Assembly: GCF_000959365.1 (NCBI RefSeq) | Contig: NZ_CP009556.1 | Span: forward strand, 992,001 to 1,056,000 | Reading direction: 5' to 3' | Source: Burkholderia oklahomensis C6786 | Lineage (GTDB): Bacteria; Pseudomonadota; Gammaproteobacteria; Burkholderiales; Burkholderiaceae | Length of the DNA stretch: 64,000 bases | In this document: piece by piece, positions 1 through 64,000 of the stretch | Position numbering within the stretch: the first letter of the stretch is position 1 | Layout of the letters: every line of letters starts with the position of its first letter | Position numbers and translations under genes: made by a program | The notes under the pieces: generated by a model | The model's database searches: none | What the model saw: only the letters and a program-made list of their open reading frames with translations | What the model was told of the DNA's origin: nothing

Positions 1-184
1 CCGCGGCAGACCGCCCGGCGTCTTCGCGGCGCCATCCGTGCGCGCCGTTCGGCACGCGTGATTACCGTTTGAAGGAAGCGCTCGGGCATGACCGCGGGCC
101 GCGCAACCCGCGTGCGGACGGGGCGGGCGCGCGCGCGGCGGAGGATTCTGCAACGACGAGCATGTTCTTTGCGTGAAGTCGTCC

Positions 185-213
185 TTGCGCAGACTTGGAA
201 CCTCTCCTATGAT
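185..213 (+). promoter_or_regulatory. Sigma-70-like promoter of the PF10118 gene
   Basis: A TTGCGC -35 box (185-190) and a TATGAT -10 box (208-213) are separated by exactly 17 bp. The predicted start of transcription, near 220, falls inside the inverted repeat described next, which is the usual geometry for a repressible promoter. Seen directly in the sequence; activity is inferred. Confidence 0.55.
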
Positions 214-218
214 GACAT

Positions 219-243
219 CCATCAATGTAACGTTGATTGATGG
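219..243. promoter_or_regulatory. Inverted-repeat operator over the predicted +1 site
   Basis: The half-sites CCATCAAT (219-226) and ATTGATGG (236-243) are perfect inverted repeats around a 9-bp spacer containing AACGTT. The element sits immediately downstream of the -10 box, so a bound repressor (TetR-type would be typical) would block transcription of the following gene. No candidate regulator lies to its left inside the window. Confidence 0.5.
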
Positions 244-347
244 TTTGATGTGAGATTGCGACCGCGCCCTAATTCCCAAATCGAGCCATCGGGGGCGTTG
301 CATCGAGTCGCACCGACGTCCCGTCACGGGACATGGAGACAAACACT

Positions 348-1238
348 GTGAATGCTATCGTTCGCCGCGATATCCGCTTCGCCCTGCCGCCCGACCGCAT
401 CTGCGACTGGCATACCGAAGGCGTGGGCGTGACGCACCTGTTCAACGCGCTGTCGCTGCTGTTCCCGGCGGGCGAGCGCTTCTTCATGGATTCGGTCCGC
501 AATTACCGCGACCGGATCGACGAACCCAACCTGAAGCGCGACATCGCCGGCTTCATCGGCCAGGAAGCGATGCACACGCGTGAGCACATCGAGTTCAACG
601 ACCTGCTGCAGGCGGCCGGCATGCCGGCGCACAAGCTCGACAAGCGCTTGTGGGCGGTGCTCGGCTGGTTCAAGAAGGTGCTGCCGCATTCGGTGCAGCT
701 CGCGATCACGATGGCGCTCGAGCACTACACCGCGATGTTCACGGGCCTCGTGCTCGCGAACCGCATCACGGTCAGCGATGTCGACGGCTACCGCCAGATG
801 TGGATGTGGCACTCGATGGAGGAAACCGAGCACAAGGCGGTCGCATACGACGTGTGGCGCACCGTGATGAAGCCGAATGCGAAGAACTATCTGCTGCGCA
901 CGGGCGCGATGATGTTCGTCACGATCGCGTTCTGGGCGATGCTGTTCTACTTCAACACGAGCCTCCTGATCTCGCATCGCCGCCGCATCGGCAAGGGCCT
1001 CGGCATCGGCAAGCTGGTCAAGTATCTGTGGAGCCCGAAGAGCGGCATCTTCGCGCAGATCGCGCGCGAATGGATCGACTACTTCCGGCCGGGCTTCCAT
1101 CCGTGGGACCACGACAACAGCGTGCATCTGGAGCGTCTCGACGATCTGATCGCCGAGATCGACGCGAGCAACGCGCGCCAGGCGGCGAAGGCCGCGCCGC
1201 GCCGGGTGCCGCTGCATCCGGTGCCGCAGGCGGTGTAA
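348..1238 (+). CDS. Metal-dependent hydrolase family protein (PF10118), ferritin-like
   Basis: A protein of about 296 residues resembling the predicted metal-dependent hydrolases of PF10118. It has two carboxylate/histidine clusters typical of a four-helix di-iron fold: QEAMHTREH near residue 80 and MEETEHKAVAYD near residue 165, with a further LEHYTAMF in between. A hydrophobic stretch around residues 190-210 could associate with the membrane. The substrate is unknown. I place the start at the GTG because GGAGA lies 7 bp upstream; an in-frame ATG at 333 would add five residues and has no Shine-Dalgarno sequence. The gene is single, preceded by its own promoter and operator and followed by a strong terminator, so it is probably monocistronic and repressor-controlled. 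Confidence 0.8.
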   Translation: MNAIVRRDIRFALPPDRICDWHTEGVGVTHLFNALSLLFPAGERFFMDSVRNYRDRIDEPNLKRDIAGFIGQEAMHTREHIEFNDLLQAAGMPAHKLDKRLWAVLGWFKKVLPHSVQLAITMALEHYTAMFTGLVLANRITVSDVDGYRQMWMWHSMEETEHKAVAYDVWRTVMKPNAKNYLLRTGAMMFVTIAFWAMLFYFNTSLLISHRRRIGKGLGIGKLVKYLWSPKSGIFAQIAREWIDYFRPGFHPWDHDNSVHLERLDDLIAEIDASNARQAAKAAPRRVPLHPVPQAV

Positions 1239-1269
1239 TGCAGGATTAGCAGGCAAATCAGGGAGAAGA

Positions 1270-1301
1270 GAAGGGCCGCTACGAGCGGCCCTTCCGTTTT
1301 T
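1270..1301 (+). terminator. Rho-independent terminator
   Basis: GAAGGGCCGC and GCGGCCCTTC form a perfect 10-bp stem with a 5-base loop, followed by CGTTTTT. It ends the PF10118 transcription unit. Confidence 0.85.
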
Positions 1302-1703
1302 GGGGGCGCCGCAGGCGCGTCCGATCGCGGCGCGTCCGTGCGTTGTGCGTCGCAGCGAACAGGCGGCGTTTGAGAAATCATCATACTTTTCGATGCCGCG
1401 CTGCATCGGACGAGCGCCCGCTCGCGATGCGCGACCGCGAGCCCCGAGTCGCGGCGTTCTGCGCGCAACCCATTGATCGGCAAAGCGTTTTGCTCACGGC
1501 GATCTTGCGCGCCGCAGCACGTCATGTTGCAGGCGACGTCTGACGAATCGGGTAGAATCCGCGCTGCGCAAAAAATGCGTGCGGCGCGGCGCGCCCGGTC
1601 GGCACCGGGCGGCGCGCCGCAGATCGTCCCGGGGACGCGCCGAATCCGGCGTCCTGCCCGGCGCGGCGTCGAACCGTCGCCCGCCGCTCCTTGCCAGCCC
1701 GTT
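1302..1703. other. Intergenic region upstream of lysP
   Basis: No credible gene. A TAGAAT hexamer at 1553-1558 could be a -10 box, but the nearest TTGCAG (1527-1532) is 20 bp away, so the promoter assignment is weak. I saw no lysine riboswitch consensus. The segment from 1580 to 1700 is very GC-rich and could be an untranslated leader. Confidence 0.4.
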
Positions 1704-3266
1704 ATGTCACCACACCCGAATTCCGACCGCTCGACCGCACAATCGAATCCTCCTCAGCTGCGCCGCAGCCTGAAAGCCCGTCACTTGACGATGATCGCGA
1801 TCGGCGGCTCGATCGGCACGGGCCTCTTCGTCGCGTCCGGCGCGTCCATCTCGCAGGCGGGCCCCGGCGGCGCGATGCTCGCGTACCTGCTGATCGGCGT
1901 GATGGTCTACTGCCTGATGATGAGCCTGGGCGAGATGGCCGCGTTCATGCCGGTGTCCGGCTCGTTCGCGACCTACGGCGCGAAATACGTCGAAGAGGGC
2001 TTCGGCTTCGCGCTCGGCTGGAACTACTGGTACAACTGGGCGGTGACGATCGCCGTCGAGCTCGTTGCCGCGCAGCTCGTCATGCATTACTGGTTCCCGG
2101 ACGTGCCGGGCGTCTGGTGGAGCGCGGCGTTTCTCGGCGTGATGTTCCTCCTCAACGTGCTGACCGTGCGCGGCTTCGGCGAGGCCGAATACTGGTTCGC
2201 GCTGATCAAGGTCGTCACCGTGCTCGCGTTCATCGGCGTCGGACTCCTGATGATCTTCGGCATCCTGAAGGGCGGCCCGAGCAACGGCTGGAGCAACTTC
2301 ACGATCGGCGATGCGCCGTTCGCGGGCGGCCTGCCCGCGATGATGGGCGTCGCGATGATCGCCGGCTTCTCGTTCCAGGGCACCGAGCTGATCGGCGTCG
2401 CCGCCGGCGAATCGGAAAACCCGCGCACGACGATCCCGCGCGCGGTGCGCCAGGTGTTCTGGCGGATCCTGCTGTTCTACGTGCTCGCGATCTTCGTGAT
2501 CGGCGTGCTGGTTCCGTACACCGATCCGAACCTGCTGAAGAGCGACGTGACCGACGTCGGCGTGAGCCCGTTTACGCTCGTGTTCCGCCATGCGGGCCTC
2601 GCGTTCGCCGCGGGCGTGATGAACGCGGTGATCCTGACCGCGGTTCTGTCGGCCGGCAACTCGGGGATGTACGCGTCGACGCGGATGCTTCACAACCTCG
2701 CGACCGAAGGCCGCGCGCCGAAGCTGTTCGCGAAGCTGTCGGCGGGCGGCGTGCCGCGCAACGCGCTGTACGCGACGACCGCGGTCGGCGCGCTGTGCTT
2801 CCTGTCGTCGCTGTACGGCGACAAGACGGTTTATCTGTGGCTGCTGAACACGTCGGGGATGACGGGCTTCATCGCGTGGCTCGGCATTGCGGTCAGCCAC
2901 TACCGGTTCCGCAAGGGCTTCATCCGCCAGGGTTTCTCGGTCGATCAACTGCCGTATCAATCGAACCTGTATCCGTACGGCCCGATCTTCGCGTTCGCGC
3001 TGTGCATCGTGATCGCGCTCGGCCAGGACTACCAGGCGTTCCTCGCGAACAAGATCGATTGGGTCGGCGTGCTCGCGACCTACGTCGGCATTCCGCTCTT
3101 CCTCGTCGTGTGGCTCGGCTACCGGTTCTTCCACAAGACCCGCGTCGTCCGCTACGAAGAGATGGACATCGCGTCGTGGGTCGCCGAGCACGAACGTGCG
3201 GCGGCGCACGATGCGCGCGAAGCGGCGGCCGTGCGCGCGCCGTCGAGTCCCGAAGCGGCTTCGTAG
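1704..3266 (+). CDS. lysP: Lysine-specific permease LysP (APC superfamily)
   Basis: Inner-membrane, proton-coupled amino acid permease of about 520 residues with some 12 transmembrane segments. From LKARHLTMIAIGGSIGTGLF onward it follows Escherichia coli LysP closely, including SLGEMAAFMPVSGSFATYG, the YVEEGFGFALGWNYWYNW block, SFQGTELIGVAAGES and LSAGNSGMYASTRML. These are substrate-site and structural signatures of the LysP branch, so lysine uptake is the likely function. The open frame extends upstream to 1473 without family similarity; the ATG at 1704 gives the expected N-terminus. The C-terminal tail after the last helix is longer and Ala/Arg-rich compared with E. coli. In E. coli LysP also restrains CadC; no cad genes are present here. 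Confidence 0.93.
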   Translation: MSPHPNSDRSTAQSNPPQLRRSLKARHLTMIAIGGSIGTGLFVASGASISQAGPGGAMLAYLLIGVMVYCLMMSLGEMAAFMPVSGSFATYGAKYVEEGFGFALGWNYWYNWAVTIAVELVAAQLVMHYWFPDVPGVWWSAAFLGVMFLLNVLTVRGFGEAEYWFALIKVVTVLAFIGVGLLMIFGILKGGPSNGWSNFTIGDAPFAGGLPAMMGVAMIAGFSFQGTELIGVAAGESENPRTTIPRAVRQVFWRILLFYVLAIFVIGVLVPYTDPNLLKSDVTDVGVSPFTLVFRHAGLAFAAGVMNAVILTAVLSAGNSGMYASTRMLHNLATEGRAPKLFAKLSAGGVPRNALYATTAVGALCFLSSLYGDKTVYLWLLNTSGMTGFIAWLGIAVSHYRFRKGFIRQGFSVDQLPYQSNLYPYGPIFAFALCIVIALGQDYQAFLANKIDWVGVLATYVGIPLFLVVWLGYRFFHKTRVVRYEEMDIASWVAEHERAAAHDAREAAAVRAPSSPEAAS

Positions 3267-3311
3267 CGCATCGCGTCGCGCAGCGGGCATCCGATCTCCG
3301 TTGCGATTCTG

Positions 3312-3351
3312 AAAAGCGGCCGGCCCGGCTTCGGGCGCGGCCGCTTTTTTT
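3312..3351 (+). terminator. Rho-independent terminator after lysP
   Basis: AAAAGCGGCCG pairs with CGGCCGCTTTT, with an inner GCCCG/CGGGC extension, and ends in a run of seven T. The A-tract on the left means it can also act for the convergent gene on the minus strand. Confidence 0.85.
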
Positions 3352-3468
3352 CGGTCTGAATGGCTGGGCGCCGTCGTTTTTTCGAATTTTTCTGGCGGCT
3401 TGACGCCTGCCGCCGCGCCGTTCGACGCGGGCGGCGGGCGCCCGCGTCTCGCGCGGGAACGCGGGTGC

Positions 3469-4908
3469 TTACGGCGCCGCGAACACGTCGGTACGGTTCG
3501 CCGTGTTGCCGGAGTTCGTCTGCACGAAGAACGGCAGGAACGACGTGCCGCGCGTGTCGAGCCCCGCGTAGTCGCCGATGAAGTAGCCTTCGGCGACCGG
3601 CGCGGTCCTCATGTCGAACGGACCGGCGATGCGCCGCTCGGTGTCGAAGGTGCGGCCGCCGTCGTTCGACAGCGTGCGCCAGTAGCTGGTCGGCAGCGTC
3701 GTCGTGTTGCCGGCTTGCAGGTCGCGGAAGTCGTAATACGTGACCGCGACGACGCCCGCCGAGTTCACCCGCACCGACGGATTGAACGCGGGCCGCCCGC
3801 TCGGCGCGTTCACGCGGATCGGCGCGCTCCACGTCGCGCCGCCGTCGGACGACGTCGACAGTGCGATCTCGTCGTACAGGCCGCCGTTGAAGCGCGAGTC
3901 CTGCCAGACGACGTAAAGCTGGCCCGTCGCCGCATCGATCGCGGGCTCGGGGATGATGTCGCCCGTGCGAATCGGCTCGTTCGTATTCGGATCGGTGACG
4001 GACACGGTCTGCAGGCCCGACACGACTTGCGGCTTCGTCCACGTCGCGCCGTCGTCGGTCGACTTGATGAACGCGACCTTGCCCGCGGCCGCGCTGAACG
4101 GCGGCTGGATCAGGTCGAAGAAGTCGTACAGCGTGCCTGTCTTGCGATCGACGACGATCTGGTTGCCGATCGTCTGCTGGCGCGACGGCACGTCGACGAT
4201 CACGGCCGGCGCGCTCCACGTCTTGCCGCCGTCGACGGTCTTCGAGAAGTAGGTCGGCCCGCGATACGCGGCGGTGTGCAGGTTCGCGCGCGGGTTGCCG
4301 GTCGGTTGCTCGAGCCGGTCCCATACCGCGTATGCGGTGCCCGCCTTCGCCGGATTCGCGGTCACCGATTCCTTGTCGTTGAAGAACTGCGTGGTCGGCT
4401 CGTCGTCGGCGATGAGGAGCGTCGGCGCGCTCCAGGTCTGGCCGCCGTCCGCCGAAACGGACGCCGCAACCGAATTGCTGTTGTTCGACTGGTTGAACGA
4501 GATCGACACCGAGTACGCGGTGCCGTCGGGCCCGATCGACACCCACGGGTCGGACGCGCGTTCGTACGCGAGACCGCCCGCGCACGCGCTGAACGGCAGG
4601 CTGGTCTGCTTCCACGTCTGGCCGCCGTCGAACGAATAGCCGGCGACGAGGCCGTGCGCGCCGCCGTTCGACCAGCGATCCTGCTGCCACGCGCCGATCA
4701 CGTTCGACGGGTTCGCGGGATTCACCGCGACCCACGGTTCGACTTCAGCGTTCACATAGTTGGTGCCGGGGCCGCCGATCGTGCAGTTGGCGAAGGGACT
4801 CGGGCCGGAGACGAGCACGGGCGCACCGTGCGCGGCCGCGGCCATCGCAAGGGCCGCCGCGGCGGAGATTCCGGTGACAAACGAGACAGGCAAGGCATTG
4901 CGTCGCAT
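3469..4908 (-). CDS. Secreted Asp-box (BNR repeat) beta-propeller protein, sialidase superfamily
   Basis: A 479-residue protein whose start is set by a GAGGAG Shine-Dalgarno 10 bp upstream and by the signal peptide that follows: MRR, a hydrophobic core, and an AHGA cleavage site near residue 26. At least six Asp-box motifs of the form S-x-D-x-G-x-T-W/F are spaced along it (SFDGGQTW, SADGGQTW, TVDGGKTW, STDDGATW, SSDGGATW, SNDGGRTF), as in the six-bladed sialidase fold. I cannot find the N-terminal R-I-P (FRIP/YRIP) motif of true sialidases, and the catalytic arginines are not obvious. It may therefore be a different hydrolase or a binding propeller. Single gene, exported to periplasm or outside; regulation not visible. 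Confidence 0.8.
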   Translation of the reverse strand: MRRNALPVSFVTGISAAAALAMAAAAHGAPVLVSGPSPFANCTIGGPGTNYVNAEVEPWVAVNPANPSNVIGAWQQDRWSNGGAHGLVAGYSFDGGQTWKQTSLPFSACAGGLAYERASDPWVSIGPDGTAYSVSISFNQSNNSNSVAASVSADGGQTWSAPTLLIADDEPTTQFFNDKESVTANPAKAGTAYAVWDRLEQPTGNPRANLHTAAYRGPTYFSKTVDGGKTWSAPAVIVDVPSRQQTIGNQIVVDRKTGTLYDFFDLIQPPFSAAAGKVAFIKSTDDGATWTKPQVVSGLQTVSVTDPNTNEPIRTGDIIPEPAIDAATGQLYVVWQDSRFNGGLYDEIALSTSSDGGATWSAPIRVNAPSGRPAFNPSVRVNSAGVVAVTYYDFRDLQAGNTTTLPTSYWRTLSNDGGRTFDTERRIAGPFDMRTAPVAEGYFIGDYAGLDTRGTSFLPFFVQTNSGNTANRTDVFAAP

Positions 4909-5569
4909 GGACAACTCTCCTCGGTGAGCTGCGGCTGCGACAGCCGAACCAAAGCGGCGCGAGCGCGCGCGATGCGTCGCGTCCGTCACGACGGGCCGCC
5001 CCCTCCGGTCGGCACGATCGAATGAAGTCGACGACGCGCGTAGTGTGCCGCGCGCTCGCCATTCGCTTCGCCGTTTCAACTGTCGCCATCCGCAATCGCT
5101 GGGTTCCGCCAGCGCATCGGTACGACTCTCTCGTTTCTTGTTGCCGTTTTTGCGGCGGAGCGCAGCCGGTGGGCGCACGCACGCCGCGAAGTCACAGCGA
5201 CGAATACCTCGAAGTGGATTGCAATGTAGGCAACATTGGACGCGGCGGCAGGGACTTTTTTGTAACAGAGCGTAGCGGCGGATGCGAGCGGATTTTGCTT
5301 AAGGGTGCTGAAAGAATCGAGCGGAAGATTTGCCGATCGAGCGGATATCGGATATCGCGGCGTAAAGAAAATGCCAATCGTTCTGCATTTCGCTGGTGTT
5401 TCGGATGCGGCGACGCATCGATCGGGAGGCCGCGTGCGTCACGTGTTCGTCATTCGTTCATGCTTGATTCGGATGACGATATATTGAGATCGATGCGTTG
5501 CATATGGATCGCATGCCGCGTGTCGAGTGCATGATGTGCGTCGCGCGCGCGGGCGCGGCGATCGCCGCG
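4909..5569. other. Long intergenic region upstream of the Asp-box gene
   Basis: About 660 bp without a credible gene. It is noticeably less GC-rich between 5210 and 5500 than its neighbours and contains a short tandem GGATATC repeat around 5342-5355. No convincing promoter, hairpin or RNA gene was recognised. It may carry the control region of the secreted protein, or degraded acquired DNA. Confidence 0.4.
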
Positions 5570-6613
5570 TCAAGTGCGCCGGTTCGCATGAGCGTCGCGC
5601 CATCGCGCGAGCGGACATGTCGCGAACCAATGCGTCGCGAGCACGAACGCGACGCCGATCAGGCCGCCGAGCAGCACGTTGACGACGCGCTCGGCAGCGA
5701 CGGCGGCCGATTGCTGCGCGACCCACGACGCGCACGCGATGCACGCGCAGCGTGCGCCGAAGCCGCTCGCGTAATGGCGGAACGCGACGAGCGTGAGGAT
5801 CGATGCAAGCGTCGCGAGCGTGTAGACGAGCGCGTCGTGCGGCAGCACGTAGCCGACCGCGAGGCCGAGCGGCACGCCGGCGAGCGCGCCGAGCCCGCGA
5901 TCGCGCAGCTTCAGGTGCGCGGTGGCCGCGTCGCCGGTGACGACGCTCGCGGCGGACCAGATCGCCCATTGCCCGTTGTCGATGTGCCGCCATTCGACGA
6001 GCAGCGCGGCGACGGCAACCGCGAGCGCGACCGCCGCGACGGCTTGCGTCGCGTCGCCGCGCGCGGCGGGGCGGCCGAGATCGCGTGCGCCGCGCCAGCG
6101 CGCGAGCGCGTGCAGGCGTTCCTCCGCGGGCGCGTTGCGCAGCGTGGCGATGCACGACAGCGCGACGGGCGGCAGCATCGCCGCGCACAGGTATGGGACG
6201 AGCTGCGGCGCCGGCCGATGCGTGGCGGCGGCCTCGCACGTCAGATACAGCGAAGGGATGAAGACGAAGTTGCCGAGCGAGCGCAGCCGCGCGCCGAAGC
6301 GCGACAGTGCGACGGCGGCCGCCGCGAGCGCCGCGCAGCCGACGACGAACACGGGCCACCAGCGCAGCGCGAACGACAGCGACAGGAAGCCGGCGACGAT
6401 CGCCGCGCCTTGCGCGAGCGCGCCGAGCGGCGCGATGCCGACGCGCTCGACCGCGATCGCGAGCGAGACCGTCGCGATCGATGCGAGCAGCCAGCGCGCG
6501 TCGCCCGTCGCGCCGTAAAGCGCGATCGTCGGCGCGGAAACGACGAGCGTGCGGCGGAGCGCCGGCAGGTCGAATGCGCTGCCGATCCGGGCGGCGAGCG
6601 TGTCGCGGATCAC
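5570..6613 (-). CDS. FUSC-family (fusaric-acid/aromatic-acid exporter-like) membrane protein
   Basis: A membrane protein of about 347 residues starting at GTG, with roughly ten hydrophobic segments in two blocks flanking a central Ala/Arg-rich cytoplasmic part. The second block contains QWAIWSAASVVTGDAATAHL and RGLGALAGVPLG, which is the FUSC_2 signature found in efflux proteins for fusaric and aromatic carboxylic acids. It starts 22 bp after the stop of the isochorismatase-like gene and shares its operon with a MarR regulator. This suggests inducible export or detoxification of a small aromatic compound. It is shorter than PET/YccS-type transporters. Substrate unknown. Confidence 0.72.
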   Translation of the reverse strand: MIRDTLAARIGSAFDLPALRRTLVVSAPTIALYGATGDARWLLASIATVSLAIAVERVGIAPLGALAQGAAIVAGFLSLSFALRWWPVFVVGCAALAAAAVALSRFGARLRSLGNFVFIPSLYLTCEAAATHRPAPQLVPYLCAAMLPPVALSCIATLRNAPAEERLHALARWRGARDLGRPAARGDATQAVAAVALAVAVAALLVEWRHIDNGQWAIWSAASVVTGDAATAHLKLRDRGLGALAGVPLGLAVGYVLPHDALVYTLATLASILTLVAFRHYASGFGARCACIACASWVAQQSAAVAAERVVNVLLGGLIGVAFVLATHWFATCPLARWRDAHANRRT

Positions 6614-6635
6614 GCGAGCCTCGCGCGATCCGTGC

Positions 6636-7208
6636 TCAGAGCGCGGCGAGATCGTCGATCGTTACGATCCGCGCGACGCCGCGCAGCATCTCGATCGAGC
6701 GCTGGTGCTCCTCCTGCGTCGCGGACGCGCACGCGTCCTCGAGCACGAGCACTTCGTAGTCGCGATCGTGCGCGTCGCGCGCCGCGGCCTGCACGGCCCA
6801 CGTCGTGCTGACGCCCGTCACGATCACGCGCTCGATCCGGTTCGCGCGCAACGCGGCTTCGAGAGGCGTCGCATAGAACGCGCTCACGCGCGGCTTGACG
6901 ACGACGAGCTGCACGGCGTCGGCGTCGAGATCCGGATGGAGCGCGGTGCCGGGGCCGCTCAGGTCGAGCGCGCCGAATTCCTTCGCTCGGCTGAACATCG
7001 GCGAATGCGCGGGCAGATCCGCATAGCCCGGCTCGAAGCCGACCTTGACGGCGATCCGCAGCCAGTCCTTCTGCCTCGCGATCGTGAGCGCCTGGTTGAA
7101 GCGGCCGACGACGTCGCGCTGCGCGGCATGCGCGGCGCAGCGGGCGATCTTGCCGGTGGGATGCATGATGTCGACGATGTAGTCGAGTCCGATCAAGGCG
7201 GTTTTCAT
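6636..7208 (-). CDS. Isochorismatase-family hydrolase lacking the catalytic cysteine
   Basis: A 190-residue alpha/beta protein of the isochorismatase-like hydrolase family, with AGGAG 7 bp before the ATG. Of the D-K-C triad, Asp9 (LIGLDY) and Lys105 (VVVKPRVSAF) are present, but the nucleophile position in TGVSTTWAVQAAARDA is Ala138. Enzymes of this family that cleave amides (nicotinamidase type) need that cysteine, whereas the isochorismatases PhzD and EntB have glycine there and use Asp for vinyl-ether hydrolysis. This protein may be a vinyl-ether-type hydrolase or a non-catalytic relative. Its start overlaps the MarR stop (ATGA), implying translational coupling. It carries no signal peptide. 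Confidence 0.8.
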   Translation of the reverse strand: MKTALIGLDYIVDIMHPTGKIARCAAHAAQRDVVGRFNQALTIARQKDWLRIAVKVGFEPGYADLPAHSPMFSRAKEFGALDLSGPGTALHPDLDADAVQLVVVKPRVSAFYATPLEAALRANRIERVIVTGVSTTWAVQAAARDAHDRDYEVLVLEDACASATQEEHQRSIEMLRGVARIVTIDDLAAL

Positions 7209-7690
7209 CGGGAACTCCTGGGTGAGGGGGCGGGCGACGCGGCGCTTGCCGCATCCTCGTATCGCGCGAGGCGTTCGAGCAGCGGGCCGGCGGCGGCGAG
7301 CAGCTCGCGCTCGTCGGCGGTGAGGCACGCATGCATCGCGCGCACGAGCCATTCCTCGCGCTTCGCGCGGTTGCCGTACAGCATCCGCTTGCCGGTCGCC
7401 GTCAGCGACACGCGGCTCTTGCGACCGTCGTCGGGATCGGCGTGGCGCTGAATCAGGCCGCCGCCTTCGAGCTCGCGCAGCAGCGCGGCGAGATTCGACG
7501 AGCGCATCCGCTCGGCCGACGCGAGCTCGGACGGCGTGACGTCGCCGCCCAGGCGATCGATCGCGCCGAGGACGACCAGTTGCGAGAACTGCACGGGATC
7601 GGCCTGCGCTTCGCGACGCAGACGCCGGTTGAGCGCGGTCACTTGACCGCGCAGGCGGGAAGCCTGTTGGAGGTGCTGGGCGGTAATCAT
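7205..7690 (-). CDS. MarR-family transcriptional regulator
   Basis: A 161-residue winged-helix regulator. The recognition helix region lies around LASAERMRSSNLAALLRELE, and the wing is DPDDGRKSRVSLT, the characteristic MarR D-x-R-x-x-R-x-x-x-L pattern. Terminal helices would form the dimer interface. It is the first gene of a three-gene operon with the isochorismatase-like protein and the FUSC exporter. A perfect AT-rich palindrome lies just upstream of its start, so autoregulation with release by an aromatic ligand is likely. The last 15 residues are Ala/Ser/Pro-rich and poorly conserved. Confidence 0.9.
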   Translation of the reverse strand: MITAQHLQQASRLRGQVTALNRRLRREAQADPVQFSQLVVLGAIDRLGGDVTPSELASAERMRSSNLAALLRELEGGGLIQRHADPDDGRKSRVSLTATGKRMLYGNRAKREEWLVRAMHACLTADERELLAAAGPLLERLARYEDAASAASPAPSPRSSR

Positions 7691-7702
7691 GGCCGCTACT
7701 TT

Positions 7703-7729
7703 AATATAGCTATATTTTTATAGCAATAT
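7703..7729. promoter_or_regulatory. MarR operator: AT-rich palindrome and second half-site pair
   Basis: AATATAGCTATATT (7703-7716) is a perfect 14-bp palindrome. An overlapping dyad, ATATAGCTATA with TATAGCAATAT, extends it to 7729. The element begins 13 bp upstream of the marR ATG and is extremely AT-rich against the GC-rich background, as expected for a promoter with embedded MarR-type operators. Confidence 0.65.
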
Positions 7730-7730
7730 G

Positions 7731-8071
7731 CGCGAGGCAGCGGAAAGCGGGGCACGGCGGAAAGGTGCGCTCATGCAATGCGGGCAGGGCGCGAGCGCTT
7801 CGCCCGTGCGCACCGGCGAACGCGCGCCGGCGGACATATCGCGCGATACCGAGGCGGCCCTCTACGAATCGCCTATTTGGACGCCTTATCGTTAACCGGT
7901 TTCTTCCATCGAAGACGATGCTTGCGGCCGAAAACGTCGCGGACCGGATCCGATGCATGCCGGCGCGGCGAATCGCGGCGCGGCGTTTGAATCGTTTGAA
8001 TGCCGCGTGCGCGCATCGACCGGGCGGCGCGCGGCGCGTGAACCGTCGTTCGAGCAATCGAGGAGCAGGAC
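7731..8071. other. Intergenic region between marR and the alpha/beta hydrolase
   Basis: No credible gene or hairpin terminator was found. The left edge holds the MarR operator, and the right edge has a GAGGAG Shine-Dalgarno for the hydrolase. The hydrolase promoter probably lies here, but I could not identify convincing -35/-10 boxes. Confidence 0.35.
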
Positions 8072-8953
8072 ATGCTGGCAGGGATGATGTTGATCGGATC
8101 GGTCGTGACGCTCGGTGTGTGGGCCGGCCGCAATCCGGTAGCCGTGCTGAACGCGGCGGCTCGCCGTTCGACGTTCGTCGGCCGTTTCGACATCGCCTAC
8201 GGCGCGGGGCCGCGCCGCTCGCTCGACGTCTATATGCCCGCCGGCCGTGGCGCGCCGGCGCCGGGCGGCGGCAAGCCGCCGCTCGTCGTGTTCTTCTATG
8301 GCGGCAGCTGGCAGAGCGGCCGGCGCGGCGATTACCGCTTCGTCGGCGAAGCGCTCGCGTCGCGCGGCTTCGTCGTGGCGATTCCCGATTACCGGCTCTA
8401 TCCGGACGCGGTGTTTCCGGATTTCGTCGAAGACGCGGCCGCGGCGGTGCGCTGGGCGCGCGATCACGCGGCCGAGCTCGGCGCGGACCCGCGGCGTCTG
8501 TTCGTCGCCGGTCACTCGGCAGGCGCGCAGATCGCGACGCTGCTCGCGACCGACGGCCGCTTTCTCGAGGCACAGAGCCTCGACAAGCGCGATCTCGCGG
8601 GTGTCGTCGGGCTCGCCGGTCCATACGATTTCCTGCCGTTGAAGGACGCGACGCTGATGCGGGTCTTTCCCGAGCCCGTGCGCGAAGCGAGTCAGCCGAT
8701 CCGCTTCGTCGACGGCCGCGAGCCGCCGATGCTGCTCATATCGGGCCTGCGCGACGCGACGGTGAAGCCGGGCAACACCGCGCGGTTTGCCGCGCGCGTC
8801 GCCGCCGCGGGCGGCGTGGTGCAGATCAGGCTCTACCCGCGCGTCGGGCATGCGCTGCTCGTCGGCGCGTTCGGCCGGCCGATGCGGCGTTTCGCGCCGG
8901 TGCTCGACGACGTCGCCGCGTTCGTGCGCACCGCGCGGCGCGCGCGGACCTGA
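8072..8953 (+). CDS. Alpha/beta hydrolase (esterase/lipase, BD-FAE/HSL-like)
   Basis: A 293-residue hydrolase with an N-terminal hydrophobic anchor (MLAGMMLIGSVVTLGVWAG) that could hold it at the inner membrane. YGGSW around residue 75 is the oxyanion motif. GHSAG near residue 150 contains the nucleophilic Ser; GLRDATV supplies the acid and RVGHALL the histidine. Residues from about 45 to 290 form one complete catalytic domain of normal length. Carboxylesterase activity is likely; the natural substrate is unknown. The gene stands alone between the MarR operon and the convergent benD, and it could share the MarR operator region only at long distance. Confidence 0.8.
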   Translation: MLAGMMLIGSVVTLGVWAGRNPVAVLNAAARRSTFVGRFDIAYGAGPRRSLDVYMPAGRGAPAPGGGKPPLVVFFYGGSWQSGRRGDYRFVGEALASRGFVVAIPDYRLYPDAVFPDFVEDAAAAVRWARDHAAELGADPRRLFVAGHSAGAQIATLLATDGRFLEAQSLDKRDLAGVVGLAGPYDFLPLKDATLMRVFPEPVREASQPIRFVDGREPPMLLISGLRDATVKPGNTARFAARVAAAGGVVQIRLYPRVGHALLVGAFGRPMRRFAPVLDDVAAFVRTARRART

Positions 8954-8994
8954 AGCGGACCTGAAACGCGAGGCGCCATGCGCGAGCGCGGCGC

Positions 8995-11336
<2,342 letters not shown>

Positions 11337-11340
<4 letters not shown>

Positions 11341-12704
11341 GCGCGGCTCCCTTCGGCGGCGAGCGCCTGCTTCATCGTCGCGATCCAGTAGCGGTGCTGA
11401 ACCGTATACAGCCCCTCGTCCTCGGTTTTCACGCCGCTCATCACCGGCCGGATGCCGATCCTGCGCGCGGCCTCGTCGGGGCCTTCGATCCAGTGCGTCG
11501 CGCCGCGGCACATGTCGTTCCATTCGACCGCGCGGCCCGCGTAGCCTTGCTGGCACGCGCGAAATTCCTCGAGATCGTCGGGCGTCGCCATTCCGCTCGC
11601 GTTGAAGAAGTCCTCGTATTGCCGGATGCGCCGGGCGCGCGCATCGGGCGCTTCGCCCTTCGGCGCGATGCAGTAGATCGTGACCTCGGTGCGGTTGACG
11701 GCGAGCGGCCGCAGCACGCGGATCTGCGACCCGAACTGGTCCATCAGATAGACGTTCGGGTACACGCACAGATTGCGCGAGTTCTGGATCATCCAGTCGG
11801 CGACGTCGCTGCCGCAGCGCGCGGCGAATTCGTCGCGACGATCGAAGTTCGGCCGATCCTCCGGGTTCGCCCAGCGCGACCACAGCAGCATGTGGCCGCG
11901 ATCGAACGCGTAGAAGCCGCCGCCCTGGCGTCCCCACTTGCCGGCATCCATCGCGCGGATCGAGTCTTCGTGCTGCGCGTCCGTCTTGCGGTGATTGACG
12001 GTCGCCGCATAGTTCCAGTGCACGGCCGACACGTGGTAGCCGTCCGCGCCGTTCTCGGCGGTGAGCTTCCAGTTGCCATCGTATGTATACGTCGACGAAC
12101 CGCGCAGCACTTCGAGGCCGTCCGCCGACTGGTCGACGATCATGTCGATGATTCGCGCGGCGTCGCCGAGATGCGCGGCGAGCGGCTCGACGTCCGGATT
12201 CAGGCTGCCGAACAGGAAGCCGCGATAGTTCTCGAAGCGCGCGACTTTCTTCAGGTCGTGCGAGCCGTCGCGATTGAAGCAGTCCGGGTAGCCGGCTCCT
12301 TCGGGATCCTTCACTTTGAGCAGCTTGCCGCTGTTGCTGAACGTCCAGCCGTGGAACGGGCACGTGTAGCTCGCGCGGTTGCCGCGCTTGTGACGGCACA
12401 GCATCGCGCCGCGATGCGTGCATGCATTGACGAACGCGTTCAGCTCGCCCTGGCGGTTGCGCGCGATCACGATCGGCTGGCGGCCGATGCTCGTCGTGTA
12501 GTAGTCGTTCGCGTTCGGGATCTGGCTCTCATGCGCGAGGTAGATCCAGTTGCCTTCGAAGATGTGTTTCATCTCGAGCTCGAACAGCATGTCGTCGGTG
12601 AACGCGCTGCGGTGCAGCCGGTAGTCGCCGCGCGTCTTGTCTTCGACGAGGAAATCGTCGATGCATCGCAGCGTCGGATGACGATCCGGGTAGATCGGGA
12701 TCAT
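11337..12704 (-). CDS. benA: Benzoate 1,2-dioxygenase large (alpha) subunit
   Basis: A 455-residue catalytic subunit that dihydroxylates benzoate to the 1,2-cis-diol using O2 and electrons from BenC. The Rieske ligands are Cys95, His97, Cys115 and His118 (CTHRGAMLC and CPFHGW). The mononuclear iron site lies in [14 protein letters not shown] near residues 215-230, with a distal Asp later. Length and motifs fit BenA/XylX rather than the anthranilate enzyme encoded later in the window. First gene of benABCD, divergent from the LysR regulator, with a LysR-type control region between them. Confidence 0.93.
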
Positions 12705-12854
12705 GGGGGCGTCTCCTGATGGGCTCTGATCGTGGACCGGCGTGCGTCCGGACGATTGGTCCGGCGCTGCGCCGCAACGCGCGCCGTGCGGAAAACCCGG
12801 ATGGAGCTACGATGCTTCGCAGGTATAGTGCACGACAACTACGCGGTCAGAATG

Positions 12855-12885
12855 AGGATAGTTGCCGGCAAAACGGTGCGTCCAA
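12855..12885 (-). promoter_or_regulatory. benA promoter (TTGGAC-N19-TATCCT)
   Basis: Read on the minus strand, TTGGAC (12885-12880) and TATCCT (12860-12855) are separated by 19 bp, too long for strong activator-independent initiation. The same arrangement precedes catB and the CatC-hydrolase fusion gene. Transcription would start near 12848, giving a benA leader of about 145 bases. Confidence 0.55.
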
Positions 12886-12906
12886 CACTGATTGAGTATC
12901 GGATCG

Positions 12907-12921
12907 ATATCCAAGAGGTAT
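12907..12921. promoter_or_regulatory. LysR (BenM-type) operator ATAT-N7-GTAT
   Basis: This is a one-base variant of the ATAC-N7-GTAT consensus known for BenM/CatM. It lies 21 bp upstream of the benA -35 box. The spacer CCAAGAG contains the Shine-Dalgarno of the divergent LysR gene, so binding would both activate benA and repress benM. A second, weaker dyad, TAGT-N8-ACTA, is at 12826-12841, within the benA leader. Confidence 0.6.
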
Positions 12922-12925
12922 GAAG

Positions 12926-13840
12926 ATGGAACTGCGGCATCTACGGTACTTCGTCGCGGTCGCGGAGGAGCAGAATTTCACGCGCGCGGCGGAGCGCCTG
13001 CACATCGCGCAGCCGCCGCTGAGCCGCCAGATCCAGCAGCTCGAGGACGCGCTCGGCGTGATGCTGTTCGAGCGGCACGCGCGGCCGCTGAAGATGACCG
13101 ACGCCGGACGCTTCTTCTATTCGCACGCGGTGCAGCTGCTCGCGCAGACGGCCGAGCTCGAATCGATGACGAAGCGTGTCGGCAAGATCGAGCGCTCGCT
13201 GTCGGTGGGCTTCGTCGGCTCGACGCTGTACGGGATGCTGCCCCGGATCATCCGCCGCTTTCGCGACGAATACGGCGAGGTCGAGCTGAGCCTGCACGAA
13301 ATGTCGACGATGGATCAGATCAAGGCGCTGAAGGAAGGGCGAATCGACGTCGGCTTCGGCCGCATTCGTCATGAGGATCCGAGCGTGCGGCGCATCGTGC
13401 TGCGCGAGGAGCGGATGATCGTCGCGCTGCCGGTCGGGCATCCGCTCGAAGCGGCGAAGCCGGTGCTGTCGCTGCACGATCTCGTCGGCGAGACGCTGAT
13501 CATCTTTCCGAAGACGCCGCGGCCGAGCTATGCGGACCAGGTGCTCGCCGCGTTCCACGATCGCGCGCTGAAACCGCAGAAGATCTACGAGACGCGCGAG
13601 CTGCAGATCGCGCTCGGGCTCGTCGCGGCGGGCGAGGGCGTGTCGGTCGTGCCGCGCAGCGTGCACGGGCTCAAGCGCGACGACGTGAGCTACAAGGAGC
13701 TCGACGATCCGAATCTCGTGTCGCCGATCATCATGAGCACGCGGATGCTCGACGAATCGGAGGACATTCGTGCGATGCTCGCGCTGATTTATCGGTTGTA
13801 CGACGAATTCAACATGGATTATCAGCCGCCGCACGAATGA
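12926..13840 (+). CDS. benM: LysR-type regulator of benzoate genes (BenM/CatM-like)
   Basis: A 304-residue LysR regulator with an N-terminal winged helix (MELRHLRYFVAVAEEQNFTR, then RAAERLHIAQPPLSRQIQQL) and an effector domain. The effector domain shows GFVGSTLYGMLPRIIRRF, the cis,cis-muconate/benzoate-responsive type. It is divergent from benABCD. I chose the second ATG because AAGAGG lies 7 bp before it; the ATG at 12920 is too close to the ribosome site. The protein is closely similar to the catR product later in the window, so cross-regulation is likely. It probably activates benA with benzoate and/or muconate. Confidence 0.85.
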   Translation: MELRHLRYFVAVAEEQNFTRAAERLHIAQPPLSRQIQQLEDALGVMLFERHARPLKMTDAGRFFYSHAVQLLAQTAELESMTKRVGKIERSLSVGFVGSTLYGMLPRIIRRFRDEYGEVELSLHEMSTMDQIKALKEGRIDVGFGRIRHEDPSVRRIVLREERMIVALPVGHPLEAAKPVLSLHDLVGETLIIFPKTPRPSYADQVLAAFHDRALKPQKIYETRELQIALGLVAAGEGVSVVPRSVHGLKRDDVSYKELDDPNLVSPIIMSTRMLDESEDIRAMLALIYRLYDEFNMDYQPPHE

Positions 13841-14089
13841 GCGGGCGGTGCGGGACACGGCGCGCGAGCATGCCGGGATCGAATCGCGGCCGAGCCGGAG
13901 ATCGGCTTGCGGGCGCATGATGCGCGGCGCGTTCGCGCTCGACGTTCGTTAGCCAAACAAACCGTTTCGCCGTGACCTAGAATCCAACCATAACTTCATC
14001 CAATGCGCAGCATCGTCGTTTTCGACGCGATACACCCCGGGGGAAGTTCGATCGTCAGATCGCTTCACGTCTCATGCGAGGAGGGCGTC

Positions 14090-14302
14090 ATGGCTCGCAA
14101 ATACATCGATTGCCGGGAATTTCCGAGCGAAATGCACTGCACCGTCGCAATGTCGGCCGATTCGGACGACGAATTGCTGGACGCGGCCGTGCAGCACGCG
14201 GTCACGGTTCATCACCACGCCGATTCGCCGGAGTTGCGCGCTCAGCTGAAGACGCTTTTCCACGACGGCACGCCGCCCGTCGACGCGCCGCGCCAAGCGT
14301 AG
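14090..14302 (+). CDS. DUF1059 domain protein
   Basis: A 70-residue protein beginning MARKYIDCREFPSEMHCTV, with GAGGAGG 6 bp before the ATG. This is the complete small DUF1059 domain, which has conserved Cys8 and Cys17 and a central helix ending in AVQHAVTVHHH. Its function is unknown. It is monocistronic: a perfect hairpin follows the stop. A TAGAAT about 110 bp upstream (13978-13983) could be its -10 box but has no good partner. Confidence 0.85.
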   Translation: MARKYIDCREFPSEMHCTVAMSADSDDELLDAAVQHAVTVHHHADSPELRAQLKTLFHDGTPPVDAPRQA

Positions 14303-14315
14303 CGTCGACGGAACG

Positions 14316-14341
14316 ACCGATGCGTATCGGTACGCATCGGT
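14316..14341 (+). terminator. Hairpin terminator after the DUF1059 gene
   Basis: ACCGATGCGTA and TACGCATCGGT form a perfect 11-bp stem closed by a TCGG tetraloop, 13 bp after the stop codon. Only a short T-containing tail follows, so termination may be partial. Confidence 0.55.
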
Positions 14342-14501
14342 TCACGGCGCGCATGTCGAATCTGCTCGGGCCGTGCGCTCGAATCCGCTGTCGTGCCGGT
14401 GAGTCGGCATGCGGATGCGCGCTTTGCACCCGGATGCAGCAGCATGCGTCGCCGGCCGCGCGGCGGGCTGTCTTTTTCCTTTCGCGCCGAACGCCGCTGC
14501 G

Positions 14502-14810
14502 TCACGCAGCCGGTTCGGCGCGCTTCATCGCCGCGACGAGCGTCCGCAATCCGACCCAGCCCCAATAGACCCGGTGGCGCGCGATGCGCGCGCCGACGAC
14601 GTCGATCGATTCGATCAAGCCGACCTGATCGCCCTGCGGCGTTTCGTGCGGATATTCCCAGATCAATTGACGGCCGTTCGTGAAGAACGTGTCGGTGCGA
14701 TGCCAGCGTGCGAGCTCGTTCGGCAGTTGCCGGAATCCGGCCGCGAAGAACGTGCGGATTGCCGCGCTGCCTTGCAGGACGTCGCCGCCGCGCCCGCGCG
14801 CGGGGATGCA
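14502..14810 (-). pseudogene. NTF2/SnoaL-like protein, 5' end deleted
   Basis: On the minus strand an open frame of 102 codons ends in TGA at 14502 and reads as the C-terminal part of a nuclear-transport-factor-2-like protein. It contains CIPARGRGGDVLQGSAA, ELARWHRTDTFFTNGRQLIW, GDQVGLIESIDVVG and HRVYWGWVGLRTL. It has no start codon; similarity stops abruptly near 14810, where a different gene begins on the other strand. The missing N-terminus, estimated at 30-40 residues, is consistent with a deletion. Family assignment is from memory and moderate. Confidence 0.55.
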
Positions 14811-15180
14811 GCGCCTGCGCTTCGCGCGCTGCTGCTACGACCATCTCGCGGGGCGCGTGGGCGTCGCGGTGACGCAGCGGATGCAGACGCTCGGCTTGCT
14901 CGCGGCGGCGTCGGACAAGCGCTTCGACGTCACGCCGGCGGGCCGCGCGTGGTTCTCGGAGCTGGGCGTCGACGTCGACGGCCTGGTCGCGGGCCGGCGA
15001 GGCATCGCGACCCAATGTCTCGATTCGATCGAGCGCCGGCATCATTTGGCGGGCCCGCTCGGCACGCAGTTGATGCGCTGCCTGTGCGAGCGCGGATGGC
15101 TGCGGCGCGTTGCGTCGTCGCGTGAGGTGCAGGTCACGCCGCGCGGCTGGACGGGCTTGAGAGAGCGGCTCGGGATCGAC
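14811..15180 (+). pseudogene. ArsR-like winged-helix regulator, 5' end deleted
   Basis: The plus-strand frame beginning LRFARCCYDHLAGRVGVAV matches the C-terminal half of a family of ArsR-like regulators that end with RRHHLAGPLGTQLMRCLCER and VTPRGWTGLRERLGID. The N-terminal DNA-binding half is absent, and the frame begins at the same point where the minus-strand NTF2-like remnant starts. The open frame continues to about 15453 with non-conserved Arg/Ser-rich sequence. A short reading in another frame at 15264-15332 (KLERRPELAWLAQRLL) may be one more remnant. Confidence 0.55.
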
Positions 15181-15376
15181 GCGATTGCGGACGACGCGAA
15201 GTCGTCGTGCATGTGCGTCGGCACGCGCTGGGTGGGCAACGTCGCCGCGCATCCGCGACCGCGAAGCTCGAGCGCCGGCCGGAACTCGCGTGGCTCGCGC
15301 AGCGCCTGCTCGCGGCCGCGCGGAGATAGGCGAGCGATGCGGTCATGCCATGAACGCGAGCGCGCGCGTGCGCCGT

Positions 15377-16429
15377 TCACGGCTCGGCTTCGCCCGCCGC
15401 CCCCCGATACGCGCTGGGCGTTTGCCCCGTCCACTTGCGGAACGCGCGCGTGAAGTTCGCCGGATCGGTGAACTGCAGGCGTTCTGCGATCGTCTTCAGG
15501 TCGAGGTCGGACGCGCGCAACAGCCGGCGCGCGTCGCGCAGCCGCGCTTCGTCGACGAGCGCGCGATAGCCGGAACCCGCATCGAGCAGGCGCCGCCGCA
15601 GCGTGCGCGTCGACGTCAACAGCCGCTTCGCGAGCTCGTCGGGCCCCGGATAGCCGTGCGCCGACAGCGTGAGCTCCGCGCGCACGCGCGCGACGAGATC
15701 GCCTTCTTCGTGGCGCACGTCCGCGTATTCGCGCTCGACCTGTGCGAGCGCCTGCTGGTGCGCGACTTCGTCCGCCATCGGCAGCGGCCAGTCGAGCGCG
15801 TCGCGCGACACCCACAGCGCGTTCGCCGCGCAGTCGAAGCGCACGGGCGGCAGCCGGTTGCGGTAGCGCGCGTAGTAGTCGGGCTCCGGCCACGCGAACT
15901 GCAGCTCGATCGGCGGGGCGGCGCGCCCCGTCACCGTGCCGACGTTCTGCGCGATCCCGGTCAGCACGATCTCGAACATCGCGTGATGCTGCAGCACCGG
16001 GCTCGCCTGCACGCCGTGCAGCGCGAGCGTCGCGCCGTCGTCGCGCTCCGCGTACTGCAGCCGGTATTGCCGGTTGCGCATCCGGAAATAGCGCGCGTTC
16101 ACGAGCAGCGACGCGCGCAAGTCGGCCGCCGTCAGCGCCGCGTAGCCGAGAAAGCCGTGCACCGACATCCGCAGCCGCAGCCCGAGCTCGAAGCCGATCC
16201 CCTCGTCGCCGCTCAGCCGGATCGCGTTCAGCACGAGCCGGCCCCATTGCGACGGCGCGACGCGCGCGTCCGGCTCGCCGAGCACGTCGTCGCGCAGGCC
16301 GGTGCCCGCGCGGGCGTCGCGCGCATCGATGCCGCGCTCCTCGAACACCTTCAGCAGGTGCCGCAGGTACGCGACCGGAATCGTCGGCCGGCGCAGGCCC
16401 AGATGGTCTTTCGTCGATCGCCGCGTCAT
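15377..16429 (-). CDS. AraC-family regulator with arabinose-binding-like N-terminal domain
   Basis: A regulator of about 350 residues. Residues 30-210 form the sensory domain of the OruR/ArgR-like AraC subgroup (GIGFELGLRLRMSVHGFLGY, YFRMRNRQYRL). The C-terminal 100 residues hold two helix-turn-helix units, with LAKRLLTSTRTLRRRL and IAERLQFTDPANFTRAFRKW. I start at the ATG at 16429, because the longer frame (to 16477) would place coding sequence over a TGGCCA dyad that looks like an operator. It is divergent from fadH and is the obvious candidate regulator of it. Confidence 0.85.
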   Translation of the reverse strand: MTRRSTKDHLGLRRPTIPVAYLRHLLKVFEERGIDARDARAGTGLRDDVLGEPDARVAPSQWGRLVLNAIRLSGDEGIGFELGLRLRMSVHGFLGYAALTAADLRASLLVNARYFRMRNRQYRLQYAERDDGATLALHGVQASPVLQHHAMFEIVLTGIAQNVGTVTGRAAPPIELQFAWPEPDYYARYRNRLPPVRFDCAANALWVSRDALDWPLPMADEVAHQQALAQVEREYADVRHEEGDLVARVRAELTLSAHGYPGPDELAKRLLTSTRTLRRRLLDAGSGYRALVDEARLRDARRLLRASDLDLKTIAERLQFTDPANFTRAFRKWTGQTPSAYRGAAGEAEP

Positions 16430-16439
16430 CGTGTCGTGA

Positions 16440-18593
<2,154 letters not shown>

Positions 18594-18627
18594 GCGAGGC
18601 GTGCGTCCGCCCATGCTCGCGGGCGCG

Positions 18628-19746
18628 TCATGCGGTTCGCGTCAGCTCGATGAGCGCACGCGTCAGCGCCCCGTCGGGCGCGGCCAGTTCGTCGAGCACG
18701 GAGAAATGCGAGCAGCCGGCGATCGGCAGATAGCGCGTGCGAGGATCGCATTGCGCGCACGCAAGCGCGTACTCGCGCGAATGGCGGACGAGCTCGGGCA
18801 GCTCGTCCGCACCGACGGCGACCGTCATCGGCGCGCCTCTGCCCGTCGCGTCGATCGGACTGAAGCGTTCGATCTCGTCGGGCGTGAGGTGCAGCTTGTC
18901 GTCGAGCCAGCAGAGGGCGATCGGCTCCAGATCGACGAGCGCGCTGATCGGCAGCGCCCACCCGACGGCGGGGTGGGCCCGATATAGCGCGGTGAGATGC
19001 CCGCCCGCGGAATGGCCGCTCAGGCACAACGGGCCGCGTGTGCGCGGATCGTCGCGGAGCCGGTCGAGCAGGCGGCCGATCTCGGCGACGATCTGCGTCA
19101 TCGTCGCGTCGGGCGCGAGCGTGTATTCGGCAAGCACGACGTCGAAGCCGTGCGCGAGCGGCCCTTGCGCGACGAACGCGAAATCCTCTTTCGTGCAGTT
19201 CTGCCAGTAGCCGCCGTGAATGAATACGAAGGTCGGCGCATCGTTCCGGTCGCATGCGATGCGGTCGAAGCGCTGACGCGCGCCGTCGCCGTAGGCGACG
19301 TCGCGTTCGCACGGATGCGCGGCGTACAGGGCCGCGCTGCGCGCCCGGCAGCGCGCGTAGATGGCGGGGAAATCGGGCACGGCTTGCGTGTTGTTGTACG
19401 CCGCGTCGAGCGCCGCACGGTCCATGCCGCGATAGACAGCCGGGCGGCCGGTGCATTCGCCGCTGTCGTCGCGGATCGACGACGGATGCCGGCACAGCGC
19501 GCGCACTTCGATCCGCATGTACGGGAAGAGCGGCAGCCGGCTCAGCACGTCGTGCAGATGCGCGGGGCTCTCGACGTCGAAGACGCCGACGTTCGCGCGG
19601 CGGCCCGCGACGCGCCACAGATGCCGCCACACGCCTTCGCGCTGCAGCCGTTGCGCCATCTCCCTCTCCTCCGATTTCAGGCTCGCCGCTTCGGCGGGAC
19701 TCATGTCGGGCGGAAGATCGATGTTCATCTCGACGTGAAACAGCAT
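18628..19746 (-). CDS. Muconolactone isomerase - alpha/beta hydrolase fusion
   Basis: One 372-residue frame with two complete domains. Residues 1-94 are a muconolactone delta-isomerase (CatC), nearly the same as the stand-alone copy (MAQRLQREGVWRHLWR, LPLFPYMRIEV, LCRHPSSI). Residues 105-372 are an alpha/beta hydrolase of the kynurenine-formamidase-like type, with the oxyanion motif HGGYW (177-181), GHSAG with Ser246, Asp314 and His347. The hinge is only about ten residues, and the usual CatC stop is absent. AGGAG precedes the ATG by 7 bp. The isomerase yields 3-oxoadipate enol-lactone, so the hydrolase could open that lactone (replacing PcaD/CatD). It could instead act as an arylformamidase feeding anthranilate. 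A catR-type promoter and operator lie upstream. Confidence 0.85.
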   Translation of the reverse strand: MLFHVEMNIDLPPDMSPAEAASLKSEEREMAQRLQREGVWRHLWRVAGRRANVGVFDVESPAHLHDVLSRLPLFPYMRIEVRALCRHPSSIRDDSGECTGRPAVYRGMDRAALDAAYNNTQAVPDFPAIYARCRARSAALYAAHPCERDVAYGDGARQRFDRIACDRNDAPTFVFIHGGYWQNCTKEDFAFVAQGPLAHGFDVVLAEYTLAPDATMTQIVAEIGRLLDRLRDDPRTRGPLCLSGHSAGGHLTALYRAHPAVGWALPISALVDLEPIALCWLDDKLHLTPDEIERFSPIDATGRGAPMTVAVGADELPELVRHSREYALACAQCDPRTRYLPIAGCSHFSVLDELAAPDGALTRALIELTRTA

Positions 19747-19836
19747 GTGGTTCTCCTGAAGAAATGATCCGCGAGAACGCGGAAGCCATTCGTGAGCGCG
19801 CGCATCGACGCGCGTGGAGCTTGCCGGCAAGCGCGC

Positions 19837-19867
19837 ATCGTAGGAACCGAAGCGTCGCGGTGTCCAA
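19837..19867 (-). promoter_or_regulatory. Promoter of the CatC-hydrolase fusion gene (TTGGAC-N19-TACGAT)
   Basis: On the minus strand, TTGGAC (19867-19862) and TACGAT (19842-19837) are spaced by 19 bp, the same geometry as the benA and catB promoters. The predicted leader is about 85 bases. The long spacer implies activator dependence. Confidence 0.55.
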
Positions 19868-19887
19868 TATTTTCTCTGACGCTTTTC

Positions 19888-19902
19888 ATGCATTCGAGGT
19901 AT
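19888..19902. promoter_or_regulatory. Orphan CatR/BenM-type operator ATGC-N7-GTAT
   Basis: This is one base off the ATAC-N7-GTAT consensus and lies 20 bp upstream of the TTGGAC box, exactly as at catB. The flanking sequence TTCGAGGTATGC is the same as at the catR start, including that gene's GAGG ribosome site, but no LysR gene follows here. Confidence 0.6.
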
Positions 19903-20167
19903 GCGCCGCATTCCGTCCGAGCGCGCATCGTCCGTCGACGCCGTCGACGCGGGCGACGCGCGCACTCGCATCCGGGGCATCGGAAATGGCCCGTGCGTCG
20001 GCCGAAATTTTGTGTGACAACGTGTCGCACTGTCATTTTCAGCAAAGATGATTTGTTTCATTGACGGATTTTCATCCAGTTCGCCGGCCGTATGATGCGA
20101 GCGCTTCCGCGAATCGGCCGTCCGCCGGTTCGCTCGGACTGCGATACATCTGATGCTGGCAAACGTG
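19903..20167. other. Intergenic region upstream of cyoA
   Basis: No credible gene. The short plus-strand frame beginning at 19901 does not resemble a LysR protein, so no regulator remains. TTGACG at 20061 and TATGAT at 20091 are individually good promoter hexamers, but they are 24 bp apart and cannot form one promoter. The region is AT-richer between 20005 and 20080, where the cyo promoter probably lies. Confidence 0.35.
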
Positions 20168-21055
20168 ATGAATAGAACGGCTTTCAAAAGCTTGTCGTTG
20201 TTCGGGGCGGTCGGTGCGCTCGCCTCGCTGTCCGGCTGCGGCCTCGACGTGCTCGATCCGAAAGGCGCGGTCGGCGCCGCGGAGAAGTCGCTGATCGCGA
20301 CGTCAACGTGGGCGATGCTGATCGTCGTCGTGCCGGTGATCTTCCTGACGCTGCTGTTCGCGTGGCGCTACCGCGCGTCGAACCGCAACGCGACCTACGC
20401 GCCGAAATGGGCGCACTCGACCGCGATCGAGATCGTCATCTGGACCGTCCCGTCGCTGATCATCCTGTTCCTCGGCATTCTCACGTGGAAGACCACGCAC
20501 GAGCTCGATCCGTATCGGCCGCTCGAATCGTCGGTGAAGCCGATCGACGTCGAGGTCGTCGCGCTCGACTGGAAGTGGCTGTTCGTCTATCCGGACCTCG
20601 GCATTGCTTCGGTGAACCAACTTGCGGTGCCGGTCGGCACGCCGATCAATTTCCGGATCACGTCCGATTCGGTGATGAATTCGTTCTTCATTCCGCAGCT
20701 CGGCACGCAGGTCTACGCGATGGCCGGCATGCAGACGCGCCTGCACCTGATCGCCGACGAGCCGGGCGACTTCGCCGGGCTGTCGGCGAACTACAGCGGC
20801 CGCGGCTTCTCCGACATGAAGTTCCGCACGCTCGCGACGCCGCGCGACGCGTTCGACGCGTGGGTCGCGAAGGTGCGCGCGTCGCCGGAGCGGCTCGACA
20901 TGACCGCGTACAGGCAGCTCGCGCAGCCTAGCGAGAAGCAGCCGGTGCGCTACTACTCGACGGTCGATCCCCGGCTGTTCAACAACATCATCGCGAAGTA
21001 CAACGACGGCCACGTCCTGGACCTGACGGACGCCGCTTGTCGGACGAAGAGGTAA
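20168..21055 (+). CDS. cyoA: Cytochrome bo3 ubiquinol oxidase subunit II
   Basis: A lipoprotein subunit of about 295 residues of the proton-pumping quinol oxidase. [13 protein letters not shown] followed by LASLSGC is a lipoprotein signal, with the lipidated cysteine at residue 24. Two transmembrane helices follow ([17 protein letters not shown] and [17 protein letters not shown]), then a periplasmic cupredoxin domain ([17 protein letters not shown]). The CuA ligands of cytochrome c oxidases are absent, as expected for a quinol oxidase. The frame can also start at an ATG 15 bp upstream; neither start has a strong ribosome site. First gene of cyoABCD. Confidence 0.92.
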
Positions 21056-21057
21056 GC

Positions 21058-23064
21058 ATGTTCGGTAAATTGACGCTTTCGGCGATCCCGTTCGATCAGC
21101 CGATCATCATGGGCGCGGCCGCGTTCATGGGGCTTGTCGTGCTCGCGATTCTGGGCGCGCTGACCTATACGAAGCGCTGGAAATGGCTGTGGGCCGAGTG
21201 GCTGACGACCGTCGACCACAAGAAGCTCGGCGTGATGTACATCATCGTCGCGCTGATCATGCTGCTGCGCGGCTTCGCGGATGCCGTGATGATGCGCCTG
21301 CAGCTCGCGCTCGCGTACAACGGCCCCGGCTATCTGCCGCCGCATCACTACGACCAGATCTTCACCGCGCATGGCGTCATCATGATCTTCTTCATGGCGA
21401 TGACGTTCATGATCGGCCTGATGAACGTCATCGTGCCGCTGCAGATCGGCGCGCGCGACGTCGCGTTCCCTTTCATCAATTCGCTGAGCTTCTGGATGAC
21501 GGCGGTCTCGGCGATCCTGATCAACATCTCGCTCGTGGTCGGCGAATTCGCGCAGACGGGCTGGCTCGCGTATCCGCCGCTGTCGGAGCTGCAGTTCAGT
21601 CCGGGCGTCGGCGTCGACTACTATCTGTGGGCGCTGCAGATATCCGGCGTCGGCACGCTGCTGACGGGCGTCAACTTCTTCGCGACGATCATCCGGATGC
21701 GCGCGCCCGGCATGACGCTGATGAAGATGCCGGTGTTCACGTGGACCGCGCTCTGCACGAACGTGCTGATCATGGCGTCATTCCCGATCCTGACGGTCAC
21801 GCTCGCGCTGCTCGGCCTCGACCGCTATCTCGGCATGCACTTCTTCACGAACGATGCCGGCGGCAATGCGATGCTGTATCTGAACCTGATCTGGGCATGG
21901 GGCCATCCGGAGGTTTACATCCTGATCCTGCCCGCGTTCGGGATCTTCTCGGAGGTGGTCGCGACGTACGCGAAGAAGCCGCTCTTCGGCTACAAGACGA
22001 TGGTCTATGCGAGCTGCGCGATCATGGTGCTGTCGTTCCTCGTCTGGCTGCATCACTTCTTCACGATGGGCTCGGGCGCGAACGTCAACGCGTTTTTCGG
22101 GATTATGACGATGATCATCGCGATCCCGACCGGCGTGAAGGTGTTCAACTGGCTGTTCACGATCTACCGCGGCCGGCTCGAGTTCTCGACGCCGATCCTG
22201 TGGACGATCGGCTTCATGGTGACGTTCACGCTCGGCGGGATGACGGGCGTGATGATGGCGATTCCCGGCGCGGACTTCGTGCTGCACAACAGCCTGTTCC
22301 TGATCGCGCACTTCCACAACGTGATCATCGGCGGCGTGCTGTTCGGTTATCTCGCGGGCTTCAACTACTGGTTCCCGAAGGTGTTCGGCTTCAAGCTGAA
22401 CGAGAAGCTCGGCAAGGCCGCGTTCTGGTTCTGGCAGATCGGCTTCTACGTCGCGTTCGTGCCGCTCTACGTGCTCGGCTTCATGGGGATGACGCGGCGT
22501 CTGAACCATTACGACAATCCGGCATGGCATCCGTGGCTCGTCGTCGCCGCGTTCGGCGCCGCGCTGATCGCGATCGGCATCGCATGCCAGCTGCTGCAGC
22601 TCGTCGTCAGCCTGCGCGATCGCAAGCTGCCCGAAAATCGCGACTTCACGGGCGATCCGTGGGGCGGCCGCACGCTCGAATGGGCGACGTCGTCGCCGCC
22701 GCCCGCATACAACTTCGCGACGATCCCGGCCGTGCACGCGCTCGACGAGTTCGCGTACCGCAAGGAGCGCGGCCTCGGCATCGGCAAGCAAGCGGAGTAT
22801 CGCGACATCCACATGCCGTCGAACACGAGCGCGGGCCTCTTCGTCGGCGTGTTCAGCCTGGTGCTCGGCTTCGCGGCGGTATGGCACATCTGGTGGCTCG
22901 CGATCGTCGGGCTCGCCGGCATCGTCGTCACGGTGATCGCGTATAGCGCGAGCGACGGCGACGGCTATTTCATCCCGGCCGACACCGTGCGCAAGATCGA
23001 GGAAAAACGCGGCGGCGCGCGCTTCGTCGCACGGCCGGCGGAAGTCGAACTGGAGGCAAACTGA
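21058..23064 (+). CDS. cyoB: Cytochrome bo3 ubiquinol oxidase subunit I
   Basis: A 668-residue haem-copper oxidase subunit with about 15 transmembrane helices, carrying low-spin haem b and the haem o3-CuB centre. Family motifs are intact: [19 protein letters not shown] (CuB His and cross-linked Tyr), [10 protein letters not shown], and [10 protein letters not shown] with haem ligands. The ATG lies 2 bp after the cyoA stop, with GAAGAGG upstream. It overlaps cyoC by one base. Confidence 0.95.
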
Positions 23065-23672
23065 TGTCGTATCAATCCGTGAGCGCCGCTCATCATCAGG
23101 CTGCGCACGACCATCCGCCGTCGCATTCGGTGTTCGGTTTCTGGCTGTACCTGATGACCGACTGCGTGATCTTCGCCGCGCTGTTCGCCGTGTTCGCGGT
23201 GATGGCGCATCAGTTCGCGGGCGGCCCGACGGCCGTCGACCTGTTCGACATCCCGGGCGTCGCGATCGAGACCGCGCTGCTGCTCGTCAGCAGCATCACG
23301 TACGGCTTCGCGATGATCGGCGCGCAGCGCGGCCGCCGAAGCGCGCTGCTCGGCTGGCTCGCGGTGACGTTCGTGCTCGGCGCGGCGTTCCTCGGCCTCG
23401 AGCTGCGCGAGTTCTCGCACATGATCGCCGAAGGCGCGGGGCCGCAGCGCAGCGCGTTCCTGTCGTCGTTCTTCACGCTCGTCGGCACGCACGGGCTGCA
23501 CGTCGCGATCGGCCTCTTGTGGATGGCCGTGCTCGCGTTTCAGGCGACGCGCCGCCCGGCGCTGACCGAGCGCGACATTCGCCGGCTCACCTGCCTGAGT
23601 CTTTTCTGGCACTTCCTCGACATCGTCTGGATCTGCGTCTTTACCTTTGTCTATCTCGCGAGCGTGATCTAA
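23064..23672 (+). CDS. cyoC: Cytochrome bo3 ubiquinol oxidase subunit III
   Basis: A 202-residue membrane protein with five hydrophobic helices. It contains FWLYLMTDCVIFAALFAVF and FTLVGTHGLHVAIGLLWM, with the typical subunit III end LFWHFLDIVWICVFTFVYL. It stabilises the oxidase complex. Its ATG overlaps the cyoB stop (TGATG), implying coupled translation. Confidence 0.94.
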   Translation: MSYQSVSAAHHQAAHDHPPSHSVFGFWLYLMTDCVIFAALFAVFAVMAHQFAGGPTAVDLFDIPGVAIETALLLVSSITYGFAMIGAQRGRRSALLGWLAVTFVLGAAFLGLELREFSHMIAEGAGPQRSAFLSSFFTLVGTHGLHVAIGLLWMAVLAFQATRRPALTERDIRRLTCLSLFWHFLDIVWICVFTFVYLASVI

Positions 23673-24005
23673 ATGACCGATACGCATCTCTCTCACGACG
23701 GCGAAGCGCACGGCACCGTGGGCGGCTACGTCGCCGGATTCATCCTGTCGGTGCTGTTGACGGCGGCGTCGTTCGGGCTCGTGCTGAGCGGCGCGCTGTC
23801 GTCGCACGCGTCGCTGATCGCGCTCGCGGCGCTTGCGTTCGTGCAGATCGTCGTGCACCTCGTCTATTTCCTGCACATGAACGCATCGTCCGGCCAGCGC
23901 TGGAACGTGATGGCGTTCAGCTACACGGTGCTGACGGCGGCGATCCTGATCGTCGGCACGCTTTGGGTCATGCACAACGTCGGCATGAACATGATGTCGC
24001 GTTGA
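23673..24005 (+). CDS. cyoD: Cytochrome bo3 ubiquinol oxidase subunit IV
   Basis: A 110-residue membrane protein with three helices, containing LAALAFVQIVVHLVYFLHMN, the COX4/CyoD signature. The ATG directly follows the cyoC stop. It assists CuB assembly in E. coli. No cyoE (haem o synthase) follows, so that function must be encoded elsewhere. Confidence 0.93.
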   Translation: MTDTHLSHDGEAHGTVGGYVAGFILSVLLTAASFGLVLSGALSSHASLIALAALAFVQIVVHLVYFLHMNASSGQRWNVMAFSYTVLTAAILIVGTLWVMHNVGMNMMSR

Positions 24006-24016
24006 GCGTGAATCTC

Positions 24017-24082
24017 GCATGCGCCGGGTAGGCCCCGGCGCATGCGCAAAAGCGCGGGCGCACGGGGAACATCCGTGCGCCC
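24017..24082 (+). terminator. Double hairpin terminator after cyoABCD
   Basis: A first perfect 12-bp stem pairs GCATGCGCCGGG (24017-24028) with CCCGGCGCATGC (24034-24045). A second stem pairs GGGCGCACGG (24056-24065) with CCGTGCGCCC (24073-24082), followed by GTTTCGTTT. Both lie between the ends of two convergent genes and can serve both strands. Confidence 0.75.
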
Positions 24083-24115
24083 GTTTCGTTTCGCGCGGCC
24101 GACGCGATGCGGCGC

Positions 24116-24406
24116 TCAGCGGTCGTCGTCGTGGATCGACGACGGATGCCGGCACAGCGCGCGCACTTCGATCCGCATGTACGGAAAGAGCGGGAGCTGG
24201 CTCAGCACGTCGTGCAGATGCGCGGGACTCTCGACGTCGAAGACGCTGACGTTCGCGTAGCGGCCCGCGATGCGCCACAGGTGCCGCCACACGCCTTCGC
24301 GCTGCAGCCGCTGCGCCATCTCCTTTTCTTCCGACTTCAGGCTCGCGGCCTTGACCGGATCGATGTCGACGGGCAGCTCGACGGTCATTTCCACATGAAA
24401 CAGCAT
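24116..24406 (-). CDS. catC: Muconolactone delta-isomerase
   Basis: A 96-residue enzyme that converts muconolactone to 3-oxoadipate enol-lactone; it assembles as a decamer in other species. It begins MLFHVEMTVELPVDIDPVKA and ends LCRHPSSIHDDDR, the normal CatC length. It follows catA by 37 bp as the last gene of a catB-catA-catC operon. In the core about 10 of 190 nucleotides differ from the isomerase part of the fusion gene 4.4 kb away, so the two arose by recent duplication or gene conversion. Confidence 0.95.
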   Translation of the reverse strand: MLFHVEMTVELPVDIDPVKAASLKSEEKEMAQRLQREGVWRHLWRIAGRYANVSVFDVESPAHLHDVLSQLPLFPYMRIEVRALCRHPSSIHDDDR

Positions 24407-24443
24407 GGCTTGATCCTTGTGATGAACGTTGTGGCGATGCCGT

Positions 24444-25346
24444 TCACGCCTGCGCGCGAACGCGCTCGACTTCGCTCGCCGGCACGTTGCCGCGCGCATG
24501 CGTCAGTGAGAAGTCGAAGTCGATCAGCGCGAATTGGCCATCGATTCCGTAAGGCTTGCCTTCCGCGCCTTCGGCCTGCTTGATCTTCGGAATCAGGCCT
24601 TCGCGCGTCGCGAACGCGAAGTCGTCCCAGATGTGCGGGTCGCCTTCGATGTTGATCTGCGTCGTCAGTTTGCGATGACCGGGCGCCGACACGAAGAAAT
24701 GGATGTGCGCGGGACGGTGGCCGTGGCGGCCGAGCTGGTCGAGCAACTGCTCGGTCTTGCTGCCGGGCGGCACGCTGTAGCCGACGGGCAGCACGCTGCG
24801 GAAGCTGTAGCGGCCTTCGGCGTCGGTGCGGATCGAGCGGCGCAGATTGAACGCCGGCTGCGACGGATCGAAGTACGAATAATTGCCGAGATGGTTCGCA
24901 TGCCATACTTCGACGAGCGCGTTCGCGAGCGGCTTGCCGTCTTCGCCGAGCACGCGGCCGCGCATCACGAGCGTCTGGCCGGGATCCGTGCCGTCGTCGA
25001 GACGCGCATGGCCGACCGATTCCGGCGCGCCGGCGACGTACAGCGGCCCTTCGATCGTGCGCGGCGTGCCGCCTTGCAGGCCCGCCTTCGCTTCCGCTTC
25101 GTCCATCCGCACGTCGAGGAAGCGCTCGAAGCCGAGGCCGGCCGCGATCAGGCCGAATTCCTTGCCCGCTTCGTTCAGGTAGTTGAGCGCGGTCCAGAAT
25201 TCGCTCGGCTGCACGTCGAAATCCTCGATCGTGTGGAACAGATCCTTCACGATCCGGTTGACGATCGCGCGTACGCGCGGGTTGCCGGGCTGCGTCGCGG
25301 CGTCGTCGAACGACTTCAGCAGGGCGTCGATGGCTTCCTTGTTCAT
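24444..25346 (-). CDS. catA: Catechol 1,2-dioxygenase
   Basis: A 300-residue intradiol dioxygenase that cleaves catechol to cis,cis-muconate with non-haem Fe(III). Residues 1-100 are the helical linker domain. The catalytic domain contains the Tyr ligands (LGNYSYFDPS, VLPVGYSVP) and the His ligands in GRHGHRPAHIHFFVSAPGH. The ATG has GGAGA 6 bp upstream; an in-frame TTG four codons earlier is less likely. It lies 34 bp from catB. Confidence 0.95.
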   Translation of the reverse strand: MNKEAIDALLKSFDDAATQPGNPRVRAIVNRIVKDLFHTIEDFDVQPSEFWTALNYLNEAGKEFGLIAAGLGFERFLDVRMDEAEAKAGLQGGTPRTIEGPLYVAGAPESVGHARLDDGTDPGQTLVMRGRVLGEDGKPLANALVEVWHANHLGNYSYFDPSQPAFNLRRSIRTDAEGRYSFRSVLPVGYSVPPGSKTEQLLDQLGRHGHRPAHIHFFVSAPGHRKLTTQINIEGDPHIWDDFAFATREGLIPKIKQAEGAEGKPYGIDGQFALIDFDFSLTHARGNVPASEVERVRAQA

Positions 25347-25380
25347 CTGCGTCTCCAATATCAGTGAATGTAGGCGTGGG

Positions 25381-26514
25381 TCAGCGGGACTGGCGTCGCA
25401 TCCGCTCGATGCGGGACCAATCGAAAGTGATGCCGAGACCGGGGGTGGCCGGCAGGTGCAGCTTGAAATCCTCGTAACGCAGCGGCTCGACCAGAATCTC
25501 CTCCGTCAGCAGCAGCGGGCCGAACAGCTCGGTGCCCCACTTGAGCGAGCCGAACGTGCTGAAGAGCTGCGCGGACGCGATCGTGCCGGCCGCGCCTTCG
25601 AGCATCGTGCCGCCGTACAGGTCGATGCCGGCCGCGGCCGCGATCGACGCGACGGCCGCGGCGCCCTGCAGGCCGCCCGATTGCGCGATCTTCACCGCGA
25701 ACACGTCGGCCGCGCGCTCGCGCGCGAGCGCGAATGCGTCGACGGGGCCGTGCAGCGCCTCGTCGGCCATGATCGGGATGTGCGCGAGCGCGGTCAGGCG
25801 TTTCAGGCCCGCGCGGTTCGTCGCGGCGATCGGCTGCTCGACGAGGCTCACGCCCGCTTCCGCGAGCCGCATGTCTGCCCACACCGCTTCGCTTTCGGTC
25901 CACGCCTGGTTCACGTCGACGCGCACGTCGCCGCGCTCGCCGAGCGCGCGCTTGATCGCGACCACGTGCGCGACGTCGTCGACGACCGCGCGCGCGCCGA
26001 TCTTCAGCTTGAACGCGCGATGGCGGCGCGCTTCGAGCATCGCTTCGGCTTCCGCGATGTCGCGGCCGGTGTCGCCGCTCGCGAGCGTCCACGCGACGTC
26101 GAGCGCATCGGTCGCGCGGCCGCCGAACAGCTCGGACAGCGGCACGCCGAGGCGGCGCGCCTGCGCATCGAACAGCGCGGTCTCGAGCGCGCACTTCGCG
26201 AAGCGGTTGCCCTGGAACAGCTTGCGCACGCGCGCCATCGCGGCGCCGGGGCGGGTCGCGTCCGCGCCTTGCAGCAGCGGCGCGAAATAGGTGTCGATGT
26301 TCGTCCTGATGCTCTCGGGGCTTTCCTCGCCGTACGCGAGGCCGCCGATCGTCGTGCCTTCGCCGACGCCTTCGATACCGTCCGAGCATCGAACGCGGAC
26401 GAGCACGAGCGTCTGGCAGTTCATCGTCGCGACCGACAGCTTGTGCGGCCGGATCGTCGGCACATCGACGAGCAGCGTCTCGATTCGGTCGATGGTGATG
26501 CCTGTTGCTATCAT
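25381..26514 (-). CDS. catB: Muconate cycloisomerase
   Basis: A 377-residue enolase-superfamily enzyme that converts cis,cis-muconate to muconolactone. The catalytic Lys-x-Lys is in FKLKIGAR, the Mn ligands are in DVRVDVNQAW, VEQPIAA and MADEALHGP, and the second Lys is in VFAVKIAQSGG. CAGGAGG sits 6 bp before the ATG. It is first in catBAC and divergent from catR, with the LysR-type control region in the 89-bp gap. Confidence 0.95.
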   Translation of the reverse strand: MIATGITIDRIETLLVDVPTIRPHKLSVATMNCQTLVLVRVRCSDGIEGVGEGTTIGGLAYGEESPESIRTNIDTYFAPLLQGADATRPGAAMARVRKLFQGNRFAKCALETALFDAQARRLGVPLSELFGGRATDALDVAWTLASGDTGRDIAEAEAMLEARRHRAFKLKIGARAVVDDVAHVVAIKRALGERGDVRVDVNQAWTESEAVWADMRLAEAGVSLVEQPIAATNRAGLKRLTALAHIPIMADEALHGPVDAFALARERAADVFAVKIAQSGGLQGAAAVASIAAAAGIDLYGGTMLEGAAGTIASAQLFSTFGSLKWGTELFGPLLLTEEILVEPLRYEDFKLHLPATPGLGITFDWSRIERMRRQSR

Positions 26515-26535
26515 CGGAATCCTCCTGTCGCACAC

Positions 26536-26566
26536 ATGGTAGAAACAAACGCGCGACGGCGTCCAA
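26536..26566 (-). promoter_or_regulatory. catB promoter (TTGGAC-N19-TACCAT)
   Basis: On the minus strand, TTGGAC (26566-26561) and TACCAT (26541-26536) are separated by 19 bp. Transcription would start near 26529, leaving a leader of about 15 bases with the ribosome site. Same geometry as the benA and fusion-gene promoters. Confidence 0.6.
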
Positions 26567-26586
26567 CACCCTTTCCGACTACTTCC

Positions 26587-26601
26587 ATACTTTCGAGGTA
26601 T
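26587..26601. promoter_or_regulatory. CatR operator ATAC-N7-GTAT
   Basis: A perfect match to the BenM/CatM consensus, 20 bp upstream of the catB -35 box. The spacer TTTCGAG plus the following base contains the catR ribosome site (GAGG), and the catR ATG is 2 bp past the right half-site. CatR binding should therefore repress its own gene while activating catB. Confidence 0.7.
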
Positions 26602-26603
26602 GC

Positions 26604-27491
26604 ATGGAACTGCGTCAGCTCCGGTATTTCATCGCGGTGGCCGAAGAGATGAACATCACGCGCGCCGCGCAACGGCTGCACATGACGCAGCCGCCGCTCA
26701 GCCGCCAGCTGCAGCTGATCGAGGACGAGATCGGCCTGCCGCTCTTCGAGCGCGGCGCGCGGCCGCTGAAGCTGACCGACGCGGGGCGGGTGTTCTACGC
26801 GCAGGCGCGGCGCGTGCTCGAGCAGGCCGACGAGCTCGCGCCGCTCACGCGCCGGCTCGCGCAGGCGGCCGAGCGGATCGTGATCGGCTTCGTGCCGTCG
26901 ACGCTGTACGGCGCGCTGCCCGACGTGATCCGCGCGTTCCGCGAGGCCGCGCCGGCCGTCGAGCTGTCGCTGATCGAAATGTTCACGCTCGAGCAGCTCG
27001 GCGCGCTGAAAGGCGGCCGGATCGACATCGGCTTCGGCCGGCTGCGCTTCGACGACGACCAGCTCGTGCGCGAGGTGCTCGTCGAAGAGCGGCTGATCGC
27101 GGCGCTGCCGGACGGGCATCCGCTCGCCGCGCCCGACGCGCCGCTCTCGCTCGCGGAGATCGCCGGGCAGACGCTGATCGTTTACCCGAGTACGCCGCGG
27201 CCGAGCTTTGCCGATCAGCAATTGTCCGCGCTGCGCGACGGCGGTCTCGCGCCTGCGGCGGTGCACGAGGTGCGCGAGCTGCAGACGGCGCTCGGGCTCG
27301 TCGCCGCGCAGGTCGGGGTGTCGCTCGTGCCGGAGAGCGTCGATGGGGTGAGAGTGAAGGGCGTCGTCTACCGGCCGCTGCCGGAGCCCGTCGCGACGTC
27401 GCCGATCATCCTGAGCCGGCGGCTGCACGACGAAAGCCGCGCGACCAAGCTGTTCTGCTCGCTCGCGCGCGAGCTGATGGCGGGCCGCTGA
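26604..27491 (+). CDS. catR: LysR-type regulator CatR of the catechol branch
   Basis: A 295-residue LysR protein beginning MELRQLRYFIAVAEEMNITR with an intact winged helix (LHMTQPPLSRQLQLIEDE). Its effector domain resembles BenM/CatM/CatR (IGFVPSTLYGALPDVIRAF). It is divergent from catBAC and very similar in sequence to the benM product, so the two regulators are paralogues. The probable inducer is cis,cis-muconate. Confidence 0.9.
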   Translation: MELRQLRYFIAVAEEMNITRAAQRLHMTQPPLSRQLQLIEDEIGLPLFERGARPLKLTDAGRVFYAQARRVLEQADELAPLTRRLAQAAERIVIGFVPSTLYGALPDVIRAFREAAPAVELSLIEMFTLEQLGALKGGRIDIGFGRLRFDDDQLVREVLVEERLIAALPDGHPLAAPDAPLSLAEIAGQTLIVYPSTPRPSFADQQLSALRDGGLAPAAVHEVRELQTALGLVAAQVGVSLVPESVDGVRVKGVVYRPLPEPVATSPIILSRRLHDESRATKLFCSLARELMAGR

Positions 27492-27509
27492 CGCCGCGCG
27501 CGGGCGGGC

Positions 27510-28475
27510 TCAAGCGTCGCGCTGGTCGGCGAGCGTCGAGGACGGCAGCTCGCCGAACCGCTCGCGGTACGCGATCGCGAAGCGGCCGAGGTGCGCGAAG
27601 CCGCAGTCGAGCGCGATCTCGGCGATCCGCCGGTCGGGCGCCGCCGCGCGCAGCAGCTCGCGCGCGTGGTCGAGCCGCATCTTGCGCAGGTACTGCATCG
27701 GGCTCATGCCGCGAAACTGCAGGAAGCCGTCGCGCAGCGTGCGTTCCGGCACGCCCGCCGCCTGCGCGATTTCCGCGAGCTGCAACGGCTGCGCGAATTG
27801 GGTGTCGATGAATTCCTGCGCGCGCCGCACGAAGCCCGGCGCCGGATCGGCGCGCCGCACGGGCGCGGCGGCGGGCGGATGGCCGTCGATCAGCAGGTCG
27901 AGCAGCAATTGCTCGAGCCTCGCCGCGACGCGCGGGTTCGCGCTCGCGCTCGCGAGCAGCTCGGGCGAGCGCGCGACGAGCTTCAACTGCTGCATCCACG
28001 CGCTCAGCGCCGAATCGTCGACGCCGATCACCGGATCGAGCGACGCCGCCGCATCGCCGATGTGCGCGGCGAGCGTCGCGGCATCGATACGGAGGACGAA
28101 CTGCTCGCAATCGCGGGAAAGGTGCGCGGCGAACGGCTCGCCGGGCGGGCACAGCACGCCCGTGCGGCCGTCGACGTCGAACGCGCGGCCCATCGTGCGG
28201 ACCTGCGCGCAACCCGTCAGACAAAACATCAGCAAGTGGTAGCCGTCGACCGCGTCGACGCGCACCTGCATCGCGTCGCCGAACGCGATGGTTCCGATTC
28301 CGAGCCCGCCGAGCCGCACGAAATCCATGTGCGACGGCCCGTGCCGCGTGCCGTCCGGCAGCAGCGCGTGCGGCTGCATCACGCGCGAGATCCGCTCGCG
28401 CGTCTCGTCGAGATCGCGCGATTCGAACAGCCGGTGCTCGCGCAGCGCGAGCGGATCGAATGGGGTCGGGGGCAT
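27510..28475 (-). CDS. andR: AraC-family regulator, probable AndR
   Basis: A 321-residue regulator with a cupin-like N-terminal ligand domain (residues 1-190, AraC_binding_2 type) and a C-terminal double helix-turn-helix. The latter contains [19 protein letters not shown] and [20 protein letters not shown]. It is divergent from the anthranilate dioxygenase operon, as AndR is in Burkholderia cepacia DBO1, and probably activates it with anthranilate. The start is the ATG before PPTPFDPL; the frame extends upstream without family similarity. It is convergent with catR, with an 18-bp gap. Confidence 0.8.
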
Positions 28476-28738
28476 GATCGTCTGCCTCGCATAAAGCGCC
28501 GGCGTCCTGAATATTGCTCGTCGGCCGGGTGGCATGTCTGATGCGCGCATCGTAGCGCAGAAAATCCGCCGGAAGTGGATACTGCGCCGCCGCAACCGCA
28601 CTTTCCGGATAGACGGCGAATTCTAGCGTTTCAAAAATCAGTCCCGTCAGGCGGATTGTCGACCGCCTCAATCGCAAGCATCTTGCATGGGATCGAAGTA
28701 AGCGCTGAAGCGCCAACGCCGATCAACAGGAGACAACG

Positions 28739-30016
28739 ATGGAACTGACCGAATCACCAGTATCGCTGATCGATCGCGCCGATTCGCCCGACGTGCGATT
28801 CCCGCGCGACGACGGCTCGCGCGTGCCGTACAAGGTGTTCAGCTCGCAGGCGGTGTACGACCGCGAGCAGGAGCGGATCTTCCGCGGTCCGACGTGGAAT
28901 TTCGTCGCGCTCGAGGCGGAGATCCCGAATCCGGGCGACTTCAAGAGCACGTTCGTCGGCGACACGCCCGTCGTCGTCACGCGCGGCGAGGACGGCGCGC
29001 TCGCCGCGTGGGTGAACCGCTGCGCGCACCGCGGCGCGCAGGTGTGCCGCAAGGCGCGCGGCAACGCGAGCTCGCACACGTGCGTGTACCACCAGTGGAG
29101 CTTCGACAGCCAGGGCAACCTGCTCGGCGTGCCGTTCAGGCGCGGCCAGAAGGGAATGTCCGGGATGCCCGCGGACTTCGATCCGAAGCATCACGGGCTG
29201 CGCAAGCTGCGCGTCGACAGCTACCAGGGCCTCGTGTTCGCGACGTTCAGCGACGACGTCGCGCCGCTGCCCGACTATCTCGGCCTGCAGATGCGGCCGT
29301 GGATCGACCGGATCTTCCACAAGCCGATCGAGTATCTCGGCTGCACGCGCCAGTATTCGAAGTCGAACTGGAAGCTGTACTTCGAGAACGTGAAGGACCC
29401 GTATCACGCGAGCATGCTGCATCTGTTCCATACGACGTTCAACATCTTCCGCGTCGGGATGAAGGCGCGCTCGATTCCGGACGCGGCGCACGGGCTGCAC
29501 AGCATCATCACGATGACGAAGACGCGCGAGGACACGGACACCGCGAGCGCGTACAAGCAGCAGAACATCCGTTCGTTCGACGAAGGTTTTGCGCTCGAGG
29601 ACGATTCGATTCTCGGCCTCGTGTCCGAATACGACGAGGACACGACGAACCACATCCAGCCGATCTTCCCGCAGCTCGTGATCCAGCAGATCCACAACAC
29701 GCTCGTCGCGCGGCAACTGCTGCCGAAGGGGCCGAAGAACTTCGAGCTGATCTTCCACTTCTTCGGCTACGCGGACGACACGCCCGAGCTGCGCGATCTG
29801 CGGATCAAGCAGGCGAACCTCGTCGGGCCGGCGGGCTACATCTCGATGGAGGACACCGAGGCGACCGAGCTCGTCCAGCGCGGCACCGTGCGCGACGCGG
29901 ACGCGGCATCGGTGATCGAGATGTCGCGCGGCAATCCCGACCAGGAGGACACGGCGATCACCGAGAGCCTGATCCGCAAGTTCTGGGTCGGCTACCAGAA
30001 GCTGATGGGCTATTGA
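28739..30016 (+). CDS. andAc: Anthranilate 1,2-dioxygenase large subunit
   Basis: A 425-residue Rieske oxygenase alpha subunit that converts anthranilate to catechol, releasing CO2 and ammonia. The Rieske ligands are Cys95, His97, Cys115 and His118 (CAHRGAQVC, CVYHQW). The mononuclear iron site is ENVKDPYHASMLHLFH. It resembles the three-component AndA enzyme of Burkholderia rather than the two-component AntABC, and the gene order Ac-Ad-Ab-Aa supports this. AGGAGA lies 7 bp before the ATG. Confidence 0.9.
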   Translation: MELTESPVSLIDRADSPDVRFPRDDGSRVPYKVFSSQAVYDREQERIFRGPTWNFVALEAEIPNPGDFKSTFVGDTPVVVTRGEDGALAAWVNRCAHRGAQVCRKARGNASSHTCVYHQWSFDSQGNLLGVPFRRGQKGMSGMPADFDPKHHGLRKLRVDSYQGLVFATFSDDVAPLPDYLGLQMRPWIDRIFHKPIEYLGCTRQYSKSNWKLYFENVKDPYHASMLHLFHTTFNIFRVGMKARSIPDAAHGLHSIITMTKTREDTDTASAYKQQNIRSFDEGFALEDDSILGLVSEYDEDTTNHIQPIFPQLVIQQIHNTLVARQLLPKGPKNFELIFHFFGYADDTPELRDLRIKQANLVGPAGYISMEDTEATELVQRGTVRDADAASVIEMSRGNPDQEDTAITESLIRKFWVGYQKLMGY

Positions 30017-30030
30017 GGCGGGAGACGAAC

Positions 30031-30516
30031 ATGACCGACATCACCGACGACATCCGCGTGTGGTTGGAGCTGCACATGCTGCAGGACCGCTACATCGGCC
30101 ATCTCGACAACGACCGGCTCGAACGCTGGCCGGAGCTTTTCACCGAAGACTGCCTGTACGAAATCGTTCCGAAGGAAAACGCGGACATGGGCTTGCCGAT
30201 CGGCATCGTCCATTGCACGAACCGGCGGATGCTGCGCGACCGGGTCGTGTCGCTGCGCCACGCGAACATCTACGAGGCGCACACGTATCGGCACATGACG
30301 TCCGGACTCGCGATCGTCGGCGCGCGGGACGGCGAGATCGAGACGGAGAGCAGCTACGTCGTCGTGCAGACGCGCAGCGACGGCGAATCGAGCGTGTACC
30401 AGGCGGGCAAGTATTACGACACGGTCGTGCGCACGGCCGAGGGACTGCGCTATCGGAAGAAGCGCGTGATCTACGACACGTCGCGCGTGCAGACGCTGCT
30501 CGCGACGCCGATCTGA
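30031..30516 (+). CDS. andAd: Anthranilate 1,2-dioxygenase small subunit
   Basis: A 161-residue beta subunit with the SnoaL-like fold of ring-hydroxylating dioxygenases. LQDRYIGHLDNDRLERWPEL, DCLYEIVPKENAD and GKYYDTVVRT mark the family. It starts 14 bp after andAc with GGAG upstream, and structures the oxygenase with AndAc. Confidence 0.9.
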   Translation: MTDITDDIRVWLELHMLQDRYIGHLDNDRLERWPELFTEDCLYEIVPKENADMGLPIGIVHCTNRRMLRDRVVSLRHANIYEAHTYRHMTSGLAIVGARDGEIETESSYVVVQTRSDGESSVYQAGKYYDTVVRTAEGLRYRKKRVIYDTSRVQTLLATPI

Positions 30517-30537
30517 TTCTCGCAAGGAGTTCGAAGC

Positions 30538-30867
30538 ATGAGTAACGAAACCGTCGCCGCGTGGCATCCGCTCGGCGCGCTCGACGAATTCACCGAGGAC
30601 GAGCCGGCCGCGCGCGTCGTCGGCAACAGGCCGGTCGCGGTGTTCCGGATCGGCGACGACGTGTTCGCGCTGCACGACCTGTGCACGCACGGACATGCGC
30701 GGCTGTCCGAAGGCTTCATCGAGGACGGCTGCGTCGAATGCCCGCTGCATCAGGGACTCTTCGACATCCGCACGGGCGCGCCGAAATGCGCGCCCGTGAC
30801 GGAGCCCGTGCGCGCGTATCCGATCCGCATCGTCGACGGACAGGTCGAGATCCATGTCGACGAGTGA
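30538..30867 (+). CDS. andAb: Rieske-type ferredoxin of anthranilate dioxygenase
   Basis: A 109-residue Rieske ferredoxin that carries electrons to AndAc. Its [2Fe-2S] ligands are Cys49, His51, Cys68 and His71 (CTHGHARL and CPLHQG). It ends inside the start of andAa, with a 14-bp overlap, so the two electron-transfer proteins are translationally coupled. Confidence 0.92.
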   Translation: MSNETVAAWHPLGALDEFTEDEPAARVVGNRPVAVFRIGDDVFALHDLCTHGHARLSEGFIEDGCVECPLHQGLFDIRTGAPKCAPVTEPVRAYPIRIVDGQVEIHVDE

Positions 30868-32089
30868 TCCATATCTGATCGCGGGCGGCGGGCATGCGGC
30901 GCGCCGCGCGGCCGAGACGCTGCGCGAACGCGATCCGGCCGCGCGGATCGTGATGATCGGCGCGGAGCCCGAGCTGCCGTACGACCGGCCGGTGCTGTCG
31001 AAGGACGCGCTCGTCGGCGACGAAGGCGAGCGCCGCGCGTTCGTGCGCGACGCCGCGTGGTATCGCGAGCGCGACATCGCGCTGCGGCTCGGCGTGCGCG
31101 TCGATGCGATCGAGCGCGCCGAGCAGCGGGTGTGCTTGAGCGACGGTGCGCGCGTCGGCTACGCGCGTCTGCTGATCGCGACCGGCTCGCGCGTGCGGCG
31201 CTTCGCCGGCCCGGTCGACGCGGACGTGCCGGTCCATTACGTGCGCACCGTTGCCGACGCCCGCGCATTGCGCGCGGCGCTCGCGCCCGGCAAGCGCGTC
31301 GCGGTGCTGGGCGGCGGCTTCATCGGGCTCGAGGTCGCCGCGTCGGCGGTGCGGCTCGGCTGCCGCGCGACGCTCGTCGATCCCGCGCAACGCCTGCTTC
31401 AGCGCGGGATGCCGGAAATCATCGGCACGTTCGCGCTCGCGCTGCATACGCGGCACGGCGTCGACGTGCGGCTCGCCGCGCTGCCCGAGCAGATTCGACG
31501 CGGCGCGGACGGCGCGGCCGTCATCGAGACGAGCGCGGGCGACGTCGAAGCCGACGTCGTCGTGGCCGGCATCGGCGTCGTGCCGAACGTCGAACTCGCG
31601 CAGGCGGCGGGCCTCGACGTCGACAACGGCGTATGCGTCGACGAGATGTGCCGCACCGCCGATCCGGCGATCTTCGCGGCGGGCGAGGTCACGCAGCATT
31701 TCAATCCGCTCGTCGGCCGCCGCGTGCGGATCGAATCGTGGCAGGTCGCGGAGAACCAGCCGGCCGTCGCGGCGGCGAACATGCTAGGGGGCGGCGAAAC
31801 CTACGCGGAATGGCCGTGGCTATGGTCCGATCAGTACGACTGCAATTTGCAGACGCTCGGCCTCTTCGGCGGCGAGCAGACGCTCGTCGTGCGAGGGGCG
31901 CCGGATGACGGCGCGTTCTGCGTGTTCGCGCTGAATGCGCGCGGCGAGCTCGAAGCGGCCGCGGCGGTCAACGCGGGGCGCGAGATCGCCGCGTGCCGGC
32001 GGTTGATGACGGCGCACGTCGCGCCGGATCCCGCGCATCTCGCGGACCCGTCCGTCGCGTTGCGGTCGATGCTGCCGCGCAGCGTCTAG
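30854..32089 (+). CDS. andAa: Ferredoxin reductase of anthranilate dioxygenase
   Basis: A 411-residue FAD-dependent NADH:ferredoxin reductase. The FAD motif is IAGGGHAARRAAETL and the NAD motif VAVLGGGFIGLEVAASA; the second FAD contact is IFAAGEVTQHFN. It replaces the fused reductase used by the benzoate enzyme. Last gene of andAcAdAbAa. Confidence 0.92.
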   Translation: MSTSDPYLIAGGGHAARRAAETLRERDPAARIVMIGAEPELPYDRPVLSKDALVGDEGERRAFVRDAAWYRERDIALRLGVRVDAIERAEQRVCLSDGARVGYARLLIATGSRVRRFAGPVDADVPVHYVRTVADARALRAALAPGKRVAVLGGGFIGLEVAASAVRLGCRATLVDPAQRLLQRGMPEIIGTFALALHTRHGVDVRLAALPEQIRRGADGAAVIETSAGDVEADVVVAGIGVVPNVELAQAAGLDVDNGVCVDEMCRTADPAIFAAGEVTQHFNPLVGRRVRIESWQVAENQPAVAAANMLGGGETYAEWPWLWSDQYDCNLQTLGLFGGEQTLVVRGAPDDGAFCVFALNARGELEAAAAVNAGREIAACRRLMTAHVAPDPAHLADPSVALRSMLPRSV

Positions 32090-32123
32090 CGCTTGACGTA
32101 TCGCTCCCGGATCGACGCCGACG

Positions 32124-32152
32124 CGCGCGCAAGCGGCCGGCGCTTGCGCGCG
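32124..32152 (+). terminator. Hairpin after the and operon
   Basis: CGCGCGCAAGCG and CGCTTGCGCGCG form a 12-bp stem with a 5-base loop, about 35 bp after andAa. No T-run follows, so rho-independent function is uncertain. Confidence 0.4.
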
Positions 32153-32254
32153 TGCGCATTCGCGTGCCGGATCGCTTGCGCGATCGCGCGCGACCGGTAA
32201 GAATCGCGTGTTGACTGACATCCGACAGACAGGCTCGCGAGCCGGGAGACTTTG

Positions 32255-32671
32255 ATGGCCTACGATCAATCGAACATTTTTGCGAAGATCCTGCGCGGCG
32301 AAGTGCCGTGCATCCGCCTGTGCGAAACGGACACGACGCTTGCGTTCATGGACATCATGCCGCAATCGAAGGGCCACGCGCTCGTCGTGCCGAAGGAGGC
32401 GGCGGAGACGTTCTACGAGCTGTCCGAAGCCGCCGCGGCCGAATCGATGAAGATGGTGAAGCGCGTCGCGCTCGCCTTGCGCCGGACGCTCGAGCCGGAA
32501 GGGCTCTTCATCGGCCAGTTCAACGGCGCGGCGGCGGGCCAGACGGTGCCGCACGTGCATTTCCACGTGATTCCGCGCTGGGCCGACGAGCCGCTCAAGA
32601 TGCACGCGCGCGAGATGGCGGATGCCGCGCAGCTCGAGGCGCTGGCGCAGAGGATTCGCGCGGCGCTGTAA
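32255..32671 (+). CDS. HIT-family hydrolase
   Basis: A 138-residue histidine-triad protein. The triad HVHFHVIPRW (His100, His102, His104) is intact, with the usual N-terminal NIFAKILRGEVPC. HIT proteins of this branch (HinT/Fhit-like) hydrolyse AMP-linked or dinucleotide substrates; the exact substrate is not predictable. It is monocistronic, and a GGCGCGGC/GCCGCGCC hairpin (32689-32709) separates it from the convergent phospholipase gene. Confidence 0.9.
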   Translation: MAYDQSNIFAKILRGEVPCIRLCETDTTLAFMDIMPQSKGHALVVPKEAAETFYELSEAAAAESMKMVKRVALALRRTLEPEGLFIGQFNGAAAGQTVPHVHFHVIPRWADEPLKMHAREMADAAQLEALAQRIRAAL

Positions 32672-32714
32672 GCGCAACGAGTGCCGCAGGCGCGGCGTGA
32701 TGCCGCGCCGCGCA

Positions 32715-34403
32715 TCAGAGCTGATCTTCGATCGGCAACAACAGACACAGCCCCGCGAGCAGGTTGCGATAGAAGCCCGCGTTCGGATCGACGCCGTACG
32801 TGCGCACGCGGCCGTCGGCGACCTCGGTCCACACGAGCGGCCATGCGGTCGTGCTCGCGCCCGCCGTCTGCACCGCGCCGGGCGCGCCCGGCGTATCGGA
32901 TGCGAGCGTCACGCGATAGCTGATGGTCGGCTTCGTCACCTCGTCGAACAGGTCGGCGACTTGTTTCGCGAGCCGCGGACTGTGAATCACGAGCGCGAGC
33001 TCCGTGTTCAGGTGCGCGGAGCGCGGATCGAGATTCATCGAGCCGATCACGAGAATCTTCCGATCGATTACGTACGCCTTCGCATGCAGGCTCGCGCGCG
33101 AGCGCGAGCCGAGCACGCCGATGCGCGTCCGACCCTGATCCGGCTTGTATTCGTACAGCTCGATGCCGTGCCGCAGCATCGGCACGCGATACGGCGCGTA
33201 GCCCGCCTGCACGGCGACCGCGTCGGTCGCGGCGAGCGAATTCGTCAGGATGGCGACGCGCACGCCGCGCGCGGTGAGCTGGCCGAGCGCCTTCACGCCC
33301 GCCTTGTGCGGCACGAAATACGGCGAGAGCACGAGGAATTCGCGCTGCGCGTCGCGCGTTAGCGCGATGAGCCGCTGCATCGGCGGGCTCTTGTAGCTGT
33401 CGTCGGGCGCGGCGATCTTGTCGGGCGAATCGGCCGTGAACTCGGCCGGCGCCCAGACGAGGCCGAGCTCGTCGCGCGCGATCTGCGCGGACAGCGGCGT
33501 CGCGTTCAGCGGCTTTGCGTTGTAAGGCGTCGCGTTCGCGCGCCAGTGCGCACGCAGCGCGTCGCGCGCGGCGTCGAGATCCGCCGCATCGTAGCGCCGC
33601 TGGTTCAGCGCCGGCAGCGGATACGTGAGCGCGCTCGACCAGTAAGCGTCGAAGCTCGCGGAGACGTCGTGCGTGACGGGGCCCGCCGCGAGCACGTCGA
33701 GATCGCGGAACTGCAGCGTCGGGCTCGCGTTGAAATACGCGTCGCCGAGATTGCGGCCGCCGACGATCGCGATCTGGTTGTCCGCGATCATCGCCTTGTT
33801 GTGCATCCGGCGCGCGAAGTTGTCGATTTGCGTGAAGAGATTCGCGGTGCGCGCGAACATCCCGCGGCGCGCGGCGCCGAACGGATTGAACACGCGCACT
33901 TCGAGGTTCGCGTGCGTGTCGAGCGCCGCCATCAGGCGGTCGACATCCTTGAAGTTCAGATCGTCGACGAGCATCCGCACGCGCACGCCGCGGTCGGCCG
34001 CGTAGAGCGCCGCGCCGAGCAGCAGCTTGCCCGTCGTGTCCTCGGCGGCGATGTAGTACTGGATGTCGAGCGTCTTCGTCGCCGCGCGCGCGACCGCGAT
34101 GCGCATCTGCAGCGCCTCGTCGCCGCGCGGCAGCACGAGAAAGCCGGATTCGCCCGGATGCGCGCGCTGCGGCGCGGCGAGCGCGTCGGCAAGCGGCGTC
34201 GACGTGTCGGGCGAGAGCGCGTGAGAGACCGTGCGGTCGAGCGTGGTGGCAGGCGGATGCGTCGCGCAGCCGGCGAGCCCGAGCCCGAGCGCGGCGCACA
34301 CGACGAGCGCGCGCGCCGCGGCCGCGACGACGCCGGTCGGGCGGCGCAGCGACAGGCTGCGGCGGGCGAGACTGTCCGGCACGTTGCTGACTCCTTCGGG
34401 CAT
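32715..34403 (-). CDS. Phospholipase D-family lipoprotein
   Basis: A 562-residue protein with two HKD motifs, His201-x-Lys203 to Asp208 (HNKAMIAD) and His440-x-Lys442 to Asp447 (HAKAYVID), each followed by a G-G/S-x-N segment. Both catalytic halves are therefore present. The N-terminus has a lipobox LGLAGC with Cys46, so it is probably anchored to the outer or inner membrane on the periplasmic side. It belongs to the group annotated as phospholipase D or cardiolipin synthase-like. The signal sequence is long (about 45 residues), and a shorter start cannot be excluded. Monocistronic. Confidence 0.85.
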   Translation of the reverse strand: MPEGVSNVPDSLARRSLSLRRPTGVVAAAARALVVCAALGLGLAGCATHPPATTLDRTVSHALSPDTSTPLADALAAPQRAHPGESGFLVLPRGDEALQMRIAVARAATKTLDIQYYIAAEDTTGKLLLGAALYAADRGVRVRMLVDDLNFKDVDRLMAALDTHANLEVRVFNPFGAARRGMFARTANLFTQIDNFARRMHNKAMIADNQIAIVGGRNLGDAYFNASPTLQFRDLDVLAAGPVTHDVSASFDAYWSSALTYPLPALNQRRYDAADLDAARDALRAHWRANATPYNAKPLNATPLSAQIARDELGLVWAPAEFTADSPDKIAAPDDSYKSPPMQRLIALTRDAQREFLVLSPYFVPHKAGVKALGQLTARGVRVAILTNSLAATDAVAVQAGYAPYRVPMLRHGIELYEYKPDQGRTRIGVLGSRSRASLHAKAYVIDRKILVIGSMNLDPRSAHLNTELALVIHSPRLAKQVADLFDEVTKPTISYRVTLASDTPGAPGAVQTAGASTTAWPLVWTEVADGRVRTYGVDPNAGFYRNLLAGLCLLLPIEDQL

Positions 34404-34553
34404 CGGTCTGGATGGTCGTCGAATCGACGGCGCGGCAGGCCGGGGCACCGCGTGAAGGCATTCTAAGTGGCGCGAACGACACGGGTCAACCGAGCCGCGC
34501 GACGGCCGGTGTACCATCTGACGAGTCCATTTTTCATGCCGGCGACGCACGTC

Positions 34554-35087
34554 ATGCCCGATTCGACATCCGTACCCGCCGTCGAAGTCAGACGGCTTTC
34601 GGCCTCGCTCGCGGCCGACTATCGCGCGATCCGCCTCGCCGCGCTGCAGGATATGCCGGACGCGTTCGGCTCGACCTACGACGTCGAAGTGGCGCGTCCG
34701 CTGACCGCGTTCGCCGAGCGGCTCGCCGGCACGATCGTGTTCGGCGCGTATGTCGGCGGCCGGATCGCCGGGATGGCCGGCTTCAAGCGGCTGGACGGCG
34801 CGAAGGCGCGCCACAAGGGCTTCCTGTGGGGCATGTACGTCGCGCCCGACGCGCGTCGGCACGGCGTCGGCGCCGCGCTGCTCGACGCGGTGCTCGCGGC
34901 CGCGGCGGAAGCGGTCGAGCAGGTGACGCTCGCCGTCGTCGACGGCAACGGCGCGGCGCGCGCGTTCTACGAGCGGCACGGCTTCGTCGTGTACGGCGTC
35001 GAGCCGCGCGCGCTGAAGGGGGCGAACGGCTACGCGGACGAACTGTTGATGGTGAAGTTCCTGCCGTCCGCGCCGCCGCGCGCATGA
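34554..35087 (+). CDS. GNAT-family N-acetyltransferase
   Basis: A 177-residue acetyltransferase. The acetyl-CoA loop is VAPDARRHGVGAALLDAV (Q/R-x-x-G-x-G/A form), preceded by the strand GMYV and followed by LAVVDGNGAARAFYERHGF. The acceptor substrate is unknown. The frame is open from 34467, and starts at 34536 or 34554 are both possible; neither has a strong ribosome site. It is divergent from the phospholipase gene and 28 bp upstream of the DUF445 gene. Confidence 0.8.
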   Translation: MPDSTSVPAVEVRRLSASLAADYRAIRLAALQDMPDAFGSTYDVEVARPLTAFAERLAGTIVFGAYVGGRIAGMAGFKRLDGAKARHKGFLWGMYVAPDARRHGVGAALLDAVLAAAAEAVEQVTLAVVDGNGAARAFYERHGFVVYGVEPRALKGANGYADELLMVKFLPSAPPRA

Positions 35088-35115
35088 CGGGCGGAACCGA
35101 TACGACCGGATCACG

Positions 35116-36402
35116 ATGCTCGACGACAAGGAACGGGAACTCCGAAACAGCAAGCGGCGCGCGCTCGCGCTGCTGTTCGCCGCGGCGGGCGTGTTCGCCG
35201 CGACGCTGTTCGCGCCGCGCGGCTTCTGGATCGACGGCGTCAAGGCGATCGCCGAGGCGTCGATGGTCGGCGCGCTCGCCGACTGGTTCGCGGTCGTCGC
35301 GTTGTTCCGGCGCGTGCCGATTCCGTTCGTGTCGCGGCACACGGAGATCATTCCGCAGAACAAGGAAAAGATCGCCGACAATCTGGCCGCATTCGTGCAG
35401 GAGAAGTTTCTCGATCCGGCGTCGATCGTCGCGCTGATCAAGCGGCACGATCCGGCCGCGCGGCTCGCGCAGTGGCTCGCGACGCCGCGCAACGCGGACG
35501 TGCTGGGCGGCTACGCGACGCGCCTCATCGCGTTCGGGCTCGACATGACCGACGACGCGCGGATCCAGTCGTTCGTGAAGGACGCGTTCCATGCGGTGCT
35601 CGACCGGATCGACCTGTCGCAGTCGACGGGCGCGATTCTCGACACGCTGACGAAGGACGGCCGCCATCAGGCGCTCCTCGACGACGGGATCGCGCAGATC
35701 GTCGCGTTCCTTCGCGATCCCGACAAGCGCGCGTCGATCGCGACTTACATCGTCGACTGGCTGAAATATGAATTCCCGAAGATGGAGAAGCTGCTGCCGA
35801 CGAACTGGCTCGGCGAGCACGGCGCGGAGCTGATCTCGAACGTCGTGACGCGCGTGCTCACGCAGATCGGCGACGATCCCGAGCACCGGCTGCGGCGCAG
35901 CTTCGACGACGCGGCCGCGCGGCTCGTCGTGCGGCTGAAGAGCGACCCCGCGTTCATCGAGAAGGGCGAGGAGATCAAGCGCTATCTGCGCGACGGCGAC
36001 GCGTTCAACCGCTACGTGAAGGACCTGTGGGACCAGTTGCGCGCGTGGCTGAAGGCCGATCTCGCGCGCGACGAGTCGGTCGTCCACCGGCGCGCGACGG
36101 CGCTCGGCAACTGGCTCGGCGAGCGCCTCGCGCAGAGCCCGCAGTTGCGCGATTCGATGAACGAGCACGTCGAGCGCGCGGCGAGCGAGATGGCGCCCGA
36201 GTTTGCCGAGTTCCTGACGCGGCACATCAGCGACACCGTGAAGAACTGGGACGCGCGCGAGATGTCGCGGCAGATCGAGCTGAACATCGGCAAGGACCTG
36301 CAGTACATCCGGATCAACGGCACGCTGGTCGGCGGGCTGATCGGGCTCGGGTTGTACGCGGTGTCGGGCATCGCGCGGTGGGCGGGCGCGCTGCCGCATT
36401 GA
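35116..36402 (+). CDS. DUF445 membrane protein (YjiN-like)
   Basis: A 428-residue protein of the DUF445 family. A transmembrane helix (ALALLFAAAGVFAATLFAP) and the conserved WIDGVKAIAEASMVGALADWFAVVALF open the protein. A long helical region follows, and a second hydrophobic helix ends it (LVGGLIGLGLYAVSGIARW). The family's function is not established; membrane anchoring at both ends suggests a structural or envelope role. It follows the acetyltransferase closely and may be co-transcribed with it. Confidence 0.85.
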   Translation: MLDDKERELRNSKRRALALLFAAAGVFAATLFAPRGFWIDGVKAIAEASMVGALADWFAVVALFRRVPIPFVSRHTEIIPQNKEKIADNLAAFVQEKFLDPASIVALIKRHDPAARLAQWLATPRNADVLGGYATRLIAFGLDMTDDARIQSFVKDAFHAVLDRIDLSQSTGAILDTLTKDGRHQALLDDGIAQIVAFLRDPDKRASIATYIVDWLKYEFPKMEKLLPTNWLGEHGAELISNVVTRVLTQIGDDPEHRLRRSFDDAAARLVVRLKSDPAFIEKGEEIKRYLRDGDAFNRYVKDLWDQLRAWLKADLARDESVVHRRATALGNWLGERLAQSPQLRDSMNEHVERAASEMAPEFAEFLTRHISDTVKNWDAREMSRQIELNIGKDLQYIRINGTLVGGLIGLGLYAVSGIARWAGALPH

Positions 36403-36610
36403 ACGGCGCGCGTTCGTCGCGGGTCCGCTGCCGCCGGGTCCGCCGCGTTCGCGGCATTTGCTGCGTCGAATGCGCTTGCCGCGCCGAAGCATCGGCATCC
36501 TGAACGGATTTGACATTCGCATGCTCGACGCCGCGCGCGTCGCCGTGCTGTAATCGCGCGACCATCGCACGTTCGTCCGTCCGTTCAACCCTTGCGAAGA
36601 AGGCGCTTCC

Positions 36611-38191
36611 ATGTCTCCGGTCTCGGCATTCAAGCTCGTCTTGCTGTCATTTCTCGCGATCGTCGCGCTCGAGCTGCTCGCGAAGCGGCTCCGGCTGCCG
36701 CCCGCGGCCGCGCTGCTCGTCGGCGGCGCGGGCATCGCGTTCCTGCCCGGGCTGCCGCCCGTCAATCTCGATCCCGATCTCGTGCTGATCGTGTTCCTGC
36801 CGCCGCTCCTGATGGACGGCGCGTACTTCTCGGTATGGGAGGAGTTCAAGCGCAACGTCGGCGGCATCATGATGCTCGCGATCGGCGCGGTCGCGTTCAC
36901 GACGCTCGTCGTCGGCGTCGCCGTGCATCTCGTCGCGCCGGGCCTGCCGTGGGCCGCGTGCTTCGCGCTCGGCGCGATCGTGTCGCCGCCCGATGCGGTC
37001 GCCGCGAAGGCCGTGCTCGAGCGCGTCGCGCTGCCGCGCCGGCTGATGGTGCTGCTCGAAGGCGAGAGCCTCCTGAACGACGCGGCGGGGCTCGTGCTGT
37101 TCCGCTTCGCGGTCGCCGCCGCGCTCACGGGCGCATTCAGCGCCGGCGACGCGGTCGTGCGCTTCGCCGAGCTCGGCTTCGGCGGCGTCGCGGTCGGCTT
37201 CGCCGTCGGCTGGCTGATCGTGCGCTTCCTGAGGCTCATCGAAGACGATTACCTCGTGATCACGACGGCCGTCATCGCCGCATGGATCAGCTACATCGCC
37301 GGCGAAATGTTCGAGGTGTCCGGCGTGATCGCGACCGTGACGACCGGGATGATGCTCGGCTGGCATCAGCACGAGGTGTTCTCCGCATCGGTGCGCAACC
37401 GCGGCACCGCGTTCTGGCAGGTGATCGTGTTCCTGCTCGAGGCGCTCGTGTTCGTGCTGATCGGCCTGTCGCTGCGCGGCGTGATCGTGCGGCTCGGCGG
37501 GCTCGGCGAGGTGTTCGCGACGATGATGCCCGCGGTGGTCGCGGTGCTCGTCGCCGTCGTCGTGTCGCGCTTCGTCTGGGTGTTCGCGGTCGAATGGCTG
37601 AAGACGCCCGTCGCGCGCGTGCGGCGGCGAGGCTTGCGGGCCGACTGGCGGGCGGCGGCCGTGATGAGCTGGGCGGGGATGCGCGGCGTCGTGACGCTCG
37701 CGATCGCGCTGTCGCTGCCGGACGCGATGCCGGGCCGCGACCTGATTCTCGTCGCCGCGTTCGCGGTGATCCTCGTCACGGTGCTGTTGCAGGGCACGAC
37801 GATCGGGCCGCTGATCCGGCTGCTGAAGCTGCGCGATCCGGGGCCCGCCGCGCATCATCTGACCGAGCCGCAGGCGTGGGCGCGCGTCGAGGCCGCGCAG
37901 CTCGCGGCGATCCAGCCGCTCGTGCGCGACGCCGACGGCAACGTGATCCATCCGCGGCTGCTCGAGCAATATACGTACCGCGCGAACGTGACCGCGCGCC
38001 ATCAGAACGAGCCTGCGTTCCCGGCGAGCGAGCGCAACGCGCACTACGACGTCGTGCTTGCCGCGATCGCGGCCGGCCGCGCGGAGCTGCTGCGGCTGCA
38101 TCGCGGCGGGCGGATCCACGACGAGATGCTGTACCTGCTCGAACGCGATCTCGACTTGCAGGAGATCGCGGCGCAGCATGCGAAGGGGTAG
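36611..38191 (+). CDS. CPA1-family Na+/H+ antiporter
   Basis: A 526-residue inner-membrane antiporter with about 12 helices. The ion-binding region FALGAIVSPPDAVAAKAVLE and the following LEGESLLNDAAGLVLFRFA are diagnostic of the NhaP/YjcE branch of CPA1. A later SWAGMRGVVTLAIALSLP is also conserved. A cytoplasmic C-terminal domain of about 110 residues follows the membrane part. It exports Na+ or K+ in exchange for protons. Single gene. Confidence 0.9.
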   Translation: MSPVSAFKLVLLSFLAIVALELLAKRLRLPPAAALLVGGAGIAFLPGLPPVNLDPDLVLIVFLPPLLMDGAYFSVWEEFKRNVGGIMMLAIGAVAFTTLVVGVAVHLVAPGLPWAACFALGAIVSPPDAVAAKAVLERVALPRRLMVLLEGESLLNDAAGLVLFRFAVAAALTGAFSAGDAVVRFAELGFGGVAVGFAVGWLIVRFLRLIEDDYLVITTAVIAAWISYIAGEMFEVSGVIATVTTGMMLGWHQHEVFSASVRNRGTAFWQVIVFLLEALVFVLIGLSLRGVIVRLGGLGEVFATMMPAVVAVLVAVVVSRFVWVFAVEWLKTPVARVRRRGLRADWRAAAVMSWAGMRGVVTLAIALSLPDAMPGRDLILVAAFAVILVTVLLQGTTIGPLIRLLKLRDPGPAAHHLTEPQAWARVEAAQLAAIQPLVRDADGNVIHPRLLEQYTYRANVTARHQNEPAFPASERNAHYDVVLAAIAAGRAELLRLHRGGRIHDEMLYLLERDLDLQEIAAQHAKG

Positions 38192-38514
38192 CGGCATGCG
38201 TGGCCGTCCGCGCCTTTCCTTCCCGGCTGTCATCGTTTCGTAAACCGCGCTGCTCGAAGCGGCTTTTTCGGCGATCTCCTACAATCGAGAAGCGTTCCCG
38301 CCGCCGGTGCGCCGTCGTTCGCGCGCCGGCCGCCGTTTCGGTGTCCGGCCGAATGCCGCGGGCCGCGCCGCGCATCGCCGCGGCGGTTTCGCCCAGCCTG
38401 CTCGTGCTTTTGTCTGTCGAAGGAAACGGGTCGCGCGCGCCGTAGGCCGGCGTGCGCGCCGCTCAACGCCGCGCCGTCCGTAGGCCGGATGCGCGGCACC
38501 AACCGAGAGTCCCC
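38192..38514. other. Intergenic region upstream of the acetolactate synthase-like gene
   Basis: No gene seen. TACAAT at 38280-38285 is a good -10 candidate without a clear -35. GTAGGCCGG occurs twice, near 38443 and 38480, as a short direct repeat. Confidence 0.35.
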
Positions 38515-40155
38515 ATGAAAGCATCCGATTTGTTCGTGAAGGCGCTGGAAGCAGAAGGCGTCCAGTATGTGTTCGGCATTCCCGGCGAGGAAAACCTCGA
38601 TCTGCTCGAATCCCTGCGGCGGTCGCGCATCAAGCTCGTGTTGACCCGCCACGAGCAGGCGGCGGGCTTCATGGCGGCCACCTACGGGCGGCTGACCGGC
38701 AAGACGGGCGTGTGCCTGTCGACGCTCGGCCCGGGTGCGACGAATTTCGTGACGGCGGCCGCGTACGCGCAGCTGGGCGGCATGCCGATGCTGATGATCA
38801 CCGGGCAGAAGCCGATCAAGTCGAGCAAGCAGGGGCATTTTCAGATCGTCGACGTCGTCGGGATGATGCAGCCGCTGACGAAGCTCACGCGGCAGATCGT
38901 GTCGATCGGCAACATTCCGTCGGCGGTGCGCGAAGCGTTCCGGCGCGCGGAGGAAGAGCGTCCCGGCGCGACGCATCTCGAATTGCCCGAGGATATCGCG
39001 CACGAAGAGGGCGACGGCAAGCCGATCCCGGCGAGCTACAGCCGCCGGCCGGTCGCCGAGGAGAAGGCGGTTGCGCACGCGGTCGAGGCGATCCAGGCGG
39101 CGCGCCATCCGCTCCTGATGATCGGCGCGGGCGGCAATCGCAAGACGACCTGCAAGATGCTGAAGGAATTCGTCGACACGACGGGCATCCCGTTCTTCAC
39201 GACGCAGATGGGCAAGGGCGTGATCGACGAGACGCATCCGCTGTGGCTCGGCAACGCGACGCTGTCGGACGGCGACTTCGTCCATCGCGCGATCGAGCAC
39301 GCGGACTGCATCATCAACGTCGGCCACGACGTGATCGAGAAGCCGCCGTTCTTCATGCGCGCCGACGACAAGACCGTGATCCACGTGAACTTCCTTGGCG
39401 CGCAGGTCGATCCCGTGTACTTCCCGCAGATCGAGGTCGTCGGCGACATCGCGAACGCGGTGTGGCAGATGAAGGCGAAGCTGACGCGGCAGCCGCACTG
39501 GGATTTCTCGCGCTTCATGCTGATCAAGGAGCACTTCGACGCGCACCTGAAGAAAGGGCAGGACGATCCGCGCTTTCCGATGTATCCGGTGAGGATCGTC
39601 AACGATCTCTACCGGTCGCTGCCGGAAGACGGCATCGTCTGTCTCGACAACGGCATGTACAAGATCTGGTTCGCACGCTACTGGCGCGCGCACGAGCCGA
39701 ATTCGCTGCTGCTCGACAACGCGCTCGCATCGATGGGCGCGGGCCTGCCGTCGGCGATCGCGACGAAGATCGTGCATCCGCAGCGCAAGGTGATCGCGGT
39801 ATGCGGCGACGGCGGCTTCATGATGAATTCCCAGGAGCTCGAAACGGCTGTGCGGCTCAAGCTCGACCTCGTCGTGATGATCCTGCGCGACGACGCGTTC
39901 GGAATGATCCGCTGGAAGCAGGAGAACATGAATTTCCCGGATTACGCGATGACGCTCGCGAACCCGGATTTCGTCGCGTATGCGCAGAGCTACGGCGCGC
40001 ACGGGCACCGGATCGCGTCGGCCGACGATCTCGAGCCGCTCGTGCGCGAATGCTTCGCGTCGCCGGGCGTGCATCTGATCGACGTGCCGATCGACTACTC
40101 GGACAACGAGCGCGTGCTGAATCGTGAAATCAAGCGCCTGTCGGCGCAGTTGTGA
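38515..40155 (+). CDS. Acetolactate synthase large-subunit-like ThDP enzyme
   Basis: A 546-residue thiamine-diphosphate enzyme with the three standard domains. The catalytic Glu is in RHEQAAGFMA. CLSTLGPGATNFV and GGMPMLMITGQ are acetolactate-synthase signatures, and CGDGGFMMNSQELETA is the ThDP motif. The closing IDVPIDYSDN recalls the catabolic AlsS type. No regulatory small subunit is adjacent. It is followed 61 bp later by an aldehyde dehydrogenase in what looks like a two-gene operon, which argues for a specialised carboligation or decarboxylation rather than branched-chain amino acid synthesis. Confidence 0.75.
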   Translation: MKASDLFVKALEAEGVQYVFGIPGEENLDLLESLRRSRIKLVLTRHEQAAGFMAATYGRLTGKTGVCLSTLGPGATNFVTAAAYAQLGGMPMLMITGQKPIKSSKQGHFQIVDVVGMMQPLTKLTRQIVSIGNIPSAVREAFRRAEEERPGATHLELPEDIAHEEGDGKPIPASYSRRPVAEEKAVAHAVEAIQAARHPLLMIGAGGNRKTTCKMLKEFVDTTGIPFFTTQMGKGVIDETHPLWLGNATLSDGDFVHRAIEHADCIINVGHDVIEKPPFFMRADDKTVIHVNFLGAQVDPVYFPQIEVVGDIANAVWQMKAKLTRQPHWDFSRFMLIKEHFDAHLKKGQDDPRFPMYPVRIVNDLYRSLPEDGIVCLDNGMYKIWFARYWRAHEPNSLLLDNALASMGAGLPSAIATKIVHPQRKVIAVCGDGGFMMNSQELETAVRLKLDLVVMILRDDAFGMIRWKQENMNFPDYAMTLANPDFVAYAQSYGAHGHRIASADDLEPLVRECFASPGVHLIDVPIDYSDNERVLNREIKRLSAQL

Positions 40156-40216
40156 CCGCAGCCGGCACATCGACAAATCGGCACATCGGCACATCAACTG
40201 GACGGAGTCATTCGAC

Positions 40217-41650
40217 ATGCTGAAGGAAACCTATCCGTACTACCTCGCGAACGACGCGGTGTACGCGAACACCGATCTCGACGTCACCGACAAATACAGC
40301 GGCAAGGTCGCGACGCGCGTCGCGCTCGCCGACGCGCAGGCGATCGACGCCGCGATCGCGGCGGCCGTCGGCGCGCAGAAGCCGCTGCGCGAGCTGCCCG
40401 CGTTCAAGCGGCAGGCGATTCTCGAACACTGCGTCGCACGCTTTCGCGAGCGTTTCGACGAGCTGGCCGAAGCGCTGTGCATCGAGGCGGGCAAGCCGAT
40501 CAACGATTCGAAGGGCGAAGTGACGCGCCTCATCGACACGTTCCGCGTCGCGGCCGAGGAAGCGGTGCGCATCGAAGGCGGAATCATCAATCTCGAAATC
40601 TCGCCGCGCGCACAGGGCTACAGCGGCTACTACAAGCGCATGCCGATCGGGCCGTGCTCGTTCATCTCGCCGTTCAACTTTCCGCTGAACCTCGCCGCGC
40701 ACAAGGTCGCGCCCGCGCTTGCCGCGGGCTGCCCGTTCGTGCTGAAGCCCGCGAGCCGCACGCCGATCGGCGCGCTGATCATCGGCGAGGTCCTCGCGGA
40801 AACGGATTTGCCGAAGGGCGCGTTCTCGATTCTGCCCGCGCATCGCGACGGCGCCGATCTCTTCACGACCGACGAGCGCTTCAAGCTGCTGTCGTTCACG
40901 GGCTCGCCCGCGGTCGGCTGGGAGCTGAAGAAGAAGGCGGGCAAGAAGAAGGTCGTGCTCGAGCTGGGCGGCAACGCGGCCGCGATCGTCGACGCCGATC
41001 AGCGCGACCGGCTCGACTACGTCGTCGACCGGCTCGCGTTCGGCGCGTACTACCAGTCCGGGCAGAGCTGCATCGGCGTGCAGCGGATCATCGTGCACGC
41101 GGACGTCTACGATGCGCTGCGCGAGAAGCTGATCGCGAAGACCCGCTCGCTGAAGATGGGCGACCCGAAGGATCCGGCGACGTTCGTCGGCCCGATGATC
41201 TCCGAAGCGGAATCGCGGCGGCTCGCCGGCTGGATGGACGCGGCCGTCGCGGCGGGCGCGAAGATCGTCGCGGGGGGCAACGTCGACGGCGCGATGTTCG
41301 AGGCGACGCTGCTCGAGCACGTCGGCCGCGATCAGGATCTGTATCGCAAGGAGGCGTTCGGCCCCGTCGCGCTGCTCGAGAAGTTCTCGGATTTCGACGA
41401 CGCGCTCGCGCGCGTGAACGACAGCGACTTCGGCTTGCAGGCGGGCGTGTTCACCGATTCGCTCGCGCATGCGCAGCGCGCGTGGGACGAGCTCGAAGTG
41501 GGCGGCGTCGTGATCAACGACGTGCCGTCGTTCCGCGTCGACAACATGCCGTACGGCGGCGTGAAGGACTCGGGGCTCGGCCGCGAAGGGATCCGTTACG
41601 CGATCGAGGACATGACCGAGCTGCGGCTGATGGTCGTGCGCAAGCGTTGA
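40217..41650 (+). CDS. NAD(P)-dependent aldehyde dehydrogenase
   Basis: A 477-residue aldehyde dehydrogenase. The catalytic Cys is in SGQSCIGVQR and the general base Glu in LELGGN. Cofactor motifs include SFISPFNFPLN and FTGSPAVGWELKK. Substrate unknown; partnership with the ThDP enzyme suggests oxidation of an aldehyde formed or consumed by that enzyme. The 61-bp spacer contains a short CGGCACATC repeat (three near-copies). Confidence 0.85.
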   Translation: MLKETYPYYLANDAVYANTDLDVTDKYSGKVATRVALADAQAIDAAIAAAVGAQKPLRELPAFKRQAILEHCVARFRERFDELAEALCIEAGKPINDSKGEVTRLIDTFRVAAEEAVRIEGGIINLEISPRAQGYSGYYKRMPIGPCSFISPFNFPLNLAAHKVAPALAAGCPFVLKPASRTPIGALIIGEVLAETDLPKGAFSILPAHRDGADLFTTDERFKLLSFTGSPAVGWELKKKAGKKKVVLELGGNAAAIVDADQRDRLDYVVDRLAFGAYYQSGQSCIGVQRIIVHADVYDALREKLIAKTRSLKMGDPKDPATFVGPMISEAESRRLAGWMDAAVAAGAKIVAGGNVDGAMFEATLLEHVGRDQDLYRKEAFGPVALLEKFSDFDDALARVNDSDFGLQAGVFTDSLAHAQRAWDELEVGGVVINDVPSFRVDNMPYGGVKDSGLGREGIRYAIEDMTELRLMVVRKR

Positions 41651-41863
41651 ATGCGGCGCCAGGGCGGGGCGGCTCGGCGACGCGTTCGCCGGCGCTGCCG
41701 CCGCTGCGCCGCCACATGATCGCGCCATTCCGCGGACGTATCTTTGGCCGCGAGAATCCGGCGAATCGGCAAGTCGATGCGTCGCGCCGCCCATCGAGCG
41801 AGCACGATGGCGACCGCGGGCGCAGAAGCAGCCGCAGCAGCCCGTCGCGGCGGCGGTTCTGCG

Positions 41864-42304
41864 CTACGTCGCCGCGAGCGCGTCGTCCGGCAGGCTGAGG
41901 CTCGTCGATTTCGCGATCACGCAGACCTCGCCCGCCGTGTTGCGCAACACGCCTTCGAGGCGAACGACGTCGCCCTTCAGCTTCGCGCTCGGTTCGATCG
42001 CGACGATTCGCCATTCCATCGTCACCGTGTCGCCTGCCGCGACCGCCTTGCGGAACTTGAACTCGAATTCGAGCCCGAGCGCCGGGCGTCGCTCGCTGAG
42101 GAATGTCGCGACCATGCCCATCATCAATGCCGAATAGTGCGTACCGCTGACGATCAGTCCGCCGAACCGCGTCGGTTCGGCGAGCGCCTCGTCGTGATGC
42201 AGCGGATTCATGTCGCCGGCGAGCGTCGCAAATCGGCGAACGGAATCAATGTCGAACGTGACCATTTTCGAGATGGTTTCGCCAACACGGTAACTCGGAT
42301 TCAT
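41864..42304 (-). CDS. MaoC-like hotdog-fold dehydratase
   Basis: A 146-residue protein with the hydratase-2 signature DMNPLHHDEALAEPTRFGG and IVSGTHYSALMMGM, including the Asp/His catalytic pair. This group acts on enoyl-CoA-type thioesters; the substrate is unknown. It is convergent with the aldehyde dehydrogenase gene and separately transcribed. The start at the ATG of MNPSYRVGE matches the family; upstream in-frame sequence does not. Confidence 0.82.
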   Translation of the reverse strand: MNPSYRVGETISKMVTFDIDSVRRFATLAGDMNPLHHDEALAEPTRFGGLIVSGTHYSALMMGMVATFLSERRPALGLEFEFKFRKAVAAGDTVTMEWRIVAIEPSAKLKGDVVRLEGVLRNTAGEVCVIAKSTSLSLPDDALAAT

Positions 42305-43110
42305 AGGCGCGTGCTGAATAATTAGATAAGAAAGATGTCGATTGCGTTTTAAACGAGCATTGCGCGAATATCGAGATAAGGCCGCAATGCGGGAGATCGT
42401 CGCTATCTCAAAAAACGGGGCGGCGCGCAATGATCGAGACGTCCGCGATTGCGTCGGGGACGGTTGACGAATGGCGACGCCGCGTCGTCACGAGATGCTA
42501 TCGTCCACCGACCGGACGGTCAATCGAGCGTGCTGTCCGGCTGCGCGGCACGCGCGTCATGCAGTCGACGTTCAATCGGTTCGACGGGCGTCGTGCGCCG
42601 CGCGCATGCGGCAAACGCCCGTCCGCCGGGCGTCGTGCGCCATTTTCCGCCGAGTCTGGCACGTTCGGCGAACGTGCAGCGATCGTGGCAGGCGAAAACG
42701 TTTGCGTCCCGCCAACTTCCGGTGCTGCCGGTGCAATTGATAAATCTCTCTGTGGCGGGCAGATAACACACTGCACGGACGCAATTGCGCGCGGCGCGTA
42801 TCCGGCGCATTGTGATCGCAGTATCAACCGGATCGCGTCGACGCGCGTTTTTACCTGATCGATCGGAGATTCGATCGCGAAACGAAGTGAAATGCTCGCC
42901 GATTATCGAGCGAAATCGGCGAACAGACTTAATTTCATTTAACATCGGCACTTTATATTCGTTTTAAGAAAGAATGAGGGCCCGTTTCATTGCCGTTCAC
43001 GCGGAACGGCGGGCTCGCGCTCACGCGATCGCATGCCGAACCCGCCAGGCACGCGAGCGACGAACGGAGCTGGAACAGGCGACAAGGCAACGATTGCGTA
43101 GCGCTACGAC
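42305..43110. other. Long AT-richer intergenic region before the Wsp operon
   Basis: About 800 bp without a credible gene. It is less GC-rich than its surroundings, particularly 42300-42480 and 42840-42970. The 14-mer GGGCGTCGTGCGCC occurs twice, at 42586 and 42628. TATATT at 42954-42959 is a possible -10 for the downstream operon, with no clear -35. It may hold regulatory sequence for wsp genes or decayed coding DNA. Confidence 0.4.
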
Positions 43111-44208
43111 ATGATGAACAAAACGAATAGGGATAGTGATTCGGATTCGCTTGAATCGGGGATTTCGGTGCTGCTGGTCGACGACCAGGCGTTCGTCGGC
43201 GAAGTGATTCGCCGCTCGCTCGTCCCGGAGAGCGACATCGTGCTGCACACGTGCACCGACGCGCAGCGCGCGCTCGCGATGGCGAGGGAAGTGAAGCCGA
43301 CCGTGATCCTGCAGGATCTCGTGATGCCCGACATCGACGGCCTCGAACTCGTGCGCGCCTGGCGTGCCGACGCGCAGACGGCGCGCGTGCCGATCATCGT
43401 GCTGTCGGCGAAAGAGGAGCCCGACATCAAGCGCGCGGCGTTCGTCGCCGGCGCGAACGACTATCTCGTCAAGCTGCCCGACACGATCGAGCTGATCGCG
43501 CGCATCCGCTACCACTCGAACTCGTATCTGACGCTGCGGCAGCGCGACGAAGTGCTCGACTTCCTGTCGCACGACATGCGCACGCCGCAGACGTCGATCC
43601 TCGCGCTCCTCGACGTCTATCGCAACGAGCACGGCGCGATGCCGCCGATCCTCGAGCGGATCGAGACGCATGCGCGCCGCGCGCTCGCGCTCGCCGACGG
43701 CTTCATTCATCTGACGCGCGCGCAATCGGAGAAGCGGCCGAGCGAGACGGTGAGCCTGAACGAGGTCGTGCTCGACGCGGTCGACCAGATGTGGGAGAAG
43801 GCGGGCAGCGTCGGCAGCCGCGTACGCGCCGACGTGCCGCCGACCGAATGCCTGTGCATCGGCGACCGGATGATGCTCACGCGCGCGGTCGCGAATCTCG
43901 TCGACAACGCGCTGAAGTACGGCCCCGCGGGCTCCGAGGTGCGCTGCACGCTCGTCGAGGACGGCGACTGCTGGCTGATCGGCGTCGAGGACGAAGGCGC
44001 GGGCATCGCCCCCGAGCAGCGCGCGGCCGCGACCGAATCGTTCGTGCGGCTCGTGCCCGCGGGCGGCGCGCAGCGCGGCGGCTTCGGGCTCGGGCTCGCG
44101 TTCGTGCGCGCGACGGCCGCGAAGCATCGCGGACAGATCCTGATGCGCTACACGCCGCGCGGCTTTCTCGCGGGACTTCGGATACCGAAGGATGCGAGCG
44201 CCGCGTGA
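43111..44208 (+). CDS. wspHRR: Response regulator-histidine kinase hybrid of the Wsp system (WspHRR-like)
   Basis: A 365-residue soluble protein. Residues 17-135 are a receiver domain with the phospho-acceptor Asp69 (VILQDLVMPDIDG). A HisKA dimerisation domain follows with His154 (LDFLSHDMRTPQTS), then an HATPase domain with the N-box LVDNALKYG and G-box GGFGLGLAFV. No sensor or membrane segment is present. It directly precedes the chemoreceptor and Che-like genes, and no GGDEF protein is encoded in the cluster. This fits the Burkholderia arrangement in which a hybrid kinase takes the place of the diguanylate cyclase WspR. WspE probably phosphorylates the receiver. Confidence 0.8.
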   Translation: MMNKTNRDSDSDSLESGISVLLVDDQAFVGEVIRRSLVPESDIVLHTCTDAQRALAMAREVKPTVILQDLVMPDIDGLELVRAWRADAQTARVPIIVLSAKEEPDIKRAAFVAGANDYLVKLPDTIELIARIRYHSNSYLTLRQRDEVLDFLSHDMRTPQTSILALLDVYRNEHGAMPPILERIETHARRALALADGFIHLTRAQSEKRPSETVSLNEVVLDAVDQMWEKAGSVGSRVRADVPPTECLCIGDRMMLTRAVANLVDNALKYGPAGSEVRCTLVEDGDCWLIGVEDEGAGIAPEQRAAATESFVRLVPAGGAQRGGFGLGLAFVRATAAKHRGQILMRYTPRGFLAGLRIPKDASAA

Positions 44209-44379
44209 CGCGTGCGTGCGGCATGGTTCATTCGCGCGCCCTGGCCTGTCCCCGTACCCGATGCTTCAAGTTACACTCGCGATGCCCGGGTTTCGCGTCG
44301 CGCCGGGATCGATGCGATCCGCCCGGTGCGGCGCGCGACGCTTTTTTCACATGATTTTCCGCCAGCCGGATAGAACGAC

Positions 44380-46056
44380 ATGCCCACTGTGACGCCTCGC
44401 GCCAGCAACGAGATTCTTCGCAAACCCGCCGCCGGCAACCGGCTCACGCTGGGCAACCGGATCCTGTTCAGCTTCGGCGTGCTGTTCGTGCTGATGCTGT
44501 TCATGGCGGCGCTGTCGTATCAGCGCCTGCGCGCGATCAACGAAGAAGCGATCAGCATCGAGCGCGATTCGCTCCCGGGCGTCTATCTCGCCTCTTCATT
44601 GCGTGCGGCTGCGAACGAATCGTACATCGTGCTGCAGCGCGCGGTGTTCGTCGACGCCGATGCCGACGCGGTCCGGCGCGATCTCGCGAAGGTGCCCGGC
44701 ATGCTCGAAGACTTCGACAAGCTGTTGTCCGCGTATCAGGCGTCGACGTTTCGCAGCGACGACCAGCAGCGCTTCAACACGTTCCATGATTCGTACAACC
44801 GCTACCTGCCGCTGTTGAACGACACCGTGCAGAAGGCGCGCGGCGCGAAGAACGATGCGCTCGACGCGTACGCGAAGATGACGCCCGCATGGGAAGAAGT
44901 GATTCGAAATGCGAACATTCTCGTGCAGGAGAACCGGCGCTTCGCCGAGCAATCGGCGGCGCTGATTCGCGAATCGGTGCACGGCACCGAGATCACGCTC
45001 GCGGTCGCGCTGGGCGTCGTGCTCGTGTCCGCGCTCGTGCTCGGCTATTTCCTGTTTCGCGCGGTGACGGTGCCGATGGCGCGGCTCATCGACGTGCACG
45101 ACGTGATGCGCACCGGCAACCTGACGCAGCGCCTGAACCTCGGCCGCAACGACGAATTCGGCACGCTCGAGAGCGGCTTCAACCGGATGGCCGACGAGCT
45201 GACCGCGCTCGTCGCGCAGGCGCAGCAGTCGTCGCTGCAGGTGACGACGTCGGTCGCCGAGATCGCGGCGACCTCGCGCGAGCAGCAGGCGACCGCGAAC
45301 GAGACCGCGGCGACGACGACCGAGATCGGCGCGACGTCGCGCGAGATCTTCGCGACGTCGCGCGATCTGCTGCGCACGATGAACGAAGTGTCGTCGGTCG
45401 CCGAGCAGTCGGCGACGCTCGCGGGCGTCGGCCAGAGCGGCCTCACGCGGATGGGCGAGACGATGCGCAGCGTGATGGACGCGGCCGGCTCGGTGAACGC
45501 GAAGCTCGCGATCCTCAACGAGAAGGCGATCAACATCAATCAGGTCGTCGCCACCATCACGAAGGTCGCCGACCAGACCAACCTGCTGTCGCTGAACGCG
45601 GCGATCGAAGCGGAGAAGGCGGGCGAATACGGCCGCGGCTTCGCGGTCGTCGCGACCGAGATCCGCCGCCTCGCCGATCAGACGGCCGTCGCGACGTACG
45701 ACATCGAGCAGACGGTAAAGGAGATTCAGTCGGCGGTGTCGGCGGGCGTGATGGGGATGGACAAGTTCTCCGAAGAGGTGCGGCGCGGGATGCGCGACGT
45801 GCAGCAGGTGGGCGGCCAGCTGTCGCAGATCATCGCCGAAGTGCAGACGCTCGCGCCGCGCTTCCAGATGGTCAACGAAGGAATGCAGACGCAGGCGAGC
45901 GGCGCCGAGCAGATCACGCAGGCGCTGTCGCAGCTGTCCGAGGCCGCGCAGCAGACGGCGGAATCGCTGCGGCAGTCGTCGCAGGCGATCGACGACCTGA
46001 CGCTCGTCGCGAATCAGTTGCGCACGGGCGTGTCGCGTTTCAAGGTCGACGCGTGA
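44380..46056 (+). CDS. wspA: Methyl-accepting chemoreceptor WspA
   Basis: A 558-residue receptor with two transmembrane helices (about 28-48 and 205-228) flanking a four-helix-bundle periplasmic domain (4HB_MCP-like). A HAMP domain follows, then a long signalling coiled coil with the hairpin tip [20 protein letters not shown]. In Pseudomonas the orthologue senses surface contact or envelope stress. It lacks the C-terminal CheR-tethering pentapeptide. First structural gene of the wsp cluster, 171 bp after the hybrid kinase. Confidence 0.88.
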
Positions 46057-46086
46057 CGCGCGCGTGACGCGAAAAGCGGAGCCGAC

Positions 46087-46626
46087 ATGCTGTTCCTGCT
46101 GTTCCACCTCGACGGCGAGCGCTATGCGCTCGAAGCGGCGGAGATCGCCGAAGTGCTGCCGCTCGCCGCGACGAAGACGATTCCCGGCGCGCCCGCGTGG
46201 GCGGCCGGCATTCTGATGCATCGCGGCGAGCCGGTGCCGGTGATCGACGTGCCGTGGCTCGCGCTCGGCCGTCCCGCGCAGCATCTGCGCTCGACGCGGC
46301 TCGTGCTCGTGCGCTACCGGCTGCCCGCGGCCGCCGAGCCGGCGTTCGCGCAGCCGCGCGTGCGTTTGCTCGGGCTCATCGTCGAACGCGCGACGCAGAC
46401 GACGCGGATTCCGCGCGACGCGTTCCGCGGCAGCGGGATCGCGACGCCGCACGCGCGCTGGCTCGGACCGATCGCGAGCGATGCGCACGGCGTCGTCCAG
46501 TGGGTCGCGGTCCAGCACATCGTCGACGGCGATGTGCGCGCGTTGCTGTTCGACTATGCGGCGTCGCTCGATCCGGCCGGGCCGCTTGCGTCGCCGGCCG
46601 GCGCGCCGGCGGGAGGCGGGTTGTGA
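46087..46626 (+). CDS. wspB: CheW-like adaptor WspB
   Basis: A 179-residue CheW-domain protein linking receptor and kinase. It shows the CheW pattern FHLDGERYALEAAEIAEVLP and WAAGILMHRGEPVPVIDV. The stop overlaps the wspC start (GTGA), so translation is coupled. Confidence 0.88.
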   Translation: MLFLLFHLDGERYALEAAEIAEVLPLAATKTIPGAPAWAAGILMHRGEPVPVIDVPWLALGRPAQHLRSTRLVLVRYRLPAAAEPAFAQPRVRLLGLIVERATQTTRIPRDAFRGSGIATPHARWLGPIASDAHGVVQWVAVQHIVDGDVRALLFDYAASLDPAGPLASPAGAPAGGGL

Positions 46627-48689
46627 ACGTGTTCGACCCGCGCTTTCATGCATGGCTGTCGCGCGAGACCGGGATCGATCCGGCGTCGCTCGGCAACGAC
46701 TTCGTCGCGCGCGCGCTCGCCGAGCGGATCGCCGCGACCCAGCCGGGCGTCGACGGCGGCGCGGCCGCGCAGTCGGGCCGTCCCCATCAGCCGATCACGG
46801 ATGAAGCGGTCGACGCCTACTGGCAGCGCCTGAACGCGTCGCCCGACGAGCGGCGCGCGCTGATCGAGCTGTTCGTCGTGCCGGAGACCTGGTTTTTCCG
46901 CGAGCGCGAGGCGTTCGGCGCGCTCGCGCGGCTCGGCGCCGAGCGGCTCTTCGCGGAGCCCGCGCGCGTGCTGCGGATTCTGAGCGCACCGTGCTCGACG
47001 GGCGAGGAGCCGTATTCGGCTGCGATGGCGCTGCTCGACGCGGGCATCGATCCGGCGCGCTTCGAGATCGACGCGCTCGACATCAGCGGCCGCGCGATCG
47101 AGCACGCGGAGCGTGCGCGCTACGGACGCAACTCGTTTCGCGGCCACGCGCTCGAGTTTCGCGACCGGCATTTCAAGGCGGCGGCCGACGGCTGGGTGCT
47201 CGACGAGCGGGTGCGCGCGTGCGTGCGGTTCCGGCGGGCGAATCTGCTCGATCTGCTCGGCTGCCCCGGCGAACCGTACGACTTCGTGTTCTGTCGCAAC
47301 GTGCTGATCTATTTCGATCGCGACGCGCAGGATCGCGTCGTGCGGATCGTCGAGGAGCAACTCGGCGAGCGCGGAATCGTGTTCGTCGGCCCGGCCGAGA
47401 CGGGGGTCGTGATGCGGCAGGGGCTGACGTCGGCGCAGATTCCGCTTGCGTTCGCTTTTCACAAGGCGGCGGCCGAGACGGCGGAGCGGCCCGGCGTGCC
47501 GGCCATCGGCGCGCCTGCGGCGGGCGGCGCGAGGCGCGGCGGGGCCGTGGCGGCAACGGGCGTCGCTGGCGTCGCCGGCGCGGAGCGAACGCGGACGCTG
47601 GGCGGCACGCTGCGCGCGATCGCGCACGAATGGTTCGTCGATGCCGGCTGGCCGACGCCCGAGCCGATCGCACGCGCGATCGACGGTGAGCCGGCCGCGT
47701 TCGAGCCGTCGGCCGAATCGTTCGCGTCCGCGCCGAACGCCGTGCGTCCCGCATCCGAACCGCTCGCGCGTGCGGGCGACTCCGGCTGGCCCGCGGCCCG
47801 TGCGTTCGCGCGCGCGCCGAGCGTTGCGGAGCACGCCGGCGAATCGTTCGCACCGGCTCGCGACGCCGGACGTTCCGCGAGCGCGCCGCCCGTGAACGCA
47901 TTCGACACGGGCTGGACCGCCGCGGGCGCATTCGCGCGCGCGGCCGATGACACCGCGCAAACGCCCGGCGATTCGTTCGCCCCGGCGATCGACGCCGCGC
48001 ATTCCGCGGCCGCGCCGCTTGCGCGCGGCGCGAGCGGCGCGTTCGATTCGCTTTCCACGTCGGCGGCCGATACCGGCTGGCCCGCCGCCGAGCCGATCGC
48101 ACGTGACGCCGCCGCCGCCGCGCCGCGCGCGTCCGCATCGCTCGCCCATACGTTCGATACGGGGTGGCCCGCGTCCGTGCCGCTCGCGGGCGCGACGGGC
48201 GTCGCGCAACCGGCGTTCGTGCCGCATGCGTCCGGCGCGTCACGCATCGTCGGCGGCGTGGCCGGGACGGACGCCGCGTCCCGCGCGAGCGCCGAGCCGT
48301 ACGCCGGCGCGCCGCCCGAAGCGCCGCTCGACGCCGCCCGCCGCCTCGCCGACGCAGGCGCGTTCGACGCCGCGCAGCAGGCGGTGCGCGCGTCGATCGA
48401 CCTGTCCGGCCCGAGCGCCGACGCGTTCTATCTGCTCGGCCTGATCGCCGACGCGCAGGGCCGCGGCGACGAAGCGACGGACTGTTATCGGAAGGCGCTG
48501 TATCTCGAGCCGTCGCACTACGAAGCGCTGACGCATTTGGCGACGCTGCTCGACATCGCGGGCGATCGCGACGGCGCACAATGGCTGATGCAACGGGCCC
48601 GGCGTGCGGCCCAGTACGAATCGGCCTCGACCGTGACCGACACGGACGACGGCGAACCAAGAGGAACTCATGGACCGCGACGCCGTTGA
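46623..48689 (+). CDS. wspC: CheR-type methyltransferase WspC with expanded repeat linker and TPR domain
   Basis: A protein of about 688 residues starting at GTG. Residues 1-275 are a CheR methyltransferase that methylates the receptor (SAPCSTGEEPYSAAM binds AdoMet; FVFCRNVLIYFD is conserved). The last 100 residues carry TPR helices (FYLLGLIADAQGRGDEA). Between them lies a disordered Ala/Pro/Ser-rich linker of about 300 residues with imperfect repeats beginning D(A/S/T)GW(P/T). These recur at about 48-, 42- and 30-55-residue spacing. Typical WspC proteins have only a short linker, so this one is much longer than the norm of roughly 420 residues. It overlaps wspD by 20 bp. Confidence 0.85.
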   Translation: MNVFDPRFHAWLSRETGIDPASLGNDFVARALAERIAATQPGVDGGAAAQSGRPHQPITDEAVDAYWQRLNASPDERRALIELFVVPETWFFREREAFGALARLGAERLFAEPARVLRILSAPCSTGEEPYSAAMALLDAGIDPARFEIDALDISGRAIEHAERARYGRNSFRGHALEFRDRHFKAAADGWVLDERVRACVRFRRANLLDLLGCPGEPYDFVFCRNVLIYFDRDAQDRVVRIVEEQLGERGIVFVGPAETGVVMRQGLTSAQIPLAFAFHKAAAETAERPGVPAIGAPAAGGARRGGAVAATGVAGVAGAERTRTLGGTLRAIAHEWFVDAGWPTPEPIARAIDGEPAAFEPSAESFASAPNAVRPASEPLARAGDSGWPAARAFARAPSVAEHAGESFAPARDAGRSASAPPVNAFDTGWTAAGAFARAADDTAQTPGDSFAPAIDAAHSAAAPLARGASGAFDSLSTSAADTGWPAAEPIARDAAAAAPRASASLAHTFDTGWPASVPLAGATGVAQPAFVPHASGASRIVGGVAGTDAASRASAEPYAGAPPEAPLDAARRLADAGAFDAAQQAVRASIDLSGPSADAFYLLGLIADAQGRGDEATDCYRKALYLEPSHYEALTHLATLLDIAGDRDGAQWLMQRARRAAQYESASTVTDTDDGEPRGTHGPRRR

Positions 48690-49401
48690 GCGACCACGGA
48701 TCGCATTCGAGATCGACGCTTGCTGGAACCGCATCGGCACGCGCGGCGACCGTTCGTGCGAACGGCTCGAAGCCTGTCGCCGCTGCCTGAACTGTCCGGT
48801 GTACACGCAGCACGCGGCGCTGCTTCTCGATCGTCCGCTGACCGATGCGGATCTCGCCGACGCGGCGCGCCTCGCGGCCGAGCGCGCGCCGCGTTCGACG
48901 GCGGCCTCGGCGGCTTCGGCGGCGGCGCGCGACGGCGCGGCCGAGACCGTCCATTCGGCGCTCGCGTTTCGCGTCGCCGACGAATGGCTCGCGCTGCCGA
49001 TCGGCGTGCTGCGCGAGATCGCCGATACGCGGCCGATCCATGCGCTGCCGCATCGGCGCAATCGCGCGGTGCTCGGCATCGTCAACGTGCGCGGGATGCT
49101 GCGCGTCGCGGTGTCGCTCGCCGACCTGCTGAGCCTCGATGCGCGGGCCGATCGCGCCGCGTCGCGCACGCGCTTCACGCGGATGCTCGTCGTCGCGCAT
49201 CGCGGCGATCCCGTCGTGTTCCCGGTCGATGAAGTCGAGGGCGTGCTGCGCTTCACGCCGTCCGAATGGATGCCCGTTCCCGCGACCGTCGCGCGCACGG
49301 GCGGCGCGCATTCGCGCGGCGTGTTCGCGTGGCGCGGCAAGACGATCGGCCTGCTCGACGAGGACCGCCTGTTCGATTCGCTGACGCGGAGCCTGCGATG
49401 A
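48670..49401 (+). CDS. wspD: CheW-like adaptor WspD
   Basis: A 243-residue adaptor. A conserved N-terminal cysteine cluster (CERLEACRRCLNCPVY, residues 30-45) precedes a CheW domain (FRVADEWLALPIGVLREIAD, GIVNVRGMLRVAVSLADLL). The start lies inside the end of wspC and the stop overlaps the wspE start (ATGA). The cysteine cluster is a known feature of WspD proteins and could bind a metal or sense redox state. Confidence 0.88.
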   Translation: MDRDAVERPRIAFEIDACWNRIGTRGDRSCERLEACRRCLNCPVYTQHAALLLDRPLTDADLADAARLAAERAPRSTAASAASAAARDGAAETVHSALAFRVADEWLALPIGVLREIADTRPIHALPHRRNRAVLGIVNVRGMLRVAVSLADLLSLDARADRAASRTRFTRMLVVAHRGDPVVFPVDEVEGVLRFTPSEWMPVPATVARTGGAHSRGVFAWRGKTIGLLDEDRLFDSLTRSLR

Positions 49402-52223
49402 GCCTCGACGACGATCTCGGCAGGGCATCGCTGCTCGAGCTGTTCCGCGAGGAAACGCAGACGCAGACGCAGGCGCTGTCCGAGCGGCTGCTCGCGCTCG
49501 AGCGCGGCGCGCAGGACGCCGCGACGCTCGAGGCGTGCATGCGCGCCGCGCATTCGCTGAAGGGCGCGGCGCGGATCGTCGGCGTGCCGCAGGGCGTCGA
49601 CATCGCGGGGCGGATGGAGGATTGCTTCGTCGCCGCGCAGCATGGCCGGCAGCCGCTGACGCCGTGTCATGTCGATGCGATGCTGACGGGCGTCGACTTG
49701 CTCGTGCGGGTCGGCGATCCGCGGACGGCGGCGCCCGTCACGCAGGGCGAGATCGACGCGTTCGCGGCGGCGCTCGATGCGGCGGATGCGGGGGCACGCG
49801 AGGCGGGCGGCGCGAGCGAAGCGGGCGCGGCGGCGCGCGCGAGCGGGAAGACCGGCGGAAAGCGCGTCGCCGGTTCGGGCGAGAAGGACGATGCGATGCG
49901 CGCGAGCGGCGTGGGCGGCGTAATCGGCGCGAGCGGAGAGGCCGATGTGCGCGCCGCCGCGGGCGCAAGCGAAGCACTCGACGCACGCGGTGCGCTCGGT
50001 GCGGGCGGAACAGTCGATGCAGGCCGTGTCGTCGGTGCGCGCGGCGCGGGCCATGCGGCCGATGGCGCAGGCGTCGGCGGAACTGCCGACGCGGGCGCCC
50101 CGATCGGTGCGGACAGAACGAATGATGCCGGCGACGCGATCGCCGCAAACGAAGCGGCCGGCATGCGCGGCGCGGTCGGCGCGGTCGGTGCGACGGGCGC
50201 GAACGAAGTGAGCGATGCAACAGGCGGCATCCCGCGCGGCGCGGCCGATTCGCGCGCGATGACCGACAGCCCCCGCGCTACGCAAACACCGCAACATGCG
50301 CCGGCGCCTGCGCTTCGCGGCGCATCGCCCGCATCGAACTCGATGCAGCTTCACACCGAGCTCGTACCGAATGCCCATGCGCCCGACCCGACGCGCGACG
50401 CGCCGGCGATGACGCGCGACACGCCGGCGACGGCGCAGGACGCGCCGCACCAGACCGCCCGTTCGCCCGACGCCGAGCGCGCGTCGAGCCAGATGCGCCG
50501 CGTGCGCGCCGAAACGCTGAACCGCTTGTTGAGCCTGTCCGGCGAATCGCTCGTCGAATCGCGCTGGCTGAAGCCGTTCGCCGAGTCGATGCTGCGCGTG
50601 AAGCGCGCGCAGCGCGACGCGTCCCGCTCGCTCGACACGCTCGTCGAAGCGCTCGCCGACGATGCCGATCCGCGCGTGCGCGGCGCGCTCAACGACGTGC
50701 GGCAGATGTTCACCGACTTGCAGCGCACGTTCGCGACGCGGCTCGACGAGCTCGACCGCTTCGAGCGCCGCAACTCGCACATCGCCGAGCAGCTCTACGA
50801 CGAAGCGCTGCAATGCCGGATGCGTCCGTTCGGCGACGCGACGCGTGCGTATCCGCGCGTCGTGCGCGATCTCGCACGCTCGCTCGGCAAACGTGTGCGC
50901 TTCTCGATCGCCGGCGAAGCGACGCAGGTCGACCGCGACATCCTCGACATGCTCGACGCGCCGCTCGGCCATCTGCTGCGCAACGCGATCGATCACGGCG
51001 TCGAGCCGCCCGACGTGCGCGTCGCGCGGGGCAAGCCGGCGGAGGCGACCATCACGCTCGAAGCGCGGCACAGCGCCGGGTCGCTCCTCGTCAGCGTGAG
51101 CGACGACGGCCCCGGCGCCGATCTCGCCGCGGTGCGCGCGGCGATCGTTCGCCACGACCTGACCGACGAGGACACGGCGGCGCGCCTGTCCGACCAGGAG
51201 CTGCTCGAATTCCTGCTGCTGCCCGGCTTCTCGATGCGAGAGCAGGTGACCGACGTGTCCGGCCGCGGCGTCGGTCTCGACGCGGTGCAGGAGATGGTGA
51301 AGTCGGTGCGCGGCGCGGTGCGGATCTTCAACGAGCCGGGCCTCGGGATGCGCTTCGTGCTGCAGCTGCCGCTCACGCTGTCGGTGATCCGCAGCCTGAT
51401 CGTCGACGTCGGCGGCGAGCCGTACGCGTTTCCGCTCGTGCAGGTGCGCCGCACGCTCGAGCTCGACCGCGCGGACATCGACGTGCTCGAAGGCCAGCAG
51501 CATTTCCCGCTCGACGACCGCCGCGTCGGCCTCGTCACCGCGCACCAGTTGCTCGACGCGGGCGAGCTCGACGAGAGCCGGCTGAAGACGGCCGTCGTCG
51601 TCGTCGGTGGCGAGCCGGAGACGTACGGCGTCGCGGTCGACCGCTTTCTCGGCGAGCGCATGCTCGTCGTGCAGCCGTTAGACGGACGCCTCAACAAAAT
51701 TCAGAACATTGCAGCGGGCGCTTTGCTGGAAAATGGCGATCCGGTGCTGATCGTCGACGTCGAGGATCTGATCCGCTCGATCGACAAGCTGATTCGCGGC
51801 GGCCAGCTCGCGAAGGTGCGGCGCGGCGATCAGGATACGCTCGTGCAGCGGAAGAAGCGCGTGCTCGTCGTCGACGATTCGCTGACCGTGCGCGAGCTGG
51901 AGCGGAAATTGCTCGAGAAGCGCGGCTACGACGTGACGATCGCGATCGACGGGATGGACGGCTGGAACGCGATCCGCGGCGACAGCTTCGATCTCGTCGT
52001 CACCGACATCGACATGCCGCGGATGGACGGCATCGAGCTCGTCACGCTGATCAAGGGCGATCCGCTCTTGAAGTCGGTGCCCGTCATGATCGTGTCGTAC
52101 AAGGATCGCGACGAGGACCGGCGGCGCGGGCTCGAAGCGGGCGCCGATTATTACCTGGCGAAGGGCGGCTTCCATGACGAGGCGTTGCTCGACGCCGTGC
52201 ACGACCTGATTGGGGGCGCGTAA
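49398..52223 (+). CDS. wspE: Hybrid CheA-type kinase WspE
   Basis: A 941-residue kinase. An HPt domain (His52 in RAAHSLKGAARIVG) is followed by a Gly/Ala-rich linker of about 230 residues, a dimerisation helix pair and an HATPase (LLRNAIDHGVEPPDV, DDGPGADLAAVRA, GRGVGLDAVQ). A CheW-like domain and a C-terminal receiver follow (VVTDIDMPRMDGIELV). It should phosphorylate the methylesterase WspF and the hybrid response regulator. The linker, with GAGG/DAG-type repeats, is longer and more repetitive than usual. Confidence 0.9.
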   Translation: MSLDDDLGRASLLELFREETQTQTQALSERLLALERGAQDAATLEACMRAAHSLKGAARIVGVPQGVDIAGRMEDCFVAAQHGRQPLTPCHVDAMLTGVDLLVRVGDPRTAAPVTQGEIDAFAAALDAADAGAREAGGASEAGAAARASGKTGGKRVAGSGEKDDAMRASGVGGVIGASGEADVRAAAGASEALDARGALGAGGTVDAGRVVGARGAGHAADGAGVGGTADAGAPIGADRTNDAGDAIAANEAAGMRGAVGAVGATGANEVSDATGGIPRGAADSRAMTDSPRATQTPQHAPAPALRGASPASNSMQLHTELVPNAHAPDPTRDAPAMTRDTPATAQDAPHQTARSPDAERASSQMRRVRAETLNRLLSLSGESLVESRWLKPFAESMLRVKRAQRDASRSLDTLVEALADDADPRVRGALNDVRQMFTDLQRTFATRLDELDRFERRNSHIAEQLYDEALQCRMRPFGDATRAYPRVVRDLARSLGKRVRFSIAGEATQVDRDILDMLDAPLGHLLRNAIDHGVEPPDVRVARGKPAEATITLEARHSAGSLLVSVSDDGPGADLAAVRAAIVRHDLTDEDTAARLSDQELLEFLLLPGFSMREQVTDVSGRGVGLDAVQEMVKSVRGAVRIFNEPGLGMRFVLQLPLTLSVIRSLIVDVGGEPYAFPLVQVRRTLELDRADIDVLEGQQHFPLDDRRVGLVTAHQLLDAGELDESRLKTAVVVVGGEPETYGVAVDRFLGERMLVVQPLDGRLNKIQNIAAGALLENGDPVLIVDVEDLIRSIDKLIRGGQLAKVRRGDQDTLVQRKKRVLVVDDSLTVRELERKLLEKRGYDVTIAIDGMDGWNAIRGDSFDLVVTDIDMPRMDGIELVTLIKGDPLLKSVPVMIVSYKDRDEDRRRGLEAGADYYLAKGGFHDEALLDAVHDLIGGA

Positions 52224-52227
52224 AGCC

Positions 52228-53253
52228 ATGAACATCGGCATCGTCAACGACTTGCCGCTCGCCGTCGAGGCGCTGCGCCGCACGATCGCGCTGCGGCCCG
52301 AGCACCGCGTGCTGTGGGTCGCGACGGACGGCGAGCAGGCCGTCGACTTTTGCGTCGCGCAGCCGCCGGACCTTGTCCTGATGGACCTCGTGATGCCGCG
52401 GATCGACGGCGTGACGGCGACGCGCAGCATCATGGAGCGCTCGCCGTGCGCGATTCTCGTCGTCACCGCGAACGTCGGCGCGAACGCGTCGTACGTGTAC
52501 GAGGCGATGGGCGCGGGCGCGCTCGACGCGGTCGATACGCCGACGCTCGAGCAGGGCGGCAGCGCCGATCCGTCGCAGCCGCTCCTCGCGAAGATCGACC
52601 AGATCGGCCGGCTGCTCGCGACGCGCACGCCTTCTTCCGCGCCCGTCGCGGCGCCCGCGCCGCAGGGCGTGCTGCCGCCGCTCGTCGCGATCGGCGCGTC
52701 GGCGGGCGGGCCGACCGCGTTGACCGCGCTGCTGCGGCGGCTGCCTGAGGATTTCCCGGCGGCGATCGTGATCGTCCAGCACGTCGACCAGGCGTTCGCG
52801 ATCGGGATGGCGCAGTGGCTCGACGGCTATACGTCATTGCCGGTGCGCATCGCGCGGCAGGGCAGCGCGCCGCAAATAGGCGAGGTGCTGCTCGCGGCGA
52901 CGAACGATCACCTGCATCTGACGCCGCGCGGGCTGCTCGGCTATACGCGGCGCCCCGAAGAGACGCCCTACCGGCCGTCGGTCGACGTGTTCTTTCACAG
53001 CATCGTCGATCACTGGAAGGGCGAAGCGGTCGGCGTGCTGCTGACGGGCATGGGGCGCGACGGCGCGCTGGGCCTGAAGGCGATGCGCGCGAAGGGGCAC
53101 TACACGATCGCGCAGGACGAGGCGACGAGCGCCGTGTACGGGATGCCGAAGGCGGCCGCCGCGATCGGCGCGGCGAGCGCGGTGCTGCCGCTCGACCGGA
53201 TCGCGGATCAGCTCATCTCGCTCGTCCAGCGCAACAAGCATCGCTGGCGCTGA
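52228..53253 (+). CDS. wspF: CheB-type methylesterase WspF
   Basis: A 341-residue protein. The receiver domain spans residues 1-120 with Asp53 (VLMDLVMPRIDG), and the CheB catalytic domain spans 150-341. The catalytic Ser (IGASAGGPTAL), His (VIVQHVDQ) and Asp (LTGMGRDGALG) are present. It resets WspA by demethylation; loss of WspF locks Wsp on in Pseudomonas. The ATG is 4 bp after the wspE stop. Last gene of the operon. Confidence 0.9.
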   Translation: MNIGIVNDLPLAVEALRRTIALRPEHRVLWVATDGEQAVDFCVAQPPDLVLMDLVMPRIDGVTATRSIMERSPCAILVVTANVGANASYVYEAMGAGALDAVDTPTLEQGGSADPSQPLLAKIDQIGRLLATRTPSSAPVAAPAPQGVLPPLVAIGASAGGPTALTALLRRLPEDFPAAIVIVQHVDQAFAIGMAQWLDGYTSLPVRIARQGSAPQIGEVLLAATNDHLHLTPRGLLGYTRRPEETPYRPSVDVFFHSIVDHWKGEAVGVLLTGMGRDGALGLKAMRAKGHYTIAQDEATSAVYGMPKAAAAIGAASAVLPLDRIADQLISLVQRNKHRWR

Positions 53254-53261
53254 GCGCGTTC

Positions 53262-53402
53262 GGGTTCTGCTTCGATATCGGCGTCGGCTTCCGTTTCGTC
53301 GTTGGTTTCGGCTTCGATATCGGATTGGGATTCAGCTTCGATTTCGGCTTCGGAGTCGGAGCCGGAGCCGGTCTCGATTTCGACTGCGGCCTCGATTCCG
53401 CC
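53262..53402. repeat. Degenerate TTCGAT/TTCGGC simple-sequence repeat
   Basis: About 140 bp of interspersed TTCGGC, TTCGAT, ATCGG and GTCGG units, with GGCTTCGATATCGG recurring. It follows the wspF stop by a few bases. It reads as low-complexity peptide in every frame, with no credible start or partner domain, so I treat it as a simple-sequence tract that may vary in copy number. Confidence 0.6.
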
Positions 53403-53661
53403 CGAGCGAAAGCGCGCACGCGATCCCCGATAATGTCGGGCGGCAGATGTGCGATCTTCCAGACGTGCAGGAGCGGCGGTCCGCGTTCGGCGGCCGTACG
53501 GGGCGGTCCTGCGTTCGACGATCCCGCCTGCGTCGTCGGCCGGCGGTCCGTTCGCCGCGCTACGTTGCCGACTGCGTGCGCATGGCCGACGAACACGGCT
53601 CGACTCGCCCGAGCGGGGCCGCTGCATCCTGAAACGTCATCCCACGACTCAGGAGAGCATC

Positions 53662-54384
53662 ATGCAAGCGCTTGGCGTGAAGGCATTGGTTTTCGACGTG
53701 TTCGGCACCGTGGTCGATTGGCGCTCCGGCGTCATTCGCGACGCGGGGCCTTTTCTGGCGAAGTACGGCCGCGCGGGTGCCGACCCGGCCGCGTTCGCGG
53801 ATGCGTGGCGCAAGCGCTATTCGCCCGCGATGGAGGCCGTGCGGAGCGGCCGCCGGCCGTTCACGCGGCTCGACGCGCTGCATCGGGAGAATCTCGAAGC
53901 GATCCTGCCGGCGTTCGGCATCGATCCCGCAAGCGTGTCCGAAGCCGATCTGCACGAACTGAATCTCGCATGGCACCGGCTCGATCCGTGGCCCGATTCG
54001 GTCGCGGGGCTCGCGCGGCTGAAGGCGCATTACATCATCGCGCCGCTGTCGAACGGCAACGTGATCCTGATGATCGACATGGCGAAGCGCGCGGGACTGC
54101 CGTGGGACGCGATCCTCGGCGCCGAAGTCGCGCAGGCGTACAAGCCGACGCCCGAAGCGTATCTGCGCACGGCCGACATCCTCGCGCTGCGGCCCGAGCA
54201 GGTGTGCCTCGTCGCCGCGCACAACGGCGATCTCGCGGCCGCTCGGGGTTGCGGCTATCGGACCGCGTTCGTCGCGCGTCCGCGCGAGCACGGCCCCGCG
54301 CAGACGACCGACTTGCGCGCGGAGCAGGATTGGGACGTCGTCGCGGCGGATTTCGTCGAGCTGGCGGAGCGGTTCGGCGCGTGA
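53662..54384 (+). CDS. Haloacid dehalogenase type II (HAD superfamily)
   Basis: A 240-residue HAD hydrolase of the L-2-haloacid dehalogenase group. The nucleophile is Asp12 in ALVFDVFGTVVDW, followed by SNGNV (motif II) and a Lys in AYKPTPEAY (motif III). The acidic motif IV, usually D-x-x-G/A-A, reads HNGDLAAARGCG. It hydrolyses 2-haloalkanoates in characterised relatives; the true substrate is uncertain. AGGAGA precedes the ATG by 6 bp. Single gene, upstream of the fluoride-responsive unit. The 260 bp between the repeat tract and this gene contain nothing else recognised. Confidence 0.85.
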   Translation: MQALGVKALVFDVFGTVVDWRSGVIRDAGPFLAKYGRAGADPAAFADAWRKRYSPAMEAVRSGRRPFTRLDALHRENLEAILPAFGIDPASVSEADLHELNLAWHRLDPWPDSVAGLARLKAHYIIAPLSNGNVILMIDMAKRAGLPWDAILGAEVAQAYKPTPEAYLRTADILALRPEQVCLVAAHNGDLAAARGCGYRTAFVARPREHGPAQTTDLRAEQDWDVVAADFVELAERFGA

Positions 54385-54456
54385 CGGACGATGCGGCGCG
54401 CGGCCCGTCGATCGGCCGTGCATGCGGCGACGGCGCGCCCGCACCCGCCGCGACGG

Positions 54457-54486
54457 TTGCCGCTGCGCTCCGGCATCGCGTACAAT
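54457..54486 (+). promoter_or_regulatory. Promoter of the fluoride-responsive transcript
   Basis: TTGCCG (54457-54462) and TACAAT (54481-54486) are separated by 18 bp. Transcription would begin at about 54492, immediately before the riboswitch. Confidence 0.6.
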
Positions 54487-54491
54487 CCGCG

Positions 54492-54550
54492 GCGACCGGA
54501 GATGGCATGCCTCCGTACAACCGCCGGCGAGCCGGCTGATGATGCCTACG
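54492..54550 (+). ncRNA. Fluoride (crcB-motif) riboswitch
   Basis: The leader shows the crcB-motif consensus in order: GGAGATGGCATGCCTCC (54498-54514), AACCGCC (54519-54525) and GCTGATGATGCCTACG (54535-54550). A downstream CGTAGGC (54571-54577) can pair with GCCTACG of the aptamer, giving a possible expression platform. The riboswitch turns genes on when fluoride binds. It sits about 90 bp before a CLC-F-type exporter gene, a pairing established for this riboswitch class. Confidence 0.9.
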
Positions 54551-54637
54551 CGTTCCTGGGTGCAGGAGGTCGTAGGCCATCCGTAATACGCGGCGTCCTG
54601 CCGCCCGGGTTTGATGTCCTGTCGAATCTGGAAATTC

Positions 54638-55921
54638 ATGAAACGTCTGCAAACCCTCGAGCCTGTCGTGATGCTCGCGCATCTGTGCCGCTGGCTCGCG
54701 CTGTCGGCGGTGGTGGGCACGCTCGCCGGCTCGGCGTCCGCGCTCTTTCTCCGGGCGCTCGATCTCGCGACCGGCACGCGCGTCGCGCATCCGCGGCTGC
54801 TGTGGCTGCTGCCCGTCGCGGGTTTTGCGACCGGCTGGATCTATCATCGCGTCGGCCAGTCCGTCGAGCGCGGCAACAACCTGCTGATCGACGAGATCCA
54901 CGATCCGCAGCGGATCGTGCCGAAACGGATGGCGCCGCTCGTGCTCGCCGCGACCGTCGTCACGCATCTGTTCGGCGGCTCCGCGGGCCGCGAAGGCACC
55001 GCGGTGCAGATGGGCGGCGCGCTCGCCGATCGCGTCACGCAGCGCTTCAGGCTCGATCGCGACGACCGCCGGATCATGTTGATGAGCGGGATCGCCGCCG
55101 GCTTCGCGTCGGTGTTCGGCACGCCGCTCGCGGGCGCGGTGTTCGGCCTCGAAGTGCTCGCGATCGGACGGCTGCGCTACGACGCGCTGCTCGCGTGCGT
55201 CGCGGCGTCGATCGTCGCGGACGCGGTGTGCCGGCTGTGGGGCATCCATCACACCGTCTATGCGGTGCCGTTCGTGCCCGCGCTGAGCGCGGCGGGCGTC
55301 GCGTCGGCGGTGGCGGCGGGCATCGCGTTCGGCGTCGTCGGCCGGCTGTTCGCCGCCGCGACGCATGCGCTCGGCGCGCTCGCGAAGCGATGGATCGCGT
55401 ATCCGCCGCTGCGTCCCGTCGCGGGCGGCGCGCTCGTCGCGCTCGCGGCGACGCTCCTGCAGACGCCGCAATATCTCGGCCTCGGCATTCCGACAATCGA
55501 AGCCGCGTTTCGCGGGCCGCTGCCTGTCTACGATTTCGCGGGCAAGTTCGCGTTCACGGTCGTCACGCTCGCGTCGGGCTTCAAGGGCGGCGAAGTGACG
55601 CCGCTCTTCTACATCGGCGCGACGCTCGGCAACGCGCTGTCGCATCTCCTCGCGCTGCCGGTGCCCGTGCTCGCGGGGCTCGGCTTCGTCGCGGTGTTCG
55701 CGGGCGCGGCGAACACGCCGATCGCGTCGACGATCATGGCGATCGAGTTGTTCGGCGCGCCGATCGGCGTGTATGCGGCGCTCGCATGCGTCGTCGCGTA
55801 TCTGTTCTCCGGGCACGCGGGCATCTACCGCGCGCAGCGCGTCGGGCAGACGAAGCTGCCGGGCATGAGCGGCGATGCGGGCGTCGCGCAGCCGGTTGCG
55901 CGGGAATCGACGGCGAGGTGA
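54638..55921 (+). CDS. CLC-F-type fluoride/proton antiporter
   Basis: A 427-residue CLC-family membrane protein. In place of the GSGIP anion motif of chloride CLCs it has RGNNLL (residues 78-83), and the gating glutamate is Glu119 in GREGT; both are features of the fluoride-exporting CLC-F branch. Later it carries GVGTPLAG-like GTPLAGAVFG and GFKGGEVTPLFYIGATLG. It exports fluoride in exchange for protons. The fluoride riboswitch in its leader supports this strongly. The start is the ATG before KRLQTLEPV; an in-frame ATG eight codons earlier lacks a ribosome site. Confidence 0.9.
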   Translation: MKRLQTLEPVVMLAHLCRWLALSAVVGTLAGSASALFLRALDLATGTRVAHPRLLWLLPVAGFATGWIYHRVGQSVERGNNLLIDEIHDPQRIVPKRMAPLVLAATVVTHLFGGSAGREGTAVQMGGALADRVTQRFRLDRDDRRIMLMSGIAAGFASVFGTPLAGAVFGLEVLAIGRLRYDALLACVAASIVADAVCRLWGIHHTVYAVPFVPALSAAGVASAVAAGIAFGVVGRLFAAATHALGALAKRWIAYPPLRPVAGGALVALAATLLQTPQYLGLGIPTIEAAFRGPLPVYDFAGKFAFTVVTLASGFKGGEVTPLFYIGATLGNALSHLLALPVPVLAGLGFVAVFAGAANTPIASTIMAIELFGAPIGVYAALACVVAYLFSGHAGIYRAQRVGQTKLPGMSGDAGVAQPVARESTAR

Positions 55922-55958
55922 TCGCGCGGCGCGCCCGAGCGGCGCGCGCGTGACGTTC

Positions 55959-56002
55959 GAAGCGCAGCCGAAGCGAAACCGAGGCGAAACCGAAGCGCAC
56001 CT
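55959..56002. repeat. Four-copy 11-bp tandem repeat
   Basis: Four near-identical units lie in the convergent gap between the CLC-F and CPBP genes: GAAGCGCAGCC, GAAGCGAAACC, GAGGCGAAACC and GAAGCGCACCT. A candidate variable-number repeat. Confidence 0.65.
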
Positions 56003-56053
56003 CACACGCACCAGCCGCGCGCGAGCCGATCCCGGATCGATCGCCGGGCCGGC

Positions 56054-57001
56054 TCAGATCATCTGTCGACGCCCGTGCGCGAGGGCAGCGCCGCTCGACG
56101 CCGCGCGCGACGGCAGGCGCCACGCGACATACGCGAGCGCCGCGAGCGCCGGAAACACGAGCACGCTCGCCTCGGGGCCGACCGTGCCGCCGCTCAGCCA
56201 CACGGGGCCGATCGCGTGGCTCCTGAACAGCGTGTCGCGCGCGGTGAGCCCGCTGTCGGCCGCGCCGAACAGGAACGACTCGCTCCAGTCCCACATCGAA
56301 TGCTCGCCGAGCACCCACCACAGCGAGCCGGTGCGCCAGATCGCGACGCACGCGACGAGCCCGTAGATCACGACGGGCACGATGCCCGCGATGTTCTCGT
56401 TGCGGTTCGATACGTGCGAGATGCCGAACGCGAGCGACGTGAGCGCCGCCGCGACGACGGGATGCGTGCGTTGCGCGAGCTTGAAGAACGCATAGCCGCG
56501 AAACGCGACTTCTTCGGCGAGTGCGACGAGCAGGAACGCGGCCGCCCACACGACGGCCGATTCGAGCGCGGCCGCCCGGTTCGCGCCCGAGTATTCGATC
56601 GTCGCGCCGCCCGTCAGCACGAGCAGGCCCATGATCGCCGACACCGCGGCGAGGCTGCAGAACGCGCCCCCGATGAAATGCGACACGCTGCGCGGCGTGC
56701 GCAGTCCGTAATCGAGCCACGAGCGGCGGTCGATGCGGCTCATCACGCGCGTCGCGATCAGCGAGGCCGCGCACAGCGCGAGCTCGAACGGAATCTGTCC
56801 GGCCGCGCTCAGGTCGCTGTGCGGACGGAACGGATGGTGCACGAGGCGCGCCGCGTAGCCGAGCACGAGCAGGATCGCCGCGACGATCGCGGCAAACAGC
56901 AGCACGGCCCAGCCGGCGCGCAGGCCGTCGGCGCCATACCAGATCCGATTGAGTCGAGGCGGTAACGGGGGCGGCCGGCCGTTTTTTTTCACGTCTCCCA
57001 T
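56054..57001 (-). CDS. CPBP-family intramembrane metalloprotease
   Basis: A 315-residue membrane protein with about eight helices. The family motifs are EEVAFRGY (E-E-x-x-x-R), FGISHVS and LGEHSMWDW, which provide the catalytic Glu and metal-binding His residues of the Abi/CAAX protease family. Bacterial substrates are mostly unknown. The N-terminal coding sequence contains a run of eight A (codons 5-7), a homopolymer that could slip. It is monocistronic and convergent with the CLC-F gene. Confidence 0.82.
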   Translation of the reverse strand: MGDVKKNGRPPPLPPRLNRIWYGADGLRAGWAVLLFAAIVAAILLVLGYAARLVHHPFRPHSDLSAAGQIPFELALCAASLIATRVMSRIDRRSWLDYGLRTPRSVSHFIGGAFCSLAAVSAIMGLLVLTGGATIEYSGANRAAALESAVVWAAAFLLVALAEEVAFRGYAFFKLAQRTHPVVAAALTSLAFGISHVSNRNENIAGIVPVVIYGLVACVAIWRTGSLWWVLGEHSMWDWSESFLFGAADSGLTARDTLFRSHAIGPVWLSGGTVGPEASVLVFPALAALAYVAWRLPSRAASSGAALAHGRRQMI

Positions 57002-57290
57002 TTGAGCGTCCCGGGTTTTTCGATGATCAGGCTTACGAATTGCCTTCGCGTGCGTCGCTCGGTCAGGTCTCGGAATGCGGCGCGTACGGGGCGGAATGGT
57101 ACATCCGGCGCGGGAAAATGTGGTGGCGCCGATTGTGGAGAATGGTGGCGATGTGTCGAGCGACGTGCGGAGGTTGCGTCGCGTGCGTCGGCGGCGCGGG
57201 GGAAGCGTCGCGCTGCGGGTCGCGGCGTGGTGATTCGGTGAGCGGGTGATTCGGCTTATCGGCGATTCGACGAACGAGCGACGCGTCGAT

Positions 57291-57664
57291 TCAGCGTATG
57301 TCGACGCGCCGCGCACGCGCGATGCGGCCGCGCGCGCACAGCCGCTGCGCGAGCGCATCGAAGTCCGCAACGAACCAGAACGCGTCGCCGCGATTCGTCT
57401 CGCGCACGAGATCGCGCAACGCGCGGCTACGCGCGAGCGGCGCGTCGATGTTGCCGATGACGGCGCGCTTGACGCCGTAGTTGATCAGCTTCTGCACGAA
57501 ATGTCCGGCGACGCAGGTGTCGAGACGAAAGAAGTCGTCGTGCAGCCGTTTGGCCGGCAGCGCGATCCATGTCGCGTCGTGCCCGTGCGCGGCGGCGATC
57601 AGCAGGCCGGCGTCGTCGTCGCGCAGGGGCGCCGCATCGGCCGCGTTGAAACGAAGCCGGGCAT
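57291..57664 (-). pseudogene. DUF4180 gene with a frameshift right after the ATG
   Basis: A 122-codon minus-strand frame encodes a nearly complete DUF4180 domain: LRDDDAGLLIAAAHGHDATW, FFRLDTCVAGHFVQKLINYG, RAVIGNIDAPLARSRALRDL and NRGDAFWFVADFD. That frame has no ATG, GTG or TTG until residue 54. An ATG at 57664-57662 would begin the protein if one base were inserted after it, giving M-x-R-L-R-F-N. A single-base loss (or a sequencing error) in CCCGG therefore explains the break. Family function is unknown. Confidence 0.6.
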
Positions 57665-57740
57665 GGCGTGACGAGGGCGTCGGGAATACTCGTGTTGCCG
57701 CTGCCCGCGCTCGGCATCCGTGCGGATCACGACGACGCGC

Positions 57741-58178
57741 TCACCACGGATTCGACAGCCGGAGCTTGCGCACGCCGCGGCGAATGCCGCCTTCCAGAAA
57801 ATGCCGGATGATCGACGCGACGAGCGGCACCTTGCCGTCGAACGTGATGACGTAATGAAACCGCGTGCGATCGCCGTCGACCGCGAGAAACTTCATCACG
57901 CCGAGGTGGTCCCGCAACGGGCTGCCTTCGGTGATCCGGTACTCGATCAACTGGTTTTCCCGATAGGCGGTGACGGTCTCGACGAAGGGCGGCGCGCCGG
58001 GCACCCGCATTTGGCGGGCGGAGCCGACGCCGTTGCGTTCCGGATCGCCGTCGCGGATGCGGCGGATTTTCGCGGGCGCGAAGATCGATTTGAGCTTCTC
58101 GTGCTCGCTGAAGAAGCGAAACACACGTTGGACGGGGGCGTCGAATTCTTCGTTGATTTCTATGCGTTGCGTTGCCAT
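57741..58178 (-). CDS. SRPBCC-family protein
   Basis: A 145-residue START-like protein beginning MATQRIEINEEFDAPVQRVF. The pattern of an N-terminal strand, helix and alternating strands with EYRITEGSPL fits the polyketide-cyclase/dehydrase-like SRPBCC group, which binds hydrophobic ligands. Ligand unknown. It lies downstream of the monooxygenase cluster on the same strand with a 176-bp gap, so co-transcription is possible but not shown. Confidence 0.8.
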   Translation of the reverse strand: MATQRIEINEEFDAPVQRVFRFFSEHEKLKSIFAPAKIRRIRDGDPERNGVGSARQMRVPGAPPFVETVTAYRENQLIEYRITEGSPLRDHLGVMKFLAVDGDRTRFHYVITFDGKVPLVASIIRHFLEGGIRRGVRKLRLSNPW

Positions 58179-58354
58179 CGTGATTCCTCTGTTGCGGGTG
58201 GTAGGAGGATGCTCCGTGGCGTCCGCGGCTCATCGGGCGCGCGGCGCGGCGGAGTGGGTCTTCACGCGGACGGGCGCGGCGCCGGGCGTCGCGCACGGGC
58301 CGCGCGCGATCTGCTTGTATCTCGCATGCGGGTTCGATCTCGAATGCGGGGCGT

Positions 58355-60823
58355 TCATGCGGCGGACTCGGCGCTCGATTCGGCGGTACGGCGCCGGGCA
58401 AAGTCGGCGAGCGTGCGAATGGCCGTCGACGCGGAGCGCAGATACCGAGACTGAAGATGAAAGACGTGCCACCGCTTCGCATGGACTTCGAGACGGCATG
58501 GCGTCCCGCACGCCGCCGCGCGGTCGGCGAGCCGCAACGCATCCGACAGAAGCACCTCCTGATCGCCGACCTGGACGAGCATCGGCGGAAGACCGCGCAA
58601 GTCGGCGTCGAGCGGCCAATGCGCGTCGACGCCGGCGGGCGCCCGATACCAGCGCAGCCCTTGCTCGAGCCAGTCGCGACGAATCATCGGATCGTCTTCC
58701 TGCATCGACGTCAGGGTTTCGCCGCCGAGGCCGGGATCGGTGACGGGCGAAATCAGGAGGAGCGCCGCCGGCAGGCTGTCGCCGCGGTCCCGGAGGGTGA
58801 TCGCGAGCGCGATCGCGAGCGAGCCGCCCGCCGAATCGCCCGCGACGACGATCTGGTCGGCGGCGTAGCCCTGATCGCGCAGCGTCGCATAGCACGACAA
58901 CGCATCCTGCAACGCCGCGGGACACGGATGCTCCGGCGCGAGCCGGTAGTCCGGCGTCCACACCGGCATGCCCGATTCGATCGCGAGGCGCGTCGTGATG
59001 CTGCGATGCGTGCGCGGCTCGCCGAGACAGAAGGCCCCGCCGTGCAGATACAGGATCGCGCCGCCGGCTTCGCCCTGTTTCGGCGCGATCACTTCGACGG
59101 GCACCGCGTCTCTCGCCGTATCCCGATAGCGGATGACGCCGCCGACGCCCGGCATCAGCGGCGCGAGCGCGGCGACCGCGCGCCGTTGGACACGGACGCC
59201 GAACGGCGGCCCGACGACGGCGCGGAACGTGGTCCGCAGCAAGCCGCGCAGGAAGCGCGCGCTGATCGCTTCGAGCCGGTCGTCGGGCTCCGCGACGGCG
59301 ACGCCGCCCGCCGAGCCGGCTGGGCCCGGCAGCGCGCGCGTCATGCGATACGCGCCCAGGCTCGAGAAGCGCGTGAGCCAGCGGTACGACAGCGTGAAGC
59401 CGTGCCAGTTGGTGCTGTTGTGCCCGCTCGCGTCCACGTACCAGCTCGTGCAGCCGCTCCACACCGAATCGCCCAGGCGCTTCTGCACGTGTGCGTTGAA
59501 CCGGCGGTAGCGGCGCTCGTCGACGTCGATCGCCGTCGCGTTTGCCGCCCGCATCGCCTCGTAGCAACGGATGACGTGCGCGATCTGGCTCTCCAGCATG
59601 TACACGATCGAGTTGTGGCCGAGGTTCGTGTTCGGGCCGTACAGCATGAAGAAATTCGGAAAGTCCGGCACGGCGACGCCGAGGTAGGCTTGCGCGCCGC
59701 GCCGCCATGCGTCGTTCAGCGTCACGCCGGCGCGCCCGACGATGCGCATCGGCGCGAGAAACTCGGTCGCGGCGAAGCCCGTTCCGAATACGATCGCGTC
59801 GACCGGATGATGCAGGCCGTCGTCCGTCTCGATGCCGTCGGGCGTCACGCGGCGAATGCCGGCCGTCACGAGCTCGACGTTGGGCTTGTTCATCGCGGCG
59901 AGGTAGTCGTTCGACAGCAGAATGCGCTTGCAGCCGATCGGATAGTCCGGCGTCAGCTTCGCGCGCAGCGCGGCGTCGGGCACTTGCCTCGACAGCAGCC
60001 GGACGAACGGCCGCCCGGCGGAGAGCCGCATCAGCCCCTTGAAGCGGGTGAAGGCCAGCGCGCGCGTTTCGTATTTCAGGTAGATGCCTGCGCGGTGGAG
60101 CTTCATCGTCCACGGCATCCGGCGGAACAGCGCCTTTTGCCAAGCGCGGTACGCGCTGTCGGGACGCGGCAGGATGTAGGCGGGCGAGCGCTGGAAGATC
60201 GTGAGCCGATCGACGTCGTCCGCGATCGCGGGCACGAACTGGATCGCCGACGCGCCGGTGCCCACCACGGCCACGCGTTTCCCGGACAGCGCATAGCCGT
60301 GATCCCAGTGCGCGGAATGGAACGCGTGCCCCTTGAACGTTTCGATGCCGGGCAGTTTGGGGAGAATGGGGCGACTCAATTGTCCCGTGGCGGTGACGAG
60401 CAGCGTCGTCGCGACGATCGTTCCATCCGTCAGCGCGACGCGCCACAGCGATCGGCGTTCGTCGTACTCCGCGCTCGCGACTTCGGCGCCGAGCCGGACA
60501 TGGCGCATCAGATCGTACTTGCGCGCGCAGTGCTGCAGGTACGCATGGATCTCCGCCTGGCGCGCGAACGTGCGCGACCAGTCCGGGTTGGGCTCGAACG
60601 AGAACGAGTACAGATGCGAGGGCACGTCGCACGCGGCGCCCGGATAGCTGTTGTCGCGCCAGACGCCGCCGACGTCGTGCGAGCGCTCGAGAATCACGAA
60701 ATCGCGCAGTCCCGCCTGCCGGAAGGCGCGGGCCATGCCGATGCCGCCGAAGCCCGCGCCGATGATGACGGCGGCCAACGGCTTCTCGGCGTCCAGCCAG
60801 CCGTCGAAATCAAACGATCGCAT
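58355..60823 (-). CDS. Baeyer-Villiger monooxygenase - HSL-type esterase fusion
   Basis: An 822-residue two-domain enzyme. Residues 1-500 are a flavin monooxygenase with an FAD motif (IGAGFGGIG, 21-29) and the Baeyer-Villiger fingerprint F-x-G-x3-H-x3-W at 163-173 (FKGHAFHSAHW). The NADPH motif is VVGTGASA, near 187-193. Residues 570-822 are a hormone-sensitive-lipase-type esterase with HGGAF (594-598), GDSAGG with Ser664, Asp754 and His786. The first domain would turn a ketone into an ester or lactone, and the second would hydrolyse it. AGGAGA precedes the ATG. It overlaps the end of the GMC oxidoreductase gene by 14 bp, so the two are co-transcribed. Confidence 0.88.
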   Translation of the reverse strand: MRSFDFDGWLDAEKPLAAVIIGAGFGGIGMARAFRQAGLRDFVILERSHDVGGVWRDNSYPGAACDVPSHLYSFSFEPNPDWSRTFARQAEIHAYLQHCARKYDLMRHVRLGAEVASAEYDERRSLWRVALTDGTIVATTLLVTATGQLSRPILPKLPGIETFKGHAFHSAHWDHGYALSGKRVAVVGTGASAIQFVPAIADDVDRLTIFQRSPAYILPRPDSAYRAWQKALFRRMPWTMKLHRAGIYLKYETRALAFTRFKGLMRLSAGRPFVRLLSRQVPDAALRAKLTPDYPIGCKRILLSNDYLAAMNKPNVELVTAGIRRVTPDGIETDDGLHHPVDAIVFGTGFAATEFLAPMRIVGRAGVTLNDAWRRGAQAYLGVAVPDFPNFFMLYGPNTNLGHNSIVYMLESQIAHVIRCYEAMRAANATAIDVDERRYRRFNAHVQKRLGDSVWSGCTSWYVDASGHNSTNWHGFTLSYRWLTRFSSLGAYRMTRALPGPAGSAGGVAVAEPDDRLEAISARFLRGLLRTTFRAVVGPPFGVRVQRRAVAALAPLMPGVGGVIRYRDTARDAVPVEVIAPKQGEAGGAILYLHGGAFCLGEPRTHRSITTRLAIESGMPVWTPDYRLAPEHPCPAALQDALSCYATLRDQGYAADQIVVAGDSAGGSLAIALAITLRDRGDSLPAALLLISPVTDPGLGGETLTSMQEDDPMIRRDWLEQGLRWYRAPAGVDAHWPLDADLRGLPPMLVQVGDQEVLLSDALRLADRAAACGTPCRLEVHAKRWHVFHLQSRYLRSASTAIRTLADFARRRTAESSAESAA

Positions 60824-62492
60824 GACCGATCTCCTTTTCTTGTGCGGGCCGCTTCGAATCGTGCGTCGCGCATGCTCCACCCGACGACGATCGAACGCGG
60901 CTGCGGCCGCGAATCAGGTCGACCGCCTTCTCGGCGATCATGATCGTCGGCGCGTTCGTGTTGCCGCCGATCAGCGTCGGCATGATCGACGCGTCGACGA
61001 TGCGCAGGCCCTGGAGCCCGCGCACGCGCAGTTGCGGGTCGACCACCGCAAGCTCGTCCTGTCCCATCCTGCAGGTGCCGGCCGGGTGGTAAACCGTGTC
61101 CGTGCGTTGCCGCAGCACGTCGCGGATGTCGTCGTCGGTCTTCACGTGCGCGGTGAACAGGTCCGCCGTGATCCATGCGTCGAGCGCCGGCGCCTGCATC
61201 AGCCTGCGCGTCAGCTTGAAGCCGGCGATCATGTCCTCCAGATCCTGAGGATCCCGGAAGAACGCGGGATCGATGAGCGGCGCGTCCTGCGGATGCCAGC
61301 TCCGCAGCGTGACCGCGCCGCGGCTGCGCGGGCGCAGCAGGCAGACGTGGCACGACAGGCCGTGCCCGCCGTGCAGGCTGCGCGCATGATTGTCGACGAG
61401 CGCGACGACGAAATGGAGCTGGATGTCGGGTGCGGCCAGATCGGCGCGGGTCTTGAGGAAGGCGCCGCCTTCGGCGAAATTCGACGTGAGCATGCCGCGG
61501 CGCGTTCGGCGAAACCGCGCGGCTTCGCGCAACAGGCGCAGGCCGCCGCGCACCGATACGCCGACCGTGTCGACGCTGCGGGTCCGGTAACCGAAGATGA
61601 AGTCGGGATGATCCTGAAGGTTCTTGCCGACGCCCGGCAGATGGAGGAGCGGCCGGATGCCGAAGCGGTCGAGCTCCTGGATCGGCCCCACGCCGGAGAG
61701 CAACAGCAGTTGCGGCGTTTGCAGCGCGCCGCACGAAAGCACGACTTCGCGGCGCGCGTAGAAGGTGCGAACCCGGCCGCCTTGCAGCACCTCCACGCCG
61801 ATCGCTCGCGTGCCCTCGAACAGGATGCGCTGCGCGTGCGCATGTGTTTCGACATGCAGATTATCGCGTCGCCCGATATGCGGCAGCAGATACGCGCGCG
61901 CGGCGCTGCACCGCTCGCCGTGCTTCTGGGTGACCTGGTAGAGGCCGACGCCTTCCTGCTCCGCGCCGTTGAAATCGTCGGTCACGGGCAGGCCGATCTG
62001 GCGGGCGGCCTCCAGGTAGCGCGCATGGAACGGATTGCCGGTGCGCAGATCGCTGACCCACAACGGGCCGCCCCGGCCGTGCCATGCGTCGTCGATTCGT
62101 TCGTTGTGCTCGCTGAGGCGGAAGTACGGCAGCACGTCGTCGTACGACCAGCCGGCGTTGCCTCGCGCGGCCCAATCGTCGTAATCGCGGCGATGTCCGC
62201 GCACGTACACCATCGCGTTGAGCGCCGACGATCCGCCCAGCATCCGGCCGCGGGGCTGATATCCGCTGCGGCCGGCGAGGCCCGCCTGGGGCACCGTCTC
62301 GAACGCCCAGTTGTTGATCCGGGTGGGGACCATCGCGACGGTGCCGGCCGGAACGGTCACGAGCGCTCCGTCGCCGCGCCCGCCGGCTTCCAGCACGCAG
62401 ACCGTGACGTCCGGATTCTCGGTCAGGCGGCCCGCGACGACGCAGCCTCCCGAGCCGCCGCCGACGACGATGTAATCGAATGTAGTGCTCAT
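60810..62492 (-). CDS. GMC-family alcohol dehydrogenase/oxidase
   Basis: A 560-residue flavoprotein of the glucose-methanol-choline family. The FAD motif is VVGGGSGGCVVAGRL at the N-terminus, GRMLGGSSALNAMVYVRG is GMC signature 1, and SCGALQTPQLLLLSGVGP is signature 2. The active-site histidine is in YHPAGTCRMG, followed by GGNTNAPTIMIAEK. It probably oxidises an alcohol to the aldehyde or ketone used by the adjacent monooxygenase (AlkJ/choline dehydrogenase-like). First gene of a two-gene operon, divergent from an AraC regulator. Confidence 0.88.
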   Translation of the reverse strand: MSTTFDYIVVGGGSGGCVVAGRLTENPDVTVCVLEAGGRGDGALVTVPAGTVAMVPTRINNWAFETVPQAGLAGRSGYQPRGRMLGGSSALNAMVYVRGHRRDYDDWAARGNAGWSYDDVLPYFRLSEHNERIDDAWHGRGGPLWVSDLRTGNPFHARYLEAARQIGLPVTDDFNGAEQEGVGLYQVTQKHGERCSAARAYLLPHIGRRDNLHVETHAHAQRILFEGTRAIGVEVLQGGRVRTFYARREVVLSCGALQTPQLLLLSGVGPIQELDRFGIRPLLHLPGVGKNLQDHPDFIFGYRTRSVDTVGVSVRGGLRLLREAARFRRTRRGMLTSNFAEGGAFLKTRADLAAPDIQLHFVVALVDNHARSLHGGHGLSCHVCLLRPRSRGAVTLRSWHPQDAPLIDPAFFRDPQDLEDMIAGFKLTRRLMQAPALDAWITADLFTAHVKTDDDIRDVLRQRTDTVYHPAGTCRMGQDELAVVDPQLRVRGLQGLRIVDASIMPTLIGGNTNAPTIMIAEKAVDLIRGRSRVRSSSGGACATHDSKRPAQEKEIGHAIV

Positions 62493-62803
62493 GCTGTCGT
62501 TTCCTCGATGCATCGGTTGATTCGATTCGACATGCTCGACATATGCTCGCCTCGAGCGTTGCCCGGGACGGGCGTCGCGCTTCGCGTCGGCTTGCATGTG
62601 ACGACCGCGCATCGTGTCTTCTCCGCGCGGAGAACCGCATCTTCGGTTCCGCGCGATACGTGCGGCATCGGCGCCGCGCCTCGCGCTTCGGACGACGACT
62701 TGGTTGTGCTGAATGTTGTATGCGTCGCGGGAAAACGCCAATGATGAGACGGGACATTTGCTTTAGTATTTGGGCCAAATCGGTCCTTCGAGGGTTTCCC
62801 TGT
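62493..62803. other. Divergent control region of the GMC/monooxygenase operon
   Basis: A 311-bp gap between divergent genes, with no credible gene. TTGCTT at about 62756 and an AT-rich TTTAGTATTTGGG follow on the plus strand and may be part of the regulator promoter. No clear dyad operator was found. Confidence 0.35.
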
Positions 62804-63877
62804 ATGAGCGTCTGGGACTTCACGCGAAGCCCCGCCAGCGTGCGCCTGATGGTGGACTTCGGCGCAGAGCGGGCACTTGCCGAGGCGCAGTTGCTCGCCG
62901 GCGCCGGCTTGTCCGTCGCGCAACTGGACGACCCGAACGTGAAAGTGACGGCGGCTCAGGAACTGCGCGTCGCGAGCAATCTGCAGCGCTTGCTCAGGCA
63001 TCCGGCCGGGCTGGGTTTGCAGGTCGGGCTGCGCTATCACTTCTCGGCGTACGGGCTGTGGGGATACGGACTGATCGCGAGCGCCACGGCCGGCGACGCG
63101 CTCGCGCTGGCGCTGCGTTTCCTGCCGCTCACCTACGCGTTCACCGCGATCACCTATCACCACGACGGCGATCTCGGCGTGCTGACCTTCGGCGAACCCG
63201 AATTGGCGGACGAGATGAAACGCTTCGTCGTGGAGCGCGACATGGCCGCCGCCGCGGTGCTGCTGCACGAGATCGGCGGCGACGCGTTCGCTTTGACCCG
63301 CTTCTCGCTCAAGGGCGATCGCGGGGCGCTCGAGTCCGCGCTGGCGGCGGAAATCCGACGCGCGCTCGGGGTGGCGCCGGCGTATTCGGCGCGCTCGAAC
63401 AGCCTGGCATTCGAGCAGGCGCTTCTGAGTCGGCCGCTGCCGCAGGCCAATCCGATCACCGTGTCGATGTGCGAGCAGATGTGTCAGCGGCTCATCGAAG
63501 AACGACGCCTGCGCGTCGGCACGGCGGCGATGATTCGCCATTACATGAGCGCCGTGCCCGGCATCGTGCCGTCGACGCTGGACGACATGGCCAGGCTGAT
63601 GAACACGAGCCCGCGCACGTTGAAGCGACGTCTGCAGGACGAAGGCACGACGTTTCGGGCGCTGTTGGCGGGAGCGCGCGGCGCGATGGCGTCGGAACTG
63701 TTGACGGACACGGATTTGCCGCTGAGCGAAATTGCGGAGCGATTGGGCTTTAGCGATCTGTCGAGCTTTTCGCAAGCGTTCAAGCGCTGGCAAGGGATGG
63801 CGCCTAGCGCTTTCCGCAGCCGGGCCGCGGCGAACGGAAGCGGCGATGCCGATCGTCGAGGGGAAAGCAAACGATGA
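62804..63877 (+). CDS. AraC-family regulator with arabinose-binding-like domain
   Basis: A 357-residue regulator. The N-terminal two-thirds is the AraC sensory domain of the OruR type (GLGLQVGLRYHFSAYGLWGY). The C-terminus contains two helix-turn-helix units (LARLMNTSPRTLKRRL-like and IAERLGFSDLSSFSQAFKRW). The start is the ATG before SVWDFTRSP; an open frame upstream shows no similarity. Located divergently, it probably activates the GMC/monooxygenase operon with an alcohol or ketone effector. Confidence 0.87.
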   Translation: MSVWDFTRSPASVRLMVDFGAERALAEAQLLAGAGLSVAQLDDPNVKVTAAQELRVASNLQRLLRHPAGLGLQVGLRYHFSAYGLWGYGLIASATAGDALALALRFLPLTYAFTAITYHHDGDLGVLTFGEPELADEMKRFVVERDMAAAAVLLHEIGGDAFALTRFSLKGDRGALESALAAEIRRALGVAPAYSARSNSLAFEQALLSRPLPQANPITVSMCEQMCQRLIEERRLRVGTAAMIRHYMSAVPGIVPSTLDDMARLMNTSPRTLKRRLQDEGTTFRALLAGARGAMASELLTDTDLPLSEIAERLGFSDLSSFSQAFKRWQGMAPSAFRSRAAANGSGDADRRGESKR

Positions 63878-64000
63878 TTCGGCGGCGCGCCGGACGCTCG
63901 TCCGGGAGAAACCCTTGGAAGGGCCGGCTTGGCCCGCAAACTAAAACACCTGTCCCCTTTCAACATGGTTGTTTGTCGTCGTTTGCCGGAACATGCAGTG

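What the first reader, a model, noticed from the sequence alone, without database searches (positions are those of the whole stretch)
18628..19746. CatC fused in frame to an alpha/beta hydrolase
One 372-residue frame contains an entire muconolactone isomerase (1-94) and an entire serine hydrolase (Ser246, Asp314, His347; HGGYW) with a hinge of about ten residues. I do not know a described protein of this architecture. PcaL (PcaD-PcaC fusion) is an analogous consecutive-step fusion in the protocatechuate branch. Since CatC makes the enol-lactone, the natural hypothesis is that the hydrolase opens it, although it looks more like kynurenine formamidase than PcaD. The alternative is an arylformamidase feeding the anthranilate branch encoded nearby.
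Basis: partly seen in the sequence, partly recalled or inferred. Interest (0 to 1): 0.85.

Follow-up and report, generated by a model that had tools for sequence, protein, structure and literature searches.

The report
Decayed CatC piece fused to esterase
A copied, probably inactive piece of a catechol-breakdown gene, with its promoter, sits in frame in front of an ordinary esterase in one bacterial lineage; it is a real but very rare and local gene fusion rather than a new two-step pathway enzyme.

Summary
The fusion is real: one 372-codon minus-strand gene (19746-18628) joins a CatC (muconolactone isomerase) domain to a complete serine hydrolase. One separately assembled relative, P0002, shares it; it is the only CatC-hydrolase protein among 47 word-sharing candidates from 5.8 billion proteins. 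No listed match in 65 genomes of the genus spans both parts.
The two-step-enzyme idea fails. The CatC part has lost Tyr50 and Ser54, each present in 120 of 120 CatC relatives compared; P0002 has also lost Trp44. An intact catC lies 4.7 kb away. The hydrolase breaks 0 of 70 strongly conserved columns, is not PcaD, and its best solved match is the broad esterase LIP1; its acid is Glu315, not Asp314.
The gene lies in a 1.4 kb insert absent at this site from the three genomes matching the region best. Upstream is a diverged copy of the catR-catB promoter (0 of 1000 shuffles score as high).
Best reading: a duplicated promoter plus catC became joined to an esterase gene, leaving a decayed CatC leader. 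Substrate unknown; an amidase role stays open.

The parts
18628..19746 (-). fusion gene, 372 aa: CatC-derived domain plus LIP1-type alpha/beta hydrolase
   Evidence: separately assembled copy P0002
19465..19746 (-). CatC-derived segment (residues 1-94), diverged copy of a catC; Tyr50->Arg, Ser54->Gly
   Evidence: 88% DNA repeat D1 with the intact catC; residue conservation; codons 1-29 75% and codons 30-94 94% identical to the local catC
19441..19464 (-). junction (residues 95-102); predicted flexible
   Evidence: catC DNA homology ends and hydrolase DNA homology begins around it; model
18631..19440 (-). hydrolase domain (residues 103-372), HGGYW motif, triad Ser246-Glu315-His347
   Evidence: LIP1 triad from abstract of PMC9065602
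19753..19757 (-). AGGAG, likely ribosome-binding site of the fusion gene
   Evidence: read from the sequence
19831..19917 (-). diverged copy of the catR-catB promoter region (58 of 87 positions), with an imperfect CatR/CatM-like dyad at 19888-19902
   Evidence: consensus ATAC-N7-GTAT from one passage of PMC6628147
18610..20012 (.). insert between the FMN oxidoreductase gene and the cytochrome oxidase genes
   Evidence: absent at this site from G001, G018, G036
24116..24406 (-). intact stand-alone catC (96 aa)
26530..26616 (-). catR-catB promoter region that the fusion's upstream DNA resembles

Best explanation
A partial copy of the cat operon (its CatR-type promoter and catC, without catB and catA) became joined in frame to a LIP1-type esterase gene between an oxidoreductase gene and the cytochrome oxidase genes. 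The copied promoter and the catC start signals now express the esterase, which works through Ser246-Glu315-His347. The CatC-derived leader has lost isomerase residues and is probably an inactive passenger, at most an assembly or solubility element. Shown: architecture, relatedness of promoter and catC segment to the cat operon, absence from the nearest genomes held, lost CatC residues, intact hydrolase residues. Inferred: loss of isomerase activity, muconate/CatR control, esterase chemistry, order of events.
For: CatC part: Tyr50->Arg and Ser54->Gly at columns conserved in 120 of 120 relatives; 4 of 41 columns of at least 97% conservation broken, while 120 genuine CatCs, left out one at a time, break 0, 1 or 2 (90, 25, 5 of 120). 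Y50 and S54 are also kept in 5-chloromuconolactone dehalogenase. P0002 adds Trp44->Gly and Met77->Thr and falls below the TIGR03221 cut-off (117.7 vs 130.6). P0002 vs window: 4 of 94 CatC residues differ, 3 of 8 junction, 2 of 270 hydrolase (Fisher CatC vs hydrolase p=0.04). Hydrolase: 0 of 70 conserved columns broken in either copy; best solved match LIP1, TM 0.90 on the target, 57% identity. Upstream DNA aligns to the catR-catB region with score 29, shuffle maximum 17, 0 of 1000. Insert absent from G001, G018, G036, which have about 476, 266 and 581 bp between the matches there. The CatC segment falls in the clade of window, G001, G018, G036 catC (99/97) on a branch of 0.13, in a tree of 22 rows. 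Of the in-frame starts, the Met at codon 108, near where stand-alone relatives begin, has no ribosome-binding-like sequence.
Against: dN/dS of the CatC segment against the local catC is 0.29; ten comparisons of the local catC with other catCs give 0.10-0.39, so it has not simply been drifting, and the fold may still be, or lately have been, under selection. The window's CatC part still passes the TIGR03221 cut-off. The 120 comparison CatCs are the best-scoring of 5120 hits and so near kin; one distant CatC-like fusion, P0006, also lacks Tyr50. The ATG at codon 30 has a GGAGGAG-like stretch upstream, so a shorter product is possible. The dyad in the promoter copy is imperfect. The window's own genome and P0002's DNA could not be read. 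No search was made for catB or catA remnants, so the deletion is inferred. The p value for uneven change is marginal.
Confidence: 0.66

Rival explanations
1. Bifunctional catabolic enzyme, PcaL-like: the CatC domain isomerises muconolactone and the hydrolase opens the 3-oxoadipate enol-lactone.
For: Two full-length domains in frame; located 4.7 kb from catBAC; the window's CatC part still passes the TIGR03221 cut-off and its dN/dS is not raised.
Against: Tyr50 and Ser54 lost; hydrolase is LIP1-type, not PcaD; 5 of 5 relatives tested have a separate PcaD; intact catC nearby.
Confidence: 0.05
2. N-acyl- or N-formyl-aromatic amidase (for example on N-formylkynurenine or N-formylanthranilate) feeding the anthranilate-catechol route, with the CatC part as mere leader; a cat-type promoter would make this metabolically sensible.
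For: Serratia sp. Ag1 has a stand-alone relative at the end of a one-strand run catB-catC-catA-antA-antB-antC-aromatic transporter-hydrolase; the window encodes AndAc, AndR, BenA and BenC nearby; fold similarity to kynurenine formamidase.
Against: catC near the hydrolase in 1 of 82 loci held (at most 61 distinct places; most seen with only 1.5 kb flanks); 5 of 5 relatives have a zinc KynB; formamidase identity 22-23%, LIP1 57%.
Confidence: 0.2
3. The degenerate CatC domain is kept because its ring-forming fold assembles the hydrolase into an oligomer (structural exaptation).
For: dN/dS not raised; the model keeps a CatC-like fold with a flexible linker; 37 of 41 conserved CatC columns retained; CatC forms rings of ten (recalled; 1mli has ten chains).
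Against: P0002 loses further conserved residues, W44G and M77T; only two known copies.
Confidence: 0.15

Closest known systems
LIP1 of Pseudomonas chlororaphis PA23 (PDB 9n8r; PMC9065602, abstract and passages seen)
   Same: Hydrolase domain: 57% identity and TM 0.90 on the target; same Ser-His-Glu triad.
   Different: LIP1 is a stand-alone intracellular esterase; here there is a CatC-derived N-terminal part and a cat-like promoter.
CatC, muconolactone Delta-isomerase (PDB 1mli; TIGR03221)
   Same: Residues 1-94 are a full-length copy, nearest to catC of this clade.
   Different: Tyr50, Ser54 and Asp95 changed; no stop; fused.
PcaL, the PcaD-PcaC fusion (recalled; the term occurs in papers, listing only)
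   Same: A beta-ketoadipate-pathway domain joined to an alpha/beta hydrolase.
   Different: PcaL joins PcaC to a true PcaD (recalled); here the hydrolase is not PcaD and the pathway domain looks inactive.
Kynurenine formamidase of Drosophila (PDB 4e11, 4e14, 4e15)
   Same: Alpha/beta hydrolase fold; serine-dependent (passages of PMC4243253).
   Different: 22-23% identity; bacterial KynB is a different, binuclear zinc enzyme (title and passages of PMC4243253).
CatC-CatA fusions P0003, P0004, P0007, P0008
   Same: CatC and another domain in one protein.
   Different: The partner is catechol 1,2-dioxygenase, from the neighbouring cat gene; parts of some look frame-disturbed.

Membership tests
Muconolactone isomerase (CatC) | sequence model TIGR03221 above cut-off | tested here: met
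   135.0 vs 130.6 bits for the window; not met by P0002, 117.7
Muconolactone isomerase (CatC) | residues invariant in near relatives | tested here: not met
   Tyr50 and Ser54 lost; 120 of 120 relatives have them
Muconolactone isomerase (CatC) | isomerase activity and ring assembly | not testable with these tools
   needs purified protein
LIP1-type alpha/beta hydrolase | conserved family columns and Ser-Glu-His triad | tested here: met
   0 of 70 conserved columns broken; Ser246, Glu315, His347 in 119 of 119 relatives
PcaD enol-lactone hydrolase | TIGR02427 match | tested here: not met
   not among NCBIfam hits up to E 0.001
Bacterial kynurenine formamidase KynB | TIGR03035 match | tested here: not met
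   not among NCBIfam hits up to E 0.001
Eukaryote-type serine kynurenine formamidase | N-formylkynurenine hydrolysis | not testable with these tools
   fold similarity only, 22-23% identity
CatR/CatM-controlled cat promoter | ATAC-N7-GTAT dyad | tested here: inconclusive
   ATGC-N7-GTAT at 19888; full dyad at the cat promoter, 26587

The most novel reading that the evidence does not exclude
A muconate-responsive promoter and a decayed enzyme ring have been captured together: the CatC fold, no longer an isomerase, serves as an oligomerising scaffold for an esterase or amidase that is switched on with aromatic catabolism.
Probability: 0.12. Interest if true: 0.55.

Novelty: new variant of a known kind. 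Interest (0 to 1): 0.33.

Why it matters
The domain pair is very rare (one other sequence found) and looks like the birth of a gene by capture of a promoter and start site, caught while the captured enzyme domain decays. It also shows that an in-frame pair of pathway domains is not evidence of a bifunctional enzyme: checking the invariant residues changes the verdict. If the CatC ring proved to be retained as a scaffold, it would be a clean case of structural exaptation.

Tried and rejected
PcaL-like bifunctional enzyme: set aside on lost CatC residues and a non-PcaD hydrolase. Assembly artefact: set aside because P0002 carries the same frame with 9 differences in 372. Very recent copy of the local catC: set aside; codons 1-29 are 75% identical to it and 68-75% to the 20 other catCs compared. 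A shared ancestral second catC next to the oxidoreductase gene: G041 has a frameshifted copy (98% over codons 41-94 to its own catC) and G050 a 3' fragment (91% to the catC of G062, best of 13 compared), but they look like separate events. Start at Met108: no ribosome-binding-like sequence; a start at Met30 is not excluded. RNA families in 18400-24600: none at gathering scores. Repeats in 18590-20060: only short pairs, none at the two ends of the insert. Hydrolase neighbourhoods: 20 proteins picked from 117 mechanical frames; no recurring partner, and several picked frames were probably spurious. A lead not closed: the Burkholderia alba hydrolase P0012 and CatC P0137 come from contigs of the same length (147055), likewise P0062 and P0138 (13568), which suggests that the two genes lie on one contig in some species; distance unknown. 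Literature: the listings showed me no paper on a CatC-hydrolase fusion, but I saw only titles and abstract starts of the listed ones (for, 12 of 291; for, 8 of 17; for, 6 of 13); (the code 9N8R) and one search found no paper; some searches were on formamidases, CatM/BenM and LIP1. Passages of PMC6449761 were seen and not used.

Full report
Observation. On the minus strand, 19746-18628 is a single 372-codon frame. Residues 1-90 match muconolactone isomerase (Pfam 123.2 bits; TIGR03221 135.0 bits, cut-off 130.6) and residues from about 103 on match alpha/beta hydrolases. The start has AGGAG upstream; the ATG at codon 30 also has a purine-rich stretch before it, so a shorter product is possible. 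Chance frames of this length are common here, so the evidence is the homology and a separately assembled copy: P0002, 372 aa, differs at 9 of 372 residues.

How rare it is. A search with residues 1-100 scored 47 candidates of permitted length that share exact words with the query; 9 had a CatC domain at E up to 0.001. P0002 alone joins it to this hydrolase; the others pair CatC with catechol dioxygenase, muconate cycloisomerase or other domains. Relatives sharing no words, or outside 0.55-1.75 times the length, would be missed. In 65 genomes of the genus no listed match spans both parts; 44 of 65 have a separate hydrolase at 56-67% identity (weaker rows of both tables were not listed). The organism is a Burkholderia relative: its CatC is 90-92% identical to three sequences labelled B. 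pseudomallei, but its species was not identified and its assembly is not held.

The isomerase part. Against 120 CatC relatives (the best of 5120 hits, so biased to near kin), Tyr50->Arg and Ser54->Gly hit columns conserved in 120 of 120; V9I and D95S hit columns of at least 97%. Genuine CatCs, left out one at a time, break 0, 1 or 2 such columns (90, 25, 5 of 120); the fusion breaks 4 and P0002 6. Tyr50 and Ser54 are also kept in 1mli and in 5-chloromuconolactone dehalogenase. A more distant CatC-like fusion, P0006, has Trp at position 50, so the column is not universal. I found no paper passage on the roles of Tyr50 and Ser54; that their loss kills activity is inference. Against my reading: dN/dS versus the local catC is 0.29, while ten comparisons of the local catC with others give 0.10-0.39.

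The hydrolase part. 0 of 70 columns conserved in at least 97% of 119 relatives are broken in the fusion or in P0002. Ser246, Glu315 and His347 are present in 119 of 119; Asp at 314 in 16. The offsets to LIP1 Ser152, Glu221 and His253 are all 94. LIP1 hydrolyses p-nitrophenyl esters and polyesters (abstract and passages of PMC9065602). A model of the whole protein has mean confidence 87.1, below 50 over residues 85-104; best fold match 9n8r, then 2pbl, then Drosophila kynurenine formamidase.

Origin. Between the FMN oxidoreductase gene and the cytochrome oxidase genes the window has about 1.4 kb (18610-20012) where G001, G018 and G036, the genomes matching this region best, have about 476, 266 and 581 bp without it. 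The catC segment is 88% identical to the intact catC 4.66 kb away, falls in the same clade (99/97) on a branch of 0.13 in a tree of 22 rows, and is a mosaic: 75% over codons 1-29, 94% over codons 30-94. Upstream, 87 bases align without gaps to the catR-catB region at 58 of 87; score 29 against a shuffle maximum of 17 (0 of 1000), while the ben promoter region gives 10 (922 of 1000 shuffles reach it). The dyad there is ATGC-N7-GTAT, the cat one ATAC-N7-GTAT, which is the CatM/BenM site 1 form given in one figure legend of PMC6628147.

Function. 5 of 5 relatives examined have PcaD and zinc-type KynB above cut-off, so neither proposed activity is missing in those genomes; the window's own genome could not be checked. 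Of 82 hydrolase loci held (at most 61 distinct places; 60 loci with 1.5 kb flanks, 22 with up to 10 kb), 1 has catC nearby: Serratia sp. Ag1, where the order on one strand is catB, catC, catA, antA, antB, antC, an aromatic-acid transporter, hydrolase. That keeps an amidase role in anthranilate catabolism open at low probability.

Verdict. A real, lineage-restricted fusion, best read as capture of a cat promoter and catC start in front of a LIP1-type esterase, with the CatC domain probably inactive. The architecture is new to the databases searched; the parts are known.

Noticed in passing
P0003, P0004, P0007, P0008 (database proteins): CatC and catechol 1,2-dioxygenase CatA in one protein; P0004 stands for 15 member sequences.
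   Followed up: no
L065:4553-4770 (G041): A second, frameshifted catC without its first 18 codons, 98% identical over codons 41-94 to that genome's own catC, about 2.4 kb from the FMN oxidoreductase gene.
   Followed up: partly
L066:2836-2961 (G050): A 3' fragment of catC (codons 53-94) about 5 kb from the FMN oxidoreductase gene, most like the catC of G062 among 13 compared.
   Followed up: partly
L068:3994-5468 (G018): About 1.5 kb separates catA from catC, where the window has 37 bases.
   Followed up: no
L042:2924-10804 (Serratia sp. Ag1): A one-strand run catBCA-antABC-aromatic transporter-hydrolase, the only such setting seen for this hydrolase.
   Followed up: partly
window 12920-13840 and 26600-27491: Two similar LysR-type regulators beside the ben and cat genes (72-78% DNA identity over five stretches).
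   Followed up: no
P0006 (database protein): CatC-like domain joined to a SnoaL-like domain (Pfam accessions; the name is recalled), with many conserved CatC residues changed.
   Followed up: no
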